Shown here one piece after another: positions 1 through 64,000 of a stretch of 64,000 nt of DNA; within the stretch, counting starts at the first letter, position 1, and every line of letters begins with the position of its first letter. The position numbers were made by a program, and so were the translations under genes. The notes below the pieces were generated by a model, which searched no databases, was not told the DNA's origin, and worked only from the letters and a program-made list of their open reading frames with translations. Origin of the DNA: Thermosyntropha sp. (lineage in GTDB: Bacteria; Bacillota; Syntrophomonadia; Syntrophomonadales; Syntrophomonadaceae); NCBI RefSeq assembly GCF_017656155.1, contig NZ_JACDOH010000007.1, positions 1 to 64,000 on the forward strand, given 5' to 3'.

Positions 1-134
1 TTATAATACCACCTGCCTCGCTTATTGTCAACAGATTTTTTAACATTTTTTTCGCTTTATATATATTTTTCGAACCTACTCTTTTCAAATACGGTTTTAA
101 TGTAATCAACACCAATACAAGCCTGAAATAAATC

Positions 135-797
135 TTAGTCTTTTATAAAAGGATATAAGCTCTGATTTTCGCCCTTAAAATCGACATAAGTCTTGGGCAC
201 ATCCCCTACTATTATGGTTTCTGCCAAAGGAATAGTACTCGACACTTTTATTTCCTCATTCATGAACGGTACTGCTATTTTAAGAGTATGATTGATTTGA
301 AAATAAATCAAATGGCGTGTTTGATTTATGCCTGCCTGTTCAAATTTATTTAAAACTTCTACATTAATTTGTCCGGTTGGAATAATATGAACATTTAATT
401 TTGGACCCGCTGCTGCCAGGACTTTTAACCCTGAAAGCTGTCCTAGTGGTATGGCTATATATTCTTCTTGCACGTTATCTAATGATTTAGTTATTTCTAC
501 TACTGTTCCAGTCATTATTTTGTTAAGCATTATCGTATTAGGCTGCAGCAAAACAATATGTCCCTTATCATCTTTATGAACTATTACAATATCCGTATAC
601 TCTACTTTTGACACAACTTTTTCATTTACTATTTTATTAATTCTCTCTATCCCTTTTATCTGTGCCTCTGATTTAGCAATTTCAAGCAAACTTGCCTGTA
701 TTCTTAAATCTATATATACAAAAAGTAATATTATAATAAATAACGAAAAGATAAAGATAGATCCTTTGCCATGTCTTCGTGTTCGAATATTTATCAT
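135..797 (-). CDS. yunB: Sporulation protein YunB
   Basis: Resembles the YunB family of Bacillus and Clostridia, a protein expressed during sporulation whose biochemical role is not established. The 220-residue product has a basic N-terminus (MINIRTRRHGKG), one hydrophobic segment at about residues 14-30 that looks like an uncleaved membrane anchor, and a mostly beta-strand extracytoplasmic domain. An upstream in-frame start exists at 872, but the ATG at 797 is preceded by a strong GGGGGTGAGG ribosome binding site, so I use it. The gene stands alone: a hairpin terminator and a tRNA gene lie upstream and nothing recognisable lies between its stop and the window edge (1-134). Confidence 0.85.
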   Translation of the reverse strand: MINIRTRRHGKGSIFIFSLFIIILLFVYIDLRIQASLLEIAKSEAQIKGIERINKIVNEKVVSKVEYTDIVIVHKDDKGHIVLLQPNTIMLNKIMTGTVVEITKSLDNVQEEYIAIPLGQLSGLKVLAAAGPKLNVHIIPTGQINVEVLNKFEQAGINQTRHLIYFQINHTLKIAVPFMNEEIKVSSTIPLAETIIVGDVPKTYVDFKGENQSLYPFIKD

Positions 798-869
798 TTC
801 CTCACCCCCATAATAAATATATATGAAAAATAGCCTCATTAGGTGAACACTTAATTTATACTCAAAATA

Positions 870-900
870 CAAAAAGCCGAAACTTCAAAAGTTTCGGCTC
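870..900 (-). terminator. Terminator downstream of tRNA-Gln
   Basis: An 11-bp perfect stem (875-885 with 889-899, loop CAA) is followed on the minus strand by TTTTTGTATTTT, the form of an intrinsic terminator for the tRNA transcript. On the plus strand there is no T-run after the stem. Confidence 0.8.
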
Positions 901-953
901 TACTTTATCCAAATTTGAATTTTATATCCCTCAAAATAATATGGAAAATAATA

Positions 954-1027
954 TGGCAGCCGGACAAGGATTCGAACCCTGGCCAACTGATCCAGAGTCA
1001 GTTGTGCTACCACTACACCATCCGGCT
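954..1027 (-). tRNA. tRNA-Gln (anticodon CUG)
   Basis: Read on the minus strand, a 7-bp acceptor stem (AGCCGGA with TCCGGCT), a D arm, a 5-bp anticodon stem (ACTGA/TCAGT) with loop CTCTGGA, and a T arm with GGTTCGAATCC are all present. The encoded CCA end is at 954-956. The anticodon CTG (plus-strand positions 993-995) reads CAG, so this is the secondary glutamine isoacceptor. It has its own terminator about 55 bases downstream and no adjacent tRNA. Confidence 0.93.
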
Positions 1028-1104
1028 GCAAAGCAAATCTGTATTCATTTATCTCGCGTTGATTATTATAATACATATAAAATTAATTGTCAAAGAGATT
1101 TAAA

Positions 1105-1141
1105 AAAATTCCCTTAATCTTTTTGACAATTAAGGGAATTA
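1105..1141 (-). terminator. Terminator after rnj
   Basis: The stem AATTCCCTTAAT/ATTAAGGGAATT with an 8-base loop is followed on the minus strand by TTTTTTT. It begins 9 bases beyond the rnj stop and ends that transcript. Confidence 0.85.
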
Positions 1142-1149
1142 ATTTTTGA

Positions 1150-2814
1150 TCAGATTTCCATAATTATAGGCAGTATCATGGGGCGGCGGCCTGTTTTTTC
1201 AAATAAAATTTTACCAAGTTTATCTCGTATTTGAGCCTTTATAACTGCCCACTCGGTGATATTATGTTTTTCACAGATATCTAAAGCCTCTTTAACTTTT
1301 GCTTTAGCATCTTCAATCAATTCTTCAGATTCACGAACATAAACAAATCCACGCGTAACAATATCAGGTCCTGCTACAACCTGTCCCTGATCGCGATTTA
1401 TAGTAACTACTACGATCATTATCCCATCTTGAGCCAACTGTTTTCTATCTCTGAGGACAATGTTACCTACATCTCCCACTCCCAAGCCATCAACTAAAAC
1501 TTTACCTGCAGGTACTTTACCTGCAATAGATGCCTTTTTTCTTCCTATTTCGATTATATTGCCATTTTCAACTACAAAAATGCGATTACGGGGTATACCA
1601 AGGCTTTCTGCCAATTTCGCATGTTTCATTAAATGGCGATACTCTCCGTGCACCGGGATAAAATATCTTGGTCTTATAAGATTTATAAGTATTTTTAACT
1701 CTTCTTGCGCAGCATGACCGGAAACATGTACACCCATTCCCCGCTCATATATCACTTCTGCACCCTGCCTGAAAAGAAGGTCAACCGTTTTGGCAACCAG
1801 TTTTTCATTACCCGGTATAGGAGTAGCTGAAATAATCACCGTATCTCCAGGCCTTATTCCTACCCAGCGATGATCTGCTGTTGCTATCCGCGTCAAAGCC
1901 GACATAGGTTCTCCCTGGGATCCTGTTGTAACAATAGCTATTTCATGTGGGGGATACTTATCTATATCTTCCATCTCAATCATTATTCCATCCGGAATAT
2001 TCATGTACCCTAACCGCTGGGCTATTTCAACATTGTTAACCATGCTCCGCCCTATTATACTTACTTTGCGGCCATATTTGGCAGCAGTAGTAACAACCTG
2101 CTGTATCCGGTGTACATTAGAAGCAAAGGTAGTAACAATAATACGACCTTCGCATCTGCCAAACAGTTCATCAAAGGTATTTCCTACTACCTTTTCCGAC
2201 ATGGTAAACCCTGTTTTGTCAGCATTAGTGCTATCCCCCAGCATAACCAAGACACCTTTTTCCCCAAGCTCCGCCAGTTTCCTAAAATCTACAACTTGTC
2301 CATCAACCGGTGTTTGATCCAGCTTAATATCACCGGTATGCAAAATTATTCCTAAAGGGGTATGTACTGCAACCCCTAAAGCATCTGGAATACTATGACT
2401 TACCCGGAAAAACTCCACAGTAAAATCATCAATATCTACTTTATCCCGCGGGTTAACAAGATGGAGTTTTACATTATCAAGGCAATGATCCTTAAGTTTT
2501 CCTTCTATTATACCCAGAGTAAGCCTGCTGCCATAAACCGGGACATTCAACTCTTTCAAAACATATGGCAGAGCACCTACATGATCTTCATGTCCGTGGG
2601 TTATTATTATAGCTTTGACCTTTTCGCGATTTTCCAGCAAATAAGTTATATCCGGAATAACTACATCTATCCCCAAAAGTTCTTCTTCAGGGAACATAAG
2701 ACCAGCATCAATAACAATTATGCTGTTCTGATAACGGATAGCCAGCATGTTTTTTCCAATTTCCCCTAAGCCGCCCAGAGGAATTATGTGTAGTCGCGCA
2801 TCATTATCCGGCAC
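1150..2814 (-). CDS. rnj: Ribonuclease J
   Basis: A metallo-beta-lactamase/beta-CASP ribonuclease with 5'-3' exonuclease and endonuclease activity in mRNA turnover and RNA maturation. Near residue 70 it has the zinc-binding motif ITHGHEDHVGALPY, then HSIPD, HTGDIKLD, the beta-CASP region with FASNVHRIQQ, and a late HVSGHA box; all metal ligands look present. The C-terminal dimerisation domain ends at the stop. The chosen start is the GTG at 2814, 7 bases after an AAAGGAGG site; a longer in-frame start at 2859 has no such site. This gives 554 residues, close to the family size. It lies downstream of dapA, the same place rnjB occupies in Bacillus subtilis, but with its own promoter. Confidence 0.93.
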   Translation of the reverse strand: MPDNDARLHIIPLGGLGEIGKNMLAIRYQNSIIVIDAGLMFPEEELLGIDVVIPDITYLLENREKVKAIIITHGHEDHVGALPYVLKELNVPVYGSRLTLGIIEGKLKDHCLDNVKLHLVNPRDKVDIDDFTVEFFRVSHSIPDALGVAVHTPLGIILHTGDIKLDQTPVDGQVVDFRKLAELGEKGVLVMLGDSTNADKTGFTMSEKVVGNTFDELFGRCEGRIIVTTFASNVHRIQQVVTTAAKYGRKVSIIGRSMVNNVEIAQRLGYMNIPDGIMIEMEDIDKYPPHEIAIVTTGSQGEPMSALTRIATADHRWVGIRPGDTVIISATPIPGNEKLVAKTVDLLFRQGAEVIYERGMGVHVSGHAAQEELKILINLIRPRYFIPVHGEYRHLMKHAKLAESLGIPRNRIFVVENGNIIEIGRKKASIAGKVPAGKVLVDGLGVGDVGNIVLRDRKQLAQDGIMIVVVTINRDQGQVVAGPDIVTRGFVYVRESEELIEDAKAKVKEALDICEKHNITEWAVIKAQIRDKLGKILFEKTGRRPMILPIIMEI

Positions 2815-2866
2815 ATCTTCACCTCCTTTTGTCCAATTTTCAAACCGCCCTGTACCCACTCAAATA

Positions 2867-2895
2867 ATTATATATCAATCATTTTTTAAGTACAA
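2867..2895 (-). promoter_or_regulatory. Sigma-A-type promoter of rnj
   Basis: On the minus strand TTGTAC (2890-2895), a 17-base spacer and a perfect TATAAT (2867-2872). The -35 matches only 3 of 6 consensus bases. The predicted start lies about 45 bases before the GTG of rnj. Confidence 0.6.
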
Positions 2896-3004
2896 CTCGG
2901 TAATATTAAAAATACATAATTCCCCAATATATAACAACAAAAATTAGTGATAGATTTAAAAATCTATCTACTAATTTTCAACAAAAGCATTTAAATTTTA
3001 AAAT

Positions 3005-3883
3005 TTAAATCAATTTATATTCTTTCAAAAGTTCTTGCAAAAATTGCTTCTCTTTTTCTCCCGCTTCAGTAAGAGGCAGCCTGAACCCACCTACCTGCAT
3101 TCCTTTTATATTCAATGCCTCTTTTAAAGGAATCGGATTGGTAGTCACAAATAATCCTTTAAACATAGGAAATAGATAAAGATGAAGTTTTGTTGCCTTT
3201 TTTACATCTCCATTAACAAATGCATATATCATTTCCTTTATATCATTTCCCACTAAATGAGAAGCAATACTTATTACTCCATATCCACCCAAGGACATTA
3301 TTGGTAAAGTTAAAGAGTCGTCTCCCGAATAAATTAAAACCCTTTCAGGTAAAAGCCTTATAAGTTTAGAAACCTGGTCTAAATCTCCGCTCGCTTCCTT
3401 TATTGCAACAATATTTTCTATCGCAGCAAGCCTCGCAGCAGTTTCCGGAAGAAGATTAGAACTTGTTCTTCCCGGTACATTATAGAGCATAACCGGAATG
3501 GATACGCTTTCAGCAATAGTTTTAAAATGCTGATAAAGTCCTTCCTGGGTAGGTTTATTATAATATGGGCAAACCAACATAACCCCATCTGCCCCATTTT
3601 TTTCAGCCTCTTGGCTCAAAATCACTGACTGTCTTGTATTGTTTGAACCGGTTCCCAGCCATACCTTTATCCGGTCACCTACTGCGCCTTTCACTACTTT
3701 AAGCAGCTGAAGTTTTTCTTCAGTAGTAAGTACCGGAGATTCTCCGGTAGTACCGCTAACTACAATGCCTTCACTGCCGTTATCTGCCAAATATTTGGCT
3801 AATTCAGCTGCCTTCGTATAATTCACCTCAAGATTTTCATCATAAGGAGTGATCATCGCTGTCATCAATCTAGGAGCCGACAT
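3005..3883 (-). CDS. dapA: 4-hydroxy-tetrahydrodipicolinate synthase
   Basis: Condenses aspartate semialdehyde with pyruvate, the first committed step to diaminopimelate, lysine and dipicolinate. The 292-residue length is typical. GTTGESPVLTTEEK near residue 45, the Tyr in MLYNVPGRTSSN near 133, and the Schiff-base Lys in AIKEASGDL near 161 are all present. ATG start at 3883 with a GGTGGTGAT ribosome binding site. It is the last gene of the dpaA-dpaB-asd-lysC-dapA series, 19 bases after lysC. An AT-rich palindrome overlaps the stop, but no classical terminator is visible before rnj. Confidence 0.96.
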   Translation of the reverse strand: MSAPRLMTAMITPYDENLEVNYTKAAELAKYLADNGSEGIVVSGTTGESPVLTTEEKLQLLKVVKGAVGDRIKVWLGTGSNNTRQSVILSQEAEKNGADGVMLVCPYYNKPTQEGLYQHFKTIAESVSIPVMLYNVPGRTSSNLLPETAARLAAIENIVAIKEASGDLDQVSKLIRLLPERVLIYSGDDSLTLPIMSLGGYGVISIASHLVGNDIKEMIYAFVNGDVKKATKLHLYLFPMFKGLFVTTNPIPLKEALNIKGMQVGGFRLPLTEAGEKEKQFLQELLKEYKLI

Positions 3884-3902
3884 ATTATCACCACCATCTT
3901 TC

Positions 3903-5129
3903 TTATTTGCCTAATTCAAACTTATCATGCAGCACCTTAACTGCTTTCTCCATGTGTTCTCTTTTTACCAGACACCATATGTTAGTATACGAGTCACCCG
4001 ACTGCAAAATAGGAATCTCATTTTCAGTTAAAGCCTCTACTACTTTAGCCATAACTCCAGGTATACCAGTCATAGCCGCTCCTACTACTGCTACCTTAGC
4101 ACAGTTCATCTCTACATCCGGATAAATCCCTATTTTCCTTAGAACTTCTACCGCACGGATAGTATTTTCAGCCTGAACAGTGAATAAAATAACCTCTGGT
4201 TGAATATTTATGAAATCAACACTTATTCCGGCTAAAGCCAAAGCTTTAAATACCTTAAGTTCACAACCTTTTTTATCTTCTACATCACTGATATTAATTC
4301 TAAATTGTGAAATATTGGAGGTATGGGTAACTCCAGTTATCAGGTTATCACTTATAAGCCTTATTGTATCTAAAGTACCTGAAGTCGTATTGGTAACCAA
4401 AGTACCAGTATTTTCACTGAAAGTTGACCTAACCCGCATGGGTATTCCCCTTTGCATAGCAATTTCAACTGCACGGGGATGAATAACCTTAGCTCCTTCT
4501 CTTGCTAACTGACAAATTTCATTATATGTTATAGCATCAAGGAGCCTTGCATTCTCGACTATACGCGGGTCAGCAGTCATAACTCCCTCTACATCAGTAA
4601 AAATATCTATAACTTCCGCATTCAGGGCCACACCCAAAGTAGCCGCTGTAGTGTCACTCCCCCCCCTTCCCAAAGTGGTAATTTCACCTCTTTCATCTAC
4701 TCCTTGAAACCCAGCTACCACAGGTATTATGCCTCTGCTCAAAACCTCTAAGATGTTCTTGGGATTAACATAAAGTATATGGGCATTGCCATGATTACTG
4801 TCAGTAATAATGCCTGCCTGCTGTCCAGTAAAAAAACGCGCCTCAAAACCCCGGGCACTAAGCTGACTTACAAGCAAGACCCCGGAAATAATTTCCCCGC
4901 ATGACATTATTAAATCTAATTCTCTTGGACTAGGCTTAGGATTTACTTCTTTAACCATATTTATCAAAGTATCAGTAGCATAAGGGGCTTTTTCACGTCC
5001 CATAGCTGATACTACCACTACTACTGCAATATCATCCTTTTTAGCAGAGGTTATTATTTCACAAACCCTCGTTCTCAATTCGAGAGTAGCAAGAGAAGTT
5101 CCTCCGAACTTCTGAACAATTATTCTCAA
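3903..5129 (-). CDS. lysC: Aspartate kinase
   Basis: Phosphorylates aspartate to start the aspartate-family pathway. The N-terminal IVQKFGGTSL is the kinase signature; GRGGSDTTAA and the phosphate-binding region follow, and two ACT regulatory domains occupy the last 140 or so residues. The chosen start is a TTG at 5129 preceded by GAGGTG, giving 408 residues, the same as Bacillus aspartokinase II; a longer frame open to 5168 would run into asd. The gene lies between asd and dapA, the dapG position of Bacillus. Because of the context it probably serves diaminopimelate and dipicolinate synthesis. Which amino acid inhibits it cannot be read from sequence. Confidence 0.94.
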   Translation of the reverse strand: MRIIVQKFGGTSLATLELRTRVCEIITSAKKDDIAVVVVVSAMGREKAPYATDTLINMVKEVNPKPSPRELDLIMSCGEIISGVLLVSQLSARGFEARFFTGQQAGIITDSNHGNAHILYVNPKNILEVLSRGIIPVVAGFQGVDERGEITTLGRGGSDTTAATLGVALNAEVIDIFTDVEGVMTADPRIVENARLLDAITYNEICQLAREGAKVIHPRAVEIAMQRGIPMRVRSTFSENTGTLVTNTTSGTLDTIRLISDNLITGVTHTSNISQFRINISDVEDKKGCELKVFKALALAGISVDFINIQPEVILFTVQAENTIRAVEVLRKIGIYPDVEMNCAKVAVVGAAMTGIPGVMAKVVEALTENEIPILQSGDSYTNIWCLVKREHMEKAVKVLHDKFELGK

Positions 5130-5142
5130 AATATAACACCTC

Positions 5143-6159
5143 TTAATAAAGGCTGTTCTCAACAACAATCTCAGCTATCTGGATAGCATTGGTAGCCGCT
5201 CCTTTGCGGATCTGGTCCCCTACTACCCACATAGCAATACCGTTATCCGCCGAAATATCTTTTCTTATTCTTCCTACAAAAACTTCATCCTTATCTGATG
5301 TATAAAGGGGCATAGGATAAAGCTTCTGCTCTGGATTATCCTGAACTACTATGCCAGGAGCTTTCGACAAAATTTCGCGAACACCTTCGGGTGATATAGA
5401 CTTTTCTGTTTCTAAATTAATAGACTCAGAATGGCTCCGATATACAGGTACTCTTACTGCTGTCGCCGCAATTTTTAAATCAGGCATATGCATTATTTTA
5501 CGGGTTTCCCAGACCATCTTCATTTCTTCTCTGGTATAATCATGATCCACAAATACATCTATATGCGGAATAAGGTTAAAAGCAATTGGATATTGAAAAA
5601 CAGAAGGTTTTATCTCTTCTCCATTCATATAAGCTTTAATATGCTCATCAAGTTCATGTATACCCGCAATCCCTGCTCCAGATACCGCTTGATAAGTAGA
5701 AACTACAACCCTTTTAAGTCCATATTTTTTATGAATAGGATTAATGGCAACTGTCATGATTATCGTAGAACAGTTTGGATTAGCTATAATTCCTTTGTGC
5801 TCTTTAATATCTTCAGCATTTACTTCTGGAACTACTAAAGGTACTCCTTTTTCCAACCGGAAAGCATAACTGTTGTCTATAACCACACAATTATTTTTAA
5901 CTGCTAAAGGAGCGATTTCTCTGCTGACATCTGATCCTACCGCAAACAAAGCGATATCTGCCTTTTTAAAAGCTTCTTCGCTTACTTTTTGAACTGTAAC
6001 AACTTCATCTTTATATTTAAGCTTGGTTCCTTCTTCACGCGGATCAGCTAAACATATAAGTTCGTTTATCTCAAAATCCCGCTCTGCAAGAACTTTTATC
6101 ATTTCCTGCCCTACAGCTCCTGTAGCACCCACTACCGCCAATGTTATTCCTTTTGCCAC
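5143..6159 (-). CDS. asd: Aspartate-semialdehyde dehydrogenase
   Basis: Reduces aspartyl-4-phosphate to aspartate semialdehyde with NADPH. The N-terminal dinucleotide loop VVGATGAVGQEM, the catalytic Cys in IANPNCSTI near residue 131, the substrate-binding YQAVSGAG, and His in RVPVYRSHSE are present. 338 residues. The start is a GTG at 6159 after AGGAGGTAATTTAA. It is 13 bases upstream of lysC and 60 bases downstream of dpaB, so it is probably co-transcribed with both. Confidence 0.95.
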   Translation of the reverse strand: MAKGITLAVVGATGAVGQEMIKVLAERDFEINELICLADPREEGTKLKYKDEVVTVQKVSEEAFKKADIALFAVGSDVSREIAPLAVKNNCVVIDNSYAFRLEKGVPLVVPEVNAEDIKEHKGIIANPNCSTIIMTVAINPIHKKYGLKRVVVSTYQAVSGAGIAGIHELDEHIKAYMNGEEIKPSVFQYPIAFNLIPHIDVFVDHDYTREEMKMVWETRKIMHMPDLKIAATAVRVPVYRSHSESINLETEKSISPEGVREILSKAPGIVVQDNPEQKLYPMPLYTSDKDEVFVGRIRKDISADNGIAMWVVGDQIRKGAATNAIQIAEIVVENSLY

Positions 6160-6219
6160 TTAAATTACCTCCTGTAAAAATTATCTAATTGCTATTCTAA
6201 CATAACAGCTTGCGCTGCC

Positions 6220-6831
6220 TCAAGAATTAGCCGGACCTAAAAGCACCGGCTGGATCTGCTTTCCTTCTAAAGCCAAAAGAACCGTATCCACAATCTTATC
6301 CATTTGGGCTACTAGAGAATTGGATTTTTCTACTGGATTATCCTGCCTAAACGGTACAAAGTAAATATTTTTCATATTAAGAAGCATTCCTATATTCCTA
6401 GCATTAATTCCTAAAGCATCATTAGTAGATATAGCAATTACTACCGGTCTCTGATTACGCAGTTGAGCCTTGATTGCCATCAAAGCAGGAGTGTCAACTA
6501 TTCCATTAGCCAATTTGGCTATGGTATTGCCGGTAGCTGGTGCTACCACTATAATATCTAAAAGCTTTTTTGGTCCTATAGGTTCAGCTCCTACTATAGT
6601 ATTAATTATTTGATGCTCGGTTATTTCCTTTATTTGCTGTTTTAAATCCTTTACCTTGTAAAATCTGTTATCAGTTTCATCTACTGTATACGAAAAAATC
6701 GAATAAATTTCTGCTCCTTCTTCCTTTAAAGCTTTAATTTGCGGAATTACTTCTCCCGCCGTACAATGAGAACCGGTAATAACCACCCCAACTTTTATCC
6801 CTTTAAGCCTGGCCGGTTTGACTTCTTGCAC
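6220..6831 (-). CDS. dpaB: Dipicolinate synthase subunit B
   Basis: The flavoprotein subunit of dipicolinate synthase (SpoVFB), which in the mother cell makes the dipicolinic acid of the spore core. The protein has the flavoprotein (UbiX/Dfp-like) fold: GVVITGSHCTAGE at the start, VVAPATGNTIAKLANGI near residue 92 and a late VPFRQDNP. 203 residues. The start is a GTG at 6831 with a GGGAGG site about 11 bases upstream. It follows dpaA by 18 bases. Confidence 0.93.
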   Translation of the reverse strand: MQEVKPARLKGIKVGVVITGSHCTAGEVIPQIKALKEEGAEIYSIFSYTVDETDNRFYKVKDLKQQIKEITEHQIINTIVGAEPIGPKKLLDIIVVAPATGNTIAKLANGIVDTPALMAIKAQLRNQRPVVIAISTNDALGINARNIGMLLNMKNIYFVPFRQDNPVEKSNSLVAQMDKIVDTVLLALEGKQIQPVLLGPANS

Positions 6832-6849
6832 CCTACAAAAACCTCCCTT

Positions 6850-7764
6850 TTAATTACCCAAAAAACCATTATCCACTTTAGACAACTCCTTAATAATAAG
6901 CCGGGGAATAAAATCCGCTAAAATTTTCCCTGCAGTAACAGGAGCAACTTTTCCTGGAAGTCCTGGCGCAAGAATAGCTTTTAAACCAAACATATTTGCT
7001 GCCTCAAAATCAGTACCACCTGGCTGGGTAGCTAAATCGATTATTACCATATCAGGGTTAGCATAATTCAATACATCTTTAGTCAAAACCAGAGCAGGAA
7101 CAGTATTAAAACATATATCTGTATGACTTAGAACATCCCTTAAATCACTAAAACCTGCCCTTATACATCCCATCTCATATGCCCTGGCCTGCTGCCCTTC
7201 ATCACGTGCAATTACCGTTACATCAGAACCTAATGCCTTTAAAACTCGGGCTAATGTAACTCCTACCCTGCCAAAACCTATAACGCAGGTTCTACTGCCG
7301 TGAATAGTTATAGGAGTTTCCTCCATAGCAATCTGTACTGCACCTTCAGCTGTAGGTATAGAGTTTAAAATTGCTAGTTCATCCATCTCAATTACTTCCG
7401 ATAAATTAAAATTATATCTTTCAGCCCAATCTTTAAGATATTGACGCGCCGATCCTATTATAACTAATGCATCAGGTGCGAGTTTGGCTATGGCTTTCTC
7501 GGTTAATACAAGCTTCTCTTCCGCATATACTGCCCGTATAACCCCCTGATTATCAGTACCAGGTAAAGGGAGAATAACTACTTCTGCATCCTTGCAAGCT
7601 TCCTCTACACTCTTGACTACAAAAGCACCATGCCCTACTTTTTCCTTTGGAAAACCTGCTACTACTAATGTAGCCCCCATTCTAACCAATTCAGATATTA
7701 ATATAAGTTCGCGGTCATCTCCCCCCAGTACAGCAATCTTTATTCCGGAAAGTACTGAACTCAC
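6850..7764 (-). CDS. dpaA: Dipicolinate synthase subunit A
   Basis: The NAD(P)-binding subunit (SpoVFA) of dipicolinate synthase, which oxidises the DapA product to dipicolinate during sporulation. An N-terminal Rossmann-like segment (IAVLGGDDRELIL) and a second dinucleotide fold (VIGFGRVGVTLARVL near residue 158) are visible. 304 residues. The start is a GTG at 7764, with AAGGGGG about 10 bases before it. A terminator separates it from dapB and a good sporulation-type promoter lies just upstream, so dpaAB can be switched on separately while asd-lysC-dapA follow in the same direction. Confidence 0.94.
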   Translation of the reverse strand: MSSVLSGIKIAVLGGDDRELILISELVRMGATLVVAGFPKEKVGHGAFVVKSVEEACKDAEVVILPLPGTDNQGVIRAVYAEEKLVLTEKAIAKLAPDALVIIGSARQYLKDWAERYNFNLSEVIEMDELAILNSIPTAEGAVQIAMEETPITIHGSRTCVIGFGRVGVTLARVLKALGSDVTVIARDEGQQARAYEMGCIRAGFSDLRDVLSHTDICFNTVPALVLTKDVLNYANPDMVIIDLATQPGGTDFEAANMFGLKAILAPGLPGKVAPVTAGKILADFIPRLIIKELSKVDNGFLGN

Positions 7765-7809
7765 AACTTTAATCCCCCTTTTGGGTCTTTTTATGGCTAC
7801 AATTAATAG

Positions 7810-7837
7810 TACTATATGTATATATATTAGAACTGGT
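7810..7837 (-). promoter_or_regulatory. Candidate mother-cell sporulation (SigK/SigE) promoter of dpaA
   Basis: On the minus strand AC (7836-7837), 17 bases, then CATATAGTA (7810-7818). The known SigK consensus is AC-N16-CATANNNTA, so the -10 matches all fixed positions and the spacing is one off. The predicted start is about 40 bases before the dpaA GTG. SigE reads similar -10 sequences. Confidence 0.6.
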
Positions 7838-7884
7838 GCTTGTCTTAAGCAGCCCGCCAGAAGAATTCAGGCTTAAAGGGTTCA

Positions 7885-7919
7885 AAACTAAAAAAAGCCA
7901 GGAAAAAGCCTCCTGACTC
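7885..7919 (-). terminator. Terminator after dapB
   Basis: Minus-strand hairpin AGTCAGG/CCTGGCT (one G-T pair) followed by TTTTTTT, 15 bases past the dapB stop. It separates constitutive dapB expression from the sporulation genes dpaAB. Confidence 0.75.
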
Positions 7920-7933
7920 TCTTTCCTTACCTC

Positions 7934-8734
7934 TTAAAGCAAATTCTCCATACCATAAACCAATCCGGTTTTATCTGCTATTTTCTTTATTACCATTACT
8001 ACACCTGGCATAAAACCTGCCCGGTCGAAAGAGTCATGCCTGATAGTAAGGCTTTGACCTATTCCCCCAAATATGACTTCTTGATGAGCAACAAAGCCCG
8101 GAAGCCTTACACTGTGAATTTTCACCTGTCCTACATTTCCTCCACGACAACCCGGTATTTTTTCGAATTCCTTCAAATTGCGCGGAGGATTCATCCCTAA
8201 TTTTTCATTAATCATCTCCGCTGTTTTTATAGCTGTCCCAGATGGGGCATCCATTTTTTGGTCATGGTGTAGTTCTATTATCTCAACATTCGGGAAATAC
8301 TTAGCTGCCTCTGATGCAAATTTCATCATTAAAACAGCACCAATAGCAAAATTCGGAATAACTGCGATTCCTCTTTCATTTTGATATGCCAACTTTTCAA
8401 GCTGCTCAAGCTCTATATCCTTCAAACCGGTAGTTCCCACTACACAGGTAACTTTATTTCTAAGAGCTGTCTTTACATTATTAAATACAGCCCCGGGATT
8501 GGTAAAATCAACCATCACATCAGGTTTTACTTCCTGAATCAGCTCTTCTAAATTTGAAGAGAAGGGAATGTTCAAACCAAGCAATTCCGCATCATTACTG
8601 AAATTGTGCTCAGCAAATTTTATATCAACAGCCCCAACCAACTCAAGTTCCTCATCAGCGGCGACCGCTTTTAAGGTTTCGCGTCCCATTTTACCCAATG
8701 CTCCTGTCACTATTACCCTTATTTTTTTTTCCAT
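7934..8734 (-). CDS. dapB: 4-hydroxy-tetrahydrodipicolinate reductase
   Basis: Reduces the DapA product with NAD(P)H on the way to diaminopimelate. GALGKMGRETLKAV is the N-terminal cofactor loop; VVGTTGLK, then ELHHDQKMDAPSGTAIKTAE near residue 154 is the catalytic His/Lys substrate site. 266 residues. ATG at 8734 after GGAGGTATAGAATT. It is divergent from usp and ends at its own terminator. Confidence 0.96.
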   Translation of the reverse strand: MEKKIRVIVTGALGKMGRETLKAVAADEELELVGAVDIKFAEHNFSNDAELLGLNIPFSSNLEELIQEVKPDVMVDFTNPGAVFNNVKTALRNKVTCVVGTTGLKDIELEQLEKLAYQNERGIAVIPNFAIGAVLMMKFASEAAKYFPNVEIIELHHDQKMDAPSGTAIKTAEMINEKLGMNPPRNLKEFEKIPGCRGGNVGQVKIHSVRLPGFVAHQEVIFGGIGQSLTIRHDSFDRAGFMPGVVMVIKKIADKTGLVYGMENLL

Positions 8735-8768
8735 AATTCTATACCTCCAGTTCTTCTTAAAAAATAGT

Positions 8769-8795
8769 TTTATATTATTTTGCTAGTGTAGTCAA
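8769..8795 (-). promoter_or_regulatory. Possible promoter of dapB
   Basis: Minus-strand TTGACT (8790-8795), a short 15-base spacer and TATAAA (8769-8774). It overlaps the divergent usp promoter, so the two may compete. The short spacing weakens the call. Confidence 0.4.
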
Positions 8796-8808
8796 GGTTT
8801 GATATAAT
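8780..8808 (+). promoter_or_regulatory. Sigma-A-type promoter of usp
   Basis: TTGCTA (8780-8785), 17-base spacer, perfect TATAAT (8803-8808). Confidence 0.65.
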
Positions 8809-8861
8809 TGTATACAAAAAATCCTTGTTAAAGTTTTTTAGAAGCAAAGGAGGAATTATTA

Positions 8862-9299
8862 TTGAATCAGTCTATTTTTCACAAGGTTTTACTCCCGGTA
8901 GATGATTCCCCCCAATCAGAAAACGCAGTGCAAAAGGCTATCGAACTATATCAAGCTGGAATAATAGAAAATTTGGTGTTATTCAATGTTTACAACACAG
9001 GTAATGTAGACATCACAAAACTGCACAGTTCCGAAAAACTAGATGAACTGCGGGCTGAATCCCTTAAAATTCTAGAAAAATATGAAAAAATCCTGTCCGA
9101 AAATAATATTCCCTGTACAGTAAAAAAAGCAGGCGGTGATCCTGCTGCACTGATTCTGGATTTAATTGAAAATGACGGCCAATTCGACCTTATAATAATG
9201 GGTAGCCGCCGGCTTAACAAATTTCAGGAATTAGCCTTTGGCAGCGTTACCGATAAAGTTACCCGTCTAGTAAGTATACCGGTACTTGTAATTAAATAA
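8862..9299 (+). CDS. Universal stress protein (UspA family)
   Basis: A 145-residue single-domain Usp protein; members are small cytoplasmic dimers, many binding ATP. It starts with KVLLPVDDSPQSENAVQKA and ends with MGSRRLNKFQELAFGSVTDKV and VLVIK. The ATP-binding motif is G-2x-G-9x-G(S/T); here the second Gly is Arg (GSRR), while the later GS is kept, so nucleotide binding may be altered. TTG start at 8862 after AAAGGAGGAATTATTA. A single-gene unit with its own promoter and terminator. Confidence 0.9.
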   Translation: MNQSIFHKVLLPVDDSPQSENAVQKAIELYQAGIIENLVLFNVYNTGNVDITKLHSSEKLDELRAESLKILEKYEKILSENNIPCTVKKAGGDPAALILDLIENDGQFDLIIMGSRRLNKFQELAFGSVTDKVTRLVSIPVLVIK

Positions 9300-9312
9300 A
9301 ACCTTGTCTTGA

Positions 9313-9338
9313 GAGCTTTTTCAAAAGCTCTTTTTTTT
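9313..9338 (+). terminator. Terminator after usp
   Basis: Stem GAGCTTTT/AAAAGCTC (9313-9330) followed by eight T residues. Confidence 0.85.
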
Positions 9339-9757
9339 CACATACTGTTATAAAGTTTAGCTTTTTCAATAACATATTTTTCTATTTCTTTCACCAGTCT
9401 TCGTTCAGTAAAACTGGCAAACTGCGGATAACTTATAACTTTTTTCACATTTTCCATAAATCTTCTATTTATGCCAATTTCCGACCTTATCACTGATAAA
9501 ACCTTTTCTTCATCATCAACCATATACAAAAGTGATATATCCTTTAGAACTTTAGCATCCTTATTGTTTATGGCTACAACAGCCGCATGTTCAAACAACT
9601 CATGTTTATCGACTTCATACTGTAAAAATTGTCTTATAAAATTCAGCCGCTTTTTCCCCCCTTTAGAAAGCAAAATTTGTCGGCTCAAATCTTTTTTAGC
9701 CTTTTCTATAATTAATACCTTATCCAAAATATTTTTATAAAAACTTTCTACCATCAT
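9338..9757 (-). CDS. Unknown helical protein, 139 aa
   Basis: I do not recognise this protein. It is charged and predicted mostly alpha-helical, with Lys/Glu-rich segments (SKGGKKRLNFIRQFLQYEVDK) and no Cys, signal peptide or membrane segment. The ATG at 9757 has GAGG nine bases upstream; a TTG at 9772 is possible. The stop overlaps the T-run of the usp terminator in a convergent arrangement. It is divergent from rqcH. The size and composition suit a small regulator or adaptor, but no function is supported. Confidence 0.65.
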   Translation of the reverse strand: MMVESFYKNILDKVLIIEKAKKDLSRQILLSKGGKKRLNFIRQFLQYEVDKHELFEHAAVVAINNKDAKVLKDISLLYMVDDEEKVLSVIRSEIGINRRFMENVKKVISYPQFASFTERRLVKEIEKYVIEKAKLYNSM

Positions 9758-9864
9758 TTCGCCCAACCTCAATTTAATCTTTTTCCTAGTTTTAGTTCGC
9801 CGTCCAAAAAAATATTCCTTTTTTCATTTTAAGTCTTACACATCTCAGGCGTTAAATCCTTCCC

Positions 9865-9894
9865 TTGTCCCTATATAAAAATAAATGCTATACT
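9865..9894 (+). promoter_or_regulatory. Sigma-A-type promoter of rqcH
   Basis: TTGTCC (9865-9870), 18-base spacer, TATACT (9889-9894), about 24 bases before the ATG of rqcH. Confidence 0.55.
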
Positions 9895-9917
9895 TTTGAT
9901 GACAAGGAGGAGTTAAC

Positions 9918-11690
9918 ATGCCTTTTGATGGTTTTACTATAAAAGCTATCTGTTCTGAATTAAATGAAGAACTGTTAGATGCTCGAATCGACAAAATTTA
10001 TCAACCGGAAAAAGATGAAGTCATTCTTATATTAAGAAAATACAGAGGAGCAACCTGCAAGCTTCTAATTTCATCTAATGCTCAATGGGCTCGGATGCAC
10101 CTCAGTACAGAAAAAAAAGAAAATCCTTCTCTTCCTCCCAGTTTCTGCATGCTTTTGCGCAAATACCTGGAAGGTGGCAAAATTAAAACCATAAAACAGG
10201 TCGACTTTGAGCGCATAGTGCACATAGATATTGAAGCTTTAGATGACTTTAGGGAATGGAAAACTAAAACTTTAATCTGTGAATTTATGGGAAAACACTC
10301 CAACATAATACTTGTAAACCCTGAAAATAACATAATAATAGATGCAATAAAAAAATACGGCAGTGATGTCAGTTCCTATCGGGAAGTGCTGCCAGGCAAG
10401 GAATATATAAAACCTCCTTCCCAGGATAAATTAAATCCTTTAGAAACTTCATTTGATGATTTTGTTAAATTTATCTGGAAAAACAGTGAAAAAAACATAG
10501 CTAACGCTATTTTCAATACCTACTCCGGAATAAGTCCAAAATCAGCTGAAGAAATATGTATAAATGCAGGCATTAATCCTGATATGCCTGCTGAAGAGTG
10601 CGGTGAATACGAATTAACTAAAATATACAGCAAAATACAGGACATCATAAGCAGCATAGCTGCTAAAAACTGCGCTCCAATAGTAATATATAAGAATAAT
10701 AAGCCGGTTGATTTTGCCCCGTTTAAACTGAATTCTCTCCCCACAGACAGGCATGAATTTTTTGATTCTATGAATTCAGCCTGTGATGCGTTTTTTAAAG
10801 AAAAAATGAACAGACTAAGATTAGAATCAATAAAAACTAACCTTCTTAGAAATCTGAAAGAATATCTTAATAAATGTTATAAAAAACAGGAACACTTAGA
10901 AGCCGATCAGCGCAAAGCCGAAAAAAATAAAAAATATAAAGAATGGGGAGAACTTTTAACCGCATATGCCCACAAATATAAAAAAGGAGATACTAAAGCC
11001 GTATTAGAGGATTTCTATACCGGAGAAAAAGTTGAAATCGAACTTGATCCTCGCTATACCCCTGTGCAAAATGCGCAAAGATACTTTAAAATCTACAATA
11101 AAAGCCGCAATGCCCTTAAACACTTGGAAAGCCTGATTAAAGCTAACCAGGAAGAAATTGATTATCTAGAATCAGTGGCAGTTGCTATAAGAGAAGCTGA
11201 AAACCTAGAAGAACTTGAAGAAATAATAGAAGAAATCGAAAAAGAAGGGTATATCAAGGATAAAAATAAAAGAAATAAATCAAAAACAAAAAGTAGCCCA
11301 CGCCGATTTATTTCCTCGGATGGATTAGAAATATTAGTGGGGCGCAACAACAGGCAAAACGACATACTAACTTTAAAACAGGCAGATAAAAATGACCTTT
11401 GGCTGCATACCAAAGATATACCTGGAACCCATGTAATAGTAAAACTTCCGCCTAAGATAAAATCTATTCACGATGTTCCTGATTCAACTTTAGAAGAAGC
11501 TGCTGCCTTGGCGGCCTACTACAGCAAAGCTAAAGAAGCAGATAAAGTTCCAGTAGATTATACCTTCCGTATTAATGTTAAAAAACCAGCAGGTGCCAAA
11601 CCGGGAATGGTTGTCTACGAAAACTACTGGACCATAATGGCTAATCCTCAGGATGAAAGAATAAAAAAACTTTTAAATAACAGTTTATAA
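9918..11690 (+). CDS. rqcH: Ribosome quality control protein RqcH (Rqc2/NFACT family)
   Basis: Binds 50S subunits carrying stalled peptidyl-tRNA and recruits Ala-tRNA to add C-terminal alanine tails; older annotations call it fibronectin-binding protein. The NFACT-N domain covers about residues 1-280 (DGFTIKAICSEL; EFMGKHSNIILVN), a coiled coil spans about 290-450, and the NFACT-R domain follows with DLWLHTKDIPGTHVIVKLP near residue 495. 590 residues. The Asp-Arg pair known to be needed for tailing (D97/R98 in B. subtilis) appears here as Glu98-Arg99. ATG at 9918 after ACAAGGAGGAGTTAAC. Confidence 0.94.
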   Translation: MPFDGFTIKAICSELNEELLDARIDKIYQPEKDEVILILRKYRGATCKLLISSNAQWARMHLSTEKKENPSLPPSFCMLLRKYLEGGKIKTIKQVDFERIVHIDIEALDDFREWKTKTLICEFMGKHSNIILVNPENNIIIDAIKKYGSDVSSYREVLPGKEYIKPPSQDKLNPLETSFDDFVKFIWKNSEKNIANAIFNTYSGISPKSAEEICINAGINPDMPAEECGEYELTKIYSKIQDIISSIAAKNCAPIVIYKNNKPVDFAPFKLNSLPTDRHEFFDSMNSACDAFFKEKMNRLRLESIKTNLLRNLKEYLNKCYKKQEHLEADQRKAEKNKKYKEWGELLTAYAHKYKKGDTKAVLEDFYTGEKVEIELDPRYTPVQNAQRYFKIYNKSRNALKHLESLIKANQEEIDYLESVAVAIREAENLEELEEIIEEIEKEGYIKDKNKRNKSKTKSSPRRFISSDGLEILVGRNNRQNDILTLKQADKNDLWLHTKDIPGTHVIVKLPPKIKSIHDVPDSTLEEAAALAAYYSKAKEADKVPVDYTFRINVKKPAGAKPGMVVYENYWTIMANPQDERIKKLLNNSL

Positions 11691-11724
11691 AAATAAGGTA
11701 TGGTTTCTAACCCATACCTTATTT
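11691..11724. terminator. Bidirectional terminator between rqcH and the gene at 11728
   Basis: A 13-bp stem (AAATAAGGTATGG with CCATACCTTATTT, loop TTTCTAAC) has A/T flanks on both sides and lies between two convergent genes. Confidence 0.8.
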
Positions 11725-11727
11725 CAT

Positions 11728-12024
11728 TTATTTTAGAATTTCAACTGAACCATCATCATGCCTTATTATTTTGCTATCTTTTTCTAGAATATAAATCTTG
11801 CGGTTTACGTGATCAATCGCTATATCCCGATTAATAAGGGTAGTAATCTCTTCCTTAGTTATAAGGGTTCTTATCTGTACCCCGTTATCGTAAAGCTGTA
11901 TATAAAGCTCTCCATTACTTCTTACTACCTTATCATGAACACAGCGCTTATAAGGCTTTAAGAAAACATATTCATATCCGCCTTCAACAAATTCCATTTC
12001 CTGCCCATTTAAAAAAAACCGCAA
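11728..12024 (-). CDS. Unknown small protein downstream of pyrE, 98 aa
   Basis: I do not recognise this protein. It looks mainly beta-stranded, with repeated short strands (RFFLNGQEMEFVEGG; LYIQLYDNGVQIRTLI; RKIYILEKDSKIIRH) and no membrane segment. The TTG at 12024 is preceded by AAAGGGAG about 7 bases upstream and fits better than the internal ATG, which lacks a site. It begins 25 bases after pyrE, so it is probably the third gene of a pyrF-pyrE unit; no pyrimidine role can be claimed. Confidence 0.65.
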   Translation of the reverse strand: MRFFLNGQEMEFVEGGYEYVFLKPYKRCVHDKVVRSNGELYIQLYDNGVQIRTLITKEEITTLINRDIAIDHVNRKIYILEKDSKIIRHDDGSVEILK

Positions 12025-12048
12025 ACTCCCTCTCCCTTTCTCATATTA

Positions 12049-12624
12049 TTAATTGCGGCTTCCTGGCTTAATTGCAGGGATTTTTCCTTCAGCACATAAA
12101 GGACAATCAGAAGCTTCCCATGACTGAATATTCATAGTAAGCACCGCCTCTTTTCTAACTCCAAAGTCAACACTGCCTCCGCTTCGATCCACTAATACCC
12201 CTACTCCGGCTACAATCCCTTTATATTCTTTCACAACTTCAATTACTTCTTTTACAGATCCTCCTGTAGTCACTACATCTTCCACCACTAAAACCCTTTG
12301 TCCCGGCTTTATTTCAAATCCTCTTCTAAGCTGCATAACTCCATCTTTTCTTTCGGTAAAAATACCAGGAACCCCCATTTGTCTTGCTACTTCATAGGCA
12401 ACTATAATTCCCCCCATTGCAGGTCCAATTACTAAATCAATTTTTTCATCGGCAAATTTTTCTGCGATATGTTTGGCAAGTTTTTCTGTATAAAGAGGAT
12501 ACTGCAAAACCAAAGCACATTGCATATACTGGTCGCTGTGCCGGCCAGAAGTGAGAATAAAATGTCCATTTAGCAAGGCTTTTGCATCTATAAATATTTT
12601 TACCGCTTCCTCATGGCTTAACAT
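12049..12624 (-). CDS. pyrE: Orotate phosphoribosyltransferase
   Basis: Transfers phosphoribose from PRPP to orotate, giving OMP. The PRPP loop VLVVEDVVTTGGSVKEV is near residue 111 and GPAMGGIIVAYEVAR near 62. 191 residues, with a late pair of cysteines (SDCPLCAEG) seen in some clostridial homologues. The start lies 2 bases after the pyrF stop, with GGAGGG inside the end of pyrF, so the two are translationally coupled. Confidence 0.95.
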   Translation of the reverse strand: MLSHEEAVKIFIDAKALLNGHFILTSGRHSDQYMQCALVLQYPLYTEKLAKHIAEKFADEKIDLVIGPAMGGIIVAYEVARQMGVPGIFTERKDGVMQLRRGFEIKPGQRVLVVEDVVTTGGSVKEVIEVVKEYKGIVAGVGVLVDRSGGSVDFGVRKEAVLTMNIQSWEASDCPLCAEGKIPAIKPGSRN

Positions 12625-12626
12625 AT

Positions 12627-13346
12627 TTAACCCTCCAATTCTTCAATTATTTTTTCTGCTGCTTTCTTAGGATTATCTGCTTTGGTTATAGGCCTTCCTA
12701 TAACCATATAATCTGCACCCAGTTCTAAAGCTTGTTTAGGAGTAGTTATTCTTTTCTGGTCATTTTTTTCTGACCATAAAGGGCGTATTCCCGGTGTTAC
12801 TATTTTAAAATCCGGACCACAGGCAGCCCGCACCGCTTTAATCTCATGCGGTGAACATACTACCCCTTTCATGCCGCATTCTTTAGCCATAACCGCCCAT
12901 TTAAGGGCTACTTCTTCCACTTTCAGTCCTGCAATAAGCATATCATTTTCTAGTTCTTCCTGAGATATGCTGGTAAGGACTGTAACTGCCAAGGTTATTG
13001 GCGCACTTATACTTAATCTTGCTGCTTCTTTTTCCACTTCCCCGGCTACTTTTTTCATCATCTCCCTTCCGCCTGCAGCATGAAGATTAAACATATAACA
13101 ACCTAAGCGGGTCATAACCTTACCAGCTTCTGCCACGGTGTTGGGAATATCATGAAATTTCAAGTCTACAAAGACCTTTCCCCCCAGTTCATTTATCGTT
13201 TTTACAATTTCAGGACCGGTGCTATTAAAAAGCTGCATCCCTACTTTAAATGCTCCTACATAATCTTTTAATTTCCTGACTAAATCTAAGGCTTCCTCTC
13301 TTGTCCCAACATCAAGGGCCAAAATAATCCTGTCTTTAGCTTGCAA
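12627..13346 (-). CDS. pyrF: Orotidine 5'-phosphate decarboxylase
   Basis: Decarboxylates OMP to UMP, the last step of de novo pyrimidine synthesis. ILALDVGTREEAL starts the TIM barrel; VFVDLKFHDIPNTV near residue 58 holds the catalytic Lys-Asp network, and GADYMVIGRPITKA is the phosphate site. 239 residues. TTG start at 13346 after AAGGAGGTTTAAAAA. No PyrR-binding sequence or attenuator is visible upstream, unlike the rest of the pathway, from which it is separated by the CoA-transferase gene. Confidence 0.95.
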   Translation of the reverse strand: MQAKDRIILALDVGTREEALDLVRKLKDYVGAFKVGMQLFNSTGPEIVKTINELGGKVFVDLKFHDIPNTVAEAGKVMTRLGCYMFNLHAAGGREMMKKVAGEVEKEAARLSISAPITLAVTVLTSISQEELENDMLIAGLKVEEVALKWAVMAKECGMKGVVCSPHEIKAVRAACGPDFKIVTPGIRPLWSEKNDQKRITTPKQALELGADYMVIGRPITKADNPKKAAEKIIEELEG

Positions 13347-13420
13347 TTTTTAAACCTCCTTAACATTTATTGCAAAAATTTTGATTTTAACCAGTATAAT
13401 GTATTCTTTATTTTATATAC

Positions 13421-13449
13421 TTTACATATTTGTAACATCAATCTATATT
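13421..13449 (+). promoter_or_regulatory. Sigma-A-type promoter of the CoA-transferase gene
   Basis: TTTACA (13421-13426), 17-base spacer, TATATT (13444-13449); each hexamer matches 5 of 6. The predicted start leaves a leader of about 46 bases. Confidence 0.6.
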
Positions 13450-13502
13450 AATTTTATATATCCTTTAATATTTCTGTTAATAAGCATATTGGAGGTAATT
13501 AA

Positions 13503-14804
13503 ATGATAAACCGCTGGCACTCAGAATACAAACAAAAACTTACTACAGCCGAAGAAGCCATAAAACTGATTAAAGACGGCGATCATATCTACAGTGCACT
13601 TTGTGCAGGAGAACCGCCTGCCCTTTTGGAAGCCATAAGCAAAAATGTTAAATCCTTTAGAAATGTAACAGTTATGCAAATGCTGCCTACGCGCAACTAT
13701 TCTTACATACATCCGGAAAATGTAGAACATGTTCGTCACGATTCCTGGTTTTCCGGAAGCAAAACACGTCAGGCAGTTAATGAAGGCTGGGCCGACTATA
13801 CACCTCAACACTTTCACGATGCATGCTACCTTATGCGTGATGAACTGGTTCAGGTTGATGTATATATTGCAGCCGTAAGCCCTATGGATAATCATGGCTA
13901 TTTTTCCCTGGGAGCCTCAGTTTGTTATGCCTTTGATGCTATAAAAAGAGCACGCACAGTCATATTTGAAGTCAATAAAAACATGCCTAAAACTTATGGC
14001 AACACCTTTGTACATATTTCTGAAGTTGACTGCATAGTTGAAAACACCTGTCCAATGCCGCAAATTAATTCAACTCCTCCAAATGAAGTTCAGCAAAAAA
14101 TAGGTGCCAACATCGCTGAACTTATAGAAGACGGCTCTACCATACAGTTGGGATTTGGGGCTATCCCTATGGCTATGTCCGAATTTTTAAAAGACAAAAA
14201 AGATCTGGGTTTACATACCGAAATATTAGTCGATGCCATGGTAGACCTGGTAGAATGTGGAGCAGTGACTAACCATAAAAAATCTATTCATCCCGGTAAA
14301 ATAATAGGAACTGCCCTGGTAGGAACCGACAAAATATATAAGTACTGCCATGAAAATCCCTTTGTTGAACTACATCCAGTTGATTATACCAACGATGTTA
14401 ATGTAATAGCAGCTAATAATAAAATGATCGCTATAAATGCAACATTAGAAATCGACTTATTCGGCCAGTGTGTTTCAGAATCTTTAGGTTATATGCATTA
14501 TAGCGGCTCAGGGGGTCAGGTAGACTTCTGCCGTGGTGCTGTTAAATCACCCGGAGGCAAAGCTATTTTAGCTATGCCTTCAACTACCAAAAACGATACG
14601 GTATCCAAAATAGTCCCCTGTCTAAAGCCTGGCGCAGTAGTAACCGTAGGGCGCAATGATGTTGACTATATTGTAACTGAATATGGAGCCGTCCGCCTGC
14701 GCGGCAAATCTCAAAAACAAAGGGCCGAACTTTTAATTTCCATCGCTCATCCTAATTTCCGCGATGAGCTTAAGTTTCATGCCAGAAAAATGAACCTGAT
14801 TTAA
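13503..14804 (+). CDS. Acetyl-CoA hydrolase/transferase family protein (butyrate or 4-hydroxybutyrate CoA-transferase type)
   Basis: A family I CoA-transferase of 433 residues, the size of 4-hydroxybutyrate and butyryl-CoA:acetate CoA-transferases. These move CoA between acetyl-CoA and a short-chain acid through a glutamyl-CoA intermediate. LGFGAIPMAMSEFL near residue 217, GLHTEILVDAMVDL with Glu240 at the position expected for the catalytic Glu (Glu238 reported for AbfT), and a late SGSGGQVDFCRGA are visible. ATG after TTGGAGGTAATTAA. It has its own promoter and terminator and points against the pyr genes on both sides. Its metabolic partner genes are not in this window, so the substrate (butyrate, 4-hydroxybutyrate or other) is undecided. 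Confidence 0.88.
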   Translation: MINRWHSEYKQKLTTAEEAIKLIKDGDHIYSALCAGEPPALLEAISKNVKSFRNVTVMQMLPTRNYSYIHPENVEHVRHDSWFSGSKTRQAVNEGWADYTPQHFHDACYLMRDELVQVDVYIAAVSPMDNHGYFSLGASVCYAFDAIKRARTVIFEVNKNMPKTYGNTFVHISEVDCIVENTCPMPQINSTPPNEVQQKIGANIAELIEDGSTIQLGFGAIPMAMSEFLKDKKDLGLHTEILVDAMVDLVECGAVTNHKKSIHPGKIIGTALVGTDKIYKYCHENPFVELHPVDYTNDVNVIAANNKMIAINATLEIDLFGQCVSESLGYMHYSGSGGQVDFCRGAVKSPGGKAILAMPSTTKNDTVSKIVPCLKPGAVVTVGRNDVDYIVTEYGAVRLRGKSQKQRAELLISIAHPNFRDELKFHARKMNLI

Positions 14805-14816
14805 ATCTTTCTATAT

Positions 14817-14850
14817 AATGCCAGATGACAAACTATCTGGCATTTATTTT
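14817..14850 (+). terminator. Terminator after the CoA-transferase gene
   Basis: A 10-bp stem AATGCCAGAT/ATCTGGCATT (14817-14826 with 14834-14843) followed by TATTTTAT. It also overlaps the end of pyrD from the other side. Confidence 0.75.
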
Positions 14851-15791
14851 ATAACTGCTGCTCCGACCAGCTCACTTATAGATTTTATATTTTCTTGAAC
14901 CATGTATTTTTTAATACCTTCTACTATCTCTAAAGCCAGGCAGGGATTTACAAAATTGCCTGTCCCAATAGAAACGGCTGTTGCTCCTGCCATAATAAAT
15001 TCTAAAGCATCTTTATAATCCAAAATCCCTCCCCCACCTAAAATAGGAAGAGTAACCTCTTTATACACCTGATAAATCATGCGCAGAGCTACTGGCTTTA
15101 TAGCTGGACCGGAAAGGCCTCCAAAGATATTCGCCAAAACCGGCTTTTTATTTTTTATATCTATTGCCATACCCATTAAAGTATTTATCATGGAAAGGGC
15201 ATCAGCTCCCCCTGCTTTTGCAGCCTTCGCTATTTCTACTATGTCGGTAACATTAGGCGAAAGTTTCGGTATCACTGGAAGAGAGGTTTCTCTTTTCACT
15301 GCTTCTACCACTTCTTTAACTGTATCAGGATTGGTGCCAAACTGTAATCCTCCTTTTTTTACATTAGGACAGGAGATGTTAAGCTCAATAGCAGCAATCC
15401 CCTCACTATTTTCAATTTTAGCAGCTATCCTGGCATATTCTTCGATGGTATTGCCGGCAATATTAGCAATAACCGTAACTCCCTTTTCCTTTAAATAAGG
15501 CAAAAAATCGCGCAAAAAAACATCTATCCCCGGATTCTCAAGGCCAATAGCATTAAGCATCCCTGCCGGTGTCTCCACAATACGGGGTATAGGATTTCCG
15601 CTTCTCGGCTCTAAAGTAGTCCCTTTTACAATCACACCACCGATCTCGGATATATCCACAAAATCTTCATATTCCATACCGTATCCAAAAGTCCCCGATG
15701 CCACTGTAACCGGATTTTTAAGAATAAGGCCGCCTAAATTTACCGAAATATCCAGATCATTTTCATTAAGCTTATTTTCTGCCCTTGTCAC
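14844..15791 (-). CDS. pyrD: Dihydroorotate dehydrogenase B, catalytic subunit
   Basis: FMN-containing subunit of the NAD-linked heteromeric dihydroorotate dehydrogenase. [15 protein letters not shown] near residue 20, [11 protein letters not shown] near 140 with the catalytic Cys in the loop, and [10 protein letters not shown] near the end are typical of PyrD class 1B. The start is a GTG at 15791, seven bases after a perfect AGGAGG; a GTG at 15818 overlapping the pyrK stop is an alternative. It works with PyrK just upstream. Confidence 0.94.
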
Positions 15792-15814
15792 TTTATAACC
15801 TCCTATCTTCCCTA

Positions 15815-16591
15815 TCACTTGATGTCAGCCATAGAAAAAACCGGCCCATCTTTGCAAACCTTTACATAATGATCATCCTCTGGCTTCAGCTTTCGGGCAC
15901 ATCCCAGACACGCTCCTACGCCGCAGGCCATGTTTTCTTCCAAAGATACCTCCCCTTTTATTCCATATTTATCGGCATAATCTTTTACCGCCACCATCAT
16001 AGGTTCAGGTCCGCAGGTATAAATAAATTCAATATCATGAGGATTTATCTTATCATAAAGTAATTCGGTTACCAATCCTTTATAGCCTGCACTTCCATCC
16101 ATAGTTGCCAACATTAACTCTACACCAATGCTTCTTAATCTATCAAAGGCAACCAGCTCTTCACTCCGTGCTGCTCCATATAATACTGTAACCTTACATC
16201 CCCGCTCCCTTAAAACCCTGGCCAGGTAAATTAAAGGAGCAATTCCAACTCCTCCTCCTACCAGCAAAACACTTTTATAATCTCCTAAAGAAAATCCTTT
16301 TCCTAAAGGTCCCATGACATTTATATTTTCTTTAACCTTTATTTTAGTTAAAAGCTCAGTTCCTTTGCCCACCACCTTATACAGGAGAGTAATGCTGTTA
16401 AGCTTTTCATCTACATCATAAAGGCTTAAAGGTCTGCGCAGAAGAGGATCCATAGTCCCTCCCGTCTTTACATGCACAAACTGTCCCGGCTGACAGCAGG
16501 GTGCAATACGCGGCGCTATAAACTCAATCTCATATAAATCTCTTCCCAGCTTCTTATGCGATATAACTAATCCGTTCTCCATACAAGACAT
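15815..16591 (-). CDS. pyrK: Dihydroorotate dehydrogenase B, electron transfer subunit
   Basis: Carries FAD and a [2Fe-2S] cluster and passes electrons from PyrD to NAD. FAD-binding [13 protein letters not shown] near residue 53, nucleotide-binding [17 protein letters not shown] near 107, and a C-terminal cluster motif [16 protein letters not shown] with a later Cys (KVCKDG) are present. ATG at 16591, 8 bases after GGAGG; an ATG five codons earlier contains that very GGAGG and is less likely. Followed by pyrD after 23 bases. Confidence 0.94.
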
Positions 16592-16652
16592 ACAAGATTC
16601 CTCCATTTTTTATTTTCCAAAAAAAGGGACGAAAGGTCATCCCCCGTCCCGT

Positions 16653-19600
16653 TTACATTTTGAAAACATATTCATTAAGTGATTTAATTTCCATATCTTT
16701 CAGCTTAACCCTTTCTCTTATAACCTGTTCCACTACCCTCAAAGTATCCAACGAAGTAAGACATGGAATATTAAGCTCTACTGCTGCTCTTCTTATATGG
16801 AATCCATCAGTAAAGGGGCCTCTTGCCTGAGTTATAGTATTTACTACGAAATCAACCTTGCCGCTCCTTACCAGGTCAACAATATTAGGAAACCCTTCCT
16901 GCATTTTCTTTACGGTCTCTGCTTCTACCCCAAAATCTTTTAAGGCTTTAGCAGTTCCTTCAGTAGCAATAATTTTAAATCCCATTTCATAGAAACTTTT
17001 CAGTATTGGTAAAGCCTCTGCCTTGTCTTTATCTGCAATGGTTGCCGCTATAGTTCCTTTTTCCGGAACATTGACCCCTGCAGCTAAAAGTCCTTTATAA
17101 ATTGCATTGTTCAGATCTTTGTCTATTCCCATTACTTCACCTGTAGACTTCATCTCTGGTCCCAGATTAATATCTACATTTATCAACTTGTTGAAGGAAA
17201 ATACCGGTACTTTAACCGCATAAAAATCAGGCTCAGGGATAAGCCCTCCTTTATACCCCTGCTCTTTGAGGCTCTTTCCTAACATAATACGGGTAGCCAG
17301 TTTAACCATTGGAATACCGGTAATTTTGCTGACAAAGGGGACAGTCCGGCTGGAACGCGGATTTACCTCTAGAACATAGAGTTCATTATCATATGCAACA
17401 AACTGAATATTTATAAGCCCTTGGACCTTCAGTTCTAATGCCAGCTTAATCGTGTAATCTATTACCTTTTCTTTTATATCTGGACTCAAATCGAAGGCAG
17501 GGAAAACTGCCATACTATCGCCTGAATGAACCCCAGCTCTTTCAATATGCTGCATAATTCCAGGAATCAGGACATCTTGACCATCACACACTGCATCAAC
17601 CTCAATTTCTTTACCCAAGAGATATTTATCCACCAAGACCGGGTGCTCACGATTAACTTTCACTGCCGTAGCCATATACTGCCTAATCTCATCTTCGTTG
17701 TGCACTATTTCCATGGCTCTCCCTCCCAACACATAGGAAGGCCGGACAAGAACTGGATACCCAATATTTTTGGCTGTTTCTAAGGCTTCCTCTACTGTAA
17801 AGCATGTTTTTCCTGGCGGCCTTGGAATACCCAGTTTTTCTACCATCTGATCAAAACGCTTGCGGTCTTCTGCCCGATCTATGCTGTCATAAGGAGTTCC
17901 TATTATTTTTACTCCTGCCCGATTAAGAGAACCTGCCAAATTTATTGCTGTCTGCCCGCCAAACTGCACTACTACTCCTTCAGGATTTTCACCATCAATA
18001 ACATTCATGACATCCTCATATACCAGTGGCTCAAAATACAGGCGGTCAGAAGTATCAAAATCTGTACTCACAGTTTCCGGATTATTATTTATTATTATTG
18101 CCTTTTTCCCTTCTTCCCTTAAAGCCCATACTCCATGCACCGAACAGTAGTCAAATTCCACTCCCTGACCAATCCTTATAGGACCTGAACCTAGAACTAG
18201 AACCTTTTCTCCATCAATATGAGTAGCTTCATTCTCTTCTTCATAACAGGAGTAGAAATATGGTGTTACAGCATCGAATTCAGCTGCACATGTATCCACC
18301 AGCTTATATGTTGGAACAATTCCATATCCTTTTCTAAGTTTTCTTACTTCATCTTCAGTTATCCCTTGAACCTCTGCTATTTCAGCATCGGAAAAGCCCA
18401 GTTTCTTGGCTTCTTTTAAAAGTTCAAAAGTAAGTTCCTTTTCTTTCAGTTCTGCATAGAAATCGATTATATTTTTTATTTTCTTGAGGAAATATTTATC
18501 AATGCGGGTTATTTTCCAAATCTCCTCTATAGAAAATCCCCGGTTGAATGCTTCTGCGACAATAAAAATCCGCTCATCATCAGCATCTTTCAGCCTTTTA
18601 ATTAAAGCATCATCATCTATATCTCGAAGTTCAGGAAGCATAAGTCCATTAAGTCCTATTTCAAGGCAACGGATTGATTTAAGAAAAGCAGCTTCAAAAC
18701 TCCGGTCAATTGCCATAACTTCTCCGGTTGCTTTCATCTGGGTACCTAAACGGCGATCCCCAAAAACAAATTTATCAAAAGGCCACCGGGGAACCTTCAG
18801 AACTACATAATCAACCGCCGGCTCAAAACAAGCCGTAGTCTTACCTGTAACCGCATTGGGAATTTCATCTAAAGTATAACCTATAGCCAACTTTGTCGTA
18901 ACTTTAGCAATCGGATAACCGGTGGCTTTAGAAGCTAAAGCACTGGAACGGCTTACCCGCGGATTAACCTCAATTACATAGTATTTTTTACTGAACGGAT
19001 CCAAAGCAAATTGGATATTACATCCCCCAACTACCTTAAGAGAACGAATTATTTTTAAAGAAGCAGCCCTCAGCATTTGATACTCTTCATCAGTCAAGGT
19101 CTGAGCAGGGGCAACTACTATGCTGTCCCCGGTATGAATTCCTACCGGGTCTACATTTTCCATACTGCATATGGTTATACAGTTATCGTTGGCATCCCGC
19201 ATAACTTCAAATTCAATTTCCTTATATCCAGCCACACTTCTTTCAATTAAAACCTGATTTATCGGACTGTTTTTAAGTCCTTTGGCAGCAATATTGTGCA
19301 GGTCTTCTTCATTATAAGCGGTTCCCCCACCAGTTCCCCCTAAGGTATAAGCTGGCCTTACTATGACGGGATAGCCTATTTCTTCAGCAAAAGCCAATGC
19401 TTCATCCACGGAATGAACAATAGCGCTTTCGGGAATCGGCTCACCTATCTCAAGCATAGTCTTTTTAAAATATTCCCGGTCTTCTGCCCTAGCTATCGCA
19501 TCTAGGTGCATCCCTAAAAGAGGGACTCCGGTTCTTTCATATACTCCGGCTTTTTCTAAGGCTAGAGCCATATTAAGGCCGGTCTGTCCACCTAAATTGG

Positions 19601-19862
19601 CAATTATTCCATCAGGTTTTTCTTTTTCTATTATCCTTTCCACTGTTTCCACCGTAATAGGTTCAAAGTACACATAGTCAGCTATATCTAGATCAGTCAT
19701 AATAGTAGCCGGGTTTGTATTTAAAAGAACTACTTCAATCCCTTCTTCTTTCAAAGCGCGGCATGCCTGGGTACCGGCATAATCAAATTCTGCAGCCTGC
19801 CCTATTACTATGGGACCTGAACCTATAACCATTACCTTTTTAAGATTTTTATTAAGCGGCAT
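16653..19862 (-). CDS. carB: Carbamoyl phosphate synthase large subunit
   Basis: Makes carbamoyl phosphate from bicarbonate, two ATP and ammonia. At 1069 residues it shows both ATP-grasp halves (N-terminal [19 protein letters not shown]; second half [19 protein letters not shown] near residue 560), an oligomerisation region between them and a C-terminal MGS-like allosteric domain. Nothing looks truncated. ATG after GGAGGGGTTAAT. It lies 23 bases after carA, whose glutaminase site appears dead, so this subunit may be fed by free ammonia rather than by glutamine hydrolysis. Confidence 0.97.
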
Positions 19863-19885
19863 ATTAACCCCTCCATCTATTTAGA

Positions 19886-20950
19886 TTAAAGCATAGCGAT
19901 AAAATCATCGAAGAAAAATCCAGTTTCACTGTAACCCGGGTATCCTTCTGGATCAAACTGAACTGAAAAGACCGGAAGGCTTTTGTGTTTTACAGCTTCG
20001 ATAGTCCTGTCATTCAAATTTCGCATGGTGACTTCCAGCCCTGTTCCTTCTAAAGAAGTTTCATCTATGCTGTAGCCATGGTTCTGGGTAGTTATATAAA
20101 CCCGATTAGTTTTCAAATCCTTAACCGGCTGATTTCCTCCCCGATGTCCAAAATCAAGTTTAACGGTTTTACCTCCCATGGCCAGAGCTAAAATCTGATG
20201 TCCAAGCCCGATACCAAAAACCGGTTTCTGCTTTATTATCTCTTTACATGTCCCAATTGCATAAGACACAGCAGCAGGATCACCAGGTCCATCAGATATA
20301 AAAACCCCATCCGGCTTAAGGTGCAATATTTCTTCTGCGTTAGTATCAGCCGGCACAGCAATAACTTCACAACCCCTGCGAAGAAAAGAATCTATTACCC
20401 CCCTTTTACTTCCCAGGTCAAACATTACTACCCTCTTGCTACCATGACCAAATTTCATGATATTCTTTCGGGTTACATATCTTACCACATCCCCTTTTAC
20501 TTCCAAAGCCTCTTTCCTGGCCTTTTCCTTAAGCCATTCCATATGGTCAATATTATCAGTTATTACTCCCCCCATAATTCCCTCTTTTCTGATGGCCCTA
20601 GTAAGCGCACGGGTATCAACTTCTGTCAAAACCGCAACTTCACTCTTATTAAGGAAACTTATAAGATCAGTTTCCATCTCATAATGGCTGGGAAAATCAG
20701 TAGCCTCTCTTAAAACCAGCCCTTTAACCATTGCTCCGCGGGAAGCGTAACTTTTTTCATTCAAACCTACATTCCCTACCAGGGGATAGGTCATAACTAC
20801 TATCTGACCGTAATATGAAGGATCAGTTATAATATCCTGATAGCTTATCATAGCGGTGGTAAATACCACTTCTCCTCCGGCCATCAAACAGTTATTCAAT
20901 AGCTTCCCTTCAAAAACCCTGCCGTTTTCCAGTACCAGATATCCTTTCAT
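19886..20950 (-). CDS. carA: Carbamoyl phosphate synthase small subunit with degenerate glutaminase site
   Basis: CarA normally hydrolyses glutamine and channels ammonia to CarB. The N-terminal CarA domain (about residues 1-150, with GVGNVGLNEKS-like and ITDPSYYGQIV segments) and a full class I amidotransferase domain are present, 354 residues in all. The catalytic triad is not intact: the family motif GICLGHQ reads GIGLGHQ (Gly248, codon GGG at 20207-20209) and the later HPE reads DPE (Asp333, codon GAT at 19952-19954); only Glu335 remains. The rest (DGPGDP, QNHGYSID) is well conserved and the frame is open, so this is not obvious decay. ATG at 20950 after GAGGAGTGGAAAACA. Confidence 0.93.
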   Translation of the reverse strand: MKGYLVLENGRVFEGKLLNNCLMAGGEVVFTTAMISYQDIITDPSYYGQIVVMTYPLVGNVGLNEKSYASRGAMVKGLVLREATDFPSHYEMETDLISFLNKSEVAVLTEVDTRALTRAIRKEGIMGGVITDNIDHMEWLKEKARKEALEVKGDVVRYVTRKNIMKFGHGSKRVVMFDLGSKRGVIDSFLRRGCEVIAVPADTNAEEILHLKPDGVFISDGPGDPAAVSYAIGTCKEIIKQKPVFGIGLGHQILALAMGGKTVKLDFGHRGGNQPVKDLKTNRVYITTQNHGYSIDETSLEGTGLEVTMRNLNDRTIEAVKHKSLPVFSVQFDPEGYPGYSETGFFFDDFIAML

Positions 20951-20984
20951 TGTTTTCCACTCCTCTATTTAAAATGGTTTTAAA

Positions 20985-22271
20985 TTATGCCTTTATCTTG
21001 CCATCTTCAAAAACAATCCTTCCTCCTCTTATTGTCATCCAGGGCCAGCCTTTAAATTCCATGCCCTTAAATGGAGTATTTTTGCCTTTGGAGTAGAATT
21101 TAGTTGGATCAACCTTCTTTACCATCTCAGGGTCAATTATAGTAATATCAGCTGCTCTTCCTTTATTTAGAGTACCTTTATCAAGCCCCAAAACCTGAGC
21201 AGGCCCTATGGTATTCAAAGCTACCCAGTCGGATAAACCTATTTTCCCTTGGTGAACAAGACTCATCGTTACAGCTACTGAGGTCTCCAATCCTGATATC
21301 CCAAAGGCAGCCGCGCTATATTCACAATCTTTTGCTTCCTTATGGTGAGGAGCATGATCACTCGCTATACAATCTATAATCCCCTCACTCAAGGCGTTGA
21401 TCAGAACCTCAACATCCTCCTTAGAACGCAGGGGAGGATTTACTTTAGTATCTGCATCATAAGAGCCTACTATTTCATCAGTAAGTGTCAGATGATGGGG
21501 GGTAACTTCACAGGTTATTTTTATCCCCTCTTCTTTTGCCCGACGAATAAGCTCTAATGAACCCCGGGCGGAAACATGGCATATATGAACATGAGCCCCG
21601 GTAAGTTTGGCTAAAATTATATCCCTAGCTACCATAATCTCTTCTGCTGCCGCCGGTATGCCCTTTAATCCATAATAAGTCGAATAAAAACCTTCATTCA
21701 TCTGCCCATCTTGGGATAATGCAGGTTCTTCACAATGAGACAAAACAGGAAGGGAAAACATTTTAGCATACTCTAAGGCATAGCGCATAATATCTGCCCT
21801 TACCACGGGTCTACCATCATCTGAGAGAGCCACACAACCTACTTTAAAAAGTTCTGCTATTTCGACAAGCTCCTGTCCCTGTTGTCTTTTAGTTATTGCT
21901 CCAATCGGCAAAACATTGACTACCCCTTTATCTCTAGCCTGCTCCTTAATAAAACTTATCACCGACTTATTGTCTGCTACCGGCTCAGTATTGGGCATAC
22001 AGCAGATGGTAGTAAACCCACCGGCAGCCGCCGCCCTGGTTCCTGAATATATATCTTCTTTATATTCAAAACCCGGTTCTCTCAAATGAACATGAATATC
22101 GATAAATCCAGGACATACCAGTTTATTTTCAGCATCTATATTTATGCAATCTTCTGCATAAATATTCTGTCCTGTTTCTACTATTTTATCATTTTCCACT
22201 AAAATGTCTAGTACTTTATCTACTTTATTTGCAGGATCAATTACCCTGCCGCCTTTAATTAATAATCTCAT
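20985..22271 (-). CDS. pyrC: Dihydroorotase
   Basis: Zinc amidohydrolase that cyclises carbamoyl aspartate to dihydroorotate. [16 protein letters not shown] near residue 58 supplies metal-binding His residues; LSHCEE, HICHVSA and ASDHAPHH give the rest. 428 residues, the class I length. The ATG at 22271 overlaps the end of pyrB by 17 bases, with GGGAGG inside pyrB, showing translational coupling. Confidence 0.96.
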
Positions 22272-23196
22272 CTTTAGTCCCTCCCATCATCAAATACAAA
22301 ATTGCCATCCGGACTGCTACTCCGTTAGTTACCTGCTCTTCTATCACTGATTGACTTCCATCAGCTACCTCACTTGATATTTCTACTCCCCGGTTCATAG
22401 GACCTGGATGTAATACCAGAACATCCTCTTTGGCCTTTTTCAAATGTTCCGGCCTCAGCATATAAAGCTCAGAGTATTCATCCAGGGAAGGAAATAAACC
22501 CTTTTGCTGCCTTTCCCTTTGAATTCGCAGAACATTTATCACATCAACCCCTTTAAGGGCTTTGTCCAAACTGTAGTAGCTTTTAACTCCCAGCTTTTCT
22601 ACTTCAGGGGGAATCAAAGTAGCAGGTCCTACTACCCTTACTTCACACCCGAATTTAGTAAGGCCATATATATTGGAGCGGGCTACCCGGCTGTGCAAAA
22701 TATCTCCCACTATGGCTACTTTCAAGTCTTCTAAAGTCTTCTTCTTTTCACGAATGCTGAACATATCAAGTAAAGCCTGGGTTGGATGTTCATTAGCGCC
22801 ATCTCCGGCATTTATTACTCTAATCCCAGTATTTCTTGCTACATAATGGGGAGTTCCGCTTACCGAATGTCTTATTACCATCAAATCAAACCCCATGACC
22901 TCAAGGGTTCTTATAGTATCTTTAAGGCTTTCCCCTTTTTGCACACTGCTGGTAGATACCGACAGATTAACTGTATCCGCACTCAGATATTTTCCGGCTA
23001 TTTCAAAAGAAGTGCGGGTGCGGGTGCTGTTTTCGTAAAAAACGGTGACCATAGCTTTTCCCCTTAAAGTGGGAACTTTTTTAATATCCCTTTTTAATAT
23101 ATCTTTCATAGGAACTGCTGTATCTAATATCTGTTCAATTTCTTCCCGGCTTAAATCCTTAATTCCAAGCAAGTCTTTCCGTTTTTCAAAACCCAT
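22255..23196 (-). CDS. pyrB: Aspartate carbamoyltransferase catalytic subunit
   Basis: Joins carbamoyl phosphate to aspartate. The carbamoyl phosphate site [14 protein letters not shown] near residue 55 and the aspartate-side [13 protein letters not shown] near 262 are present. 313 residues, and no pyrI regulatory subunit follows, as in Bacillus. ATG after GGAGGCAGAAAGAA. Expression is probably controlled by the PyrR attenuator in the 128 bases after pyrR. Confidence 0.96.
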
Positions 23197-23220
23197 TTCT
23201 TTCTGCCTCCTTTTACTTAT

Positions 23221-23306
23221 AAAAAAAGCCTTTCCTGCCGACTGGCAAGAAAGGCATGTTAAAACCGCATGAATTCCCCTGCCGCCCTTACCAGCCTCAC
23301 GGGACT
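23221..23306 (-). promoter_or_regulatory. PyrR-dependent attenuator between pyrR and pyrB
   Basis: On the minus strand AGTCCCGTGAGGCT (plus positions 23293-23306) fits the known PyrR RNA-binding consensus ARUCCNGNGAGGYU at every fixed base. Downstream is an intrinsic terminator with stem GCCTTTC-TGCC/GGCAGGAAAGGC followed by TTTTTTT (23221-23256). With UMP bound, PyrR stabilises the first hairpin and favours termination before pyrB. Confidence 0.88.
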
Positions 23307-23324
23307 GTTTTAAAGGGTGGTTAT

Positions 23325-24015
<691 letters not shown>

Positions 24016-24039
24016 ACTTAAAGGTATCAATCTAAACGA

Positions 24040-24068
24040 ATGATAAATTAACTTCCCATATATGTCAA
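24040..24068 (-). promoter_or_regulatory. Sigma-A promoter of the pyr operon
   Basis: Minus-strand TTGACA (24063-24068), 17-base spacer, TATCAT (24040-24045). The start near 24033 places the PyrR site and terminator in the leader RNA. Confidence 0.8.
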
Positions 24069-24099
24069 GGACTTTTTCTATTTTTCTACTCGAAAAACA

Positions 24100-25005
24100 T
24101 CATAATGTTTTGCAAAATACATTCATGTCTTCTAAATTACCGTCAATATTACAATTGTTTATTAAGGTTCCAGTATATTTATAACCTGCCCCGGCAAAGA
24201 GTAAATTAATCCCCGGAGAAGTGCTGCGTGCAATGCTGTATAATGTTGTTATACCTTTATGATAAAGATTTTCCTCTAATTTTCTAAGTATTATAGAAGC
24301 CAGCTTTTTACCCCGTTCAGAAGGCAGAGTAGCAAAATCCGTCATTTCCGCATTTTTAAGATGAAAGTTAATCTCAGCTGAAGCTGCCGCTACTATTAAA
24401 TCACCTTTATATATCAAGCCATAAATAACATGATCCATAGTGGAAGCTAAATATTTATAATCTGTTATAGGATAAGGATAAGTTAAAAAAACTTGATCAT
24501 AAAGTCGGGCTAATCCCGGTAAATCTTGTATTTCGGCAAATTTAAACATATACCCATCAGGTAATTCAAGATTTATTATTTCAGGATTATATTTTTGTAT
24601 TAATTGTAATATTTGGCTGTTTTTTTCTGAAGAATGCGAGTGATTACGGTCAAACCAGAATTTCGAACAGACTACAGCATCTTCTCTTTTTCTAAAATAG
24701 TTGACTATCCTGGCTTCCTGAACAAAACCAAATTCGGAAAATAGCAGGACATCAGACTGAGGAATTTTCCCCCATATCTTACTGTAAGATCTTCGGGAAA
24801 TCAGAGACTCTAAAGTAAAAATCATATTTCTAAAAGACGTTTTATCACGGATTTCATAGTCCCGTAAATAAATACGCTGGTTATGATCAGAGATCTCTGC
24901 TAAACAGTAAAAATCTTTACCCCGAATTCTACAGACTTGTTCTGAAACATCTGAAAAAAGTATATTAATTGGCTGCTGAACGTCAGAATCTGTATTATCA
25001 ATCAT
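24100..25005 (-). CDS. ablB: Beta-lysine N6-acetyltransferase
   Basis: A GNAT acetyltransferase expected to acetylate (S)-beta-lysine made by AblA, giving N-epsilon-acetyl-beta-lysine, a compatible solute known from methanogens and some bacteria. 301 residues: an N-terminal half with little recognisable motif, then a GNAT domain from about residue 150, with [20 protein letters not shown] as the acetyl-CoA loop near 225. The ATG at 25005 overlaps the end of ablA by 8 bases, so the two are coupled. The pairing is the main reason for naming the substrate. Confidence 0.85.
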
Positions 25006-26290
25006 TATTTCTTTTCGTTTCCTCCTTCCTGAGCTTTCGATAATTACCTTCAGGAATAAGACTTATTATATTATTACTATCGCTGTATAACTTTTCCAGT
25101 CCAATTTCATTACAGGTATTGTATTTTCCCGCATTGCAAATGTTGCATCCTAGTGGACAAGAAGAAGACTGGTCTTCCGGTTCTGTATAAACACAAATAA
25201 CTCCTTCATAGTTGCGTAAAACTGTTTTGCGCGGAGAACAAGACAATACATAATTCGGTAGCACCGGAATTTTGCCGCCTCCACCTGGAGCGTCAACCAC
25301 AAAAGTAGGAACTGCAAGTCCTGAAGTATGTCCTATGAGCCTTTCTAATATCTCAACACCTTTAGCCACAGGGGTTCTAAAATGTTCAATACCCCGCGAT
25401 AAATCACACTGATACAGATAATATGGACGAACACGATTTTTTACAAGTTTATGCACCAATTCACGCATTATTATCGGACAATCATTTACACCTTTAAGAA
25501 GTACCGACTGATTACCTAAAGGAATACCAGCATCGGCGAGCATCGCAAGGGCTTGTTCAGCTTGAGGGGTAATTTCCTTAGGATGATTAAAATGGGTGTT
25601 AATCCATATAGGATGATACTTTTTCAGCATATTTACCAATTTGGTATCAATGCGCATGGGAAGAACTACTGGAGTCCTGGTGCCAATGCGGATAATTTCT
25701 ACATGAGGAATACTTCTTATTTCAGCAATGATTTCTTCCAATCTTTCAGTCGATAAAAGAAAAGGATCTCCGCCCGAAAGCAAAACATCTCGTATTTGAG
25801 GATTTTTTCTTATGTAATTAACAGCTTTTTGAATATCAAATTTGCTTATAGGCTTATCTTTTTCTCCTACTTTACGTTTGCGGGTACAATGGCGGCAGTA
25901 CATAGCACATTCATTAGTAACCAACAAAAGAACACGATCAGGATAGCGATGAGTAAGATGAGGCACAGGGGAATCCTGATCCTCTGATAATGGATCATCG
26001 AGTTCGTATTCACTGGTTATAAGCTCTTCGACACTGGGAATGGCTTGAATCCGTATAGGACATTCAGGATTTTCATAATCCATCAATGATGCATAGTATG
26101 GAGTTATTGCCATTGGGAAAATTTCCACGGCTTTTTTTATCTTTTTTTCATTTTCAGGGGTTATGCTTATAATTTTTTTTAATTGTTCTATATCAGTGAT
26201 ACGATTATTGAGCTGCCAGTGCCAGTCATTCCAATTCCTGTCCAAAATATTATCATGCAAAGTGTAGTTCAGTTTAGAAATGGTAAACAC
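24998..26290 (-). CDS. ablA: Lysine 2,3-aminomutase
   Basis: Radical SAM and PLP enzyme that converts L-lysine to L-beta-lysine. The cluster motif CAMYCRHC is near residue 128, followed by [11 protein letters not shown] and the PLP-lysine region [12 protein letters not shown]; a late Cys-rich tail ([16 protein letters not shown]) is typical. The start is uncertain. A TTG at 26323 lies inside a predicted 5' hairpin and is unlikely; the GTG at 26290 is used here; an ATT at 26281 would have ideal spacing to GGGAGG. Next to ablB, so a compatible-solute role is more likely than lysine fermentation, whose other genes are absent from the window. Confidence 0.9.
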
Positions 26291-26317
26291 CTCCCGGAGA
26301 AAAACAAAAAAAATATT

Positions 26318-26345
26318 AACCAAAACAAAAAGTTTTGCTTTGGTT
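26318..26345 (-). promoter_or_regulatory. Hairpin at the 5' end of the ablA mRNA
   Basis: The stem AACCAAA-CAAAA/TTTTG-TTTGGTT, with one mismatch and a tiny loop, is followed on the minus strand by TATTTTTTTTG. It looks like an intrinsic terminator placed between the promoter and the ablA ribosome binding site. It could act as an attenuator or stabilise the 5' end. Confidence 0.55.
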
Positions 26346-26346
26346 A

Positions 26347-26375
26347 ATTATAAGTTTATTTATAAAGTTATTCAA
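26347..26375 (-). promoter_or_regulatory. Sigma-A-type promoter of ablAB
   Basis: Minus-strand TTGAAT (26370-26375), 17-base spacer, perfect TATAAT (26347-26352). The predicted start (about 26340) falls within the 5' hairpin. Confidence 0.65.
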
Positions 26376-26498
26376 ATTTTATGTTTTATGATAATCAAAT
26401 GATATAATATCTATGGACACATATGAATTGTTAGGAATAAAATATGCTATAAATACTGGTAAATGCTCAAAATAAATGGCAAATACTACTAAAACAAA

Positions 26499-27422
26499 TT
26501 ATCCTTTTTCACTTTTCCTCAATTTCTCAAGCACTTTCTCAAAATACTCAGGCAAAGGTGAAATAAACTCCATATACTCTCCCGTAGAAGGATGGTTAAA
26601 ACCTAATAAGTAAGCATGTAAAGCTTGTGAATCAAACCCCAGATGTTTTTTTTCAGGACCATAAAGCGGATCACCAACTACAGGATGTTTGATATGGGAA
26701 AAATGCACCCTTATCTGATGGGTTCTTCCTGTCATAAGCTTTACTTTAACCAGGGTATAATTATCAAACCTTTCTAAAACTTGATAATGGCTTATTGCCG
26801 GCTTGCCATCGAGAACTACCGCCATTTTTTTGCGGTCAGTTTTGCTTCTTCCGATAGGTGCTTCGATAGTTCCCAGATTTTCTTTGATTACTCCATGCAC
26901 CAGTGCAATATATTCCCGATTTATAGTATGTTCTTTTATTTGTTCTGCTAAATTGCGATGAGCCACATCATTTTTGGCAACTACCATAACTCCGGAAGTA
27001 TCTTTATCCAGACGATGAACAATACCAGGCCTTAATTCTCCATTTATGCCTGATAAATCTTTAATATGATATAAAAGTGCATTTACCAAAGTATTATCCC
27101 AGTTCCCATGAGCTGGATGAACCACCATATTTTTTGGTTTGTTTATAATTGCTATATCTTTATCCTGATAAATAATTTCCAGAGGAATATTTTGAGGCTT
27201 TACCTCTATTTTCTGCGGTTCGGGAATTTCTACGGTAATTTTTTCGCCTTCCCTCACCCGATAACTTGCTTTCTTAAATTCGCCATCTACCATCACCTTT
27301 TTATTAGAAATAAGGTTCTGCACATTCGATCTGGAAAGCTGAGTAAAATAATCAGCTATAAAAACATCTAATCTCTCTCTTTCTGATTCCTCGCCTACCA
27401 GAATAATCTCTATACTGCTCAT
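26499..27422 (-). CDS. rluD: 23S rRNA pseudouridine synthase (RluD type)
   Basis: RluA-family pseudouridine synthase, 307 residues. An N-terminal S4-like RNA-binding domain (about 15-70, LSRSNVQNLISNKKVMVDG) precedes the catalytic domain with PGIVHRLDKDTSGVMVVAK near residue 133, which carries the catalytic Asp, and GRTHQIRVH near 232. The exact target uridines cannot be told from sequence. It begins 2 bases after the lspA stop, a pairing common in Firmicutes. Confidence 0.92.
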   Translation of the reverse strand: MSSIEIILVGEESERERLDVFIADYFTQLSRSNVQNLISNKKVMVDGEFKKASYRVREGEKITVEIPEPQKIEVKPQNIPLEIIYQDKDIAIINKPKNMVVHPAHGNWDNTLVNALLYHIKDLSGINGELRPGIVHRLDKDTSGVMVVAKNDVAHRNLAEQIKEHTINREYIALVHGVIKENLGTIEAPIGRSKTDRKKMAVVLDGKPAISHYQVLERFDNYTLVKVKLMTGRTHQIRVHFSHIKHPVVGDPLYGPEKKHLGFDSQALHAYLLGFNHPSTGEYMEFISPLPEYFEKVLEKLRKSEKG

Positions 27423-27424
27423 TT

Positions 27425-27868
27425 TTATGCCCCATTTCCTCTTTCCTGGTATAATAAAAATATAAAAATAACAATACTCCCCACTACAATACCTATATCA
27501 GCAATATTAAAAACCGGCCACCAACCTACACTTATGAAATCAATCACGCTTTTGTAAAAAATACGGTCAACTAAGTTGCCCAAAGCTCCTCCTGCAATAA
27601 GCCCCAGAGCATACTTAATTATATCAGGAGGATTATATTTACTGTCATAATAAATCATGCCTGCTACCACCATAAAGGCAGCAAAGATAAAAAACCAAAT
27701 TTTTCCTTCCATTAATCCAAAAGCAGCTCCTGGATTATGGATATAAGTAAAGCTTAAAATCCCTTCGATAATGGTCCATTTTTCTCCTAAATTGAAATTG
27801 GTAACTACCCAGTATTTGCTGAGCTGATCTACCATAAGCATGATTACCATAGTTAAAAAAAACCGCAT
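27425..27868 (-). CDS. lspA: Signal peptidase II (lipoprotein)
   Basis: Membrane aspartic protease that removes the signal peptide of prolipoproteins. Four hydrophobic segments are visible; HNPGAAFG near residue 40, GGALGNLVDRI with the first catalytic Asp near 102, and FNIADIGIVVG with the second near 122. 147 residues. Starts 24 bases after the TetR-type gene and is probably co-transcribed with rluD. Confidence 0.95.
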   Translation of the reverse strand: MRFFLTMVIMLMVDQLSKYWVVTNFNLGEKWTIIEGILSFTYIHNPGAAFGLMEGKIWFFIFAAFMVVAGMIYYDSKYNPPDIIKYALGLIAGGALGNLVDRIFYKSVIDFISVGWWPVFNIADIGIVVGSIVIFIFLLYQERGNGA

Positions 27869-27891
27869 TTTTCTCCCTCTATTCCAAACGT

Positions 27892-28506
27892 TTAATTATC
27901 GGGAATCTGCTCCAATTGTTTAAGTAAAGTTAAAAAATGAGGAATACCTTCCTCCAAAAGTAAAAAGAAAACCCGCATAATGGTTTCATCATCTGCTCCT
28001 TTTGCATTAAGCAAATCCTGTAAAACCATACCATCAACAGCAGCTAAAAGCCAAGCGGCAAGAGCCCGGGTAAATATATTTTCCTCGGCTCCATAAGTAT
28101 TAACTAAAATGTCTTCAATCCGGCTTATCCATTCATCATATTTTTTCTGGAATCTTTCTTCCAGCTGGCTATTCCCTAACATAACTTCATGGGTCAGATA
28201 AAACTGCAGCTTGTTTTCAGCCGTTTTTTTAAACCTTTCCATAAGATTGTCATAAACATCTTTTATAATTTCTTCACGGTTGCTCTTTCCCTCTTTTGAT
28301 TTTTCGGCAACCCTTGCAGAGGCAGTCAAGCTTTCATCAATAATGTCATACAAAATATCTTCTTTGGAAGCATAATAATGGTATATAGCTCCTGTACTTA
28401 CTCCAGCCTCTTTAGCAATGCTCCGCACAGTCGCTCCGGCTATTCCATTCTCGCTTATAACCTTGCGGGCTGCCTCTATTATTTTTTCTCTGCTCTCAGA
28501 ACTCAT
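27892..28506 (-). CDS. TetR/AcrR family transcriptional regulator
   Basis: 204 residues with an N-terminal TetR helix-turn-helix (about 8-55: IIEAARKVISENGIAGATVRS... SKEDILYDIIDES) and a helical ligand-binding half. It is divergent from the two membrane-protein genes at 28691 and 29654, and a near-palindrome AACCGAACGTCCGTT lies over their predicted transcription start, so the simplest model is repression of those genes. The ligand is unknown. ATG after GGAGGAGTTAATATA. Confidence 0.9.
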   Translation of the reverse strand: MSSESREKIIEAARKVISENGIAGATVRSIAKEAGVSTGAIYHYYASKEDILYDIIDESLTASARVAEKSKEGKSNREEIIKDVYDNLMERFKKTAENKLQFYLTHEVMLGNSQLEERFQKKYDEWISRIEDILVNTYGAEENIFTRALAAWLLAAVDGMVLQDLLNAKGADDETIMRVFFLLLEEGIPHFLTLLKQLEQIPDN

Positions 28507-28601
28507 TATATTAACTCCTCCATAATATGGCTTTTGAGCACATTAATATAATAACACAAACTTAAATTAAAAATAACTTAATCAAAACTGCTTTTTTGTC
28601 A

Positions 28602-28652
28602 TTGACTTTATTATAAATCTTTGTTATTTTATTTACAAACCGAACGTCCGTT
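28602..28652 (+). promoter_or_regulatory. Promoter with TetR-type operator for the membrane-protein pair
   Basis: TTGACT (28602-28607), 17-base spacer, TATTTT (28625-28630). Immediately downstream, at the expected start site, AACCGAACGTCCGTT (28638-28652) is a near-palindrome centred on ACGT, a form common for TetR-family operators. Confidence 0.6.
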
Positions 28653-28690
28653 ATGTTATATTTTATTTTTAATTTAAAGGAGGGTTTTTT

Positions 28691-29548
28691 ATGGCAATAC
28701 CGGCCTGGCAGTATGTAGTTTCAATGTCTGCCTACATTGCTTTTCTGTTGTTCTTCATCGCTTTTATGAGAAAACACTATAAGCTTTCCATGTACTTCTT
28801 TTTGGCTTCACTTTTGACCTTCCCGCTATGGTTTAACGGCGTAGAGGGTTGGTTCCGTTGGGCCAAGATTTTAAGTGTAATCCTCCCGACTATCGTTGTA
28901 GGCTTAGCCCGCATTTCAGTATACGAACAGAGAAAAGGTAAATTTTGGGAGTTTTTGCAAAAGGACTGGCTCTTATGGTTCTTATACTGTATATTATTCC
29001 TGAACATTCTGGAAGCAACCATTAAAGATGCAACTATGGGCAATTATTTCAATGCATTATGCGGTTTATTACTCTGCCTTACAATACCGTTCCCCCCTAA
29101 ATTCTGGAAGATATCCACAGAACCTCATGGCGATTTAATCGCTTATACAACTGCAGCTTGGAATTTTATCTACACTTCATGGAATGCATGCTTCGTATAT
29201 GCAGAAAGCCCGGTATATTTCTTCAGTTCGGTCTGCATTCTTCTGGCAGCTGAATTGTATCCAATTATTAAAGGTCGTCCCGAGCTTTATATCATAGCAC
29301 GCGTATATACTTTAGCTATTCACCTTTTATTGCGGGCATGCTTCGTTGATCTTTTCCCGACACTTATGAATGCTGCGCCATTCCATAACCTGGAAGTCCT
29401 AAAGGTATGGGGAATCATTAACGGCATAATGATAATTCCTTACACACTCTGGCATATGTGGCAGCTTCACACCGGTAAAGCCGATGTAAGCTTCAGACGC
29501 GGAAGAGTAGAAAAACAAGCAGAAAATGAAGAAGTTGCTCTCGCTTAA
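28691..29548 (+). CDS. Unknown integral membrane protein, DUF5692-like (first of two)
   Basis: 285 residues, about seven or eight hydrophobic segments and a charged C-terminal tail (FRRGRVEKQAENEE). I see a distant match in layout to the next gene: NILEATIKDATMGN parallels NIFEAVIRDFQ, WNFIYTSWNACF parallels WNFAYTYNC, and RVYTLAIHLLLR parallels RAQTLALWAMF. Those acidic/basic residues within membrane segments suggest a conserved polar core. No transporter or enzyme family is recognised. ATG after AAAGGAGGGTTTTTT. Probably controlled by the divergent TetR-type regulator. Confidence 0.85.
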   Translation: MAIPAWQYVVSMSAYIAFLLFFIAFMRKHYKLSMYFFLASLLTFPLWFNGVEGWFRWAKILSVILPTIVVGLARISVYEQRKGKFWEFLQKDWLLWFLYCILFLNILEATIKDATMGNYFNALCGLLLCLTIPFPPKFWKISTEPHGDLIAYTTAAWNFIYTSWNACFVYAESPVYFFSSVCILLAAELYPIIKGRPELYIIARVYTLAIHLLLRACFVDLFPTLMNAAPFHNLEVLKVWGIINGIMIIPYTLWHMWQLHTGKADVSFRRGRVEKQAENEEVALA

Positions 29549-29592
29549 ATTTATTCCCCTTATCCTTATATGTAAAATTAATTTCATTATCT

Positions 29593-29613
29593 GGACTGGC
29601 CTTAAGCCAGTCC
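29593..29613 (+). terminator. Hairpin between the two membrane-protein genes
   Basis: Perfect 8-bp stem GGACTGGC/GCCAGTCC with loop CTTAA, without a close T-run (GATTTTT follows 9 bases later). Could be a partial terminator or a processing site that sets the ratio of the two products. Confidence 0.45.
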
Positions 29614-29653
29614 AATCCCTGATTTTTAAAAATAAAAACAGGAGGTATTTTTT

Positions 29654-30589
29654 ATGGGTATTTTATATGAACAAATCGGACTTACCGGCTGGGGAATAGG
29701 AATTTTTGTCCTTCTCGCCTTAATGGCATTTAATGAACTCGGCCGAACTACCAAATGGGGAGGTATTGTTCTTTTTTTAATCACCCCGATTGTTTTAACC
29801 ATTCTTGTTTGGCCAACCACTGCTGCACCAGGTAATGAATATGGAACCGGCAACTGGTTCAACTGGGTCAAAACTTACTCAGCACTTGCTGGATGTCTTG
29901 GTTTTATGGCTCTCCGTTTTATTCCCGGTTTGGTAGAAAAAAAATGGGCCTTATGGTTTCCACCTCTAATTTTAGGAATTAATATCTTTGAAGCAGTTAT
30001 CCGCGATTTTCAATGTTTCACCTTCGGTGCGTGGGAAGGAGCATATATAAACAACCTCTGGGTAATGTCAGGGCCTTGGAATATAATGAACGGCATAGCA
30101 GGAATACTTAACATCATGACTATCTGCGGTTGGTATGGCATATTTATTTCCAAGGACAGAACCAAAGACATGATCTGGCCTGACATGATCTGGCCCTGGA
30201 TTATTGCCTATGACCTGTGGAATTTCGCATACACATACAACTGCATAGCTGACCATTCATTCTACTGTGGGTTAATTCTTTTACTTTCCTGCACCATCCC
30301 TGCTTTCTTTATCAAAAAGGGTGCATGGTTGCAGCATCGCGCACAAACTCTGGCATTATGGGCCATGTTTGTTATGACTGTTCCTCAATTTGTAGATCGC
30401 ATAGCTCCTGTTCACACTACCCACAATCCAGCTGCATTCTTTACAGTAAGTTTCCTTGCTCTAGCTGCTAATGTTGCACTGGCAATTTATCAGTTTAACA
30501 AAATCCGCAAACATAAAATTAATCCTCTGGGAGAGGAAGTTTATAAAGATACCAAGGCATATCAAAGAGCAGTTGCTGAAAATATCTAA
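29654..30589 (+). CDS. DUF5692-like integral membrane protein (second of two)
   Basis: 311 residues, about eight hydrophobic segments. From memory it resembles the DUF5692 family of clostridial membrane proteins, for which no function is known to me. Notable conserved-looking polar stretches are NIFEAVIRDFQ near residue 112, MIWPDMIWPWIIAYDLWNFAY near 175, HRAQTLALWAMF near 230 and a late VDRIAPVHTTHNPAA. The segment DMIWP is directly repeated at about residues 174-183. ATG after AGGAGGTATTTTTT. It lies 105 bases after its distant paralogue and ends at a strong terminator. Confidence 0.87.
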   Translation: MGILYEQIGLTGWGIGIFVLLALMAFNELGRTTKWGGIVLFLITPIVLTILVWPTTAAPGNEYGTGNWFNWVKTYSALAGCLGFMALRFIPGLVEKKWALWFPPLILGINIFEAVIRDFQCFTFGAWEGAYINNLWVMSGPWNIMNGIAGILNIMTICGWYGIFISKDRTKDMIWPDMIWPWIIAYDLWNFAYTYNCIADHSFYCGLILLLSCTIPAFFIKKGAWLQHRAQTLALWAMFVMTVPQFVDRIAPVHTTHNPAAFFTVSFLALAANVALAIYQFNKIRKHKINPLGEEVYKDTKAYQRAVAENI

Positions 30590-30604
30590 CTCTCTCCTCC
30601 AAAG

Positions 30605-30650
30605 TAAGCAGGCAATGAAGGTAACAAATTCAAATGCCTGCTTATTTTTT
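30605..30650 (+). terminator. Terminator after the membrane-protein pair
   Basis: Stem TAAGCAGGCA/TGCCTGCTTA (30605-30614 with 30635-30644), long loop, then TTTTTT. Confidence 0.75.
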
Positions 30651-30680
30651 ATTGAAAATCAATAAATAAATTTCTGAACA

Positions 30681-30724
30681 AAATACCCGCCGGCATTTTT
30701 AAAACTACCGGCGGGTATTTTTAC
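30681..30724. terminator. Bidirectional terminator, end of fdhA
   Basis: A 13-bp stem AAATACCCGCCGG/CCGGCGGGTATTT with T-rich flanks on both strands, 36 bases past the fdhA stop. Confidence 0.8.
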
Positions 30725-30759
30725 CAAATCTTATATGTTATTCATTCCCCCATTATTAT

Positions 30760-33456
30760 TTATATCTTTTCTATTTTGGCTGCTGCTAATTTAAATTCAG
30801 GTATTTTAGCCACCGGATCTAGGGAATTGGCATTAGTCAGATGATTTGCCGCGGCTTCTCCAAAATGGAAAGTAGTAAATACTATCCCTTCCTTTATGTT
30901 TTCGGTTACTTTAGCTTTGAGTTTAATACTTCCGCGGCGAGTGCTTAATTTTATCATATCACCATCCTTTATATTGTACGTTTCAGCAGTACGCGGATTT
31001 ATCTCCACCTCATTATGCGGTCTATGCTGGTCAATCGCCGCTACCCTCCTGGTCATAGTTCCAGTATGATAGTGATAAAGGCTGCGCCCGGTGGTAAGTA
31101 TCAAAGGATACTCCTCATCCGGCATCTCAGCCGCTTCTCTGTATTCTACCGGATGAAATTTGCCTAAACCTCTCGTAAATGTTTCCTTATGAAGAATAGG
31201 AGTTCCCAGATGATTTGTGTGAGGGCAAGGCCACTGGATACCGCTTTTTTCTATTCGCTCATAGGTTATCCCGGCATAAGAAGGAGTAAGGCTCCTTATT
31301 TCCTCAAATATCTCCTCAGGAGAATCATAACGCATAGGATATCCCATTCTTGATGCTACTTCACACAAAATTTGCCAGTCCGGCTTTGCGTTTCCTCTAG
31401 GTTTTATTGCCTTTCTTACCCTTTGCACCCTTCTTTCCGTGTTGGTAAAGGTTCCATCTTTTTCAGCAAAGCTTGCCCCCGGTAAAACTACATCTGCTTT
31501 AAGTGCAGTCTCTGTAAGGAAAATATCTTGAACCACCAAAAATTCTAAATTATCTAAAGCCTCTTCCACATGACGGCTGTCAGGGTCGCTGAGCATTGGA
31601 TTTTCTCCTATAATATAAATGGCTTTTATATTCCCTTTTACTGCCTCATTTATTATTTCGGTCAAAGTTAAGCCTTTTTCAGGCGGAAGCTTTACTCCCC
31701 ATGCCTTTTCAAACTTTATCCGGTTTTCTTCTACTTCTACCTTCTGATAGCCAGTATAAACATCAGGCAGCCCTCCCATATCACAGGCTCCCTGCACATT
31801 ATTCTGCCCCCGCAAAGGATTTACTCCGCTTCCCGGCTTGCCAATATTACCGGTAAGCATAGCCAGGTTAGCTATAGCAAAAACATTATCAGTCCCTTTG
31901 CTATGCTGGGTAACTCCCATAGAGTAACAGATAGCAGCTTTATCAGCTTTTGCATACAACCTGGCTGCCTTAACAATTTCTTCTGCCGGCACTCCACATA
32001 TAGCCTCCGCCATTTCAGGGGTATATTTTTTAACTGTTGCTTTCAGTTCTTCAAAGCCTTCTGTCCGCTTCTCAATAAACTCTTCATCCAGCAAATCTTC
32101 TTTTATAATCACATTCATCATAGCATTCAAAAGCACAATATCTGTTCCCGGCTTAAAAGGTAAGTAAATTTCAGCTATATCAGCAAGTTCAATCCTTCTT
32201 GGGTCTGCTACAATAAGTTTAGCCCCTCTTTTTAAAACATTTTGCCTTATCTTATAACCTATTACCGGATGATTTTCAGTTGTATTAGTCCCAATAAGGA
32301 AAATAACTTCTGCCTCTTCCTCTAAATCTTTTATACTGTTAGTCATTGCTCCACTGCCAAATGCTGCGCCAAGACCGGCGACAGTAACGGAATGTCAGAG
32401 GCGTGCACAGTGATCAACATTATTAGTTCCTATAACCGCCCTAGCCAGTTTCTGCGCCAGATAGTTTTCTTCATTGGTGGTGCGGGCAGAAGTAAATACA
32501 GCCATAGAACCAGCCCCCCACCTTTCTTTTATCTCTTTTAAGCGGGAAGCTGTATAATCTAAAGCTTCATCCCAGCTTACCGGAACTAATTCTCCATCTT
32601 TTCTTACCAAAGGCTGGGTAAGCCTTTCTTTTGAATTTACAAAGTCCCAGCCAAAACGGCCTTTTACACATAAAGCCCCACGATTGACCGGGCTTAATCT
32701 TTCATCCCTGACCGAATTTACTCCTACTACCTGGTCATTTAAAACCTTGAGTTCTAAAGTACATCCTGTTCCACAATAAGAACAAATCGTCCGGACTTTT
32801 TCAGTCTGATAATCTCTTCCACGTCCCTTTTCAACCTTGCTCACCAAAGCCCCTACCGGACATACCATTACACATTGACCGCAAAATACACAGGTTGAAT
32901 CTTTAAGTCCACCGTCAAAAGCAGTAGAAATCACAACTTCATGTCCGCGGTTTTTCAAGTTTATAGCAAACGCACCCGTAATTTCTGCACAAGCCCGGAC
33001 ACATTTAGTGCACATTATGCACTTATCATAATCCCTTTCAATAAACGGGTTGGGGTCGTCCTTATAAAAATGCGGCTCTTCCCCTTTGAATCTGCTGTCT
33101 TTTACTCCATAGCGGTAGCAATAATCCTGAAGGCGGCAGTTTCCATCTTTTTCACAGACATGGCAATCCAGCCTATGCCGGGCTAAAAGCAGCTCCAATA
33201 TAACCTTCCTTGCTTCAACCACCTCTTCACTTTCCGTTTGTACAACCATACCTTCTTCAGCCGGAGTAACACAGCTCGCAGCCAAGGTTCGCCTTCCTTC
33301 CACTTCTACTACACACATGCGGCATGATCCTGCCAGCTTTAACTCCGGATCATAACAAAGAGTAGGTATATCAGCACCTGCCAATCGGCAGGCCTCCAAA
33401 AGCATAGTACCTCGAGGAACTGTTACATTTTTTCCATCTATGGTAAGGTTTATCAC
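30760..33456 (-). CDS. fdhA: NAD-linked formate dehydrogenase alpha subunit, selenoprotein
   Basis: A single 898-residue selenoprotein read through an in-frame UGA (32395-32397, residue Sec354); conventional annotation would split it at 32395. Order: [2Fe-2S] domain with Cys34/45/48/62, NuoG-type cluster with His94 and Cys98/101/107, two [4Fe-4S] sites (Cys146-156 and Cys189-199), a cubane near the active site (Cys225/228/232/263), then the molybdopterin (or tungstopterin) oxidoreductase domain, with Sec in [16 protein letters not shown], and the cofactor-binding C-terminus. It oxidises formate or reduces CO2. GTG start at 33456 after GGGAGGAATTAGAAAA. Follows nuoF- and nuoE-like genes, and mobB lies further upstream. 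Confidence 0.95.
32364..32397 (-). promoter_or_regulatory. Selenocysteine UGA codon and SECIS hairpin in fdhA
   Basis: Minus-strand UGA at 32397-32395, 10 bases, then CTG-U-CGCC GGUCUU GGCG-CAG (32384-32364). The 7-bp stem has a single bulged U and an apical GGUCUU loop, the features SelB recognises in E. coli fdhF. Confidence 0.92.
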
Positions 33457-33476
33457 TTTTCTAATTCCTCCCTCAC

Positions 33477-34697
33477 TTAGTTTAATTTAGCCATATAATC
33501 CGATTTAAAATGTTTTATACTTGTCTCTATAGGAATAGGAGCTGCCTGCCCCAACCCACACAAGGATGCTTTTTGCATAACCCGGGACAAAACTAAAATA
33601 TTTTCTATGTCCTCCGGTTTGCCTAATCCCTTATTAATTCGTGTCATCATTTCATACATACGGAAAGTACCTTCCCTGCATGGGTTACATTTTCCGCAGG
33701 ATTCATGCTTGAAAAATTTGGCAATTCTAGTCGCTATATCTACTATATCCCGGGTTTCATCTAAAACAAAAACTGCCCCTGAACCTAAAGAAGCCCCAAT
33801 TTTAGTCATAGAATCGAAATCAATCGGAGTATCAATATTTTTCTTGGGTATAAATGCACCGGAACTTCCTCCTACCTGAACCGCCTTTAATTCTCGGCCG
33901 CTTTTTATGCCTCCTCCTAATTCATAAATCACATCAGACAGAAGATAATCAGTAGGAACTTCGAAATAGGTAGGATTATTAATATCTCCAGTTAAAGTCA
34001 AAATCTTCGTCCCCGGATAATTAGGAGCACCAATCGAAGCAAACCACTCAGCACCATTAACCAAAATATAAGGCAAGCACGCAAAAGTCTCAACATTGTT
34101 CACAACTGTTGGCATTCCCCATAAACCCTCTACTCCGGGAAAAGGCGGCTTAAATCTGGGTTCACCACGTTGTCCCTCAATAGATTCAATAAGCGCAGTT
34201 TCTTCACCGCAAACATAAGCCCCTGCTCCCATTCTGACTTCTATATCAAAATCTTCTAATGCACCTATTTCTTTAGCACTTTTAATCGCATTATTCAAAA
34301 GTTTTACTATATAAGGATATTCTCCACGACAGTATATATAGCCTTTTTCAGCTCCAATAGCTGTCGCACATATTGCCATCCCTTCCAGCAAGGCTTGAGC
34401 ATTTTTTTCACATATAATGCGATCTTTATAAGTTCCAGGTTCACCTTCATCCAAATTGCACACTACATACTTTATGGGAGCATTTTCTGGAATAAAACTC
34501 CACTTCATTCCGGTATTAAAACCTGCACCCCCACGTCCTCTGAGATTAGATTTTTTTACTTCTTCAATAATCTTTTTTGGTTTCATGCGGCGGGCCTTTT
34601 CTAATCCTTTATATCCGCCTACTTTAATATAATCCTCTGCCTTTTCCGGGTTTATCTTATCAGCATATTCCAGTATTATGCGCTTTTCCCCTTTCAT
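33477..34697 (-). CDS. NuoF-like NADH-binding subunit of formate dehydrogenase
   Basis: FMN- and NADH-binding subunit with a [4Fe-4S] cluster. GRGGAGFNTGMKW near residue 55 binds FMN, GAGAYVCGEETALIESIEG near 165 belongs to the NADH/FMN site, and SCGKCNPCREGT near 340 gives three cluster Cys, with a fourth in ASLCGLGQ. At 406 residues it lacks both the N-terminal thioredoxin-like [2Fe-2S] domain and the C-terminal double-cubane ferredoxin domain found in many electron-bifurcating HydB proteins. It sits between NuoE-like and FdhA, 20 bases from fdhA. Expected role: linking NADH to formate/CO2. Confidence 0.92.
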   Translation of the reverse strand: MKGEKRIILEYADKINPEKAEDYIKVGGYKGLEKARRMKPKKIIEEVKKSNLRGRGGAGFNTGMKWSFIPENAPIKYVVCNLDEGEPGTYKDRIICEKNAQALLEGMAICATAIGAEKGYIYCRGEYPYIVKLLNNAIKSAKEIGALEDFDIEVRMGAGAYVCGEETALIESIEGQRGEPRFKPPFPGVEGLWGMPTVVNNVETFACLPYILVNGAEWFASIGAPNYPGTKILTLTGDINNPTYFEVPTDYLLSDVIYELGGGIKSGRELKAVQVGGSSGAFIPKKNIDTPIDFDSMTKIGASLGSGAVFVLDETRDIVDIATRIAKFFKHESCGKCNPCREGTFRMYEMMTRINKGLGKPEDIENILVLSRVMQKASLCGLGQAAPIPIETSIKHFKSDYMAKLN

Positions 34698-34708
34698 ACT
34701 TCTCCCCC

Positions 34709-35158
34709 TTATTCATATTTACTTAAAATCTGCGGAATTTTTTCTGGAGTAACATTAAGTTCAGGTTCGCCATTTATGGTTATAACCGGTGTAGCCTGAC
34801 ACTGTCCTACACATTCACAAAGTTCTAAAGTAAATTTGCCATCCGGGGTAGTCTCCCCTGCTTTTATTCCCAGATAACTTTCTAATGCCTTAAGAACCTT
34901 ATCAGCTCCCGCTACATGACATGGAGCACTTTCACACATGCGTATAATATATTTGCCCCTTTTTTCAATCGAAAAATGAGTATAAAAAGTTGCTATACCA
35001 TAGGCTTCTGCTTCAGGAATTCTAAAAATCCTTGCTGTTTCTTTTAGAGCTTCCTGAGGAATAAAATTATATTCCTTTTGCAAAGCATGAAAAGCTTCGA
35101 TAATTCCCCCTTTTTTGTCTTTAAATGGTGCTATAATTTCCTCAAAACTTTTCCCCAC
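34709..35158 (-). CDS. NuoE-like [2Fe-2S] subunit of formate dehydrogenase
   Basis: Thioredoxin-like [2Fe-2S] protein. Cluster ligands: Cys in CESAPCHVAGAD and in LCECVGQCQATPV. The GTG at 35158 is used because AAGGAGG lies 9 bases upstream, giving 149 residues; the frame extends to 35233, but that part crosses a terminator hairpin. Lies 11 bases upstream of the NuoF-like gene. Confidence 0.92.
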   Translation of the reverse strand: MGKSFEEIIAPFKDKKGGIIEAFHALQKEYNFIPQEALKETARIFRIPEAEAYGIATFYTHFSIEKRGKYIIRMCESAPCHVAGADKVLKALESYLGIKAGETTPDGKFTLELCECVGQCQATPVITINGEPELNVTPEKIPQILSKYE

Positions 35159-35189
35159 TATATCATCCTCCTTAAGTGAAAAAAATAAC

Positions 35190-35221
35190 AAATAAAAAGG
35201 ACAACCGTTAAGGCTGTCCTT
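35190..35221 (-). terminator. Hairpin terminator/attenuator before the nuoE-like gene
   Basis: Stem AAGGACAGCC/GGTTGTCCTT (one G-T pair) followed by TTTATTTG. No promoter is visible in the 31 bases between it and the GTG, so expression of the FDH genes may depend on read-through. Confidence 0.7.
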
Positions 35222-35241
35222 CACCCCTTGCATGAATCTAG

Positions 35242-35607
35242 TTATAAATCGCTTCCCTTATCGTCTTCCTCCTCATCATTATATAAGCCTTTGTGCCTGC
35301 CTTCACGATAATGTCCGTGCAGTTCATAGTTTCCGCCTTCTAAAACTAAAACCTTAGAATTTATAATAGCATCAGCCACCTTGCGATGAGCTTCAACCAA
35401 AATGCGCTGAAAGGTAGTCCGGGAAACCTGCATTTCTTCTGCACACCTCACCTGATCATAGCCTAATAAATCTTTAAGGCGCAAGGCTTCTGCCTCTTCT
35501 ATTTTTAAAATAACTTCCTCTAATTCATATCCCGGTATCCCTGCCGGCTTAAAGCAGTTAGCCCGGGGAATATGTCCCACTCTGCGACACTTAACCCTTC
35601 TCGGCAT
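35242..35607 (-). CDS. DUF134 (UPF0251) family DNA-binding protein
   Basis: 121 residues from the ATG at 35607, which follows AGGAGGTTTTAC. The N-terminus MPRRVKCRRVGHIP and the sigma-70-region-4-like helix-turn-helix (EEAEALRLKDLLGYDQVRCAEEMQVSRTTFQRIL, in two parts, about residues 38-75) are typical of UPF0251 proteins, for which no confirmed role is known to me. The C-terminus is His-rich and then acidic (ELHGHYREGRHKGLYN; DEEEDD), which might bind metal. It lies between mobB and the FDH genes and might regulate them; that is inference from position only. Confidence 0.85.
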   Translation of the reverse strand: MPRRVKCRRVGHIPRANCFKPAGIPGYELEEVILKIEEAEALRLKDLLGYDQVRCAEEMQVSRTTFQRILVEAHRKVADAIINSKVLVLEGGNYELHGHYREGRHKGLYNDEEEDDKGSDL

Positions 35608-35685
35608 GTAAAACCTCCTGCAAAATATAGGAATAACTAGAATTATCAAATATTTGCCCTTAAAAATCAACCTCTATTGGCTTAT

Positions 35686-36177
35686 TTATATATTGAAAAA
35701 TTTCAAGAGATAATCTGTAAGCTCTTCTATTTGTTCAAAAGCAAATACTTTTATGGTTCCTTTCCCATCATCTACTTTAAAATCAGCTACCCTCGCTATT
35801 ATGCTGGGTAGATTTAAATACTCAGTGCTTATATCTTTTCTTAATACCTCAACTGCAGGGTAACCTGCCTTTTTGTATCCTTCGGTAATTATTAAATCAG
35901 CATAAGGCGCAACTTCTGCAATAATCTGGTTTAATGAGCGCGGTGAAGAATTACGCCGGTATACTATCTCCACATCATCACAAACCGTCAAAACTAAAGG
36001 AATTCCACCTCTAAACAACTTTCCTGAATCATTGGTAACATCTATATCGATACCATGATGGGCATGTTTTATAACTGCTGTTCTTACTCCTTTTTGTTCC
36101 ATAAAGGATGCCACCCTGGTAAGAAGCGTAGTCTTACCAGCATTATGCCAACCTACAAAAGAAATCACCGGTTTCAT
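35686..36177 (-). CDS. mobB: Molybdopterin-guanine dinucleotide biosynthesis protein B
   Basis: GTP-binding protein that helps MobA attach GMP to molybdopterin. P-loop GWHNAGKTTLL near residue 8, KHAHHGIDID, and TEGYKKAGYPAVEV near 115 are typical. 163 residues. ATG at 36177; the mtaD stop is 14 bases upstream. Placed just before the formate dehydrogenase genes, which need this cofactor. Confidence 0.92.
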   Translation of the reverse strand: MKPVISFVGWHNAGKTTLLTRVASFMEQKGVRTAVIKHAHHGIDIDVTNDSGKLFRGGIPLVLTVCDDVEIVYRRNSSPRSLNQIIAEVAPYADLIITEGYKKAGYPAVEVLRKDISTEYLNLPSIIARVADFKVDDGKGTIKVFAFEQIEELTDYLLKFFNI

Positions 36178-36190
36178 ATTATATCACCGT

Positions 36191-37486
36191 TTAATAGCCC
36201 TTTACAAGCTGCCATCCGATTCTGGCAGCTTTATCTAGCACTTCTTTTTCATCGAAGGTCTTTATTTCCCTGTTTTCCATAACTATTTTCCCATCAATTA
36301 TTACTGTATTCACATCACCAGCCTGGGCTGCATAAACAACATTAGCCACCAAGTCATATCTGGGCATTATATGAGGGGCATCTAAATCTAAAATAATGAT
36401 ATCTGCTTTTTTCCCTGTCTCAAGTTTCCCTATCTTTTTCTCTAAACCTAAAACTTTTGCTCCATTAGCAGTCGCTATCTTTAATGCCTCATAAGCCGGT
36501 AAGACTGTGGGATCCATAGTATTGACCTTATGTAAAAGGGCACAGGTTCTCATTTCCTGAAGCATGTCCAGATTATTGTTGCTGGATGCTCCGTCCGTGC
36601 CTAAAGCTACTGTAATCCCCTTTTTGAGCATCTGAGGCACAGGAGCTATACCACTCGCCAGCTTCATATTGCTTTCAGGATTGTGAGCTACCCCTACATT
36701 ATGCTTGTTCATTATTTCCATATCATTTTCAGTAAGATGAACACAATGAGCAGCCAGAACCTTGTAATTGAAAAGCCCTAAGCTTTCTAAATGTTCTACC
36801 GGAGTTTTTCCATACTGTTTTTTGATATCTTCAAATTCAGTTTTAGTTTCAGCAACGTGAATATGTATACCTACACCAGTCTTTTCCGCCAGAGCAATAA
36901 CTTTTTTCAAATAATTAGGCGGACAGGTATAAGGAGCATGAGGTCCCAGCATAAAAGTAATCCTGCCATCAGCCCCATTATGCCATGTTTTTATAAGCTC
37001 TTCACTTTGTTTTAAAGCCAGCTCACTTTGCAGCCCAATTCCCACCATGCCCCGGGATAAAACTGCCCGCATCCCGGTTTTTTCCACCGCTTTAGCAACT
37101 TCATCCATACAAAAATACATATCGGCAAAAGTTGTAGTACCCGACTTTATCATTTCGGCAATAGCCAGCATAGTTCCCCAGTAGATATGCTCTTCAGTCA
37201 GTTTTTCCTCCAAAGGCCAAATTTTAGTCTGCAGCCACTCCATTAAAGGCAGGTCATCAGCATATCCTCTAAGGAGAGTCATAGCTGCATGAGTATGGGT
37301 ATTGATAAAGCCAGGCATAGCCAGCTTATTCCCGCCTTCAATTATCTTATCAAAACTGCCTCCTGGTGCATCCCCTTCGCCGATTTCCTTAATTTTATCG
37401 CCGCTTATTACTAAATAACCTTTTTCTATTATTTCATCAGCTTCATTCATCGTAATAATGCTTATATCCTTAAGTAAAATTTCCAT
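36191..37486 (-). CDS. mtaD: 5-methylthioadenosine/S-adenosylhomocysteine deaminase
   Basis: Amidohydrolase that deaminates MTA to methylthioinosine or SAH to S-inosylhomocysteine. NTHTHAAMTLLRGYADDL near residue 57 gives the HxH metal site; HIHVAETKTEFE, LAAHCVHLTEND and LGTDGASSNNNLD follow. The chosen ATG at 37486 lies 8 bases after GGGAGG. It lies downstream of mtnP, mtnA and an aldolase, 32 bases from the last. Because the phosphorylase in this set has an oxopurine-type pocket, MTA deamination before phosphorolysis is the likely role here. Confidence 0.88.
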   Translation of the reverse strand: MEILLKDISIITMNEADEIIEKGYLVISGDKIKEIGEGDAPGGSFDKIIEGGNKLAMPGFINTHTHAAMTLLRGYADDLPLMEWLQTKIWPLEEKLTEEHIYWGTMLAIAEMIKSGTTTFADMYFCMDEVAKAVEKTGMRAVLSRGMVGIGLQSELALKQSEELIKTWHNGADGRITFMLGPHAPYTCPPNYLKKVIALAEKTGVGIHIHVAETKTEFEDIKKQYGKTPVEHLESLGLFNYKVLAAHCVHLTENDMEIMNKHNVGVAHNPESNMKLASGIAPVPQMLKKGITVALGTDGASSNNNLDMLQEMRTCALLHKVNTMDPTVLPAYEALKIATANGAKVLGLEKKIGKLETGKKADIIILDLDAPHIMPRYDLVANVVYAAQAGDVNTVIIDGKIVMENREIKTFDEKEVLDKAARIGWQLVKGY

Positions 37487-37518
37487 GCACACAGCCTCCC
37501 TCTCTATATGAAAAATAA

Positions 37519-38169
37519 TTATTTATCTTTGCTTTGTCCATAAGTCTTAAACTTTTCATGAAGGTATTTTATATCATCAGATGAAAGCACATTTATATTG
37601 CCTAAATGCTGGGCATAAAAGGTTATCATAGCTGTTCTTTCCGCAATATAACATACATTAAGGGCAGCGGAAGGTGAAACATCTCCGGCAATAAGCCCAT
37701 GGTTAGCAAGTAATACCGCTTTTTTATTATTTTCCAAAGTTTTAACTACATTTTCAGCCAGTTCTTCTGTCCCACAGTGCGCATAAGGTGCTACGGGTAT
37801 TTCGTGCCCTACTGCCTGAGCAGTTTCCTCCAATATTATCGGAATAGGACGTCTGGCAACCGCAAAAGCCGTAGCATAAGGGCTGTGCACATGGACAATC
37901 CCTTTTATATCCGGACGATTTTTATAGATAGCCAGATGCAAAACAGTTTCTACCGAAGGCTTAAAAAAGCCTTCTACTACCCGACCTTCAAGGTCAACAA
38001 CCACCATATCTTCATGGCTCAAAGTTCCGTAATCCATACCGCTGGGGGTTATTACCATCAAATCATCTACCAGGGCACTTACATTTCCCCAGGTTCCCGG
38101 AACCAGCCTGGCCTCATAAATCTCCCTGGCTGTCTTGCATACTTCGCGCCTCGCTTCAACACAACGCAT
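37519..38169 (-). CDS. Class II aldolase (Ald2/FucA type), probable methylthioribulose-1-phosphate aldolase
   Basis: 216-residue zinc aldolase of the fuculose-phosphate aldolase family. TWGNVSALVDDLMVITPSG near residue 25 binds phosphate, HVHSPYATAFAV near 92 and LLANHGLIAGD near 152 provide metal His residues. Directly after mtnA (4 bases), so the substrate is most likely 5-methylthioribulose-1-phosphate. An aldolase would cleave it to DHAP and methylthioacetaldehyde (DHAP shunt); the related MtnB dehydratase cannot be excluded, but the mtnC/D genes that would follow are not nearby. Confidence 0.82.
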   Translation of the reverse strand: MRCVEARREVCKTAREIYEARLVPGTWGNVSALVDDLMVITPSGMDYGTLSHEDMVVVDLEGRVVEGFFKPSVETVLHLAIYKNRPDIKGIVHVHSPYATAFAVARRPIPIILEETAQAVGHEIPVAPYAHCGTEELAENVVKTLENNKKAVLLANHGLIAGDVSPSAALNVCYIAERTAMITFYAQHLGNINVLSSDDIKYLHEKFKTYGQSKDK

Positions 38170-38173
38170 ACCA

Positions 38174-39208
38174 TCACTTCCCTTTAAGCATTTTTATACC
38201 TTCAGAAAAAGGCGGAGTTATTACCCCTTTTTCCGTAATTATTCCTTTTATAAGATGGTTGGGAGTAACATCAAAAGCAGGATTAAAAACATCCACATCC
38301 TCGACTGTAATATAAAAATCCTTTATCTTTCGGACCTCATCCTTATCCCGCTCTTCAATCGGAATATCCCCTCCGCTTCCTATATTCAAATCAATGGTAG
38401 AAAGGGGAGCAGCCACATAAAAAGGTATATTATGATGGTAAGCAAGAACAGCCAGGGAATAAGTCCCTATTTTATTGGCCGTATCCCCATTAGCAGCAAT
38501 CCGGTCTGCCCCGACAACAACCACATCTACATTTCCCAAATTCATAACATACCCGGCCATATTGTCAGTTATAAGGGTTACAGGTATATTATCCTGTATA
38601 AGTTCCCATACGGTAAGCCGCGCCCCCTGAAGCACAGGTCTTGTTTCACATGCCCAAACTTTATCTACCCTTCCTTTATTAAATCCAGCCCTTACAACTC
38701 CCAGTGCAGTGCCAAAACCACAGGTAGCTGCTGCCCCGGCATTGCATATAGTCATTACCCGGGCTGAAACAGGCAAAAGCTCACTCCCGTATTCACCTAT
38801 CGCTTCATTAACCTTTATATCTTCCTCATACATCTTGAGTGCCGTCTGTTTAAGCTTTTTCTTAATAATTTCTACATCTTCACCTGCATATTGATTAAAA
38901 ACCTGTTCCATTCTGTTTAATGCCCAGAAAAGATTGACTGCAGTAGGACGGGTAGAAGCCAAAAGATCTTTAGCCTGTTTAAAATAGCTCTTAAGCTCTT
39001 CACGGCTCCCCTTAAACTGAGAAACAGCCATAGCCAATCCGAAAGCAGCTGTGACTCCAATGAGAGGAGCTCCTCTCACCATAAGAAGCTTAATGGCTTC
39101 TGCCACTTTTTCTACCGTATCCAACTTTTCATAAACCACTTCACCAGGAAGCTTTCTTTGGTCTAATACTACTACAACATCGTCTTCAAAATATACTGTT
39201 TTTATCAT
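38174..39208 (-). CDS. mtnA: S-methyl-5-thioribose-1-phosphate isomerase
   Basis: Isomerises MTR-1-P to MTRu-1-P. LMVRGAPLIGVTAAFG near residue 43, TICNAGAAATCGFGTALGV near 152 with the catalytic Cys, and VVVGADRIAANGDTANKIG near 230 with the catalytic Asp are intact. 344 residues. The ATG overlaps the mtnP stop by 4 bases (ATGA), so the two are tightly coupled. Confidence 0.95.
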   Translation of the reverse strand: MIKTVYFEDDVVVVLDQRKLPGEVVYEKLDTVEKVAEAIKLLMVRGAPLIGVTAAFGLAMAVSQFKGSREELKSYFKQAKDLLASTRPTAVNLFWALNRMEQVFNQYAGEDVEIIKKKLKQTALKMYEEDIKVNEAIGEYGSELLPVSARVMTICNAGAAATCGFGTALGVVRAGFNKGRVDKVWACETRPVLQGARLTVWELIQDNIPVTLITDNMAGYVMNLGNVDVVVVGADRIAANGDTANKIGTYSLAVLAYHHNIPFYVAAPLSTIDLNIGSGGDIPIEERDKDEVRKIKDFYITVEDVDVFNPAFDVTPNHLIKGIITEKGVITPPFSEGIKMLKGK

Positions 39209-39996
39209 TTCATAACCCCTTTTTCATTTAGTATCTTGGCACAATCGCATTTCTTTTCTTTCGGAATATATTTAAGACTTGACATAATAAGCTTTCTTAC
39301 CTCATTTATGCTTTCTTTAATCATATCTACCACTTCACTGTGTGTCAAAATATTGGGAGAAATCCCAGCTGCAAAATTAGTAATAATCGATATATTTCCA
39401 TAACACATACCTAACTCACGCGCCAAACAAACCTCCGGCACACTAGTCATCCCTATAACTGACCCGCCTAACATTTTAAACATTGCAATTTCAGCCGCTG
39501 TTTCAAAACGGGGACCTTCAGTACATACATATACCCCGCCATTGTGGATGGTAAGGCCAAGTTCTTTTCCTGCCTTTTCAATTGCGTCCCTTATTTCCGG
39601 ACAGTAAGGAACCGTCATATCACAATGAACTACTCCTTCTTCTCCGCCTTCATAAAAAGTATTTTTGCGGCTTTTGGTAAAATCTAAAAACTGGTCTGCC
39701 AGAACATAATGTCCTGGTTTTAAATCATAATTGAGTGAGCCAACTGCTGCAGTAGCAATTATATTTTTAATCCCTATCTGCTTTAATGCCATAATATTAG
39801 CCCGGTAATTTACCAGATGAGGCGGAACACTGTGTTTCTCTCCATGACGGGCAATAAAAGCTACCTCCATTTCTTCATATTTTCCTATGATAAGTCTAAC
39901 TTCACCATAAGGAGTAGACTCAACCTGCTCTCTGGAATCTTCTAAAAGAGCTGGATCATAAACCCCGGTTCCCCCTATAATAGCAACTTCAGGCAT
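39205..39996 (-). CDS. mtnP: Methylthio-purine nucleoside phosphorylase (MTAP family, probably methylthioinosine-type)
   Basis: Phosphorolysis of a 5'-methylthio-nucleoside to a free base and MTR-1-P. GGTGVYDP at residue 8, ARHGEKHSVPPHLVNYRANI near 49, TEGPRFETAAE near 159 and MTSVPEVCLARE near 183 are typical MTAP features. Human MTAP binds adenine with two Asp in ATDYDCW; the aligned segment here is ITNFAAG, with Asn207 and Ala209. Asn at this place is the mark of 6-oxopurine phosphorylases, so methylthioinosine is a better candidate substrate than MTA. 263 residues with a Cys pair near the C-terminus (KKCDC). Confidence 0.87.
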   Translation of the reverse strand: MPEVAIIGGTGVYDPALLEDSREQVESTPYGEVRLIIGKYEEMEVAFIARHGEKHSVPPHLVNYRANIMALKQIGIKNIIATAAVGSLNYDLKPGHYVLADQFLDFTKSRKNTFYEGGEEGVVHCDMTVPYCPEIRDAIEKAGKELGLTIHNGGVYVCTEGPRFETAAEIAMFKMLGGSVIGMTSVPEVCLARELGMCYGNISIITNFAAGISPNILTHSEVVDMIKESINEVRKLIMSSLKYIPKEKKCDCAKILNEKGVMK

Positions 39997-40013
39997 TAAA
40001 TATCTCCTCCTTC

Positions 40014-41171
40014 TTATTCTTCTTTTACATTGAAGAGCGCTTCAGCAAATAGGACCGGATCAAATTCGCGCAAATCTTCCATACCTTCACCAATGCCTAC
40101 CATTTTTACCGGTATGCCTAATTCTTTAGAAATAGATAATACTATACCACCTTTAGCAGTTCCATCCAATTTAGTCAGGATTATTCCCGATACCCCGGTA
40201 GCTTCCTTAAAAATCTTAGCCTGACTTACTGCATTCTGTCCGGTAGTAGCATCTACAACTAAAAGCACCTCATGAGGAGCAGAAGGAATTTCTCTTTCTA
40301 TTATTTTTCTAACTTTGCTTATTTCCTTCATAAGATTAGTTTTATTCTGCAGCCTGCCTGCTGTATCTATAATAACTATATCAGATTTTCTGGCTTTAGC
40401 AGCATTAAGCGCATCAAAAACTACTGCCCCCGGATCAGCACCTTCCTGATGTTTAATAATCTCAACCCCTACCCGGTCAGCCCATATGCTGAGCTGGTCT
40501 ATGGCAGCTGCCCTGAAAGTGTCGGCTGCCACTAATAAAACTTTCTTATTCTCCTGTTTGAACCTGTAAGCAAGCTTGGCAATAGAAGTAGTCTTACCTG
40601 CTCCGTTAACTCCTACCACCAAAACAACTGCTGGTTTTTCCTGAATATCAACATTAATGCCTGTATCATAATCGCCCAAAATTTTAACGGCTTCCTCTTT
40701 AATAAGCTCCATGATTCGGGAAGAATCGGCTATTTTGTTCTTTTTGGCCGCCCTTCGTATATTTTCCACTAATTCAAGCGAAGTTTCTACTCCTACATCA
40801 GCCTGTATCAAAATATCTTCTAAGCCTTCAAAAAAATCTTCATCCAGTTTTTTATTAGTCTTTACAAGATTAACTATTTTATCACTTATATTAACCCTGG
40901 TTTTGCCCAAGCCTTTCTTAAAACGATCGAACAATCCCTTCTTAGAAGGCTTGTTCCCTTTTTCATCCATTTCATTAATAGACTTAACTGCTTCTTCTGA
41001 AGTTTCTTTCTCAACAGTTATTTCGTCACGCACTATTTCTTTTACTGGCTCATCAACCTCAAAATCTTCTTCATCTACAACTTTAGCTTTAGCTTCTTCT
41101 CTTAATTCCTCCCTTTGTTCCTCTTGCCTTTCTGTTTTTTTCTTTCCTTTAAACCTGTCGAAAAAAGCCAT
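40014..41171 (-). CDS. ftsY: Signal recognition particle receptor FtsY
   Basis: Membrane-associated GTPase that receives SRP-ribosome complexes. An acidic A domain (about residues 1-90, rich in Glu/Lys) precedes the NG domain: P-loop [15 protein letters not shown] near 187, [30 protein letters not shown] and [12 protein letters not shown] at the end. 385 residues from the ATG at 41171, which follows GGAGGATGGAACT. Follows smc by 22 bases; ffh is not in the window. Confidence 0.95.
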
Positions 41172-41193
41172 AGTTCCATCCTCCATCCTTTAA

Positions 41194-44100
41194 CTATCCT
41201 GCTATACTTTCAACATCCTCCATAGTCAAAGTTAAAACTGAAGAAACGCCTTTTTCCGGCATCGTTACTCCATAAATGACTTCTCCTGACTCAATAGTAG
41301 CCTGACGATGTGTTATTATAATAAATTGAATTTCATCAGACATCTTTTTTACAAAACGTGAAAAGCGGTTAAGATTGCTTTCATCCAGTGCTGCATCAAT
41401 CTCATCTAAAAGGCAGAAAGGCGCCGGTTTTAGGCGCAAAAGTGCAAAAATAAAAGCTATGCAGGTAAGCGCCCTTTCTCCTCCTGAAAGAAGGCTCAAT
41501 GATTGAGTTCTCTTCCCCGGCATTTTTACCTCAATTTCTACCCCTGACTGCAGTTCATCTTCAGCCGGTTCAAGTTTAAGCCGTGCCTCTCCACCCCCAA
41601 AAATCTCTATAAAAGTTTTTCTGAAGCTTTCGCTTGCTTTAGTCAAAAACCGGGAAAAATCACGGTGCATCAGTTTTTCCGTTTCTTCAAGCAGTTTTTC
41701 TAACGATTCCTTCCCCTCTTTAAGGTCTTCATACTGCTGGATTAAAAAATCATATCTTTGTTTTATTTCCTGATATGATTTTATTGCCTCAACATCTACC
41801 GGTCCCATTTTTTCAATCTCTCTGCTTAAAATTTCCATTCTCTTCTTATATTCATTAACTTCCTTAACCGCAGGCAATTTGGGGAAAACCTGTGGAGGCG
41901 GGCATTTAAAATCTTCTAAAAACTTTTGGCTAACATTATCATTTTCGGTTTCTAAACGCGCAAGCGCAATCTCTAAATTTTTAATCTGATTATCTGTCTT
42001 CAAAATATCAGATTTTAATGGCTCAATACTCATGCGCAGTTCTTCTAACTGCTGTTTTAAAGCTTCCTCTTTTTTTCGAACCTTAGAAATTTCCCCGTTT
42101 ACAGAATCAAGCTGGCTAAAATTATAATCCAATTTTCGCTTAGTTTCGATAAGATTTTTTTTCTCTTCTTCTATTTCCAATAAAAGTTTTTTCTCCAGCT
42201 CCTGTGCTTCGCTTACCGCCTGACGGTAAGAAGACTCTACCTCTTTAAACTGCTTTATATTATGTTTAAAGTTTTCTAATTCTTTTAATTTCATTTTTAT
42301 CTGCTCATTGTAAGAAGAAAGCCTTTCATCGTACACCTTAAAATCTCGTTTTTTATCTTCCAGTTCCTGCTTTAAAATATCTAGTTCTGCAGCTATTTCT
42401 TCACTGGCCCCATATTTTTCTTCCTGTTCTCTTCCTAAAATACTTATTTCCTGTTCAAGTTCACAAAATTCCCGTTCTATCATACTTTGTTCACGGACTA
42501 ATGCCTGTTTTTCTTTTTCCAAAGAGCTTATGTCTTCTTCTAAGTCAAAGAGCTTATTTTTAAGCATTTCATAGGTAAAATTAATCTCTGAAAACCTGTT
42601 TTTTTGTTCCGCTATAGTCTTTTCCAATCCTTCAAGTTCCCGTTTAAATTTAAACAAAAGTTTATCCTCTTTAGCCAGCACTATTTCAATATTTTTCTTT
42701 TCCTCAGCTAGTTTTCTGGCTTCACTTTTATAATAAAGGGGGGTTTTGACATCTTCCTTTTTGCTTCCCCCTGTCATAGCACCGCTGGGATTTATAATTT
42801 CCCCTTCCAAAGTTACTATGCGCAGAGGAAAATCAAAAACCTTAAATAAAATAATACCCTGTTTTACCTCATTTACAACTACTACCCGCCCTAAAAGATA
42901 TTCTACCGCTTTCTCATAAATCGGATCATATTTTACTAACCTTGACGCTATTCCTAAAACGCCTTCTCTTTTTTCCAGTTCTTTTGCTATTCTATCTGGT
43001 ATCTTCTGCACCTTTAAAATATCCAAGGGTAAAAAGGTTACCCTTCCTGCTTTACTCTGTTTCAACAAACTAATAGCCCTTTCGGCAGTTGCCGCTTTAT
43101 CTACTACTATGTTTTCCAATCCCCTACCTGCTGCGGCATCAAACGCAATTTCCATGCCAGGGGGGACTTCGATTAATTCGCCTAATACACCTAATATACC
43201 AGGTATTTTACTTTTAGCATTCAATATAAACCGGACAGCCGAAGAATAACCTCCCAGCTTCTTTTGAATATCATCTATGTACGCTATTTTATGGGATAAT
43301 TCCATTTTTTTGCGGTTTAAATCATCTATCCTCTGATTTATCTGGCTTATTTGGGACAAAACCGCATTCTTTTCTGCCAAAATCGTTTCCAACTCTTCTT
43401 TCATCCTGGGAATTTCTTCTTCATTTTCAGCTTTTTTCTGTTTTAAAAACATAATTTCTTCATGTTGTTTTTTTATCCGTTCACACAGCTCTTCTAACTT
43501 TATATCAAGCCTTTCCTTCTTTTCTTTAACTTTTTTAATCCTCTCTTCAGTCTTGATAAATTTATTCCTGGCGTAAGCTGCCTGTTCAGTAATTTTAAAT
43601 ACCTGTTCTTTTTTTACCTCGAATTCCCAGCTCTTATCTTCGATCTCCTGGCCTAATATCTGCAGCTTTTCTTCTAACTCCTGATATTTTCTCAGTTTTT
43701 CATTATATTCTTTCTCTTTTTTCAGACAGTCAATGTTTATTTTTTCTATTTCTTCTCTGACCTTGGTAATCATCTGGCTGTATCTTATATTATCTTCTCT
43801 CGCAGATCTTAGTCTCTCCTCTTTATTGTTTATTTTTTCTTGGCTCAAACCTATCGTGCTTTTAAGCGCATTTAAATCTGATTCCAAAAGATACTTACGC
43901 TCTTTAAGACTTTCCAGGTCTTTCTGCTCTTTTAACAGCTTCTCTTCCAAGCCTTTAAGGGCGAACTCTTTTTCTTTTACAACTGAATTCAGGCTATTAA
44001 GCTTTTCTCTTTTTTCCTTCAAAGCTTTACAGTTTTTATCAATTTCATTCTTTATCCTGGCAATTTCAAAAAGCATTACCTTATGTTTAAAGAAATTAAA

Positions 44101-44763
44101 TTCATCTGTAAGCCTTAAATAAATCTCCGCTCGGGCTGCTTTCTGTTCCAGCTCATCCTTTTGATGAACAATTTCTCCCAATATATCGTCAAGCCTAATC
44201 AAATCATTGCTGGTAGCTTCTATTCTTGCTTTTACTTCATTTATCTGCTGACGGTATTTTATTACCCCTGAAGCCTCTTCCAGTAAAAGCCTGCGGTCTA
44301 AAGGCTGCCCATTCAAAACCTTTTCCAATTCTCCCTGGCTTATTATAGAATATCCACATTTGCCCAATCCAGTTCCGGTAAAAAGCTTATTTACATCTTT
44401 CATCCGGACTCTGGACTTATTAATATAAAACTCACTTTCCCCGGAACGGAAAATCTTTCTTCCTACAGTTATCTCGCTAAAATCCAGCGGCAGCACATTA
44501 TCCTCATTATCCAAGGTAAGCTCTACACTAGCCATGCTGAGAGGCCTTGCCCTATCAGTCCCATTAAAAATTACATCCTCACTTTTCTGCCCCCTGAGCT
44601 GCCTTACATTGGCTTCTCCCAAAACCCAGCGCACAGCATCTACCAGATTACTTTTGCCACAGCCATTAGGCCCTACAATAATATTAACTCCGGGTTTGAA
44701 ATAAATTTCGGTATTATCGGCAAAAGATTTAAACCCCTTCATCTCCAGCTTCTTAAGGTACAC
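41194..44763 (-). CDS. smc: Chromosome partition protein Smc
   Basis: Condensin ATPase for chromosome organisation and segregation. 1189 residues: N-terminal head with Walker [15 protein letters not shown] near 32, a long coiled coil, hinge at about 500-660 ([20 protein letters not shown] and [11 protein letters not shown]), a second coiled coil, then the ABC signature [12 protein letters not shown] near 1090 and Walker [16 protein letters not shown] near 1115. GTG start at 44763 after AGGAGGAAAAGAA. Upstream of ftsY; birA lies 11 bases before it. Confidence 0.97.
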
Positions 44764-44774
44764 TTCTTTTCCTC

Positions 44775-45746
44775 CTAAAGTCCAATAATACTCACATCGC
44801 CTGTACTTACCCTTATAATCTCTTTTCCAGTATTGATAAGCATATTTCCCATCAAATCTATATCCTCATTTATTCCTTCTATCACGCGTTCTCCTCTTTT
44901 AACCATTACCTTTTTCCCTAAATGCATACATCTATCTTTAAATTTATCTAAAATCGGGGCAAAACCATTTTCCAAAAAAAGAAGATAGCAAGACTCAAGT
45001 CCCTCTAATACTTCAGCTAAAACTCGGTTAATATCATGTTCCCTTCCTGACTCTATATAAAGCGAAGTAGCTGTTTCTCTTACCGCTAAAGGCAAATCCT
45101 CTTCTCTGAGATTAACATTTATGCCTATCCCTGCAATAAGATAGTAAGTCGTATCAATTTCTCCATTTAATTCCAGAAGGATGCCGGCAATCTTCTTATC
45201 CTGATAATAAACATCATTGGGCCACTTTATATAACATTCATCTGGCAGAAACTTGCTCAAACTATTACAAAGACCTGCAGCAAACACCAGCGATAAAAGC
45301 GCAATTTCACTTACCGATAAAATCGGATGCAGAACTAAAGAAAACCAAAGTCCTCCGACAGGGGACTCCCATCTTCTCTGCAGCCTCCCTCTGCCTGATG
45401 TTTGTTTTAAAGCAGTAATCACAGTTCCTTCTTCAATCTCATTCTTTTTCAAAATCCGCTTAGCTTCTTCATTAGTTGAATCAAGGCAGTTATAATAAAT
45501 AATATTACGTCCGAAAATTCTAGTCTTTAAAACTTCTTTCACAGCTGCCGGAACAATCACGTCTTTTTTATTTTTTAAAACATATCCTCTGCCGCTTACT
45601 GCCTCAATATCATATCCTTCAGCCTTAAGTGCCTCAATATGCTTCCATACTGCTACCCTGGTTATACCTAGTCTTTCTGCCATTTCACTGCCAGATATGT
45701 AGCCCTCTTCCTGCCTATAAAGTTCGTTTAAAATCTTCTCTCGCAT
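44775..45746 (-). CDS. birA: Biotin protein ligase / biotin operon repressor
   Basis: Attaches biotin to carboxylases and, with its N-terminal winged helix (about residues 1-60, GYISGSEMAERLGITRVAVWKHI), can repress biotin genes. The biotinyl-AMP motif, normally GRGRxGRxW, reads GRGRLQRRW here, with Gln123 at the second Gly. The catalytic KWPNDVYY near residue 185 and a C-terminal SH3-like domain are normal. 323 residues. ATG after GAGGAGATAAGGGAT. Confidence 0.93.
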   Translation of the reverse strand: MREKILNELYRQEEGYISGSEMAERLGITRVAVWKHIEALKAEGYDIEAVSGRGYVLKNKKDVIVPAAVKEVLKTRIFGRNIIYYNCLDSTNEEAKRILKKNEIEEGTVITALKQTSGRGRLQRRWESPVGGLWFSLVLHPILSVSEIALLSLVFAAGLCNSLSKFLPDECYIKWPNDVYYQDKKIAGILLELNGEIDTTYYLIAGIGINVNLREEDLPLAVRETATSLYIESGREHDINRVLAEVLEGLESCYLLFLENGFAPILDKFKDRCMHLGKKVMVKRGERVIEGINEDIDLMGNMLINTGKEIIRVSTGDVSIIGL

Positions 45747-45889
45747 ATCCCTTATCTCCTCAATTTAAATCAACTGCCACAAGTTATAAGAAATATCTGC
45801 CGCATTATCGTTGATTTATTTGACAAAGACCATAAAACTCCTCTTTTTTAAAGTCGACAACATAGGTAAAATCCTGGCTTATTCCATAA

Positions 45890-45926
45890 AAAAAGGCTAA
45901 AGTATTAAGACTGCTTTAGCCTTTTT
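45890..45926. terminator. Terminator after the radical SAM gene
   Basis: A 13-bp stem AAAAAGGCTAAAG/CTTTAGCCTTTTT, symmetric and T-rich on both strands, 18 bases beyond the stop at 45944. It isolates birA-smc-ftsY from the upstream operon. Confidence 0.85.
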
Positions 45927-45943
45927 CATCGTAAAACCTCATT

Positions 45944-47032
45944 TTATGAATGACAAATGCGCTGGACATCTTGCAAAAAACTTGTCCTGGATAAAATCTT
46001 ATCTATCCTTTCTCCATCAAAACTCATCCCTATATCATCAGGATCAATTAAAGGACAAGGTTTTACCTTAACTTTTATCCCCAGCTCCTTTCGGTAAAAA
46101 TCTATATTTTCTCTCTTATAGCCCACCATTTTGGAAACATCTCGCGGATTAACCAGAAAAACAACTTCTCCTTTATAAGATAAATTCAAACCTTCAGAAA
46201 GCAGCTTTTCGCCTTGTCTCCTGAACACTTCCTGTTCTACCAGTTCGCCAAAAGCGGGATGAAAAGGTCCTGCTCTTACTACCCCTTCTGAACGTAATTC
46301 TTCAGATGGTTGCAGTCCCATCCGGATGACCTCTATGTCGTAATAATTAAAAATTAAAAACATATCCGCAGATATTGCCACTGCTTTCTCTAAAGCTAAT
46401 GGCTGATACTCCCCGGAAATAAGCATTTTTTCCAAACGGGTTCCGGATATAACCAAAGTAGGATATATTCTTACCATATCCGGCTTTAATTGGGCTGCAA
46501 TACAGGCAGACCCTTGCGAGCGTTCATATGTGTCTTCCGGCAGTCCAATCATAAGCTGAATACCCAGCTTAAAACCATATTCTTTTATAAGATGACAGGC
46601 TTTAAAAACATCGCAAACCCTATAACCACGACACGATGCTTTTAAAACCTCATCATATAAAGACTGCACTCCAAGCTCAATAGTCTCAACATGCCAGAAC
46701 TTTAAAAAACTCAAAATTTCGTGGTTAATAAAATCCGGCCGGGTAGATATCCGTATTGATTTGACTCTGCCTTTTTCAATGTAAGGAGCCACCCTTGCCA
46801 AATATGCTTCCTGCAATTCTTGTTCAATAGCAGTAAAGCTTCCACCAAAAAAAGCAACTTCAACTACTGCATCATCAGAAACCGTAGCTAAATGCTCATC
46901 GATTATGCGGCTGACCTCTTCAGGTGAAACTACCCCATTTGGAGCTGCTATTTTTTTCTGATTGCAGAATATACAATTAAATGGGCAACCTAAATGAGGT
47001 ACAAAAACAGGTATATTAACATGTCGCCTCAA
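45944..47032 (-). CDS. Radical SAM protein, Elp3-like
   Basis: 362 residues. The cluster motif CPFNCIFC is at about residue 16, followed by AFFGGSFTAIEQELQEAYLA near 63 and ELGVQSLYDEVLKASCRGY near 120, the layout of Elp3/YhcC-like radical SAM enzymes. No GNAT domain follows, so it is not a full Elp3. Substrate unknown; members of this group are encoded beside rnc and smc in many Firmicutes. TTG start at 47032 after AAAAGGAGAAGTAAA, overlapping the rnc stop by 3 bases. Confidence 0.85.
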   Translation of the reverse strand: MRRHVNIPVFVPHLGCPFNCIFCNQKKIAAPNGVVSPEEVSRIIDEHLATVSDDAVVEVAFFGGSFTAIEQELQEAYLARVAPYIEKGRVKSIRISTRPDFINHEILSFLKFWHVETIELGVQSLYDEVLKASCRGYRVCDVFKACHLIKEYGFKLGIQLMIGLPEDTYERSQGSACIAAQLKPDMVRIYPTLVISGTRLEKMLISGEYQPLALEKAVAISADMFLIFNYYDIEVIRMGLQPSEELRSEGVVRAGPFHPAFGELVEQEVFRRQGEKLLSEGLNLSYKGEVVFLVNPRDVSKMVGYKRENIDFYRKELGIKVKVKPCPLIDPDDIGMSFDGERIDKILSRTSFLQDVQRICHS

Positions 47033-47763
47033 TTTACTTCTCCTTTTTTAAGTTTTTTTAGTATAAGCTCATACATAAGATTATCCTCCAAAACCTTCCC
47101 AGCCGCATTTTGCTCAGCTTCTTTTTTGCTGCCGCCTTCTCCCGTTGCAATGAGCTCTCCCCGGAAAAATACCCCTGCCACAAAACTCTTATTATGAGCA
47201 GGACCGCTCTCACTTATAATCCTGTAAGTAACATTTTCACTGGTGTGTTCCTGCACTATCTCCTGCAGGCGCGACTTATAGTCATAATAATCACCACTGG
47301 CACTCTCTTTTATACAATCTTCCAGATGCAGCAGAATAAAATCCCTGGCTGCTTCACAGCCTTGATCCAAATATATAGCACCTATAACCGCTTCTACTGC
47401 ATCTGCAAGGATAGATTTTCTCTGCCTGCCGCCTGATATTTCTTCACCTTTGCCTAGCAAAAGATACTCACCCAGATTAAGTTTTTGAGCTACTTTGAAT
47501 AAAGACTTCTCACATACTACTTTAGCCCTTATCTTAGTTAAATCTCCCTCTGGCTTATCTTTATAATGTCTGTAAATATAATCAGCTACAATAAAATTCA
47601 AGACTGCATCTCCCAGGAACTCTAAACGCTGATTGTTAACCCGGTTATTTCTTTCCTGGGAATAGGATGGATGGGCTAAAGCCATGGACATCAGCTCAGG
47701 ATTTTTAAAGCTAAGGTTGTTATCTTTCAAAAATCTGGCGGCAGCATCCCGGGTATTAGGCAT
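47029..47763 (-). CDS. rnc: Ribonuclease III
   Basis: Double-strand-specific RNase for rRNA and mRNA processing. The signature QRLEFLGDAVLNFIVADYIY near residue 43 contains the metal-binding acidic residues; ADAVEAVIGAIYLDQG near 120 gives the second set. A double-stranded RNA-binding domain covers about 160-235 (SRLQEIVQEHTSENVTYR; ATGEGGSKKEAEQNAA). 244 residues. Overlaps the acpP stop by 8 bases. Confidence 0.96.
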   Translation of the reverse strand: MPNTRDAAARFLKDNNLSFKNPELMSMALAHPSYSQERNNRVNNQRLEFLGDAVLNFIVADYIYRHYKDKPEGDLTKIRAKVVCEKSLFKVAQKLNLGEYLLLGKGEEISGGRQRKSILADAVEAVIGAIYLDQGCEAARDFILLHLEDCIKESASGDYYDYKSRLQEIVQEHTSENVTYRIISESGPAHNKSFVAGVFFRGELIATGEGGSKKEAEQNAAGKVLEDNLMYELILKKLKKGEVN

Positions 47764-48004
47764 GCTTCACCTGCTGAAGATAATCATATAAAGCAGCTAC
47801 AAGAGAGCCCATGGTAGGGTAATTGTCCAGATCTTCTTCCGGAAACTCAATATCATACACATCTTCCAAAGCCATAATCATTTCTACAATATCAATTGAG
47901 TCTGCATTAATTTCTTCAAAAGCAGTATCCATAGTTATCAGGTCTTCTTCAATTCCCAGTTGTTCAGCCAAAAATTTTCTTGCCAGCTCAAAAAATTCCT
48001 GCAT
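47756..48004 (-). CDS. acpP: Acyl carrier protein
   Basis: Carries growing fatty acids on a 4'-phosphopantetheine. The attachment Ser is in NADSIDIVEMIMALED near residue 36 (the more usual form is DSLD). Acidic, 82 residues, ending in YLQQVKHA. Lies between plsX and rnc; the fab genes that often sit between plsX and acpP are missing here. Confidence 0.93.
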   Translation of the reverse strand: MQEFFELARKFLAEQLGIEEDLITMDTAFEEINADSIDIVEMIMALEDVYDIEFPEEDLDNYPTMGSLVAALYDYLQQVKHA

Positions 48005-48027
48005 ATCTCCTTACCTCCCGTCCTGAC

Positions 48028-48984
48028 TTACTTTAAAAAAGTTAAAGCCTCCACCTGCTTTCTTACAATATCATTCTTTATACAATCACAGGCTACACAT
48101 AAACCGTTATAAACTGCCTCTCGGTTAGAGCTGCCGTGGCACACAATACTGATTCCGTTTACTCCCAAAAGAGGTGCCCCTCCTATACTAGTATAATCCA
48201 TTTTACTGAAAAATGTGGGGAGTTTTCCTATTTCTTTTACGACATTTCGTGCCAGAAAAACTGATAATCCTTCAACAGTTTTCAATACTATATTACCGGT
48301 AAAACCATCGCATACAATAACATCTGCTTTCGCATCAAAAATATATCTTCCCTCTATATTGCCTGTAAAATTTAAGCCTTCATTTTCTTTGAGAAGATTG
48401 TGAGCTTCAACATAAAGACTGCTGCCTTTAGTTTCTTCTTCTCCGTTATTAAGCAAAGCAACCCGTGGATTTTCTATCCCCATAACCACCTGTGCGTAAA
48501 CTTTTCCCAATAAGGCAAACTGTACAAGCTGACGTGGCCGACAATCTATATTGGCACCCGCATCAATTAAAATCGTATTTTTTCCTTCCTGATTCGGGAT
48601 AAATGTTGCAATCGGAGGTCTTTCTATATTTTCCATCCGGCCCAAGATAAATACAGCTGCTGCCATCTGCGCACCTGTACTGCCACAGGATAAAACCGCA
48701 TCAGCCTTCCCTTCTCTTACCATCTTGGTGGCTACTACTATTGAGGCATTCTTTTTTTTGCGCAGTGCAGTAGCAGGAGATTCATCCATTCCAATGACTT
48801 CAGTAGCATTGACAATCTCCACCAAGCCAGGTTCATAATTATGTTGTGCAAGTTCTTGCTTTAAAATTTCCTCTTTTCCTACTAAAACAACTTTAGTCTT
48901 TTCTTTCTGGGCAAACAGAACAGCACCAGCCACAACTTCCCGGGGAGCATAATCTCCGCCCATGGCATCAACTGCAATTTTCAT
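48028..48984 (-). CDS. plsX: Phosphate acyltransferase PlsX
   Basis: Makes acyl-phosphate from acyl-ACP for phospholipid synthesis. KIAVDAMGGDYAP at the start, ALLNNGEEETKGS near 180, FTGNIEGRYIF and CDGFTGNIVLKT near 230 are typical. 318 residues from the ATG at 48984, after AAGGAGGATGTTAAA; the frame extends upstream into a hairpin and is not used. Upstream is rpmF, downstream acpP. Confidence 0.95.
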   Translation of the reverse strand: MKIAVDAMGGDYAPREVVAGAVLFAQKEKTKVVLVGKEEILKQELAQHNYEPGLVEIVNATEVIGMDESPATALRKKKNASIVVATKMVREGKADAVLSCGSTGAQMAAAVFILGRMENIERPPIATFIPNQEGKNTILIDAGANIDCRPRQLVQFALLGKVYAQVVMGIENPRVALLNNGEEETKGSSLYVEAHNLLKENEGLNFTGNIEGRYIFDAKADVIVCDGFTGNIVLKTVEGLSVFLARNVVKEIGKLPTFFSKMDYTSIGGAPLLGVNGISIVCHGSSNREAVYNGLCVACDCIKNDIVRKQVEALTFLK

Positions 48985-49005
48985 TTTAACATCCTCCTTA
49001 AAAAC

Positions 49006-49052
49006 AAAAAGTAAGCCTTGAGTCTTTATATAAAGACCCCAACTTACTTTTT
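49006..49052 (-). promoter_or_regulatory. Compound hairpin between rpmF and plsX
   Basis: An outer stem AAAAAGTAAG/CTTACTTTTT (49043-49052 with 49006-49015) encloses an inner perfect palindrome GTCTTTATATAAAGAC. On the minus strand it ends with TTTTTGTTTTT, so it may work as a terminator or attenuator. No FapR-like operator is visible. Confidence 0.55.
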
Positions 49053-49074
49053 GACCAGTATAAATCAAGCATCA

Positions 49075-49245
49075 TTACATAACATTTTTTCCTTTATAAT
49101 ATCCACAATTCAAACAAGCCCGGTGAGGCAGTTTAAGTTCATGACATTGAGGACATTCAACAAGTGCGGTCTTTTCTATCTTTCTCCACTCAGAACGCCG
49201 CTTATTTTTACGGGAATGTGACTGTTTTCTTTTAGGTACACCCAT
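49075..49245 (-). CDS. rpmF: Ribosomal protein L32
   Basis: A 56-residue 50S protein. The N-terminus MGVPKRKQSHSRKNKRR is highly basic and typical; the zinc-ribbon Cys pairs are CPQC and CLNC, so this is the zinc-binding form. ATG at 49245 after AAGGAGGTTTAACCC. Lies 17 bases after yceD, the usual yceD-rpmF-plsX order. Confidence 0.95.
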   Translation of the reverse strand: MGVPKRKQSHSRKNKRRSEWRKIEKTALVECPQCHELKLPHRACLNCGYYKGKNVM

Positions 49246-49262
49246 GGGTTAAACCTCCTTCC

Positions 49263-49766
49263 CTATCTTATTAATTGTTTTAACTTTTCCCACCTGGGAT
49301 CAATATTTTGCTCCTGACATCTGCAGGCTCCAGTATTTAAATCAGCCCCACAAAAAGGACATAATCCCCGACAATCTTCTTTACACAACGGCTGAAGAGG
49401 CAATGAAAGCATAACTTCTTCTTCTAAATAAGTAGTTATATCTACTTCATCACCCGTAAAAAAAACAACATTTTCTTCAGTAAATTCACCTTGCAAACCC
49501 TTTTCGACAATATTAAAATATAAATCAATATCTACCGGAAACTCAGATTCCTTAAGGCAACGTGAACACTCGAGAATTACTTTAGCTTTAAGTTTCCCTT
49601 TAGCTAAAAACATTTCCCCAGTGTTCTCTACTTCCAAATAGACTTCAGCTGGAGCAGAAAACTTGCCTTTAAAATCAGAAAGAATTTCATCCCTTAACCA
49701 GGCGTTAAAACTGTACTCTTCAGCTACCGCTATTTTCTGCTTCAAATTTTTCAAATACAGCTTCAT
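49263..49766 (-). CDS. yceD: YceD/DUF177 family protein
   Basis: DUF177 protein, almost always encoded before rpmF; plant and bacterial members have been linked to 23S rRNA accumulation. The C-terminal part has two Cys pairs that may bind zinc (CSRCLKE; CKEDCRGLCPFCGADLNTG). 167 residues from the ATG at 49766; an ATG three codons earlier is too close to the GGGG site. First gene of yceD-rpmF-plsX-acpP-rnc-radical SAM. Confidence 0.9.
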   Translation of the reverse strand: MKLYLKNLKQKIAVAEEYSFNAWLRDEILSDFKGKFSAPAEVYLEVENTGEMFLAKGKLKAKVILECSRCLKESEFPVDIDLYFNIVEKGLQGEFTEENVVFFTGDEVDITTYLEEEVMLSLPLQPLCKEDCRGLCPFCGADLNTGACRCQEQNIDPRWEKLKQLIR

Positions 49767-49795
49767 AACATACACCCCATAAAAACACCAGAATA

Positions 49796-49825
49796 ATTAT
49801 AGTCTTCCGTTAAGGTTATTGTCAA
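49796..49825 (-). promoter_or_regulatory. Strong sigma-A promoter of the yceD-rpmF-plsX operon
   Basis: Perfect TTGACA (49820-49825) and perfect TATAAT (49796-49801) with an 18-base spacer on the minus strand, 30 bases before the yceD ATG. Confidence 0.85.
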
Positions 49826-49943
49826 TAAAAGCATGGTCAATTACAAAAAATTTTAAAACCTGCTTTAATCCAGGATTAATATCAGTCGGTAAATTTATAT
49901 TATGTAACATACTAGCATAAAAAAATAAGAACAGCAAATCAGA

Positions 49944-49973
49944 CCAAAAAATAAAGCAGGGGAATCCCCTGCT
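49944..49973 (-). terminator. Terminator after ackA
   Basis: Minus-strand stem AGCAGGGGA/TCCCCTGCT followed by TTATTTTTT, 19 bases beyond the ackA stop. The 120 bases between it and the yceD promoter show nothing else. Confidence 0.85.
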
Positions 49974-49991
49974 AAAATTTATTCAATTTTA

Positions 49992-51191
49992 TTATTTTCC
50001 CTGAGCAAGTCTGTAAGTATCTCTTGCTATAACCAGTTCTTCGTTAGTCGGAATAACGAAAATTCTTACCTTGGAATCTTCAGCGGCTACATCTACTTCT
50101 TTGCCTCTTACCTTGTTCTTTTCTGGATCTATCTTAATTCCTAGGTAATCCAAATCTTTACATATATTTTCTCTTACATCATAGCCGTTTTCGCCTACGC
50201 CAGCGGTAAATACTAAACAGTCACAGCCATTTAACTTAGCAATATAATTTCCAATATAACCTTTTACACGATTATAGTAAACTTCCAAAGCAATTTTAGC
50301 CCTTTCATTGCCAGATTTAGCAGCTTCTAATATATCCCTTAAGTCATTGGATACCCCGGAAAGCCCTAACATACCACATTTTTTATTAAAGTAGTTATTA
50401 GCCTCCTGAGTATTCATGCCCAATTTTTCCATAAGAAAAAATACTATGGCAGGGTCAATGTCTCCAGAACGGGTCCCCATTACTAATCCCTCAAGAGGAG
50501 TAAAGCCCATACTGGTATCTACTACTCTACCATTCTTTATAGCGGCCATGCTGGCACCATTACCCAGGTGCAGAGTTACTATCTTACATTCTTCATAAGG
50601 TTTGCCCAGCATCTCAGCTGCCCTATGAGATACATAATAGTGAGAAGTTCCATGGAATCCATATCTTCTTACATGATATTTTTCATATACTTCATAAGGA
50701 AGTGCATATAAGAAATTTGCAGGATCCATCGTCTGATGAAAAGCGGTGTCAAATACTGCAACATGAGGAACATTTGGCATAAGAGCTTGACAAGCCTCTA
50801 TTCCCATCAAGTTAGGCGGATTGTGTAAAGGAGCTATATCAAAGCAATCTTTAATGACTTTTTTAACATGGTCATCAATAACTACTGATTCTGCGAAGTT
50901 TTCTCCTCCATGTACAACCCGGTGTCCTACAGCTCCTATTTCATCCATGCTCTTTATTACACCATATTCTTCATTGGTTAAAACCTCTAAAACCAATTTC
51001 ATACCTGCAGTATGATCCGGCAAATCTCTCTTTATAACTACTTCATCCTTGCCAGCAGGTTTGTGTTCCAGAGTAGTCCCGGGAATTCCTACCCTGTCAA
51101 CTAATCCCTTAGCTAAAACATTTTCATTAGTCATATCAAAAACCTGATATTTTATAGATGAACTGCCTGCATTAACTACTAAAACCTTCAT
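49992..51191 (-). CDS. ackA: Acetate kinase
   Basis: Interconverts acetyl phosphate plus ADP with acetate plus ATP. VLVVNAGSSSIKYQ at the start, HRVVHGGENF near 88, RRYGFHGTSHYYVS near 172, TLHLGNGASM near 203 and FTAGVGENG near 325 are all typical of the ASKHA kinase. 399 residues. Follows pta by 38 bases; together they give ATP by substrate-level phosphorylation. Confidence 0.97.
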   Translation of the reverse strand: MKVLVVNAGSSSIKYQVFDMTNENVLAKGLVDRVGIPGTTLEHKPAGKDEVVIKRDLPDHTAGMKLVLEVLTNEEYGVIKSMDEIGAVGHRVVHGGENFAESVVIDDHVKKVIKDCFDIAPLHNPPNLMGIEACQALMPNVPHVAVFDTAFHQTMDPANFLYALPYEVYEKYHVRRYGFHGTSHYYVSHRAAEMLGKPYEECKIVTLHLGNGASMAAIKNGRVVDTSMGFTPLEGLVMGTRSGDIDPAIVFFLMEKLGMNTQEANNYFNKKCGMLGLSGVSNDLRDILEAAKSGNERAKIALEVYYNRVKGYIGNYIAKLNGCDCLVFTAGVGENGYDVRENICKDLDYLGIKIDPEKNKVRGKEVDVAAEDSKVRIFVIPTNEELVIARDTYRLAQGK

Positions 51192-51229
51192 TTATAAATA
51201 TACCTCCTTAAAAATTCATACTTCATAAT

Positions 51230-52222
51230 TTAAGCTCTCACTGCAGTCATAGCTACAACATTGACAATGTCCTCTACGCTGCAGCCGCGTGAAAGGTCAT
51301 TAACTGGTTTAGCCATTCCCTGCAGAATAGGTCCAATAGCTTCAGCCTTAGCCAGTCTCTGAACCAGCTTATAGCCAATATTTCCAGCCTGAAGATCAGG
51401 GAATATAAGAATGTTGCACTGACCGGCCACTGGACTTCCGGGAGCTTTTGATGCACCTACCTTAGGAACTAAAGCAGCATCAGCCTGCAGTTCGCCGTCA
51501 ATCTTAAGCTCAGGGAATTTTTCCTTGGCAATGGCAGTAGCCTTAGCAACCTTTTCAACTACTTCATGGCTGGCGCTACCCTTGGTAGAGAAGGAAAGCA
51601 TACCAATCTTAGGATCGTCAATATCACAAAGCTCAACGGCCGTATTTACTGAAGCTTTAGCAAAGTCAGCCAGCTGTTCAGCTGTCGGAACCGGAGTTAC
51701 AGCACAGTCAGCAAAAACAAAAATGCCATTATGACCATATTCACAGTCAGGAACAATCATAATAAATGCTCCAGAAACAGCCGAAATGCCGGGTTGGGTT
51801 TTAATAATCTGCAGAGCTGGCCGCAGAACATTTCCGGTAGTATTTTCAGCACCTGCTACCTCACCATCAGCCTGTCCCATTTTCACCATCATAGAGGCAA
51901 AGTATAAAGGATTAAGCATGGATTCTTTAGCCTTGTCAAGGTCTACCCCTTTGTTCTTGCGCATTTCATAGAATGCCTGAACATAATCGTCAAAATAAGG
52001 TGTTTTTACAGGGTTAACAATTTCTGCGCCCGAAATATCAGCTCCGATCTTGCTGGCCAAACCTCTAATTTCACCTTCATCCCCCAAGAGTATAGGTCTG
52101 GCAATTTTGTTGTCAACAATAGGCTTAATCGCCTGTAAAGTGCGTTCTTCCAAACCTTCAGGAAGAACAATGGTTTTCTGTTTTTGAGCCGCCTTTTCTC
52201 TGATTTGAGCCAATAAACTCAT
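51230..52222 (-). CDS. pta: Phosphate acetyltransferase
   Basis: Interconverts acetyl-CoA and acetyl phosphate. Short (330-residue) Pta type without the N-terminal extension. KTIVLPEGLEERTLQA near 14, FSTKGSASHEVVEKV near 220, and GQCNILIFPDLQAGNIGYK near 275. ATG at 52222 lies 8 bases after GGGAGG; an upstream frame to 52276 lacks a site and crosses an inverted repeat. Upstream of ackA. Confidence 0.95.
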   Translation of the reverse strand: MSLLAQIREKAAQKQKTIVLPEGLEERTLQAIKPIVDNKIARPILLGDEGEIRGLASKIGADISGAEIVNPVKTPYFDDYVQAFYEMRKNKGVDLDKAKESMLNPLYFASMMVKMGQADGEVAGAENTTGNVLRPALQIIKTQPGISAVSGAFIMIVPDCEYGHNGIFVFADCAVTPVPTAEQLADFAKASVNTAVELCDIDDPKIGMLSFSTKGSASHEVVEKVAKATAIAKEKFPELKIDGELQADAALVPKVGASKAPGSPVAGQCNILIFPDLQAGNIGYKLVQRLAKAEAIGPILQGMAKPVNDLSRGCSVEDIVNVVAMTAVRA

Positions 52223-52254
52223 GTCTTCAACCTCCCTTATTTTGCCCTCACCGA

Positions 52255-52270
52255 AACATGTACACATGTT
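52255..52270. promoter_or_regulatory. Inverted repeat between pta and tmcAL
   Basis: AACATGT-AC-ACATGTT, a perfect 7-2-7 repeat about 33 bases upstream of the pta ATG. On the minus strand a weak TTGCCA-N17-GATAAA promoter would start just before it, so it could be an operator for pta-ackA. The binding protein is not known. Confidence 0.45.
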
Positions 52271-52350
52271 CCACAACTTATTTTATCATAAATAATGAAA
52301 TTAGTGGCAATATTTATATAACCTATAAATACTGCAAGCGAGGTAGAAAA

Positions 52351-53592
52351 ATGTCAGTTTTAGGCGTAGTTGCTGAATATAATCCTTTTCACAACGGACA
52401 TCTTTATCTTTTAGAAGAAGCCAAAAAAAAGCATAATTTTGAAGGTATTGTGTGTGCCATGAGCGGAAACTTTCTGCAGCGTGGCGAACCGGCCCTTTTG
52501 AATAAATGGGCCCGTGCCCGCATGGCATTAGAAGGAGGCGCTGACTTAATAATCGAGCTGCCATTCTGCTTTGCAGTAAGAAGTGCCTACTATTTTGCCA
52601 GCGGCGGAACACAGCTTTTAGCTAAAACAGGAATAGTAACCCATATTGGTTTTGGCAGTGAAAGCGGTGACTTCCAGAAACTTGACACCTTAGCCGAATA
52701 CTGGCTGGAAGAAAGCTCGGAATTTAAAAAAAAGCTTAAACATTACTTGGATAAAGGCTTTAATTTCCCTGCCGCACGCGCAAGAGCTTTAGAGGATGTG
52801 GCAGAAGAAAAAATCTCTAAAGATTTTATCAAAAATCCCAATGATATACTAGGGGTAGAATACCTGCGCAATATAAAAGAAAAAAATCTCCCCTTAAATC
52901 CTATAGTCATAAAGCGTACCGGCAGCGGCTATCACAGTATAAAAATGGGGAAAATATCCAGCGCCACTGCTATACGTCATGCGCTTAAAAATAATACTTA
53001 CATAGAAACAATAAAAGAAGCCCTGCCCGCAACAAGTTTTAAAATATTAGCAGAAGAAACAGAAAAAGGATATGCCCCTGTATTTGAAGAAGAATTAGGG
53101 ACCCTCATCCTATTCAAGCTGCGCACCATGTCGGAAGAAAAATTAAGCCAGATATATGAAATAAAAGAAGGCCTGGAAGCAAGATTTTACAATGCCGCTT
53201 TTAAAAGCTCTGACATAGAAGAACTGCGTCAAAACATAAAAACTAAACGCTACAGCATGACCCGCATAAACCGCAGCCTTCTTTACGCATTATTGGACTT
53301 TACTTATGATAAAGCCCAATTGTTCGATGAACATGGCCCCCAATACATCAGGGTATTAGGCTTTTCCGAAACAGGACAGAAACTCCTCAAAAAAATAAAA
53401 AAAACTTCGTCCCTGCGTATAATAAACCGTGGCAGCGAAGTAAAACAGGCATTAGAAAAAGATCCCAACCCTGTTTTAAGAGAGATGTTAAGCCTTGATG
53501 TCAAAGCCGGTAATATATACAGTCTGCTTTATCCATCAACAGATGTTCGCAAAGGAGGTCAGGACTTTACAACTTCGCCGGTAATAATTTAA
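52351..53592 (+). CDS. tmcAL: tRNA(Met) cytidine acetate ligase
   Basis: YlbM family enzyme that uses acetate and ATP to make N4-acetylcytidine at the wobble position of elongator tRNA-Met. VVAEYNPFHNGHLYLLEEAK at the start carries the nucleotidyltransferase HxGH-like motif; ALLNKWARARMALEGGADL near residue 46 and IKMGKISSATAIRHAL near 190 (SSTxIR-like) follow. 413 residues from the ATG at 52351, after GAGGTAGAAAA. Its acetate substrate is the ackA product, but the genes are divergent. The stop overlaps that of the patatin gene. Confidence 0.9.
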   Translation: MSVLGVVAEYNPFHNGHLYLLEEAKKKHNFEGIVCAMSGNFLQRGEPALLNKWARARMALEGGADLIIELPFCFAVRSAYYFASGGTQLLAKTGIVTHIGFGSESGDFQKLDTLAEYWLEESSEFKKKLKHYLDKGFNFPAARARALEDVAEEKISKDFIKNPNDILGVEYLRNIKEKNLPLNPIVIKRTGSGYHSIKMGKISSATAIRHALKNNTYIETIKEALPATSFKILAEETEKGYAPVFEEELGTLILFKLRTMSEEKLSQIYEIKEGLEARFYNAAFKSSDIEELRQNIKTKRYSMTRINRSLLYALLDFTYDKAQLFDEHGPQYIRVLGFSETGQKLLKKIKKTSSLRIINRGSEVKQALEKDPNPVLREMLSLDVKAGNIYSLLYPSTDVRKGGQDFTTSPVII

Positions 53593-54368
53593 ATCATCTT
53601 AATTTTTTCTTTTATTATTTCCAATTTTTTCTTTGCTTCCTCGCGCCCCAAAGCGATAATCTCATCTGCTTTATCAAAATCGCGGGAAGAAAATCTTCCA
53701 ACTTTAGGTTGAAGCACAATATCCGCCTCAGAAGAAGACAAATCAAAATGAAGCTTTTGCATAATATCAAGCGAAGTCAAAATAACATCCAGAGCATTTT
53801 TTATCTCTATCTGTCTATCCGGTCCAAAAGTGACATCAACTGCAATAACCACATCAGCGCCTTTTTCCCGGGCTACATCAACCGGCAGCCGGTCAATAAC
53901 CGCCCCATCTACCAAAACCATATCATCACGCCTCACCGGATTAAAAATACCGGGAATAGATATGCTGGCCCTTATGGCTTCTGCTACACTTCCTTCTTCC
54001 AAAACTACCCTCTGTCCTGACAATAAATCAGTCGCTACTACCGATAGAGGAATAGCAAGCTCGCTGAAATCCTTTTTCTTGGTCAGAAGCCTTAAAACTT
54101 CTACAATCCGCTTACCTGCCATAAAACCCAAACGCGGAACATGTATATCATAAAAAATACTCGTATCAATCTGGCAAACCGTTTTTTCCAGCATCCTCAG
54201 ATCAGTGCCGGATGCATAAATGCCTCCAATCATAGCCCCCATACTGCTTCCTACGATAAAATCAAAGGGAATGTTATTCTCTTCTAAAACCTGCAAAACC
54301 CCTATATGAGCATAGCCTCTGGCACTTCCTGCGCCTAAAACCAGGCCTATTTTAGGAGATTTATCCAT
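53589..54368 (-). CDS. Patatin-like phospholipase family protein (RssA-like)
   Basis: 259-residue serine hydrolase with Ser-Asp dyad: GLVLGAGSARGYAHIGVL near residue 8 (oxyanion hole), the nucleophile in VGSSMGAMIGG near 39, and DGAVIDRLPVDVA near 155. No signal peptide, so it probably acts on cytoplasmic membrane lipids. The substrate is unknown. Convergent with tmcAL, the two stop codons overlapping at TTAA, with no terminator between. Confidence 0.9.
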   Translation of the reverse strand: MDKSPKIGLVLGAGSARGYAHIGVLQVLEENNIPFDFIVGSSMGAMIGGIYASGTDLRMLEKTVCQIDTSIFYDIHVPRLGFMAGKRIVEVLRLLTKKKDFSELAIPLSVVATDLLSGQRVVLEEGSVAEAIRASISIPGIFNPVRRDDMVLVDGAVIDRLPVDVAREKGADVVIAVDVTFGPDRQIEIKNALDVILTSLDIMQKLHFDLSSSEADIVLQPKVGRFSSRDFDKADEIIALGREEAKKKLEIIKEKIKMI

Positions 54369-54458
54369 ATAATTCCTCCCGTATTTTAATTAAAGCTTGT
54401 TTCTAATCAGCAAACAAATCTCATATATTTTTTAAAACCCCTTCGGGAGAGTTCTTTA

Positions 54459-55643
54459 ATGACACCTTTTTCACGTATGTTTTTTACATTTATAATTATA
54501 ATTTTTACCTTTTTCATGATCATTAACCCTCAAGAAACCGTAAAAGCATCAGCCGACGGATTCAAATTATGGTATTCAGTTCTCCTCCCTGCTCTGCTGC
54601 CTTTTTTTATAGCGGCCGAACTTCTTGTCAGCCTTAAATTCACCAATTTTTTAAGCCTTATTTTAGAGCCGGTAATGCGTCCTCTTTTCAGGCTTCCCGG
54701 AAGTAGCGCCTTAGTAATAGTAATGGGTTTTACCTCCGGATTTCCCGTCGGAGCTATTTTAAGCAAAAAACTTTATGATAGCAAAATGCTTACAGAAGAA
54801 GAAACGGAACGTCTGGTGTCATTTACCAACAACTCTAGTCCCCTTTTCATAATAGGTGCAATAGGAGTAGGAATGTTAAGTGCGCCAATATTAGGATATC
54901 TTCTAGCCTTTTCCCACTATGCCGCCAATCTGCTGGTAGGTTTGGTATTAAAATTCAAAGCTCCTCTTCCGTTAAAAACAGCAGCACCTCCCGCCCTTAG
55001 ATTTAACGAAGCCTTAAAAACAATTTCCGAAATTCCCTCTCACGGAATAGGCCGCCTGGTAGGAGATGCTGTCCAAAACAGTATCAACAATATTTTAACC
55101 ATCGCCGGTTTTATAATTATTTTTTCAGTCTTTACACGTATGCTCATAATATGGGGTATCATGGACATCTTTGCCCATTCTATAGTTAAAATCCTGTCTT
55201 TTACAGGTTTAAACTACCATGCTGCATACGGCATAGGCATAGGCATATTTGAAATCACTCTGGGAACTAAGACTGTTGCAGCATCTAACATCGACATAAT
55301 ATCCCAATTAATCATAATAAGCATTTTGCTTTCATTCAGCGGTCTCTCAATTATTGCACAGGTAATGAGTGCAGTTGCCGGAACTAAAGTTCGCCTTGCT
55401 TTTTACCTTAAAGCCCGGTTTATGCAAATGCTTTTTTCTGCATTATTTACTTATACAGGCTATATCTGGCTTGCATCCCATTCAAATCCGGTAGCTTCTT
55501 TTTCCTTTCCTTCTTATAAAATCCTGTATTCTTTCGACGCTTTCAGATTATCGATCAACTGTCTGATAACAGGTTCAGTTATAATCGCCCTGCTTATGCT
55601 GATAAGTCTTATAAAAGAAATAAACCTTAAAACTAAAACTTAA
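54459..55643 (+). CDS. ylbJ: Sporulation integral membrane protein YlbJ
   Basis: 394 residues with about eight to ten hydrophobic segments, of the YlbJ family, which in Bacillus is made in the mother cell and is needed for heat-resistant spores. ADGFKLWYSVLLPALLPFF near residue 33 and GFTSGFPVGAILSKKLYD near 90, SFTNNSSPLFIIGAIGVGML near 122 and GIGIFEITLGTKTVA near 262 are Gate-like (nucleoside-gate) repeats. ATG after CGGGAG. Divergent from the patatin gene; its stop is one base from the end of the next, convergent gene. Confidence 0.9.
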   Translation: MTPFSRMFFTFIIIIFTFFMIINPQETVKASADGFKLWYSVLLPALLPFFIAAELLVSLKFTNFLSLILEPVMRPLFRLPGSSALVIVMGFTSGFPVGAILSKKLYDSKMLTEEETERLVSFTNNSSPLFIIGAIGVGMLSAPILGYLLAFSHYAANLLVGLVLKFKAPLPLKTAAPPALRFNEALKTISEIPSHGIGRLVGDAVQNSINNILTIAGFIIIFSVFTRMLIIWGIMDIFAHSIVKILSFTGLNYHAAYGIGIGIFEITLGTKTVAASNIDIISQLIIISILLSFSGLSIIAQVMSAVAGTKVRLAFYLKARFMQMLFSALFTYTGYIWLASHSNPVASFSFPSYKILYSFDAFRLSINCLITGSVIIALLMLISLIKEINLKTKT

Positions 55644-56093
55644 TTAACTTTTTCTGAGCTCTTCTTTTCCGCGGCTTATCGCTTCTAATCCTTTGCGCAA
55701 AACTATTTCCATATGGGTTAAGACGCTTTCCGCATATTCATCGGCTTCCCGCTGTATTTCCTCTGCCGTCTTTTGAGCTTTGGCCACTATTTCTTCTGCC
55801 ACCTGCATAGCATTCTTAGTTATTTCATTTTCATCCAACATGCGTGCAGCATGGTTTTGAGATTCCTTAACATACTCATCTGCTTTGGCACAAGCTTCCT
55901 GGTATATTCTTTCTTTTTCTGAAATAATTAATCTGGCCTGTTCCAGCTCTTCAGGCAAAATAGCCCTTATTCTGTCTAACCTGTCCAAAAAAATATTAGA
56001 TTCAATAAGGGTTTTCCCGCCTGATAAAGGCATCTTCTTCCCTTCCTTAATCATCATCTCCAGTTCATCTAACAACCTGTAAATCTCCATCAT
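55644..56093 (-). CDS. Coiled-coil protein of unknown function downstream of rsmD
   Basis: 149 residues, almost fully helical and charged; the second half resembles ATP synthase b/E-type or DivIVA-type coiled coils (AEEIVAKAQKTAEEIQREAD), with an N-terminal IYRLLDELEMMIKEG. No membrane segment. Proteins like this often follow rsmD in Clostridia; I know no function. Start is one of three closely spaced ATGs (56099, 56093, 56090); the one at 56093 is 10 bases from GGGAGG, while that at 56099 would overlap the rsmD stop as TAATG. Confidence 0.7.
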   Translation of the reverse strand: MMEIYRLLDELEMMIKEGKKMPLSGGKTLIESNIFLDRLDRIRAILPEELEQARLIISEKERIYQEACAKADEYVKESQNHAARMLDENEITKNAMQVAEEIVAKAQKTAEEIQREADEYAESVLTHMEIVLRKGLEAISRGKEELRKS

Positions 56094-56098
56094 AATCA

Positions 56099-56665
56099 TT
56101 AATCCTCCCGCAACCATCTGTAATAATGTAAAATTGAATCTCCATAAACATTCATACGATATTTAATCAAATAATCCAACTTCTCCGGCATTTCTCTGTC
56201 CTTTTTGCTTCTTATTACCAATATTCCACCTTCTTTTAAAATTGCAGCCTTATCTAAAGTCTTAATTACTTTATCAAATATACCCGGATTGGTGAAAGGC
56301 GGATCAGCAAAAATCACATCAAATTTTAAATCTCTTTTCTTGAGTATATCAAGTGCTTTAAACACATCATTTCGATAAACCTCAAACCCTTCCGTAAAGC
56401 CACAATTAGCAAGGTTAGCATGAACTGTTTTTATTGCTTCTGAGCTGTTGTCGATAAAAAATACCTTGTCTGCTCCCCGGCTCAATGCTTCAATTCCTAT
56501 ACTGCCGCTTCCACAAAAAAGATCCAAAAAATGCGCATCTAAAACTTTTTCTCCTAAAACATTAAAAAAAGCCTCTTTTATCATATCCGTAATTGGACGG
56601 GTATTAAGCCCGGAAGGGGCAACCAGTCTTCTGTTTTTAGCCTTGCCAGCTATTACGCGCACCAT
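56099..56665 (-). CDS. rsmD: 16S rRNA (guanine(966)-N(2))-methyltransferase
   Basis: SAM-dependent methyltransferase of the small ribosomal subunit. RVIAGKAKNRRLVAP at the start, LDLFCGSGSIGIEALSRGA near residue 46 for SAM, and the catalytic FADPPFTNP near 118 (DPPF). 188 residues. coaD, often the next gene, is absent; a coiled-coil protein takes its place. Confidence 0.93.
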   Translation of the reverse strand: MVRVIAGKAKNRRLVAPSGLNTRPITDMIKEAFFNVLGEKVLDAHFLDLFCGSGSIGIEALSRGADKVFFIDNSSEAIKTVHANLANCGFTEGFEVYRNDVFKALDILKKRDLKFDVIFADPPFTNPGIFDKVIKTLDKAAILKEGGILVIRSKKDREMPEKLDYLIKYRMNVYGDSILHYYRWLRED

Positions 56666-56787
56666 ATATTCTCCTTATGAATTATTTTTTTGGGCAATTA
56701 CCTTTTTTCACCTATTAATTTTATATTTTACCACAATTTTTTTTAAAAATACTGTATATATTGAAGTAAAACGGACAATGATATTAG

Positions 56788-56807
56788 TACCAGATAAAAA
56801 TCTGGTA
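56788..56807. repeat. Inverted repeat TACCAGAT/ATCTGGTA
   Basis: Perfect 8-bp arms with loop AAAA in the rsmD-gpr interval. No T-run on either side, so an operator or a structural RNA element is more likely than a terminator. Confidence 0.5.
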
Positions 56808-56848
56808 ACAAACCCTCCCCAACAACTTTACAAAATTCTCCTCTCCCC

Positions 56849-56877
56849 AAAATGGCGGTCAAAACGACCGCCATTTT
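56849..56877. terminator. Strong GC-rich hairpin, possible bidirectional terminator
   Basis: A 12-bp perfect stem AAAATGGCGGTC/GACCGCCATTTT with loop AAAAC. T-runs are short (TTTT) on both strands. It implies a transcript in this apparently empty region. Confidence 0.6.
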
Positions 56878-57023
56878 ATCCTTACGATTTTAATGTTACA
56901 AAGCTGACAACATTTTATAAGACCAATCATTTCTCCTTCTCTATCAGCTGCCAGTATCTCAAACAGTTGAGGAGAATAATAGTGGAAAAGCAAGATCCCA
57001 CATCCCCTGTCCTCCCAGTCCAT
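56859..57023 (-). CDS. Possible small Cys-rich protein, 54 aa (uncertain)
   Basis: An open frame from the ATG at 57023 to a TGA inside the hairpin at 56849-56877. The product begins MDWEDRGCGILLFHYY and ends KCCQLCNIKIVRIKWRSF, with four Cys. Placement of the stop in the terminator is typical of compact genes, but there is no good ribosome binding site (nearest AGGAG about 24 bases upstream), so it may be chance. Confidence 0.3.
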   Translation of the reverse strand: MDWEDRGCGILLFHYYSPQLFEILAADREGEMIGLIKCCQLCNIKIVRIKWRSF

Positions 57024-57178
57024 TTTTCTACATATAAACCCCTATTCTCCTGAAATATACGTTTTTCTCTTTTTTCCTTTATTTTTTATCGTTTTTTTGC
57101 ATTATTCAATTTTTATATTCCCGCATATTTCTTCTTCCTCCTGCGGATAATATATCCAGTAAAGGAGGTAATAACATT

Positions 57179-58138
57179 ATGAACGAACTTTTAAGGCTCT
57201 TGAATCTGCGCATAGACCTGGCTGTAGAAGCCCGCGACCTCGTACGCGGAGCAACTGGGCAGGAAATCCCCGGAGTTGAAGAAAGAGTAGAACAGATGGA
57301 ACACATCAAGATTAACACTATAAATATAATTAATGAAATGGGAGCCCAGCAGATGGGACGCCCGATAGGAATTTATGTAACTATTCAGTCCCCTCCCCTT
57401 AAGATTAACGATCCTTATGTAAGGGACGAAATTATTAAGGCTATGGAAAAAAGCCTGCATACCCTTTCCCAAAATATGCTCAAACCCGGGGACACGGTTT
57501 TGCTGGTAGGACTGGGAAACTGGCGGGCTACCCCTGACGCTTTAGGTCCTAAATTTATAGAATATAGCCCAATAACCAGACATTATCATCAAGAAGCCCC
57601 CCAGGCATTAGTAGAAGGAATGCGTCCTGTATGCGGCATTGCTCCCGGAGTTCTGGGCATAACCGGACTAGAAACATTTGAAATTATAAAAGGAATAGTT
57701 GACAGATTAAAGCCTGCACTGGTAATCGCTGTAGACTCACTGGCGGCACAGAATGTCGAACGAATAGGCACCACCATTCAAATGTCTAACACCGGCATCC
57801 AGCCAGGAGCAGGTATAGGCAACTTAAGACAATCCCTGACTTATGAAGGTTTAGGTGTCCCCGTTATAGCCATAGGGTGTCCTACCATAGTTAATGCCGG
57901 AATTATTGCCGACCAGGCCATCAAAAAGTTTTGTTTTCACAGCGGTGCTATGTACAATGAAAATAAAGCAATTGATTCCATTAAAGATGTCCTTTCATTC
58001 TTTGGCGGAAGTTTAGGAGTTACTCCTACCGAAATAGATGAAATAATTGAAAATACTTCGCGCATTATAGCTATGGGAGTGGCTAAATCATTATTCCCCG
58101 GTATTTCAGAAGAACAGCTTGAACTTTATGCCACCTGA
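57179..58138 (+). CDS. gpr: Germination protease GPR
   Basis: Spore protease that degrades SASPs at germination; made as an inactive zymogen in the forespore. 319 residues. LRIDLAVEARDLVRGATG near residue 10 is the prosequence region, whose EA(R/H)-like cleavage zone follows; VLLVGLGNWRATPDALGP near 109 and AVDSLAAQNVERIGTTIQMSNTGI, split over about 190-215, contain the conserved aspartates. ATG after AAAGGAGGTAATAACATT. It converges on an SASP gene, its substrate, 78 bases away. Confidence 0.94.
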   Translation: MNELLRLLNLRIDLAVEARDLVRGATGQEIPGVEERVEQMEHIKINTINIINEMGAQQMGRPIGIYVTIQSPPLKINDPYVRDEIIKAMEKSLHTLSQNMLKPGDTVLLVGLGNWRATPDALGPKFIEYSPITRHYHQEAPQALVEGMRPVCGIAPGVLGITGLETFEIIKGIVDRLKPALVIAVDSLAAQNVERIGTTIQMSNTGIQPGAGIGNLRQSLTYEGLGVPVIAIGCPTIVNAGIIADQAIKKFCFHSGAMYNENKAIDSIKDVLSFFGGSLGVTPTEIDEIIENTSRIIAMGVAKSLFPGISEEQLELYAT

Positions 58139-58153
58139 TGTCGACATAATGAA

Positions 58154-58183
58154 AACAAGCGGATATAATTTAATCCGCTTGTT
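58154..58183. terminator. Hairpin between gpr and the SASP gene
   Basis: An 11-bp stem AACAAGCGGAT/ATCCGCTTGTT between convergent genes. T-runs are poor on both sides, so termination strength is doubtful. Confidence 0.55.
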
Positions 58184-58215
58184 CACCATAATATGATTAG
58201 ATTATCCGTTAAATA

Positions 58216-58485
58216 TTATTTCATACCACTTTGCTGATTCTGCTGCTTAATAGTATTTAAGTCCTGAGTCATGCTGAGAGGAGTAGCAGTACCTCCAGCG
58301 GATCTCTGTTGATAATCATAAATCATCTTCTTAACCATCTGTCCGCCTATACTGCCAGCCTGGCGGGCAGTAAGGTCCCCATTATATCCGGGTTTCAGGT
58401 TAACTCCCACTTCCTGAGCAGCTTCATATTTGAACTGTTCCATAGCTGCCTTAGCCTGTGGCACTAACAGATTATTTCTTGCCAT
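58216..58485 (-). CDS. Small acid-soluble spore protein, alpha/beta type
   Basis: 89 residues. SASPs saturate spore DNA and protect it from UV and heat, then feed germination. KYEAAQEVGVNLKPGYNGDL near residue 19 holds the GPR cleavage site (usual core KFEIA) and ARQAGSIGGQMVKKMI near 41 is the second conserved helix. The C-terminal tail (Gln-rich, ending QQSGMK) is longer than in Bacillus forms. ATG after AAGGAGGTGAAATTAG. Its upstream SigG-like promoter fits forespore expression. Confidence 0.95.
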   Translation of the reverse strand: MARNNLLVPQAKAAMEQFKYEAAQEVGVNLKPGYNGDLTARQAGSIGGQMVKKMIYDYQQRSAGGTATPLSMTQDLNTIKQQNQQSGMK

Positions 58486-58516
58486 CTAATTTCACCTCCT
58501 TTTCCTTTGGTAGTCT

Positions 58517-58546
58517 TATTGTGTCACCTTAACCTTTCTTATATGC
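58517..58546 (-). promoter_or_regulatory. SigG-type forespore promoter of the SASP gene
   Basis: Minus-strand GCATA (58542-58546), 18-base spacer, CACAATA (58517-58523), close to the known SigG pattern GCATR-N18-CATWMTA-like. Predicted start about 25 bases before the ribosome binding site. Confidence 0.7.
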
Positions 58547-58560
58547 TAGAAGTATTTTCA

Positions 58561-58680
58561 TCACCTTTTAATATTTTCCCCTCTTTCCTCATTTCTTTTT
58601 TTAAGCCAAATTCCCATCTCCTGAGCCACCTCAAACTTAATATTTTCTATATCTTTTTTCTTTTTTTCATTGCTTTTCAA
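58561..58680 (-). CDS. SASP-like mini-protein, 39 aa
   Basis: Short frame with a TTG start at 58680, seven bases after GGAGG. The product begins MKSNEKKKKDIENIK and continues FEVAQEMGIWLKKRNEERG. The middle IKFEVAQEMGI closely matches the GPR-site helix of alpha/beta SASPs (KFEIAQELGV), but the second DNA-binding helix with GSIGG is missing. It lies 75 bases upstream of the true SASP gene, on the same strand. Either a decayed duplicate cut short by a stop or a small independent spore peptide. Fifty bases upstream is the recG terminator; I see no clear promoter of its own. Confidence 0.65.
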   Translation of the reverse strand: MKSNEKKKKDIENIKFEVAQEMGIWLKKRNEERGENIKR

Positions 58681-58706
58681 AAAACTCACCTCCAGGTAAA
58701 CTTTTT

Positions 58707-58758
58707 TAAATAAAAAAAGCTAACATCGGCAATAATTTAAATATCCGATCTTAGCTTT
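58707..58758 (-). terminator. Terminator after recG
   Basis: Minus-strand stem AAAGCTAAGATCGG/CCGATGTTAGCTTT (one mismatch, 15-base loop) then TTTTATTT, 27 bases past the recG stop. Confidence 0.8.
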
Positions 58759-58784
58759 AAAATAATTTTTAAAATTTATACAGG

Positions 58785-60812
58785 TTAATTTTGAATAACA
58801 TCATCTTCTTTTTTAAATTTTTTATTTATATAAAAAAGGAGTTGCTCATCAGGCTCTATAATCTTAGCCAGCTCACGTGCATTTTCAATAATTTTTTGAT
58901 CCTTTATAAGGTCTGCCACCTTGAGCTGGTCAAGGCCGTGCTGCCTTACTCCCCAGAAATCACCCGGCCCTCTCAGCAAAAGATCTTCTGCCGCCAGTTT
59001 AAAACCATCATTAGTATTTTCCATTGCTTTAAGTCTTCTAAAAGCTTCTTCGGTTTTAGGTTCCCCTAAAAGGAAACAATAAGCCTGTTCGTCTCCTCTT
59101 CCTACCCTTCCCCTGAGCTGATGCAGTTGAGAAAGGCCAAATCTTTCCGCCCTTTCTATAACCATAACGGTAGCATTAGGAACATCAACCCCCACTTCTA
59201 CCACTGTTGTAGAAACTAAAATATCAACAATCCCTGCTTTAAAATTTTCCATAATAAATTCTTTTTCTTTAGGCTTCATTTTGCCATGTAAAAGCCCAAC
59301 CTTGTATTCAGAGAAAACCCGATTTTTTAATTCTTCATAAAGGCTGACTGCTGCCTGTAAATCCTGCTTCTCAGATTCCTCGACCAATGGACACACAAAA
59401 TAAACCTGTTTTCCTTTTTTCAGCTCTTCTTTTATAAAATCATAAAGCCGATCGCGGAAAGATTCCTTTATATAAATCGTTTTTACCGGCTTTCTTCCAG
59501 GAGGAAGCTCATCTATAACTGAAAGTTCAAGATCGCCATAGAGAGTCAAAGCTAAAGTTCTGGGTATAGGAGTTGCTGTCATAACCAGAATATCAGGAAA
59601 ATCACCCTTCTGGCTCAATAAGGTACGTTGTTTAACTCCAAAACGATGCTGTTCATCTATTATCACCAGTCCCAAACGGTCAAAAAATACATCTTCCTGA
59701 ATAAGAGCATGAGTCCCTATTATTATATCTATCTTGCCCTGGCTTAATGCCTCAAGTATTATCCTACGCTGGGCGTTTCCCGTACTTCCGGTAAGTAAGG
59801 CAATTACCACATCAGCACCCTTAAAAAATTTTAAAATCGATTTATAATGCTGTTCAGCTAAAATTTCGGTAGGAGCCATGATAGCCGCCTGATATCCGCT
59901 GGAAACCGCTTTAGCCATTGCCAAAGCCGCTACTACGGTTTTTCCTGCCCCTACATCTCCCTGTAAAAGCCGGTTCATCTGCTTTTCTGCTTCCATATCA
60001 GCAAATATTTCTTCTATAACCCTCTGCTGGGCTGAAGTTAGATCAAAAGTCAGATTTTCAGTTATTCTCTTTACCAAATCATTTTTTTCTTTATGAACAA
60101 CATAATCTTCAGCTAAAGGTGTTTTTCTCTCCTGCCTCAAACCTATCTGAAAAAGAAAAAGCTCTTCAAAAGCCAGCCTTCTGCGTGCCTTAATATATTC
60201 TTCTCTTCCTTTCGGGAAATGAATATTCAAAAAGGCTTCAGATATTCCGCACAGATTATATTCCCGCCTGATTTTTTCATCAAAAATATCCGGATAATAA
60301 GGTAGAAATTCCTTTAAAACATGAAAAACTATACTGCGAACAGCCTTCTGATTCAAGCCTTCAGTTAAAGGATAAACTGGCAAAATCTTAAATGCCAAAT
60401 CTTCTTCCGTCATAATCTCATATTCGCTTACATTAATCTCCAAAGCACCGTAGTTCATCTTTACTTTTCCTGTTATCAGAATATCTAACCCAGGTTTTAT
60501 AATATTCTTAATATAAGGCTGATTGAACCATACTCCCTGAACTATACCGGAATTATCCTGAATAAAGGCTTTAAAAATTTTCATACCCCGCCCGGTCTTT
60601 ATCTCCTGAACCGACTTTACCTTTCCCTTTATCATTCCTTTTTCCCCAATCTTCAAATCCTTTATGCTGTGAACTTTTTCCCGGTTAACATAACTGCGGG
60701 GAATATACCATAAAAGGTCAAAAACATTTTCTACGCCCAGGCGCAAAAACTGCTTCTTTCTTTTAGGGCCCACCCCTTTAACATACTGTATATCTTGAAA
60801 TAAATCTTCCAT
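58785..60812 (-). CDS. recG: ATP-dependent DNA helicase RecG
   Basis: Remodels stalled replication forks and Holliday junctions. 675 residues: N-terminal helix-hairpin-like VKGVGPKRKKQFLRLG, wedge (OB-fold) domain at about 60-150, Walker A LLQGDVGAGKTVVA near 285, DEQHRFGV near 388, VMTATPIPRTLA near 416, and the RecG tail motif HQLRGRVGRG near 570 with a C-terminal TRG region. ATG at 60812. Confidence 0.96.
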   Translation of the reverse strand: MEDLFQDIQYVKGVGPKRKKQFLRLGVENVFDLLWYIPRSYVNREKVHSIKDLKIGEKGMIKGKVKSVQEIKTGRGMKIFKAFIQDNSGIVQGVWFNQPYIKNIIKPGLDILITGKVKMNYGALEINVSEYEIMTEEDLAFKILPVYPLTEGLNQKAVRSIVFHVLKEFLPYYPDIFDEKIRREYNLCGISEAFLNIHFPKGREEYIKARRRLAFEELFLFQIGLRQERKTPLAEDYVVHKEKNDLVKRITENLTFDLTSAQQRVIEEIFADMEAEKQMNRLLQGDVGAGKTVVAALAMAKAVSSGYQAAIMAPTEILAEQHYKSILKFFKGADVVIALLTGSTGNAQRRIILEALSQGKIDIIIGTHALIQEDVFFDRLGLVIIDEQHRFGVKQRTLLSQKGDFPDILVMTATPIPRTLALTLYGDLELSVIDELPPGRKPVKTIYIKESFRDRLYDFIKEELKKGKQVYFVCPLVEESEKQDLQAAVSLYEELKNRVFSEYKVGLLHGKMKPKEKEFIMENFKAGIVDILVSTTVVEVGVDVPNATVMVIERAERFGLSQLHQLRGRVGRGDEQAYCFLLGEPKTEEAFRRLKAMENTNDGFKLAAEDLLLRGPGDFWGVRQHGLDQLKVADLIKDQKIIENARELAKIIEPDEQLLFYINKKFKKEDDVIQN

Positions 60813-60843
60813 ATTTACTCACCTTCCAGTGAATAATAAATTT

Positions 60844-60874
60844 AAGGAGTATTCTCTTAAAAAGAATACTCCTT
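60844..60874 (-). terminator. Hairpin between fakA and recG
   Basis: Perfect 12-bp stem AAGGAGTATTCT/AGAATACTCCTT followed on the minus strand by AAATTTATT. Lacks a solid T-run, so only partial termination is likely. Confidence 0.5.
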
Positions 60875-60902
60875 GTTCCAGAAACTATAGTAGCAAACCT
60901 CT

Positions 60903-62531
60903 TTATTCCACTGAAACATAATAGCTGTAATGCGGCTGTCCGCCGTAATGGACTTCTATATCACAATCAGGATAAAGATCTATTATCTCTTCTTTAATCT
61001 GGTTAGCCCGTTCTTCCGTAATATCATCGCCATAAAATAGAGTTATAAGCTCACTGTCTTCATTCGCCATTTTGGCCAATAACTCTATTAAAGCTTCTTT
61101 ATCATCAACGGCAGTCAAAACAATCTCACCCTCTAAGATTCCGATCACATCACCTTCTTTAATTTTTAAACCGTTAACCGCCGAATCTCTCACCGCATAA
61201 GTTATTTCGCCCCATCTTACCTGTTCCATTTCCTCTCTCATATTCTGAACCATCTCTTCTATATCACCTTCAGGATCATAAGCAATAAGGGCAGTAACCG
61301 CCTGCATAACAGATTTAGTGGGAACAACCCTGACTTCCTTTCCACAAATCTCTGCTGCCTGTTCAGCTGATAAAATCACATTACTGTTATTCGGGAGAAT
61401 AATCACACTCTCTGCATCAACTTCATCGCAGGCATTAAGAATATCCTCAGTGCTGGGATTCATCGTCTGCCCGCCTTCTACCACCTTGTCTACTCCCAGG
61501 TTCTGTAATATATCAACTATCCCTACTCCTGCTCCTACAGCCACCAAACCTATCTTCTTGCTGAACTTCTTTTCACCATAATTGGATTCTTCCCAATTAT
61601 GCAGGTGTTCATGGGCTTCTTCCAGCATATTATTTATCTTTATATCGCTGAGTTGACCCCACTGCAGGCAGGTTTCAAGAACCTTGCCCGGATGATTGGA
61701 ATGAATGTGCACCTTAACCATTTCTTCGTCTCCGACCACCAGCATAGAATCCCCAAGTGGTTCGAGATGATCTTTTATATCTTCTATATCAAGATTTTCT
61801 CCTTTAATCAAAAGTTCTGTACAATATTGGAATTCCAGGGATATTTCTTCTCCCGAAGCCTTTCTAAATGAAGGAGCAGCCACTTCCCGATATGTTTCGA
61901 GTTCTATTTCTTTTTCACCTGCTAATCCTTCGACCAAACCTTCCAAAAAATAAAGAAGTCCCTGACCTCCGGCATCAACTACTCCAGCTTCTCTTAAAAC
62001 CGACAGCATACGGGGCGTCTTTTCCAGGGTTTCATAACCCTTTTCAATAGCAACAAACAAACAGGCAATAATATCAGAATTTTTTGCTGCTTCTTCCTCA
62101 CATGCCTTGGCAGTTTCTCTTATTACAGTAAGTATAGTCCCTTCAACTGGCTTCATAACTGCCTTGTAAGCAGTCTCTGACCCCATCTTTAAAGCTTGTG
62201 CAATATCCATAGAATAAGCCTGTTTCTTGCCTTCCAACACCTTAGCCATTCCCCTAAAGATCTGAGACATAATAACTCCGGAATTGCCGCGGGCTCCCAT
62301 TAAAGAACCCATTGACATAGCCTTGGCTACTTTGCCTATATCTTCCGACTTATTTTTTTCTCCCTCTTTTACTGCCGATAATATAGTCAAATACATATTA
62401 GTTCCGGTATCACCATCAGGAACCGGAAAAACATTAAGAAGGTCTACTTTATCGCGATTATGCTCTAATTTTATACAACCTGCTTTAATACTCCTTATCC
62501 ACTCAATCCCGTTTATTTGTTCTAAAGCCAA
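60903..62531 (-). CDS. fakA: Fatty acid kinase catalytic subunit (YloV/DAK2 family)
   Basis: FakA phosphorylates exogenous fatty acids bound to FakB. The N-terminal DhaL-like kinase domain has VPDGDTGTNMYLTI near residue 36 and MGARGNSGVIMSQIFRG near 77; a middle domain and a C-terminal DegV-like domain (VGAGVGIVDILQNLG near 332) complete 542 residues. TTG start at 62531 with GGGGAGG upstream. Follows the Asp23 gene by 15 bases, the usual Firmicute pair, and precedes recG. No fakB is present in the window. Confidence 0.93.
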   Translation of the reverse strand: MALEQINGIEWIRSIKAGCIKLEHNRDKVDLLNVFPVPDGDTGTNMYLTILSAVKEGEKNKSEDIGKVAKAMSMGSLMGARGNSGVIMSQIFRGMAKVLEGKKQAYSMDIAQALKMGSETAYKAVMKPVEGTILTVIRETAKACEEEAAKNSDIIACLFVAIEKGYETLEKTPRMLSVLREAGVVDAGGQGLLYFLEGLVEGLAGEKEIELETYREVAAPSFRKASGEEISLEFQYCTELLIKGENLDIEDIKDHLEPLGDSMLVVGDEEMVKVHIHSNHPGKVLETCLQWGQLSDIKINNMLEEAHEHLHNWEESNYGEKKFSKKIGLVAVGAGVGIVDILQNLGVDKVVEGGQTMNPSTEDILNACDEVDAESVIILPNNSNVILSAEQAAEICGKEVRVVPTKSVMQAVTALIAYDPEGDIEEMVQNMREEMEQVRWGEITYAVRDSAVNGLKIKEGDVIGILEGEIVLTAVDDKEALIELLAKMANEDSELITLFYGDDITEERANQIKEEIIDLYPDCDIEVHYGGQPHYSYYVSVE

Positions 62532-62546
62532 TGCTATTATCCTCCC

Positions 62547-62909
62547 CTAATTTTCTCTCATTACTTTTACTCCCTTGATATTTACATTAACTCTAGCAAC
62601 AGGCAGTCCTGCATCATTTTCCAACACATAAGTAACTTTTTGCATTACATTATGTGCCACTTCGTGAATTTTTACTCCATATCCTACTATAACATACAGA
62701 TCAACAATCAAACCTTCATCTGAATCCCTTACTTCTACACCTTTGCGAACAGATTCCATTCCTAAAATGCTAGTAAGCCCAGACTGAATATTTTGTGGCA
62801 CCATCCCTACCAATCCATAACAGTCTATGGCAGCCAAACCTGCTATAGTTTCAACTACTTCCTTGCCAACAAATATATCACCTAATCCAGTATTTTTCAC
62901 CTTATACAT
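62547..62909 (-). CDS. Asp23/Gls24 family envelope stress protein
   Basis: 120 residues of the DUF322/Asp23 family (YloU type). GDIFVGKEVVETIAGLAA at about residue 10, VDLYVIVGYGVKIHEVAHNVMQ, split near 70-95, and VNVNIKGVKV at the end. No membrane segment. Role in envelope homeostasis is known only broadly. ATG after TTAGGAGGGATATCA. Divergent from rpmB, a typical rpmB/yloU/yloV/recG arrangement. Confidence 0.93.
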   Translation of the reverse strand: MYKVKNTGLGDIFVGKEVVETIAGLAAIDCYGLVGMVPQNIQSGLTSILGMESVRKGVEVRDSDEGLIVDLYVIVGYGVKIHEVAHNVMQKVTYVLENDAGLPVARVNVNIKGVKVMREN

Positions 62910-62976
62910 TGATATCCCTCCTAAATTATAAGGATACTAATTTTAATTCTATAGTGCAAATATTTATTCCTTCTTC

Positions 62977-63005
62977 TTGCCCTTTACCTTTCCTTTTGAT
63001 ACAAT
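62977..63005 (+). promoter_or_regulatory. Sigma-A-type promoter of rpmB
   Basis: TTGCCC (62977-62982), 17-base spacer, TACAAT (63000-63005), 34 bases before the ATG. Confidence 0.6.
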
Positions 63006-63039
63006 ATTTAAGTGATTGTGAAAGAGAGGGGGCAAAATT

Positions 63040-63228
63040 ATGGCAAAATGCGAAATATGCGGCAAGGGCGTTACTTTCGGCAAACAATACAGCCACTCCC
63101 ACATAAGAACTAGCCGCCAGTGGAAACCTAACATACAGCGAGTAAAAATAATTGTAGATGGAACTCCTAAAAAAGCGTACGTTTGTACTCGCTGTCTGCG
63201 TTCCGGGAAAGTACAAAGAGCCATTTAA
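63040..63228 (+). CDS. rpmB: Ribosomal protein L28
   Basis: A 62-residue 50S protein. Zinc-binding form with CEIC near residue 4 and CTRC near 49; the core SHSHIRTSRQWKPNIQ is typical. ATG after GAGAGGGGGCAAAATT-like site. Single-gene unit with its own promoter and terminator. Confidence 0.96.
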   Translation: MAKCEICGKGVTFGKQYSHSHIRTSRQWKPNIQRVKIIVDGTPKKAYVCTRCLRSGKVQRAI

Positions 63229-63234
63229 GCTGAT

Positions 63235-63264
63235 AAGCCTTAGATAGTTATCTAAGGCTTTTTA
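63235..63264 (+). terminator. Terminator after rpmB
   Basis: An 11-bp stem AAGCCTTAGAT/ATCTAAGGCTT, loop AGTT, then TTTA. It overlaps the 3' end of hslO. Confidence 0.8.
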
Positions 63265-64000
63265 CTTCTTTCCTCTGCAATCTCTTCCGGAAAATAAGTA
63301 TAAACTTCATTGCAGAAATTGCACCTGACTTCTATTTTTCCTTCATTATTGTAAATATCATTAAGCTCCTCATCTGAAAAACCTGCCAAGATTCCCTTAA
63401 GCCTTTTCCGGCTACAACTACATTTAAATGCTAAATCTTTTCGGTCTAAAATTTCATAATCTTTTCCCTGCATAATCTTATCCAGAACATATTCCAGACT
63501 TACCCCTGACTCTATCACACCGCTTATAGGTCCAAGATCAAGAATATTAGTTTCAATTTTTTCCAACAAAACATCATCAGCACCTGGCATGGCCTGAACC
63601 AGAACTCCTCCAGCCGCTTTAATACTAAGGTCTTTATCTACCAGCACCCCTAATGAAACTAAAGATGGAATCTGCTCTGATTTAAGAAAATAATATGCAA
63701 GATCTTCTGCTATCTCTCCACTCACAAGTTCCACCCTCCCTACAAAAGGCTGTTTTAACCCTAAATCTTTTACTACTTCCAGATAGCCATTTTTTCCTAC
63801 CAAACTGCCTACATCAAGTTTGCCCGGACTCTTTGAAGGCAAATCAGCCTGCGGGTTTAAAGGATATGCCCGACCATTTCCTTTAGCATCAGCAGTAGCT
63901 ACTATGCCTTCTATCGGTCCATCTCCTATTAATTTTAAAGTAAGGGTATCTTCTTCCCCTTTTAAATCAGCACCCATGATAAGAGCCGCAGTAAGCAACC
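63252..64000 (-). CDS. hslO: Redox-regulated chaperone Hsp33 (partial, runs off the window)
   Basis: Holdase chaperone activated by disulfide formation under oxidative stress. At least 248 C-terminal residues are visible; about 40 N-terminal residues should lie beyond the edge. The zinc-binding redox switch is CSCSRKR (CxC) and later CNFC (CxxC), all four Cys present. GDGPIEGIVATADAKGNGRAY is the core domain. An internal ATG at 63998 is not the true start. Its presence in an anaerobe suggests exposure to oxygen stress. Confidence 0.93.
   Translation of the reverse strand, partial: LLTAALIMGADLKGEEDTLTLKLIGDGPIEGIVATADAKGNGRAYPLNPQADLPSKSPGKLDVGSLVGKNGYLEVVKDLGLKQPFVGRVELVSGEIAEDLAYYFLKSEQIPSLVSLGVLVDKDLSIKAAGGVLVQAMPGADDVLLEKIETNILDLGPISGVIESGVSLEYVLDKIMQGKDYEILDRKDLAFKCSCSRKRLKGILAGFSDEELNDIYNNEGKIEVRCNFCNEVYTYFPEEIAEERSKKP

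Follow-up and report, generated by a model that had tools for sequence, protein, structure and literature searches.

A short SASP-like gene that keeps only the GPR-site helix lies beside gpr in Thermosyntropha and in other families of its phylum

Is a 39-codon frame next to a full-length SASP gene a gene in its own right, and if so what sort of peptide does it make? The question is raised by the window, the whole stretch of 64,000 nt of Thermosyntropha sp. DNA analysed here, in which a minus-strand frame at 58561..58680 begins with TTG, ends with TGA and encodes the 39-aa peptide MKSNEKKKKDIENIKFEVAQEMGIWLKKRNEERGENIKR. A ribosome-binding site, GGAGG (58689..58693, minus), lies 8 nt 5' of the TTG; a longer alternative starting with GTG at 58689 would overlap it. 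Residues 14–24, IKFEVAQEMGI (58609..58641, minus), correspond to SASP helix 1 with a GPR-type site, for which a cut between E17 and V18 is predicted. This core aligns with FKYEAAQEVGV of the adjoining SASP (58216-58485), and its KFEVAQEMG fits the E-[IVA]-A-x-E pattern of such sites; in SASPs, the sequence cut by GPR is 'EIA' (PMC8452069). The sequence-only reading had placed the frame, its TTG start, the GGAGG spacing and the core exactly as we find them, and the close similarity that it saw to the GPR-site helix of the neighbouring SASP is borne out by the alignment. Our answer to the first half of the question is that the frame is a real gene, which we call the mini-SASP; at 120 nt it exceeds the default minimum length of common gene callers.

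To characterize the peptide, we compared it with full-length SASPs. It scores 22.4 bits with PF00269, whose cut-off is 22, and the match is confined to positions 6-31 of the 59 in the profile and thus to helix 1. A missing second DNA-binding helix had already been remarked on, and indeed no GG-containing helix 2 was found in the window sequence, either between the core and the stop or from there to the next gene, which rejects the idea of a frameshifted full-length SASP. Helix 2 with its GG motif is likewise absent from the homologues described below, a set from which frames with that motif had been left out, and the N-terminal LVPQA segment is lacking both in the window's peptide and in the collected homologues. 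AF2 predicts one helix spanning residues 3-38 (pLDDT 85.5), and the mini-SASPs matched nothing when solved structures were searched by profile.

Using the window's peptide as the sole query, we recovered this short frame at the corresponding position in the genus's other genome (59% identity, E 1e-11), together with many matches in the family, where the frame stands directly before a full-length SASP gene. The names of the matched genomes identify this family as the Syntrophomonadaceae, which includes Syntrophomonas. A profile built from 18 such peptides matched 39 of 54 family genomes (a few of these matches are weak and may be full-length SASPs) and reached further families of the phylum. 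We collected 60 related short frames, with starts chosen by ribosome-binding site, which give 58 distinct peptides of mostly 33-55 aa; nearly all have a Shine-Dalgarno sequence (SD) of at least 5 nt, and 51 of 52 match PF00269 at E <= 0.1. A survey centred on gpr covered 60 loci from 58 families, selected so as to sample many families and without regard to the mini-SASP, which a few of the genomes were already known to have; the gene was present in f6, f37, f40, f50, f66, f74, f77, f108 and f118. Of the 17 survey loci where recG and gpr are neighbours of each other, 9 have it. Together with f1, f3, f9, f33, f95 and f124, these nine make 15 GTDB families of one phylum (the 60 collected frames and one more, in f50). 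The families with a mini-SASP beside gpr presumably include Desulfitobacterium and Dehalobacter.

Across 21 close pairs of mini-SASPs, some of which share a genome so that not all are independent, pooled pS was 0.406 and pN 0.132. Within the core, the two glutamates are kept in 60/60 and 60/60 sequences and the glutamine and glycine in 59/60 and 59/60, while third codon positions are free. Since the pattern used for searching is biased towards the core, the argument rests on the freedom of third positions and on the contrast between pN and pS, which together show that selection acts on the peptide. The consensus kept is [LIF]K[FY]E[VI][AGS]QE[MIF]G[IL], so that the mini-SASPs have a core of their own, [VI][AGS]QE[MIF]G, as against, for example, AAQEVG in the neighbouring SASP. 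Over 14 residues around the core, mini-SASPs average 59% identity to those of other families and 43% to their own neighbouring SASP, the former being the higher value in 38 of 41 cases. They are therefore an old, separate group and not recent copies.

The gpr gene lies convergently downstream in 54 of the 60 cases within the fetched flank; of the remaining six, four come to the end of their contig within 800 nt, and in one (L123) gpr is slightly further away. RecG is encoded within 500 nt upstream in 45/60, and at about a dozen loci recG is not seen beside the mini-SASP and gpr is still there. A full-length SASP gene stands between mini-SASP and gpr in f1, f3, f9, f40, f50, f77, f118 and f124, and none does in f6, f95, f74 and f108, where the gaps are as short as 56, 148, 6 and 50 nt, respectively. 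A convergent neighbour speaks for a shared function less strongly than a common operon would.

These results bear on the proposal, made from the sequence, that the frame might be a remnant of SASP duplication. A half SASP beside a SASP looks like one, and two genomes (G012 and G017) have no intact mini-SASP. Against decay, or a chance frame, stand a pN well below pS, a conserved SD and a core shared across 15 families, and the mini-SASP persists where no full-length SASP lies alongside. Two outcomes had been named as evidence against a functional frame, a random substitution pattern and its disappearance from close relatives; neither was seen (pS 0.41, pN 0.13; 39/54 family genomes with a match). 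Selection, cross-family similarity and synteny refute both versions, to which we give next to no credence. From this comparison of genes, the mini-SASP appears instead to be a genuine spore-protein variant in its own right that has persisted beside gpr over a very long time, and not a decayed copy. The other half of that proposal, a small spore-specific peptide, finds the support that sequence can give in the conserved frame, purifying selection, the GPR-site helix and the adjoining gpr and SASP genes.

In the window, the minus strand carries in order a recG-like helicase gene (58785..60812, directly upstream of the mini-SASP and named from its own sequence), a hairpin, the GGAGG, the mini-SASP and a full-length alpha/beta-type SASP of 89 aa (58216..58485), and all of these are faced by gpr on the plus strand (57179..58138; germination protease, TIGR01441 338 bits), which is convergent with the mini-SASP and SASP genes. 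The full-length SASP scores 100.4 bits against PF00269, the strongest of three matches above cut-off in the genome, and matches the SspC structure 2z3x in the profile search of solved structures. The hairpin (58716..58758, minus; z -2.8), with its T-run, may be the recG terminator and/or the 5' leader of the mini-SASP. Most family members have a similar T-run hairpin immediately 5' of the SD, in some without room for a promoter after it. The reading of an RNA element was rejected: Rfam gave no match of note, only one sub-threshold hit.

Between the mini-SASP and the SASP gene, the intergenic DNA at 58493-58559 (minus) is nearly invariant across the family, reading AAAGTCTTGAAAATACTTCTAGCATATWA and then GGGAAACAATAAGACTACA, and occurs once in this genome. 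Its first part, GAAAATACTTCTAGCATATAA (58539..58559, minus), is a probable SASP promoter or leader; a regulon-wide operator was rejected, since a search of the genome that allowed up to 3 mismatches finds this element only once. The second part, ACAATAAGACTAC...AGGAGGTG (58493..58522, minus), is a SASP leader conserved in the family. Taken as a whole, 58493-58559 is probably SASP promoter plus leader, with no standard -35 visible. In the family to which the window belongs, the coding sequence for the mini-SASP's Lys-rich tail partly overlaps an A-rich DNA element that is conserved and belongs to the SASP gene behind it, and this tail is therefore shaped partly by constraint at the DNA level.

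What, then, might the peptide do? The kept GPR-type helix, the missing LVPQA segment and GG helix, the basic tails and the single predicted helix together point to a minor SASP destined for cleavage by GPR, and we consider it somewhat probable that the mini-SASP is such a variant, a short basic helix that would be made in the forespore and cleaved at germination. Retaining only the first SASP helix and the cleavage motif and having no second DNA-binding helix, it would remain in the core of the spore, a small, basic and helical peptide that binds DNA in the SASP manner weakly or not at all, until GPR, the product of the adjoining gene, cut it at E17|V18 early in germination. It would be a short-lived basic spore peptide. 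One possible use is as an amino-acid reserve, in the manner of the gamma-type SASP (SspE), which has been reported absent from clostridia (PMC3533761).

Core-less frames of similar length, found in the mini-SASP's place in genus g22 and in one further genome (G004), count against a simple GPR-only role. These Lys-rich ORFs of 34-39 aa lack the GPR core, and the g22 ORF is constrained too (pS 0.46 vs pN 0.09, and 0.26 vs 0.11), so a basic peptide can be kept without a GPR site. They also weigh on the idea that the mini-SASP is a dedicated GPR-interacting peptide, a competing substrate or an activator that times SASP breakdown by tuning GPR in late sporulation and germination, because in g22 the core is lost and gpr is still present. 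That idea draws on the retention of just the protease-recognition helix beside gpr, on an intact GPR-type core with V or I after its glutamate in most mini-SASPs as against A or S in the family's neighbouring SASPs, and on the persistence of gpr even where recG is missing; yet the gene order could be ancestral synteny and we know of no GPR inhibitor peptide, and we regard the idea as unlikely.

We are equally doubtful of an accessory DNA- or RNA-binding peptide, in which helix 1 and a basic tail, alone or with the full-length SASP, would bind nucleic acid and the Lys tail would replace helix 2. The mini-SASPs are mostly net positive (53/60; 20% Lys), and the core-less g22 ORF keeps its Lys-rich ends under constraint. 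However, the LVPQA motif and the GG helix typical of full-length SASPs here are missing, and the flanking tails, mostly Lys/Arg-rich, vary freely and in the window's family partly overlie a DNA element. Least plausible of the functional readings, and in our judgement improbable, is a regulatory ORF upstream of the SASP gene, which its translation would control. The mini-SASP does lie tens of nt to about 110 nt before that gene, with the nearly invariant element in between, but selection acts on its amino acids and it is kept in f6, f95, f74 and f108, where no SASP follows. A leader peptide as its sole role is rejected, since several families have it next to gpr with no SASP gene there.

The preferred reading, a minor SASP cut by GPR, can be set against known spore proteins. 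Like the alpha/beta-type SASPs (PF00269; SspA/SspC/SspF), the mini-SASP has helix 1 with a GPR site and a PF00269 match at the cut-off; unlike them, it has no GG helix 2 or LVPQA start, is about half as long, and has Lys-rich tails and a conserved core of its own. With SspE it may share being a GPR-cut spore protein that does not protect DNA, whereas no sequence relation was detected and no SspE-type Pfam or NCBIfam match was obtained among the mini-SASPs. Bacillus minor SASPs (SspH, SspI, Tlp and others) are small spore-core proteins whose role is mostly unknown; the mini-SASP would resemble them in size and presumed location, and gave no Pfam or NCBIfam match to them. Our literature search, including the SASP surveys PMC3533761 and PMC8452069, found neither a SASP with helix 1 only nor a recG-SASP-gpr cluster described. 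Individual mini-SASP genes may already bear a SASP label in public annotation, because PF00269 reaches some of them at its cut-off. SASPs are treated as DNA-binding proteins with a GPR site there for their removal; a conserved gene with the GPR-site helix and no DNA-binding half would separate the two functions naturally, and offers a compact natural means of testing what GPR recognises and what takes the place of a gamma-type SASP in clostridial spores.

Promoters resembling those of sigmaG are clear in some families only, and perfect in f95. Sites with at most 1 mismatch precede 24 of the 60 mini-SASPs against about 13 expected, in genomes that are related and hence not independent. Finally, other small ORFs occupy this region. 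The core-less, Lys-rich ORFs of 34-39 aa in the mini-SASP slot, constrained in genus g22 as described above, are those of L154, L158, L159, L160 and L153, for example MAKKKKQRTQDRAAELGAFEDVTTTKEDARPKQKKNKKS. Next to gpr in f66 and f74 (L111:1996-2253 and L118:3448-3711), a FEVAQE core is joined to a different conserved C-terminus, GLTxPxTGADxLxKTDHGNxxRFxPK, and in f40 genomes (L062, L066) a further small ORF ending in VRPxYExxPGE lies between the SASP genes and gpr.
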